Of a stretch of DNA of 12,678 bases, positions 1 through 12,678 are shown piece after piece. Position 1 is the stretch's first letter. Every line of letters starts with the position of its first letter. Source of the DNA: an uncultured Collinsella sp. (lineage in GTDB: Bacteria; Actinomycetota; Coriobacteriia; Coriobacteriales; Coriobacteriaceae); contig USIE01000024.1 of assembly GCA_900554645.1 (NCBI GenBank), positions 1 to 12,678 on the forward strand. Direction: 5' to 3'. The position numbers were made by a program, and so were the translations under genes. The notes under the pieces were generated by a model that saw nothing but the letters and a program-made list of their open reading frames with translations, was not told where the DNA came from and made no database searches.

Positions 1-181
1 CGTTGCCGCGCCCCGCAGTGCCCGCTTCCCCCGAGAACAATTATCAGTGCAGGTCACGGACTTGTGCTTTGTCGGTGTGGTCCGGGATTCGGTAAAAGTC
101 TACTCACTTAGTTTTGCGTGTCCGCAACGAGACCCCAGCCGGGGTGATTCCACCGCAAATTAGCTGCTCCCATCGCCGCAA
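1..181. other. Non-coding stretch downstream of the flippase gene
   Basis: I find no credible gene here. Seen: a small perfect inverted repeat (ACCCC 132-136, GGGGT 141-145, loop AGCC), which could form the tip of a terminator for the minus-strand flippase gene but has no T-run. There is also a 5-bp pairing CGGAC 57-61 with GTCCG 80-84. The block at about 88-125 is AT-richer than its surroundings and may belong to an element or leader that continues beyond the left edge. I cannot assign it. Confidence 0.4.
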
Positions 182-1762
182 TTAGGCGCCGTACGGATTC
201 CGGTCCCTCTCGATGCGTTGGCGGATGTGGGCGTACTCGATAATCAGTAGCACCAGGAGTAGGGCCATGATGGCTAGGTAGCTCACCACAGCGCCCATCA
301 GACCCAGCAGCTTAATCAGGATCACCGGGAGCACCACGCTCACGGCAAAGCAGATCAGGTAGATCTTGGTGACGTCTCCAGCGTGGCGCAGCACCGTGAT
401 GATGGCGTAGATAAAGTCGATGGCCGCGGTGACGCCGCCGGCGACGACCATCAGCAGCGACAGCGTACGGTAGCGTTCAAAGCTGAGACCGTACATAAAG
501 CTCATGAGGGGAATACCGGGACCTGCCATAAATGCGGCGCACACGCCGGTGATGACCACGATCAGCGCCATAACGGCAACAATAATCAGGTCAAAGCGAT
601 GACGCTTACGAGGATTAGCCCAAATGCTCGACAAGCGCAGGAGCTGCGGTTTATAGACAAATCCAATGCTCAACAGAATAGCCTGAGCTGGAAAAAACAG
701 GGCATTAAAGTACAGCTGGTATTTGTAGGCCAGTGTTCCTTCCATCACAAACTTGGGCATGCTTTCGATAAGGTTGAACAGGAATAGCGCGCCAAAGAGT
801 GGGGCGCACTGGACAAACAGGTGGCCGACCTCGCGCAGGTTTACGCGGCGCGATTTTTCGGTCTCGAGCAGGGCGAGCGGGGCGGTGACCAGCACGAGCG
901 AGGCAATCGCGGCGATGCCCATGGCCATGGCCGCGATGGGCATGCTGCGCGTGAGGAACAGTGCCACGCTAAAGACCGCGATGACGCCGGCGGAACGCAG
1001 CGTTTGGCTCATGCCGGCCAAATAGAGCTTGTCGGCCTGCTGCAGGCGGCCCTCGTACACGTCGGCGATGCCGTCGATCACCTTATAGAGGTAGACGCCC
1101 AGGCCGATCGTGGCCATCTGCGCATCGTAGCCGCGTGCGCTGCTGTACGTGAGGCCGCAGCCTAGTGCGAGCGCTCCGCAAAGCCAACGGTTGAGCTGGT
1201 AGGAGGCGAAGGAGGTTTTTTCGTCGATGTCCGAGACCTGAAAGTTGCGCACGCCGTAGTTGCACGCGATCATGATGAGCGTGCCGGTGACAAAGGCGAT
1301 GGAGAACTTGCCGGCTTCTTCGGCGCCCACGAGCTGTGTGGACACGATGGTGAGCAGCGGAAACGCCAAGCCCCACACGGCGGTGCCGAGAGCGTTCCAA
1401 AGGTAATCGCGGCGGGTGGCGTGCTCCTCGTATTCCGCTTCCTGCATGGAGAAGCCGCCGCCGTAGACGGCGCCGAGCAGACGGTTCCACCAAGCGTTGA
1501 CCATGCGGCGGACGGGGCCGGGCTTGCGATCGCGTTCGCGCCGGCGACGTGTGGCTTGGCTGCTATCGGGCCCGCCGGCGTTGCGCTGACTCAGCTCTTG
1601 GATGCGTGCGAGTTCCTCGGCAGTGTGCGAGGCAGGGAAGAGGCCGTTCTCGATGCGGCCGCCCTGGGCCTTCGCGGCGCCGTCTCTCGATGCAGCGGGG
1701 TTGGAGACGCCGTTGCGGCGGGCGATGGCGCGGCGAATGCTATCGAGGGGCGTGATGCTCAA
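182..1762 (-). CDS. Polysaccharide/MATE-like membrane flippase (Wzx-type)
   Basis: A 526-residue integral membrane protein that probably moves a lipid-linked or polysaccharide precursor across the cytoplasmic membrane. Residues about 1-115 are hydrophilic, with an Arg-rich patch (71-86) and no signal peptide. From about 121 to the end come many hydrophobic segments, consistent with 12-14 TM helices of the MOP superfamily; the protein ends in a short basic tail. The start is TTG at 1762: an AAAGGA ribosome site lies 7 nt upstream, and the next Met is residue 87, inside the coding pattern. The long cytoplasmic N-terminal extension is unusual for Wzx/MATE proteins. No glycosyltransferase genes adjoin it, so the substrate is open. 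It is transcribed divergently from the lactate permease. Family call by fold pattern only; a generic MATE-like exporter is the alternative. Confidence 0.75.
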   Translation of the reverse strand: MSITPLDSIRRAIARRNGVSNPAASRDGAAKAQGGRIENGLFPASHTAEELARIQELSQRNAGGPDSSQATRRRRERDRKPGPVRRMVNAWWNRLLGAVYGGGFSMQEAEYEEHATRRDYLWNALGTAVWGLAFPLLTIVSTQLVGAEEAGKFSIAFVTGTLIMIACNYGVRNFQVSDIDEKTSFASYQLNRWLCGALALGCGLTYSSARGYDAQMATIGLGVYLYKVIDGIADVYEGRLQQADKLYLAGMSQTLRSAGVIAVFSVALFLTRSMPIAAMAMGIAAIASLVLVTAPLALLETEKSRRVNLREVGHLFVQCAPLFGALFLFNLIESMPKFVMEGTLAYKYQLYFNALFFPAQAILLSIGFVYKPQLLRLSSIWANPRKRHRFDLIIVAVMALIVVITGVCAAFMAGPGIPLMSFMYGLSFERYRTLSLLMVVAGGVTAAIDFIYAIITVLRHAGDVTKIYLICFAVSVVLPVILIKLLGLMGAVVSYLAIMALLLVLLIIEYAHIRQRIERDRNPYGA

Positions 1763-1790
1763 AGCGGAGTCCTTTCTATTGCTGCGCTTT

Positions 1791-1796
1791 AGTATA
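1791..1796 (-). promoter_or_regulatory. Candidate -10 box for the flippase gene
   Basis: TATACT on the minus strand lies 28-34 nt upstream of the TTG start, which would give a 5' leader of about 20 nt containing the AAAGGA ribosome site. No good -35 box is seen at 16-18 bp, so the promoter may need an activator. The inverted repeat at 1822-1838 lies upstream at an activator-like distance. Confidence 0.35.
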
Positions 1797-1821
1797 GACG
1801 CGACGGTGTTCGTTCGTGTTT

Positions 1822-1838
1822 TTGAACGGATTGTTCAA
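1822..1838. promoter_or_regulatory. Perfect inverted repeat, probable operator
   Basis: TTGAAC, 5-nt spacer GGATT, GTTCAA: a perfect 6+6 palindrome typical of sites for dimeric helix-turn-helix regulators. It sits in the 180-bp divergent region between the flippase and lactate permease genes. It is about 26 bp upstream of the candidate flippase -10 box and about 105 bp upstream of the permease start, so it could serve either gene. The regulator is not encoded in this window unless it is the distant MarR protein, and that protein's own upstream repeat differs. Confidence 0.4.
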
Positions 1839-1942
1839 TAATTTCGGCGGGCGGCTGTAATTTGTCGGTAAACGTGCGGTATCCTGTTGAAGTTTTGTGA
1901 CACCCCCGATGCCGCCCACGCGGTACCAAGGAGCTTCTACCT

Positions 1943-3514
1943 ATGGACGTCGCCGCATTCTTACTGGCTCTTGTGCCGATTATTTGGCTGGTCGTGATGC
2001 TGCTGTGCTTTAAATGGCCAGCTTGGAAGGCCGCTATCGGATCGTTTGTCCTTTCGTGCTTGCTTGCCTTCGCATGGTGGCACCTGCCGGCAGCGCAGAT
2101 CGCGACCGCCTCGCTCGAAGGTTTTTTGATGGCTCTGTGGCCCATCGTCCTAGTGATTATCGCCGCGGTATTCACGTATAACCTGTGCGTTCGCACGGGC
2201 GCCATGGACGTGATCGGCAGCATGATCACCTCCATCAGCAGCGACCGCCGTCTGCTGGTGCTGCTCGTGGCTTGGTGCTTCGGTGGCTTTATGGAGGGCA
2301 TGGCCGGTTTTGGCACTGCCGTCGCCATTCCTGCCGGCATGCTCGCGGGCCTGGGTTTTGAGGCCGTGCCTGCCGTGCTGATCTGCCTGCTAGCCAACGG
2401 TGTGCCCACGCCCTACGGCTCTATCGGCATTCCCACGGTGTCCGTTGCCGACCTGGTGGGCCTGGATTCCCTGCATTTGGCTACCATTCAGCTGGTGCAG
2501 CTCGCGCCCTTCTTTGTGGCGATGCCGCTGCTTATCGTGCTGGTTGCGGGTCGTGTTGCCGATGATCAGGGCAATGTTGCAAGCGTTGCAGAGCGCCTGA
2601 ACGGCGTTGCCGGCGTGGCACTGCTTTCTGGTGTGTCCTTTGTTGGTGCGGCCCTGGTCGTCGCCATGTTTGTGGGTCCCGAGCTGGCCGTGGTCGTAGG
2701 CTCCATCGTGTCGCTTGCGCTGACCGCCGCGCTTGCCATGCGCGCCGAGAAGTCCGGCCACCTGGATGCGCGCTTCCACATGAATATCGAGGCGGGGGAG
2801 AAGCTCACCGTTAAGTCGGCGCTTTCGGCCTGGTCGTGCTTCATCCTGATCTTTGTGTTGCTGCTGGGCACGTCTAACCTGGTGCCCGCTGTACATGCCG
2901 CGCTCGCGCCGTTTGCGAGCCACGTGCAGGTGTATTGCGGTGAGAATCCCGGTACGCTTACGTTTTCGTGGATCAACACGCCGGGCGTCTGGATTTTCCT
3001 GGCGGCGTTTGTCGGCGGTGCCATTCAGGGTGCTTCGCCGCGAATGATGGGCGAGGTGCTGGCCGCGACTGTGAAGCAGATGATGCCGACGGTTATCACC
3101 ATGCTTTCGGTGCTGGGCTGCGCCAAGGTGATGGGCTATGCCGGCATGATTTCGTCGATCAGCGCGTTTTGCATTGCGGTCGCCGGCGGCCTGTACCCGA
3201 TTCTGGCTCCGTGGATCGGTGCGGTCGGTGCGTTCGTGACCGGTTCGGGCACATCTTCGGGCATGCTGTTTGGCCCCATTCAGAGCCAGGCTGCCACTGC
3301 GCTGGGTGTGAGCGACTACTGGATGGTCGCGTTGAACGCCCTGGGCGTCGCCTCCGGTAAGATGATCTCGCCGCAGACACTCGCCATTGGTCTTGCCGCC
3401 GTGCACGTGCGCGGTAAGGATGCCGAGCTCCTAGGCGCGGTGCTGCCCTACGCTGCCGGCATGCTGGTCCTGATGAGCGCCATAGCCATGCTCGGCCAAG
3501 GCCTGCCGCTGTAG
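1943..3514 (+). CDS. lctP: L-lactate permease (LctP family)
   Basis: A 523-residue secondary transporter of the lactate permease family (TC 2.A.14), which carries L-lactate, and in some members glycolate, with protons across the cytoplasmic membrane. The protein is hydrophobic throughout, with about 12-14 TM helices. Family-typical glycine-rich stretches are visible: GFGTAVAIPAG (about 120-130), then a PTPYGSIGIPT segment, and near the C-terminus GSGTSSGMLFGPIQSQ. Length is close to the usual 530-570. The ATG is preceded by AAGGAG at a 9-nt spacing. It lies upstream of pckA but 251 bp separates them, with a large inverted repeat between, so they are probably separate transcription units. Lactate uptake (or export) next to PEP carboxykinase fits a fermentative or gluconeogenic lactate metabolism. 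Substrate specificity is inferred from family only. Confidence 0.88.
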   Translation: MDVAAFLLALVPIIWLVVMLLCFKWPAWKAAIGSFVLSCLLAFAWWHLPAAQIATASLEGFLMALWPIVLVIIAAVFTYNLCVRTGAMDVIGSMITSISSDRRLLVLLVAWCFGGFMEGMAGFGTAVAIPAGMLAGLGFEAVPAVLICLLANGVPTPYGSIGIPTVSVADLVGLDSLHLATIQLVQLAPFFVAMPLLIVLVAGRVADDQGNVASVAERLNGVAGVALLSGVSFVGAALVVAMFVGPELAVVVGSIVSLALTAALAMRAEKSGHLDARFHMNIEAGEKLTVKSALSAWSCFILIFVLLLGTSNLVPAVHAALAPFASHVQVYCGENPGTLTFSWINTPGVWIFLAAFVGGAIQGASPRMMGEVLAATVKQMMPTVITMLSVLGCAKVMGYAGMISSISAFCIAVAGGLYPILAPWIGAVGAFVTGSGTSSGMLFGPIQSQAATALGVSDYWMVALNALGVASGKMISPQTLAIGLAAVHVRGKDAELLGAVLPYAAGMLVLMSAIAMLGQGLPL

Positions 3515-3574
3515 TCGGCACTCAGGGACGTTCCTTATGTGCCGGCACTTTGGGAACGTCCCTAAGTGCCGGCA
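3515..3574. repeat. Compound inverted repeat abutting the permease stop codon
   Basis: Two 20-nt arms (3515-3534 and 3553-3572) match as inverted copies at 18 of 20 positions. They share AGGGACGTTCC / GGAACGTCCCT and the CGGCACT / AGTGCCG ends. The 18-nt loop itself contains the perfect palindrome GTGCCGGCAC (3539-3548), so the GCCGGCAC-type module occurs three times. The left arm starts on the base after the permease stop. It looks like a dispersed REP-like element that also acts as a transcription terminator, although no T-run follows. Confidence 0.7.
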
Positions 3575-3675
3575 TCCGGGGTCGCTCCTTGGTTGTTGCC
3601 TGTTCAAGAGTGTCCCTAACGACTAGGCCGCTTGCATGCGATTTTTGACCGTTGGGCGGGCGCTTCGCCGTTGCC

Positions 3676-3691
3676 GCAAAAACGTTTTTGC
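3676..3691. promoter_or_regulatory. Perfect 16-bp palindrome upstream of pckA, LacI-family-style operator
   Basis: GCAAAAACGTTTTTGC is a perfect, spacerless palindrome centred on CG, 75-90 bp upstream of the pckA start. Operators of LacI/GalR-family regulators (PurR, CcpA cre sites) share a central CG flanked by an A/T-rich half site; the inner AAAACGTTTT here fits that layout. It overlaps or adjoins possible promoter boxes (TTGCCG 3671-3676, TACAAC 3700-3705), so binding would probably control pckA transcription. Seen: the palindrome. Inferred: the regulator class. Confidence 0.5.
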
Positions 3692-3708
3692 ATATCGGGT
3701 ACAACGGG

Positions 3709-3724
3709 CTTTACGTGAGTAAAG
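3709..3724. promoter_or_regulatory. Small inverted repeat in the pckA leader
   Basis: CTTTAC, 4-nt spacer GTGA, GTAAAG is a perfect 6+6 inverted repeat, 42-57 nt upstream of the pckA ATG and 17 bp after the larger palindrome. It could be a second operator or a small 5' leader hairpin. Nothing in the sequence decides between these. Confidence 0.3.
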
Positions 3725-3765
3725 TGCGCGCCTCGTCCACGTGTCGCGCTTTTAAAGGAGGCCCC

Positions 3766-5436
3766 ATGCCAGGTGTTACCCCTGCAGAAGTTCTGTCCAA
3801 CTTTGGCATTACGCTGGTCGAAGATCCTGCCGAGAACCAGCCCCGCCTGCTGGTCGACCTGCCGGCAGCCGAGCTCGTCGAGCACGCCATCCGTCGCAAC
3901 GAAGGTCGTATGGCCTCCAACGGCGCGCTGGTGATCGAGACGGGGGAGCGCACTGGCCGCTCGCCTAATGACCGCTTTATCGTTGACACCCCCGATGTTC
4001 ACGACAAGATTGCCTGGGGTGCCGTCAACCGCCCGCTGTCTGTCGAGAGCTACGAGGCCATCAAGGCCGGCATCGTCGACTATCTCAACGAGCGCGACGT
4101 GTTCGTCACTCGCGGTATGGCCGGTGCCGACCGCAACCATACGCGTCGTCTGCTTGTCGCCTGCGAGCGTGCCAGTCAGGCGCTCTTTATTAAGCAGATG
4201 CTCGCCCGCCCGCTTGCCCGTGAAATCGCACGCACCGGCGAGCCGGACTTCTGCGTGCTCGCCGCGCCGGGCTACCAGTGCGATCCCGCCATCAAGGGCC
4301 TCAACTCCAGCGCCGCCGTGGTCATTAACTTCCAGGAGCGCGTGATTCTGGTCGCCGGCACCGGCTACTCCGGCGAGATCAAAAAGTCCATTTTCAGCGT
4401 CATGAATTACCTGCTGCCCGTCGAGGACGACGTGCTGCCCATGCATTGCTCGGCCAGTATGGACCCCGTCACGCATGAGACCGCCGTGTTCTTTGGCCTC
4501 TCCGGCACCGGCAAGACCACGCTTTCGGCCAACCCCACGCGCCTGCTGATCGGCGACGACGAACACGGTTGGTCCGACATGGGCATCTTCAACATCGAGG
4601 GTGGCTGCTACGCCAAATGCGAGGGCCTGGACGCGTTCCACGAGCCTGAGATCTTCAACGCCGTCCGCTTTGGCGCGATCTGCGAAAACGTGGTGCTCGA
4701 CGAGAACCGCAAGCCCAACTACGACGACATCTCGACCACGCACAACACGCGCGTGGCATACCCTGTGGAGCACATTCCCAACGCGTGGACCAAGGGCATG
4801 GGCACCACTCCAAGCGTCGTGCTCTTCCTGACCTGCGATGCCTTTGGCGTGCTGCCGCCCATCTCGCGCCTGACGGCCGACTCCGCCATGTATCACTTTG
4901 TGACGGGCTTTACGGCCAAGATCCCCGGCACCGAGGTCGGCGTCACCGAGCCCACGCCCACGTTCTCTTCGCTGTTTGGCGAGCCGTTTATGCCGCTCGA
5001 CCCCATGGTCTATGCCAAGATGCTCGGTGAGCGCATCGCCGACGGCCGCACGCGTGTGTACCTGGTCAACACCGGCTGGATCGGCGGCGGCTACGGCGTG
5101 GGTCATCGCATCGAGCTTGCCTACACGCGCGCCCTGGTGGCCCGCGCCCTCGACGGTACCATCGAGGACAGCGAGTTCGTGCACGACGACATCTTTAACG
5201 TCGACATTCCCACCACGTGCCACGGCGTACCCGACGGCATCCTGGTGCCGCGCCAGTATTGGCAGAGCACCGCTCGCTACGACGAGGCCGCGCACAACTT
5301 GGCCGTGATGTTCGAGGAGAACTTCGAGAAGAAGTACTCGCACCTGCCCGAATCCGTCAAGGCCGCCGGTCCGCATGCTCAGGTGCGCGCCGACGCCCGT
5401 CATCGCGGCCACGGCCTGCTGGGACTTCGCCACTAG
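3766..5436 (+). CDS. pckA: Phosphoenolpyruvate carboxykinase (ATP)
   Basis: A 556-residue cytosolic enzyme interconverting oxaloacetate + ATP and PEP + CO2 + ADP (EC 4.1.1.49). In fermenting anaerobes it often runs toward oxaloacetate, fixing CO2 and making ATP. Clear ATP-type motifs: the P-loop GLSGTGKTTLS at 244-254 and the metal-binding kinase-2 motif IGDDEHGW starting at 262. Others are RTGRSPNDRF near 60, the NINYxxK-equivalent region around 200-220, and the IGGGYGVGHR segment near 440. Length is close to E. coli PckA (540). I chose the ATG at 3766 because AAAGGAGG lies 5 nt upstream; the frame is open 38 codons further but without a comparable ribosome site. A hairpin repeat that should terminate transcription begins 15 nt after the stop. 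Possible operators lie upstream at 3676-3691 and 3709-3724. Confidence 0.97.
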   Translation: MPGVTPAEVLSNFGITLVEDPAENQPRLLVDLPAAELVEHAIRRNEGRMASNGALVIETGERTGRSPNDRFIVDTPDVHDKIAWGAVNRPLSVESYEAIKAGIVDYLNERDVFVTRGMAGADRNHTRRLLVACERASQALFIKQMLARPLAREIARTGEPDFCVLAAPGYQCDPAIKGLNSSAAVVINFQERVILVAGTGYSGEIKKSIFSVMNYLLPVEDDVLPMHCSASMDPVTHETAVFFGLSGTGKTTLSANPTRLLIGDDEHGWSDMGIFNIEGGCYAKCEGLDAFHEPEIFNAVRFGAICENVVLDENRKPNYDDISTTHNTRVAYPVEHIPNAWTKGMGTTPSVVLFLTCDAFGVLPPISRLTADSAMYHFVTGFTAKIPGTEVGVTEPTPTFSSLFGEPFMPLDPMVYAKMLGERIADGRTRVYLVNTGWIGGGYGVGHRIELAYTRALVARALDGTIEDSEFVHDDIFNVDIPTTCHGVPDGILVPRQYWQSTARYDEAAHNLAVMFEENFEKKYSHLPESVKAAGPHAQVRADARHRGHGLLGLRH

Positions 5437-5451
5437 CGTCGCCTCAGACCC

Positions 5452-5492
5452 AAAACCACCATAAAGGGGACAGGCACCTTTGTGGTGGTTTT
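5452..5492 (+). terminator. Hairpin repeat copy 1, probable pckA terminator
   Basis: Arms 5452-5467 and 5477-5492 pair over 16 bp (AAAACCACC...GGTGGTTTT) with one U-G wobble. The 9-nt loop reads GGACAGGCA. The right arm ends in TTTT, giving a Rho-independent terminator 15 nt after the pckA stop; A-runs on the left side could make it work in both directions. This is the first of four related copies in the window. Confidence 0.75.
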
Positions 5493-5519
5493 ACTCGCGC
5501 GGATGACTCGGGTTACAAT
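5490..5519 (+). promoter_or_regulatory. Candidate promoter for the B3/B4-domain gene
   Basis: A -35-like TTTACT (5490-5495), 18-bp spacer and -10-like TACAAT (5514-5519, 5 of 6 to consensus). Transcription would start near 5526, giving a leader of about 138 nt before the gene at 5664. The -35 overlaps the tail of the hairpin repeat that ends the pckA unit. Confidence 0.4.
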
Positions 5520-5555
5520 ACGCCTGACATATCGCTCCCTTCTCCGGATGGGGGC

Positions 5556-5619
5556 AGCGTAAGCGCTCTTGTGGCGGCACCGTAGGACTTTGAAGGTGGC
5601 CGTCGTAAGGGCGCTTTTT
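5556..5619 (+). promoter_or_regulatory. Leader hairpin, possible attenuator before the B3/B4-domain gene
   Basis: AGCGCTCTT (5562-5570) can pair with AAGGGCGCT (5607-5615) with one G-U wobble; the second arm runs into TTTT. That is the form of an intrinsic terminator placed 45 nt before the next start codon. The first arm overlaps a rival small hairpin, AGCG (5556-5559) with CGCT (5564-5567), which would exclude it. The 36-nt loop is G+C rich. No riboswitch consensus that I know matches, and the rival stem is short, so this is a candidate only. Confidence 0.35.
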
Positions 5620-5663
5620 GTTTAGGCACCCGGGCTCGGGCGCATGCTATGAAGGGAGAGCAC

Positions 5664-6383
5664 ATGAAGAGCTTTATTGCCGAGGATTCGTTTTGGGAGC
5701 TGTTTCCGCAGGCGGCTGTCGGTGTTGTGGTCGTAAAGGGCATGAAGCCCGCGGCTCAGATTCCTCAAGAGGACGTGGACGCGATTGCGGCGTTGCTCGA
5801 CCGCGCCAATATCGACGCGGAGCGTCATCTGACCAGCGATACTATCAGCGAGAACGCACCGGTCAAGGCATGGCGCGAGGCTTATCGGCTGTTCAAGACC
5901 AAAAAGGGCGCGCGTTGCTCAATTGAGAGCCTGCTCAAGCGCGTGCTCAAGGGCAAACCGGTGGGCCACATTACGCCCGCGGTGGACATCTACAACACGG
6001 TGTCGCTGACCTACGCGCTGCCCGTTGGCGGCGAGGACCTGCATGCGATTGAGGGGGATCTTCGCTTGAAGGTGACTGACGGCGGCGATGCGTTCCTGCC
6101 ACTTGGCGAGGAAACGGATGACCCGACGCTGCCCGGCGAGCTCGCCTACATCGATGATGCGGGCGCCGTATGCCGCTGCTGGAACTGGCGCGATGGCGTT
6201 CGCACGGCGCTGTCCGACGATTCGGCCGATGCATTCCTGGCGATTGAGTGCGTGGAGCCCGAGCGGATGGGGGATTGCCAGGCTGCCGTTGATCGTCTCG
6301 CCGAGTTGCTCGAGCGCTATCTGGGAGCGACGGTTGTCGTTAAGACGCTTGTGACCCGCGACAATCCCTGCGTGGAACTGTAG
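5664..6383 (+). CDS. B3/B4 tRNA-binding/editing domain protein
   Basis: A 239-residue soluble protein made almost entirely of the B3/B4 domain known from the beta subunit of phenylalanyl-tRNA synthetase, where it edits mischarged Tyr-tRNA-Phe. Family marks: an N-terminal EDSFWELFP (7-15), then NTVSLTYALPVGGEDL (111-126) and CRCWNWRDGVRT (170-181). Stand-alone members are often annotated as B3/B4 domain proteins; they may clear mischarged tRNA or bind another ligand, which is not established. I prefer the ATG at 5664 to the in-frame ATG at 5649: AAGGGAG sits just before 5664, and MKSF is the usual family N-terminus. The gene has its own candidate promoter and leader and is flanked by hairpin repeats in opposite loop orientation. 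Confidence 0.85.
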   Translation: MKSFIAEDSFWELFPQAAVGVVVVKGMKPAAQIPQEDVDAIAALLDRANIDAERHLTSDTISENAPVKAWREAYRLFKTKKGARCSIESLLKRVLKGKPVGHITPAVDIYNTVSLTYALPVGGEDLHAIEGDLRLKVTDGGDAFLPLGEETDDPTLPGELAYIDDAGAVCRCWNWRDGVRTALSDDSADAFLAIECVEPERMGDCQAAVDRLAELLERYLGATVVVKTLVTRDNPCVEL

Positions 6384-6412
6384 CGACGCCTGCGGATCAT
6401 GTTCGCCGGTCC

Positions 6413-6453
6413 AAACCACTACAAAGGTGCCTGTCCCCTTTGTGGTGGTTTTT
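6413..6453 (+). terminator. Hairpin repeat copy 2, probable terminator of the B3/B4-domain gene
   Basis: Arms 6413-6427 and 6437-6451 pair over 15 bp with one U-G wobble, then run into TTTTT (6449-6453). The 9-nt loop is TGCCTGTCC, the exact reverse complement of the loop of copy 1, so the element sits in the opposite orientation. It lies 30 nt after the stop codon. Confidence 0.75.
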
Positions 6454-6468
6454 ATGTTGATGGGTTAA

Positions 6469-6483
6469 CAAATGGGATATTTG
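6469..6483. promoter_or_regulatory. Inverted repeat upstream of marR-type gene, possible autoregulatory operator
   Basis: CAAAT, spacer GGGAT, ATTTG: a perfect 5+5 inverted repeat 74-88 bp upstream of the MarR-family start and just after the preceding terminator. MarR proteins commonly repress their own promoters through 15-20 bp palindromes, so this is the natural candidate site. A TAAGAT at 6508-6513 could be the -10 box, but I see no convincing -35. Confidence 0.35.
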
Positions 6484-6556
6484 GGTATGGGTGTTGCCTC
6501 GTGCGGCTAAGATGTTTACCCGTTAGCATCATGTAAGCGAAAGGCGGTCGTCTCCC

Positions 6557-7006
6557 ATGCAGCAGAACGACGAGACACGTTTCGAGGACTTTGTCGGACT
6601 GATCAGCGGGCTCTACAAGGAGATCCAGCGCATTAAGACATCCGAGGGCGCAAGGCTGGGCCTCAAGGGCTCCGACGTTATGTGCCTGTACTATCTTGAG
6701 CGCAGCAAGGACGGCCTGACTGGCGCTGACCTGGCTCGCATGGCAGGCGTGACCCGTGCCGCCGTCTCGCGCACGCTCGCGCATCTGGAGGAGGGCGGCT
6801 ACGTCGAGGTCGACGACTCGGGTGATGCGGCCGTTAAGTATCGTGCCCCGGTGCGCCTGACCGCTCTGGGCGGCGAGAGCATGAGCGAGGCGGACCGCAT
6901 CATTCGCGAGGTGCTCGACACCACCGGTAAGGCTATGGGTGTGGAGCAGCGCGAGCAGATGTATGCGTCGCTGCGTACGATTCTCAACACCCTGCGTGAG
7001 ATCTAA
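6557..7006 (+). CDS. MarR-family transcriptional regulator
   Basis: A 149-residue dimeric winged-helix DNA-binding protein. Layout: N-terminal dimerisation helix (about 8-30), helix-turn-helix at about 54-80 with TGADLARMAGVTRAAVSRTL, and an acidic beta-wing at 81-103 ending in VRLTALG. C-terminal helices (108-148) complete the dimer interface. Length is normal for the family. The ribosome site is modest (AAAGGCGG about 9 nt upstream). It is 119 bp upstream of degV on the same strand with no strong terminator between, so the two may be co-transcribed. MarR relatives such as FabT control fatty-acid genes in other bacteria, and DegV proteins bind fatty acids. A lipid-related role is therefore plausible but is inference. 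Confidence 0.85.
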   Translation: MQQNDETRFEDFVGLISGLYKEIQRIKTSEGARLGLKGSDVMCLYYLERSKDGLTGADLARMAGVTRAAVSRTLAHLEEGGYVEVDDSGDAAVKYRAPVRLTALGGESMSEADRIIREVLDTTGKAMGVEQREQMYASLRTILNTLREI

Positions 7007-7125
7007 GGCCGCCAAGGCATTTGCTTCCCATTAAAAACTGCATCGTCCCGTTTGAGCGCGTATGCCGTGCCGGGACATTGCTGTCAAAATTCCCTGCGCG
7101 AGACCTGCGCAAGAAAGGATTCGCT

Positions 7126-7980
7126 ATGTCCGTCCGCATTATTACCGATTCCGCCAGCGATATGTCGCCGGCGGAGCACCCGGCGCTGTCCGTCTTGCCG
7201 CTGTCCGTTACCTTTGGCACCGATGTGTATATGGATGGCGTCGACATCGATCACCAGCGCTTTTACGAGATGCTCGTGGAGCGCGACGAGCTGCCCAAGA
7301 CCGGTCAGGTCAACCCGTACGCCTTTTCGCAGGCGATTGCCGAAGCACGTGAGGCCGGCGACGAGGCGGTGATTATTACCGTGGGTGCCAAACTTTCGGG
7401 GACCAATCAGAGCGCCCGTACCGCACTTGCCGAGGCGCCGGGCGGCGACGTGTATGTGGTTGATAGCAATAACGTTACCCTGGGTGAGCGCGTGCTGGTC
7501 GAGTATGCCCTGCGCCTAGTGGACGAGGGCCAGGGCGCGGCCCAGATCGCGGCGGCTGTCGAGGCCGTCCGTGACCGCGTGGTGGTTATTGGTCTGCTCG
7601 AGACGCTGGAGTACCTGGTGCGCGGCGGTCGCCTGTCTGCTGCTGCCGGTGCCGTGGGTACGCTGCTCAACGTAAAGCCTGTTGTGGCTGCCGAGGACGG
7701 TCTGATCGTGCAGCTGGGCAAGGCGCGCGGTTCCAAGAACGGACGTAACCTGCTCAACCAGAAGGTCGAAAAGGCAGGCGGCATCGACTTTTCCATGCCG
7801 CTGGCGCTCGGCTATACGGGCCTTTCGGATGCGGTGCTCAAGAAGTATATCGAGGACAGCGCGGCACTGTGGGCTGGCCACACCGAGGGCGAACTGCCCG
7901 TTCACACCATCGGTGCCACCATCGGCACCCATGTAGGCCCCGGCGCCGTAGCCGTGGCCTTCTTCCAGCCCGTTAACTAG
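7126..7980 (+). CDS. DegV-family (FakB-type) fatty-acid-binding protein
   Basis: A 284-residue cytosolic protein of the DegV fold. In known cases (FakB) it holds a fatty acid while the kinase FakA phosphorylates it for entry into phospholipid synthesis. Family marks: ITDSASD (6-12), KTGQVNP (58-64, the TSQPS-like substrate loop), SGTNQSA (91-97), LEYLVRGGR (161-169) and IGATIGTHVGPGA (262-274). Length matches the usual 280-290. The ATG at 7126 has AAGAAAGGA at good spacing; the in-frame extension upstream to 7021 lacks a ribosome site. No fakA-like gene is in the window, though bacteria often keep several FakB genes apart from fakA. It follows the MarR gene and ends at a hairpin repeat. Confidence 0.92.
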   Translation: MSVRIITDSASDMSPAEHPALSVLPLSVTFGTDVYMDGVDIDHQRFYEMLVERDELPKTGQVNPYAFSQAIAEAREAGDEAVIITVGAKLSGTNQSARTALAEAPGGDVYVVDSNNVTLGERVLVEYALRLVDEGQGAAQIAAAVEAVRDRVVVIGLLETLEYLVRGGRLSAAAGAVGTLLNVKPVVAAEDGLIVQLGKARGSKNGRNLLNQKVEKAGGIDFSMPLALGYTGLSDAVLKKYIEDSAALWAGHTEGELPVHTIGATIGTHVGPGAVAVAFFQPVN

Positions 7981-7990
7981 CCCACCTGCC

Positions 7991-8030
7991 AAAACCACCA
8001 CAAAGGGGACAGGCGCCTTTGTGGTGGTTT
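7991..8030 (+). terminator. Hairpin repeat copy 3, probable degV terminator
   Basis: Arms 7992-8006 and 8016-8030 pair perfectly over 15 bp. The loop GGACAGGCG is oriented as in copy 1, with one base changed. It begins 10 nt after the degV stop and ends 29 nt before the next start. The tail is only TTT then A, so termination may be weaker than at the other copies and some read-through into the MGMT-like gene is possible. Confidence 0.65.
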
Positions 8031-8059
8031 ATGCTATTCCGGGTGGAAAGGAGCGAGCA

Positions 8060-8380
8060 ATGGCGTCTGAGGGCTTTTTTGAGCGGGTGTACGAGGTGGT
8101 CGAGCAGATTCCCGAGGGGATGGTCGCCACGTATGGTCAGGTGGCGCTGCTTGCTGGACGTCCACGAAGTGCGCGGTACGTGGGGTATGCCCTGCATGGC
8201 AATCCGCGTCCCGGCGAGATTCCCTGTCACCGCGTGGTGTTTGCCGATGGCCGCATATGCGATGGTTTTGCTTTTGGCGGTCCCGATGCTCAACGTGAGC
8301 TTTTGCTAGGGGAGGGTGTGGCGTTTAAGGACGACATGCACGTCGACTTGGCCGCCTGTCGCTGGCCTGCAGGGCTCTAG
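8060..8380 (+). CDS. Small MGMT-family (alkyltransferase-like) DNA repair protein
   Basis: A 106-residue protein equal to the C-terminal, DNA-binding half of O6-alkylguanine-DNA alkyltransferases. Family marks: the helix-turn-helix region VATYGQVALLAG (22-33), the arginine-finger segment SARYVGYAL (37-45) and the active-site motif IPCHRVV (54-60) with Cys56. Alkyltransferase-like proteins of this size usually have Trp in place of that Cys and only flag lesions; here the Cys is present, so direct alkyl transfer is possible. The N-terminal Ada/Ogt domain is absent. The ATG at 8060 follows AAAGGAG; a GTG at 8021 would lie inside the hairpin repeat. The gene is enclosed by two repeat copies in opposite orientation. 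Confidence 0.85.
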   Translation: MASEGFFERVYEVVEQIPEGMVATYGQVALLAGRPRSARYVGYALHGNPRPGEIPCHRVVFADGRICDGFAFGGPDAQRELLLGEGVAFKDDMHVDLAACRWPAGL

Positions 8381-8397
8381 CGGCTCTGCCGTGGCTT

Positions 8398-8437
8398 AAA
8401 CCACCACAAAGGTGCCTATCCCCTTTGTGGTGGTTTT
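8398..8437 (+). terminator. Hairpin repeat copy 4, probable terminator of the MGMT-like gene
   Basis: Arms 8398-8412 and 8422-8436 pair perfectly over 15 bp and end in TTTT. The loop TGCCTATCC is the reverse complement of the copy 1 loop with one change, so it is oriented as in copy 2. It starts 18 nt after the stop codon. Confidence 0.75.
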
Positions 8438-8534
8438 GGCAGGTTTACCGAGGTTAACTTATGGAGAAGGTATGGCGGCGCGGTTTGTCGCAGCAAAGTA
8501 AACCATGGTGAACTATATTGTTTTCAGCAACGGA

Positions 8535-8605
8535 GCAGGCAATAGGCGATGAAAAAGCCTGCCCTGTTGAGTTTGATTCGCATTCCTCCCCTCTGTGCGA
8601 TTCAA
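8535..8605. repeat. Two inverted repeats in the gap between the MGMT-like gene and trpS
   Basis: GCAGGC (8535-8540) pairs perfectly with GCCTGC (8557-8562). TTGATTCGCA (8573-8582) pairs with TGCGATTCAA (8596-8605) at 9 of 10 positions. No coding region is credible here; a 60-codon minus-strand frame has no ribosome site or family look. With the two hairpins that follow, these make the 8438-8711 gap unusually rich in secondary structure. Confidence 0.45.
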
Positions 8606-8617
8606 CGGTGTACTTCG

Positions 8618-8659
8618 GGAACAGGCCCGCTGGCAACTATCTGCCAGCGGGCCTGTTCC
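8618..8659 (-). terminator. Perfect 18-bp hairpin, probable trpS terminator
   Basis: Arms 8618-8635 and 8642-8659 are perfect inverted copies (GGAACAGG...CCTGTTCC) around a 6-nt loop. The hairpin lies 53 nt beyond the trpS stop on the minus strand. No T-run follows on either strand, so it would be a U-less (I-shaped) terminator of the sort reported in actinobacteria, or a structural RNA element. Orientation is assigned by neighbour only. Confidence 0.5.
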
Positions 8660-8664
8660 TGTTT

Positions 8665-8686
8665 CGGTGAGGATTCAGCCTCACCG
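8665..8686 (-). repeat. Perfect 8-bp inverted repeat just after trpS
   Basis: CGGTGAGG (8665-8672) and CCTCACCG (8679-8686) with a 6-nt loop, 25 nt past the trpS stop and 5 bp from the 18-bp hairpin. It may form the first half of a tandem terminator. Confidence 0.4.
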
Positions 8687-8711
8687 TCTATGTTGTGCGA
8701 AGGCGCTTTGC

Positions 8712-9761
8712 CTAGTACACCATGCCCATGGCGTCCTGAACCTCGGCAAGGGTCTGCTCGGCGATCTCATTGGCGCGACGGTTGCCCTCGTGCAGCACGT
8801 CCTTCACGTAATCCAGATCGTTCTCATAGCGCTGGCGACGCTCGCGGATCGGCGCGAAGTACTCGTTGACGGCCTCGGTCACGTACTTCTTGAGCTGGCC
8901 GGAGCCACCCATGCCAATCTCCTCGGCAATCTCGACTTCGGAACGGCCGGTGCAGATGGCGGCCGTCGAAAGTAGACCGGACACGCCGGGGCGGTTCTCG
9001 GGATCGAACGTGATCATGCGCTCGGAGTCGGTCTGGCTCTTCTTGATGCGCTTGGCCGTCTCCTCGGCGGTCATCGAGATGTTGATGGCGTTACCGTAGC
9101 TCTTGCTCATCTTGCGACCGTCCAGGCCCGGCAGCAGCGGGGTCTCGGACAGCAGTGCGTCGACCTCGGGGAACACCTTGCCGTAGCGGTTGTTAAAGCG
9201 GCGGGCGATGGTGCGGGTGAGCTCGATGTGCGGCAGCTGGTCGCGACCGACGGGCACCACATTGCCCTTGCAGAACAGGATATCGCAGGCCTGGTGCACC
9301 GGGTAGGTGAGCAGAAGGCCGGTGAGCTCGTGGCCCGAGGCCTCCATCTCGGCCTTGACCGTGGGGTTGCGCGCCAGCTCGGCCTCGGAGACCAGCGACA
9401 GGAACGGCAGCATGAGCTGGTTTGCGGCGGGTACGGCGGAGTGCGCGTAGATCATGGTCTTGTCGGGGTCGATGCCGCAGGCAAGGTAGTCCATGACCAT
9501 GTTGTACACGTTGTCCTGGATGTGCTCGGTCGTGTCGCGGTCAGTGATGACCTGGTAGTCGGCGATGAGCACGTTGGTCTTGGCGCCCATGTTCTGCAGC
9601 TCAACACGGCCCTTAAGGGTGCCGAAGTAGTGACCCAGATGCAGACGGCCGGTGGGGCGGTCGCCGGTGAGCATGGTGAACTTCTCGGGCGTTTTGGCCA
9701 GGCCCTCGCGAATGGCGTTGCTCTTTTGCAGCGCGACTTCGTAGCTGTTCTCGTTTGGCAT
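8712..9761 (-). CDS. trpS: Tryptophanyl-tRNA synthetase
   Basis: A 349-residue class Ic aminoacyl-tRNA synthetase charging tRNA-Trp in the cytosol (EC 6.1.1.2). Class I signatures are intact: the HIGH equivalent HLGH at 41-44 within GDRPTGRLHLGHYFG, and KMSKS at 217-221 within GLDGRKMSKSYGN. Between them lie the catalytic-fold segments LIADYQVITD and GRDQLPHIELTR. Length is normal for bacterial TrpRS. I chose the ATG at 9761 because AGGAGC sits 5 nt upstream; an in-frame ATG 30 nt earlier lacks a ribosome site. It lies 161 bp downstream of the WecA/TagO-type gene on the same strand. I see no T-box leader. Confidence 0.97.
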   Translation of the reverse strand: MPNENSYEVALQKSNAIREGLAKTPEKFTMLTGDRPTGRLHLGHYFGTLKGRVELQNMGAKTNVLIADYQVITDRDTTEHIQDNVYNMVMDYLACGIDPDKTMIYAHSAVPAANQLMLPFLSLVSEAELARNPTVKAEMEASGHELTGLLLTYPVHQACDILFCKGNVVPVGRDQLPHIELTRTIARRFNNRYGKVFPEVDALLSETPLLPGLDGRKMSKSYGNAINISMTAEETAKRIKKSQTDSERMITFDPENRPGVSGLLSTAAICTGRSEVEIAEEIGMGGSGQLKKYVTEAVNEYFAPIRERRQRYENDLDYVKDVLHEGNRRANEIAEQTLAEVQDAMGMVY

Positions 9762-9922
9762 GATTGCTCCTAACGTATGTTCATGGGTCAAGATGATAAC
9801 GCGTTTATTGGAGGGTCGGGGCGTAAGTACGCGAGGGGCGGGAGAGCGGCGGCATGTGCGATGGGCGCGGCGTGGCTGCGCGTTTGGCCGGCGGCGCCTG
9901 GGCGCAGCCTCGGCAGCTTACC

Positions 9923-11122
9923 CTAGCGCCTGTGGTGGCGCTCCTCCCTGCGTTCTTCTGCCGCCTGCTCCTCCTGCTTAAAGGCGGGATCGTCGGGGGT
10001 GACGAGCTCGTCCTCGTGCGTGCGCTTGTTGTAATGGTGGCGCAGCACGGGCTCAAACAGGTGCAGGTGCTTGGCAAAGGCCGCCGAGCCAATGGCGAGT
10101 ACGGTAAAGATGAGCACGCGCATGGGCACCTCGACCTGGTTAATCGCGGCGGCGCCGGCCGAAAGCATGATGCACCAGGCGTAGATGAGGAGCACTGCCT
10201 GCTTTTGGTTGTAGCCCTCTTGGATCAGGCGGTGGTGGATGTGGCCCTTGTCGGCCTGCCCGATGCTAATGTGGGCGCGCTTGCGGCGCACGATGGCGCT
10301 AAACGTGTCGATGATGGGCACGCCGGCAACGATGAGCGGGATGATAAGCGAGGTGAGCGCGGCGGTGCGGCTCACGTTGAGCAGCGAGATGGAGCCCAGT
10401 GCAAAGCCCAGAAGCAGCGACCCCGAGTCGCCCAAGAAGATGCTTGCGGGGTTGAAGTTGTAGCGCAAAAAGGCCAGACAGGCGCCAAAGAGCGCAATGG
10501 AGAGCGCGGCGGCGTCGATGCGGCCCGAGAGAACGGCCATCGAAAACATGGTGAACGACGCGATGCCGCAGATGCCCGTGGCCAAGCCGTCGAGGCCGTC
10601 GATGAGGTTAATGATGTTGGTGAATGCCACCAGATAGATCACGGTGATGGGGTAGGCGAGCCATCCGAGCATGATCTCGCCGGGGGCAAACGGGTTGACG
10701 ATGACGCCGATGCGCAGGCCGCCCACGCAGGCGATGAGCGCGGCGAGGACCTGACCGGCCAGTTTTTGCTTGGGCTTGAGCTGGATGACGTCGTCGATAG
10801 CGCCGGTCGCAAAGATGACGGTAAAGGAGAGCGCCAGCATGGGATAGCTAATGTGAAGGCGCGGGTGCGGCACCAGGACGGGCGGCCAGCCTAGGTGCCA
10901 GGTGCCTAGGATTTGCACAATGCAGGCAACGACCAGGCCCAAAAACACCGCCGTTCCGCCCAAACGCGGGATGGGCTTGGTGTTGATGCGGCGCTTAGAA
11001 GGATAGTCGACGGCGTCGAGCTTAATTGCCAAGCGCTTGACCAGGGGCACCGTGAGGAAGGTCGTGATAAAGGCCGCCGCTGCCACGCATAGGTACGGTA
11101 TGTAGCTCGGGGATGAAGCCAT
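9923..11122 (-). CDS. WecA/TagO-type undecaprenyl-phosphate HexNAc-1-phosphate transferase
   Basis: A 399-residue polytopic membrane enzyme moving GlcNAc-1-P (or a related sugar phosphate) from UDP-sugar to undecaprenyl phosphate, the first step of cell-wall glycopolymer or O-antigen-like synthesis. Family motifs are complete: DAVDYPSKRRINTKPIPRLGG (36-56), the Mg-binding Asp pair at 110-111, NIINLIDGLDGLATG (169-183), FLGDSGS (229-235) and HIHHRL (294-299). About 11 TM helices; the C-terminus (360-399) is a charged cytoplasmic tail. The start is uncertain: the frame is open to 11242, but the Met at 11122 places TM1 as in TagO/WecA. No clear Shine-Dalgarno precedes it, so a leaderless or weakly initiated mRNA is possible. 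No MurNAc-pentapeptide context, so MraY is unlikely. Confidence 0.88.
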   Translation of the reverse strand: MASSPSYIPYLCVAAAAFITTFLTVPLVKRLAIKLDAVDYPSKRRINTKPIPRLGGTAVFLGLVVACIVQILGTWHLGWPPVLVPHPRLHISYPMLALSFTVIFATGAIDDVIQLKPKQKLAGQVLAALIACVGGLRIGVIVNPFAPGEIMLGWLAYPITVIYLVAFTNIINLIDGLDGLATGICGIASFTMFSMAVLSGRIDAAALSIALFGACLAFLRYNFNPASIFLGDSGSLLLGFALGSISLLNVSRTAALTSLIIPLIVAGVPIIDTFSAIVRRKRAHISIGQADKGHIHHRLIQEGYNQKQAVLLIYAWCIMLSAGAAAINQVEVPMRVLIFTVLAIGSAAFAKHLHLFEPVLRHHYNKRTHEDELVTPDDPAFKQEEQAAEERREERHHRR

Positions 11123-11313
11123 GAATCTAAAAACCGCCAAGCGTCGAAGGAAAAGGTCAAAGGTTGCTAAGCGCAAAGGGCATAGCCGAACCATGATACT
11201 CGACCAAGGGGGGTGCATGGAATTGCACGCAGCGATAATCACGCGCTTACCAGATATTGGGATGTTGTCGATGGATTGTCGGGATACCGGCGGGGATCCA
11301 TATGGGCTGTAAT
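11123..11313. other. Upstream region of the WecA/TagO-type gene
   Basis: No gene is credible here. On the minus strand TTGGTC, 17 bp, TATGCC offers a weak promoter about 70-100 bp before the assumed start, and TTGACC lies closer but without a matching -10. A direct repeat TTGTCG occurs twice at an 11-bp step near 11268-11284. The in-frame extension of the transferase covers most of this stretch but carries no ribosome site or family sequence. Confidence 0.3.
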
Positions 11314-11340
11314 GGTGGTTTTCGGCAAATAAAAACCACC
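11314..11340. repeat. Inverted repeat overlapping the 3' end of the ncRNA
   Basis: GGTGGTTTT (11314-11322) and AAAACCACC (11332-11340) are perfect inverted copies with a 9-nt loop. They are the same outer 9-mers as in the four hairpin repeats but turned inside out. The right copy overlaps the 3' closing-stem strand of the ncRNA and its U-run, so pairing here would compete with that stem. Confidence 0.45.
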
Positions 11341-11498
11341 CCCCACGTTACGAAAATGAACCCACCTAAAACAGGTGGGTGCCCTCATCGACTGTTCCAG
11401 CGTCCTTAACAACGAAGGATACCTGTACTAGGTACGACTGTGTGGGCTCCCTAAATAAACGCGACGGTTCACCCAGTTGCTCCGCGGGGGGCGGAATA
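11329..11498 (-). ncRNA. Structured non-coding RNA, probable 6S RNA
   Basis: An RNA of about 170 nt on the minus strand folds by hand into a rod. The 12-bp closing stem joins 11483-11494 to 11336-11347 (two G-U pairs) and is followed by UUUUUAUUU. Inside, 11466-11473 pairs with 11355-11362 (8 bp, two G-U). Then 11444-11451 pairs with 11377-11384 (7 of 8). Between these helices the 5' strand leaves 14 open nt (11452-11465), while the 3' strand forms a 4-bp hairpin (ACCT 11364-11367, AGGT 11373-11376). The apical part holds two hairpins (11403-11419, 11420-11434). A closing stem, large central bubble with a 3'-strand hairpin and an apical arm is the 6S plan; 6S RNA binds housekeeping RNA polymerase by mimicking an open promoter. 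Family not verified; the raiA-motif RNA is the main alternative. Confidence 0.6.
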
Positions 11499-11503
11499 CC
11501 TAC

Positions 11504-11509
11504 ATCATA
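11504..11509 (-). promoter_or_regulatory. -10 box of the ncRNA promoter
   Basis: TATGAT on the minus strand (5 of 6 to TATAAT) puts the start site near 11497-11499, just before the closing-stem strand of the ncRNA. The -35 (CTGGAA at 11527-11532, 17-bp spacer) is weak. This supports the minus strand as the sense strand of the RNA. Confidence 0.45.
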
Positions 11510-11534
11510 AAGCGGCACTTTATCGATTCCAGTC

Positions 11535-11563
11535 TTGACATTACAAAAATCGTGTCGGACGAT
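11535..11563 (+). promoter_or_regulatory. Candidate promoter for the radical SAM gene
   Basis: A perfect -35 TTGACA (11535-11540) is followed after 17 bp by a weak -10 GACGAT (11558-11563). The start would be near 11570, about 75 nt before the gene. It stands back-to-back with the ncRNA promoter: the two -35 regions are only a few bases apart. Confidence 0.4.
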
Positions 11564-11646
11564 TACGGCGCCTTGGGCTCGAGCCGTCTGTGCGGTTGGT
11601 CCCTTTACGTTTGAGCTGCTGAATCGTTGTTTTGGAGCATGTTTTT

Positions 11647-12585
11647 ATGCCGACGCCGTTGACCGAACTTTTTTCGCCCGCCTGCCATTTGTGTCCGCGC
11701 CGTTGCGGTGCGGTGCGCGACGAGGGTGCGCACGGCGTATGCGGTGCCGATGACACGCTCAAGGTGGCCCGCGCGGCGCTTCATATGTGGGAGGAGCCGC
11801 CTATCTCGGGCGAGGCCGGTTCGGGCACGATCTTCTTTAGCGGCTGCTCGCTCAAATGTATCTATTGCCAGAACCACGAGATCTCGACGGGCAATTTCGG
11901 GCTTGAGATTTCGCCCGAGCGCCTGGTCGAGATTATGCTGGAGCTGCAGGACCAAGGTGCCAATAACATCAATCTGGTGACGGCGACGCATTATGCTCAC
12001 CTGCTGCCGGCCGCGATTGCCGCAGCTCGGGAGCGCGGACTGGTCATTCCAATCGTCTACAACACGAGCGGTTATGAGCGTGCGGGTGCCGTGGCGGCGC
12101 TCGGCGATTTGGTCGACGTGTGGCTTACCGACTTTAAGTATGCCAATGCGGCGCTTGCGCAGTCACTCTCTCATATTAAGGACTACCCGCGCGTGGCTGT
12201 GTCGGGTCTGGCCCAGATGGCGCGCGAAATTGAGCGCCGCGGGGGAGAGCTGGTAGACGGGGACGGGCTCATGAAGCGCGGCATAATCGTGCGTCATCTG
12301 GTGCTGCCGGGGCATGCGGACGATTCGTGCCGCGTGTTGGACCTGGTGTGGCAGACGGTGGGCGACGTGCCGATCTCGGTCATGAACCAGTACACGCCCA
12401 ATGCCCTCATGCGCGAACAAGGCGGCGACCTGGCGCGCGCCGTGACGCGCGAGGAGTACGAGCAGGTGCTCGACCATGCCGACGACCTGGGCTTTACGAC
12501 GATGTTTTGGCAAGAAGGCGGAGCGGTAGACGAGAGCTTCACCCCGGCGTTCGACACCACCGGCGTCCTCACCAGCGCAAAGTAG
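11647..12585 (+). CDS. Radical SAM protein, PflA-like (COG1313/PflX type)
   Basis: A 312-residue cytosolic iron-sulfur protein that should bind a [4Fe-4S] cluster and S-adenosylmethionine to start radical chemistry. The cluster motif is CSLKCIYC (Cys67, Cys71, Cys74) within GTIFFSGCSLKCIYCQNHEIS. Ahead of it lies a conserved four-Cys region (Cys13, 16, 20, 32: CHLCPRRC...GVCG), usual in this subfamily and perhaps a second metal site. Later motifs fit the partial TIM barrel: VTATHYAHLLPA, VYNTSGYE, VWLTDFKY and ISVMNQYTP. These proteins resemble pyruvate formate-lyase activase, but their own substrate is not known. I chose the ATG at 11647, 9 nt after GGAG; a TTG five codons earlier overlaps that site. 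No glycyl-radical enzyme gene is adjacent in the window. Confidence 0.88.
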   Translation: MPTPLTELFSPACHLCPRRCGAVRDEGAHGVCGADDTLKVARAALHMWEEPPISGEAGSGTIFFSGCSLKCIYCQNHEISTGNFGLEISPERLVEIMLELQDQGANNINLVTATHYAHLLPAAIAAARERGLVIPIVYNTSGYERAGAVAALGDLVDVWLTDFKYANAALAQSLSHIKDYPRVAVSGLAQMAREIERRGGELVDGDGLMKRGIIVRHLVLPGHADDSCRVLDLVWQTVGDVPISVMNQYTPNALMREQGGDLARAVTREEYEQVLDHADDLGFTTMFWQEGGAVDESFTPAFDTTGVLTSAK

Positions 12586-12643
12586 TGCGCTCGCCGATGA
12601 TTTTTCTGGGACGGGGATTAAAAAAGGCTCTGTTAGACCAGGA

Positions 12644-12670
12644 TTGACATGCCGACCTGCCGGCTAACTC
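12644..12670 (+). promoter_or_regulatory. Possible promoter near the right edge
   Basis: A perfect TTGACA (12644-12649) is followed after 15 bp by TAACTC (12665-12670). The spacing is short and the -10 weak. It would drive a gene beyond the window, which I cannot see. Confidence 0.25.
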
Positions 12671-12678
12671 GCCGTCTC

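Follow-up and report, generated by a model that had tools for sequence, protein, structure and literature searches.

The stretch analysed here, called the window throughout, comprises 12,678 nucleotides from an uncultured Collinsella sp. The source genome was placed near C. aerofaciens because the protein of the last gene in the window is 99% identical to its counterpart in C. aerofaciens 1001099B_141217_A1. On the minus strand, between a wecA-like glycosyltransferase gene and a divergently oriented radical-SAM gene, lies a gene for a structured RNA, whose elements are collected in Table 1. The radical-SAM protein, which we take to be AmrS-like, has weak NCBIfam matches (NrdG2 and PflA type) that lie far under the curated cut-offs.

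Table 1. Position of the RNA gene, its structural and promoter elements and the flanking genes in the window
Feature	Position	Strand	Evidence or remark
wecA-like glycosyltransferase gene	9923-11242	minus	PF00953
RNA gene, very probably 6S RNA (ssrS), about 165-170 nt	11330-11498	minus	RF00013 31.5 bits over 11333-11496; R1 162.5 bits
U-run (TTTTT)	11335-11331	minus	directly after P1 3' strand
Closing stem P1, 3' strand	11336-11347	minus	pairs with 11494-11483
P2, 3' strand GGTTCATTT	11354-11362	minus	partner of GGGTGAACC
3' central-bubble hairpin ACCCACCTG..AGGTGGGT	11360-11380	minus	presumed release switch; bases common to P2 and P3
P3, 3' strand GGGCACCC	11377-11384	minus	partner of GGGAGCCC
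Apical stem-loop, CAG/CTG enclosing TCCTT/AAGGA	11398-11425	minus	two-sided changes in 8/8 pairs
P3, 5' strand GGGAGCCC	11444-11451	minus	97.6% of cells paired
Open 5' central-bubble strand, 14 nt	11452-11465	minus	predicted pRNA +1 opposite C11463
P2 (downstream helix), 5' strand GGGTGAACC	11466-11474	minus	TGAACC:GGTTCA pairing; presumed pRNA template
Closing stem P1, 5' strand	11483-11494	minus	12 bp; swap control
-10 box TATGAT	11504-11509	minus	sequence
Near-palindromic element GTCAAGACT, -35 region, candidate operator	11531-11539	minus	about 21 nt upstream of -10 box
Radical-SAM gene, divergent	11632-12585	plus	flanks the RNA on its other side

Predicted fold of the RNA

The minimum free energy (MFE) of the RNA is -70.2 kcal/mol, compared with a mean of -52.8 kcal/mol for dinucleotide shuffles (z = -4.05), and none of 200 shuffles reached so low a value. 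An earlier note on this DNA had drawn a 6S-like architecture from the letters, and most of its elements are present: a 12-bp closing stem followed by a U-run, two further helices (P2 and P3), a 14-nt open 5' bubble strand with a hairpin opposite it in the 3' strand, and a TATGAT -10 box upstream. Its two adjacent apical hairpins hold for the single-sequence MFE and were rejected as a conserved feature, the first of them (UACCU/AGGUA) pairing in 61 of 110 cells across 22 sequences and in 35 of 75 cells across the 15 more distant ones. The conserved apical fold is instead a single covarying stem-loop, with CAG:CUG around UCCUU:AAGGA. Likewise, the hairpin with which the MFE closes the 5' bubble lacks conservation, pairing in 73 of 150 cells of the 15 more distant sequences. 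With the covarying helices retained, the best fold has an energy of -64.3 kcal/mol, about 6 kcal/mol above the MFE. The closing stem with its U-run may double as a terminator; a terminator scan did not report this stem, and its sole terminator-like match was the 3'-bubble hairpin.

The RNA matches the 6S family of Rfam

The whole window was searched with cmscan against the 4227 families of Rfam 15, at E-values up to 10. The 6S family, RF00013, gave the top match over the whole window and all families, with 31.5 bits and an E-value of 0.0026, and spanned model positions 1-187 of 187. This score falls short of the RF00013 gathering cut-off of 46.4 bits, which is a curator's threshold; the structural features of 6S RNA were judged separately. 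No other Rfam family matched at 11330-11498 within the same limit. The raiA RNA, offered by the earlier note as an alternative, is absent from the six Rfam matches of the window, and both raiA and all remaining families were ruled out at the locus.

RF00013 also matched in 50 of 58 relatives, each of the 50 having a best E-value no higher than 0.0152, and one of the 58 lay above the cut-off. At the lax limit used in this search 7 of 14 control genomes matched as well, and weak second matches at that limit were therefore regarded as chance. In the 296 sampled genomes of the class Coriobacteriia, RF00013 matched 274 at E-values up to 0.1, of which 52 lay above the cut-off, while 4 of 14 named control genomes matched, all four above the cut-off. 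The highest score in the class, 87.5 bits, was obtained for a genome of a deeper lineage (G172).

A 6S-like shape is shared by Ms1, described as the 6S-like RNA of most Actinobacteria, present in mycobacteria and Streptomyces, which binds core RNA polymerase without sigma (PMC9130861). The locus of Ms1 differs from the one described here. Sequence does not tell core from holoenzyme binding, a point in favour of an Ms1-like RNA, which we nevertheless consider quite improbable. Rfam includes an Ms1 family, according to PMC9130861, and RF00013 was the only family matched here; moreover, the class holds the 52 matches above the 6S cut-off, deeper relatives have aspS and rarA as neighbours, and the pRNA start and the 3'-bubble hairpin are kept, as described below.

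The helices covary among relatives

The structure on which covariation was scored has 37 pairs and was drawn with the help of the window's sequence and the Rfam alignment. MAFFT was used to align the window with 21 relatives by sequence only (mean column identity 62%). In this alignment 83.8% of the cells paired, compared with 77.0% in shuffled and at most 55.9% in slid alignments. Two-sided changes were found in 21 of the 37 pairs, a number that 1 of 500 shuffles attained; the count of further pair types was less decisive, being equalled in 42 of 500. The seeds had been picked with RF00013, and covariation was therefore recounted on loci fetched by means of the adjoining radical-SAM protein (window and 26 sequences). 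These gave two-sided changes in 15 of the 37 pairs and 86.5% of cells paired, and none of 500 shuffles was as high on either measure, while the number of pair types was no higher than in shuffles (389 of 500 reached it). P2 was invariant in these loci, and the closing stem, as aligned, paired in 65.3% of the cells.

A third alignment, of 60 rows fitted to the model, 32 of them from the order of the window, had two-sided changes in 30 of the 37 pairs. Here P2, P3 and the apical stem paired in 91-98% of cells: 96.3% for the TGAACC:GGTTCA pairing of P2, and 95.4, 95.4 and 91.1% for helices 6-8, which make up the apical stem-loop. Pairing was lower, at 65.8%, in the short helix that connects P3 with the apical stem. 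Since the closing stem is poorly aligned by sequence, it was evaluated by swapping strands between 37 sequences. The mean duplex energy was -32.9 kcal/mol for a sequence's own strands and -18.8 kcal/mol for foreign ones; the own partner was the best in 23 of the 37, and in 34 at most two others equalled it.

Distribution in the class and the phylum

The MAFFT alignment of the window and 21 relatives was used to build a lineage model, R1, which matches the window over positions 1-167 of 167 with 162.5 bits, the window being one of the 22 rows behind the model. R1 matched 284 of the 296 class genomes and 264 of the 268 good-quality ones, with one match per matched genome and two matches in a single genome. 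No match was found in 12 of the 296; when these 12 were searched again at a laxer limit, a weak partial match (E = 0.046) turned up at the edge of a contig in one of them, and the remaining 11 still had none. Because the seeds of R1 were picked with RF00013, its agreement with the 6S family is partly selected for. When loci were picked by protein, R1 scored 126.6-163.5 bits in 39 of 66. In deeper class members R1 and RF00013 match the same place, for example with 84.7 and 87.5 bits in G172.

In a sample of 396 genomes from the phylum, RF00013 at E-values up to 0.01 matched 131, of which 90 lay above the cut-off. Thirty-eight of the 131 belong to the class of the window, with one above the cut-off, and 93 lie outside it, with 89 above the cut-off; the denominator for the genomes outside the class is 358 provided that all the unlisted misses come from outside it as well, which the ordering of the list suggests. 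R1 was weaker in this sample and matched 59 of the 396 genomes at E-values up to 1.

Gene neighbourhood and descent

The neighbours of the RNA were compared in 30 deeper loci: 21 from the class outside the order of the window, 2 from the order, and 7 from the phylum outside the class. In 25 of these loci a same-strand gene for AspS lies on the 5' side, and in 22 a gene for RarA lies on the 3' side; 20 loci have both. The seven loci from outside the class (L208-L214) all have AspS on the 5' side, and their 6S matches lie above the Rfam cut-off. Loci of the order itself vary: rarA, or hisS together with aspS, adjoins the RNA in some, the wecA-like and radical-SAM genes do so in the window and its nearer relatives, and several loci have none of these neighbours.

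In B. subtilis, too, aspS is close to the 6S-1 gene. The rarA gene adjoins the 6S gene in lactic acid bacteria and lies near 6S-1 of B. subtilis (PMC8414754). Many of the deeper loci have a rarA neighbourhood of the 6S-1 type, as do several families within the order; the window does not. Unlike here, 6S RNA in Proteobacteria is located beside ygfA (PMC9130861). The simplest reading is that the gene in the window is a moved descendant of an aspS-6S-rarA locus.

The RNA lies upstream of the glycosyltransferase gene and on the same strand, as would a leader of this gene that merely resembled 6S RNA. From one lineage to another, though, the RNA stays while the genes around it and their orientation change, and a leader of the wecA-like gene was ruled out on this ground; with raiA unmatched at E-values up to 10, some other structured RNA of this or the raiA type is less probable still than an Ms1-like one.

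Promoter and upstream element

The TATGAT box is part of a conserved pattern: of the 60 aligned rows, 58 have TANNNT no more than 32 nt upstream, compared with 43% of mononucleotide shuffles. A consensus scan of the window reported no sigma-70 site with both hexamers, and the promoter assignment therefore rests on the conserved -10 box.

That the locus holds a decayed 6S gene which has lost its transcription is the least credible of the alternatives, for although the window and 57 of 58 relatives do not reach the RF00013 cut-off (8 of the 57 having no match whatever), compensatory changes are found inside near lineages, the lineage model scores high at protein-picked loci, and the -10 box is kept.

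Among the 60 aligned rows, the element GTCAAGACT in the -35 region was found only in those from the order of the window: 18 of these 32 rows have it, and four more of the 32 carry GTCAAGTCT. In some relatives the element is a full palindrome, AAGTC-AA-GACTT. Four genomes were searched for an extended pattern of GTCAAGACT; two of them contain it, once each, and in both it lies shortly before the 6S gene. Similarly, AAGTCAAGACT was found four times among six genomes; three of these occurrences lie immediately upstream of 6S, and the other three genomes contain none. In this small sample of six genomes AAGTCAAGACT is nearly specific to 6S, and a general promoter element was therefore rejected for the site. 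In lactic acid bacteria, cre sites are described over the -35 region of 6S promoters (PMC8414754); GTCAAGACT may be an operator through which a regulator acts on the 6S gene here too.

pRNA start and 3'-bubble hairpin

The 5'-bubble letters around the pRNA start align with those of E. coli 6S RNA in the RF00013 consensus. In E. coli the pRNA starts at U44 (PMC8876501), and the equivalent base is a pyrimidine in 59 of the 60 rows (49 C, 10 T) and A in the remaining one. Behind the predicted start all 60 rows have CC, which places GG at pRNA positions 4/5; GG at positions 4/5 or 5/6 is described as a key conserved feature of pRNAs (PMC8414754). The same source gives an adenine adjoining the pRNA start, where Collinsella has G.

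In all 60 rows a hairpin of one kind or another, with 4 or more base pairs, can form in the 3'-bubble segment, with a mean z of -4.0 against mononucleotide shuffles and 55 rows below -2. In deeper lineages the hairpin is mostly ACCUGC/GCAGGU, about 6 bp long, and in most Coriobacteriales rows it is CCCACCU/AGGUGGG, of 7-8 bp, and up to 9 bp in the window. One locus (L206) has its stem re-paired as CATCTTT/AAAGATG; among the exceptions, L210 and L213 fold a different hairpin and L116 a weak one. The hairpin shares bases with P2, and in Coriobacteriales also with P3.

In E. coli, a 9-bp hairpin of the 3' bubble, in competition with P2, drives release of the polymerase, while release from B. subtilis 6S-1 is aided by a central bubble collapse helix (PMC8876501). 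The Coriobacteriales RNA resembles E. coli 6S RNA in its long 3'-bubble hairpin and in the competition of this hairpin with P2. It differs in that most Coriobacteriales rows use the CCC of P3 as the 5' arm of the hairpin, which therefore competes with both flanking helices. We infer that its geometry is nearer the E. coli kind than that of B. subtilis 6S-1.

Identity of the RNA

Taken as a member of RF00013, the RNA shares with B. subtilis 6S-1 and the 6S RNAs of lactic acid bacteria its size, closing stem, P2, P3, apical stem-loop, open 5' bubble, 3'-bubble hairpin, pyrimidine pRNA start and GG at pRNA positions 4/5, and its deeper relatives share the nearby rarA (PMC8414754). It differs in its score below the Rfam cut-off, in not adjoining aspS or rarA, and in having G, not A, beside the pRNA start. 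The full-length RF00013 match, the covariation of the helices, the aspS and rarA neighbours in deeper relatives, the near-universal single match in the class and the details specific to 6S RNA lead us to conclude that the minus strand of 11330-11498 is, with high probability, the 6S RNA gene of a Collinsella, as the earlier note had proposed.

Proposed function and mechanism

By analogy with known 6S RNAs, this RNA likely sequesters the primary-sigma RNA polymerase and is freed from it by pRNA synthesis. The rod with its open bubble would mimic an open promoter and occupy the primary-sigma polymerase, mainly during slowed growth. When NTPs return, the polymerase would use the 5' strand of the bubble and of P2 as a template, starting opposite C11463, and the pRNA would begin GACGGUUCACCC. 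Its synthesis would open P2, whereupon the 3'-bubble strand would close into its hairpin by recruiting GG from P2 and CCC from P3. Closure of the hairpin would be followed by loss of sigma, leaving the polymerase free.

We further propose, as a tentative and rather doubtful extension, that 6S RNA of Coriobacteriales is a two-sided switch. The lengthened 3'-bubble hairpin would compete with both P2 and P3 and so link the freeing of the polymerase to refolding of the RNA at both ends of the bubble; the gene in the window, out of the aspS-rarA locus, would have come under a lineage-specific regulator acting through the 6S-specific near-palindromic site in the -35 region.

6S RNA in the Actinobacteria

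6S RNA is described as widespread except in Actinobacteria, save for a candidate in Streptomyces (PMC9130861, PMC11077062). Our literature search found 6S RNA joined neither with Coriobacter or Eggerthella (the survey by Wehner et al. 2014 was outside its reach) nor together with aspS and rarA, and for further genus names it appeared in none among the matches listed. As far as checked, 6S RNA is thus new for the class Coriobacteriia, and its near-universality in one class corrects the published exception of the Actinobacteria. The 284 of 296 sampled Coriobacteriia genomes, together with the 89 sampled genomes from outside the class above the cut-off, suggest that 6S RNA has a long history in the phylum and that only part of the phylum lacks it. 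If so, the relation between Ms1 and 6S RNA becomes open to comparison. The results also point to an annotation gap: the curated cut-off alone leaves 244 of the 296 class genomes without a 6S gene, 22 of which are unmatched at E-values up to 0.1.

Additional observations

One class genome rated 100% complete (G250) has no 6S RNA found by either R1 or RF00013, for which an assembly gap, loss or strong divergence are alternative explanations. At 3500-3600 the window contains an imperfect intergenic palindrome of about 80 bp, which miRNA models match below their cut-offs. Dispersed related copies are present in Collinsella, with 18-21 matches per genome in four genomes, often on both strands of one place, and the palindrome therefore looks like a REP- or MITE-like element.
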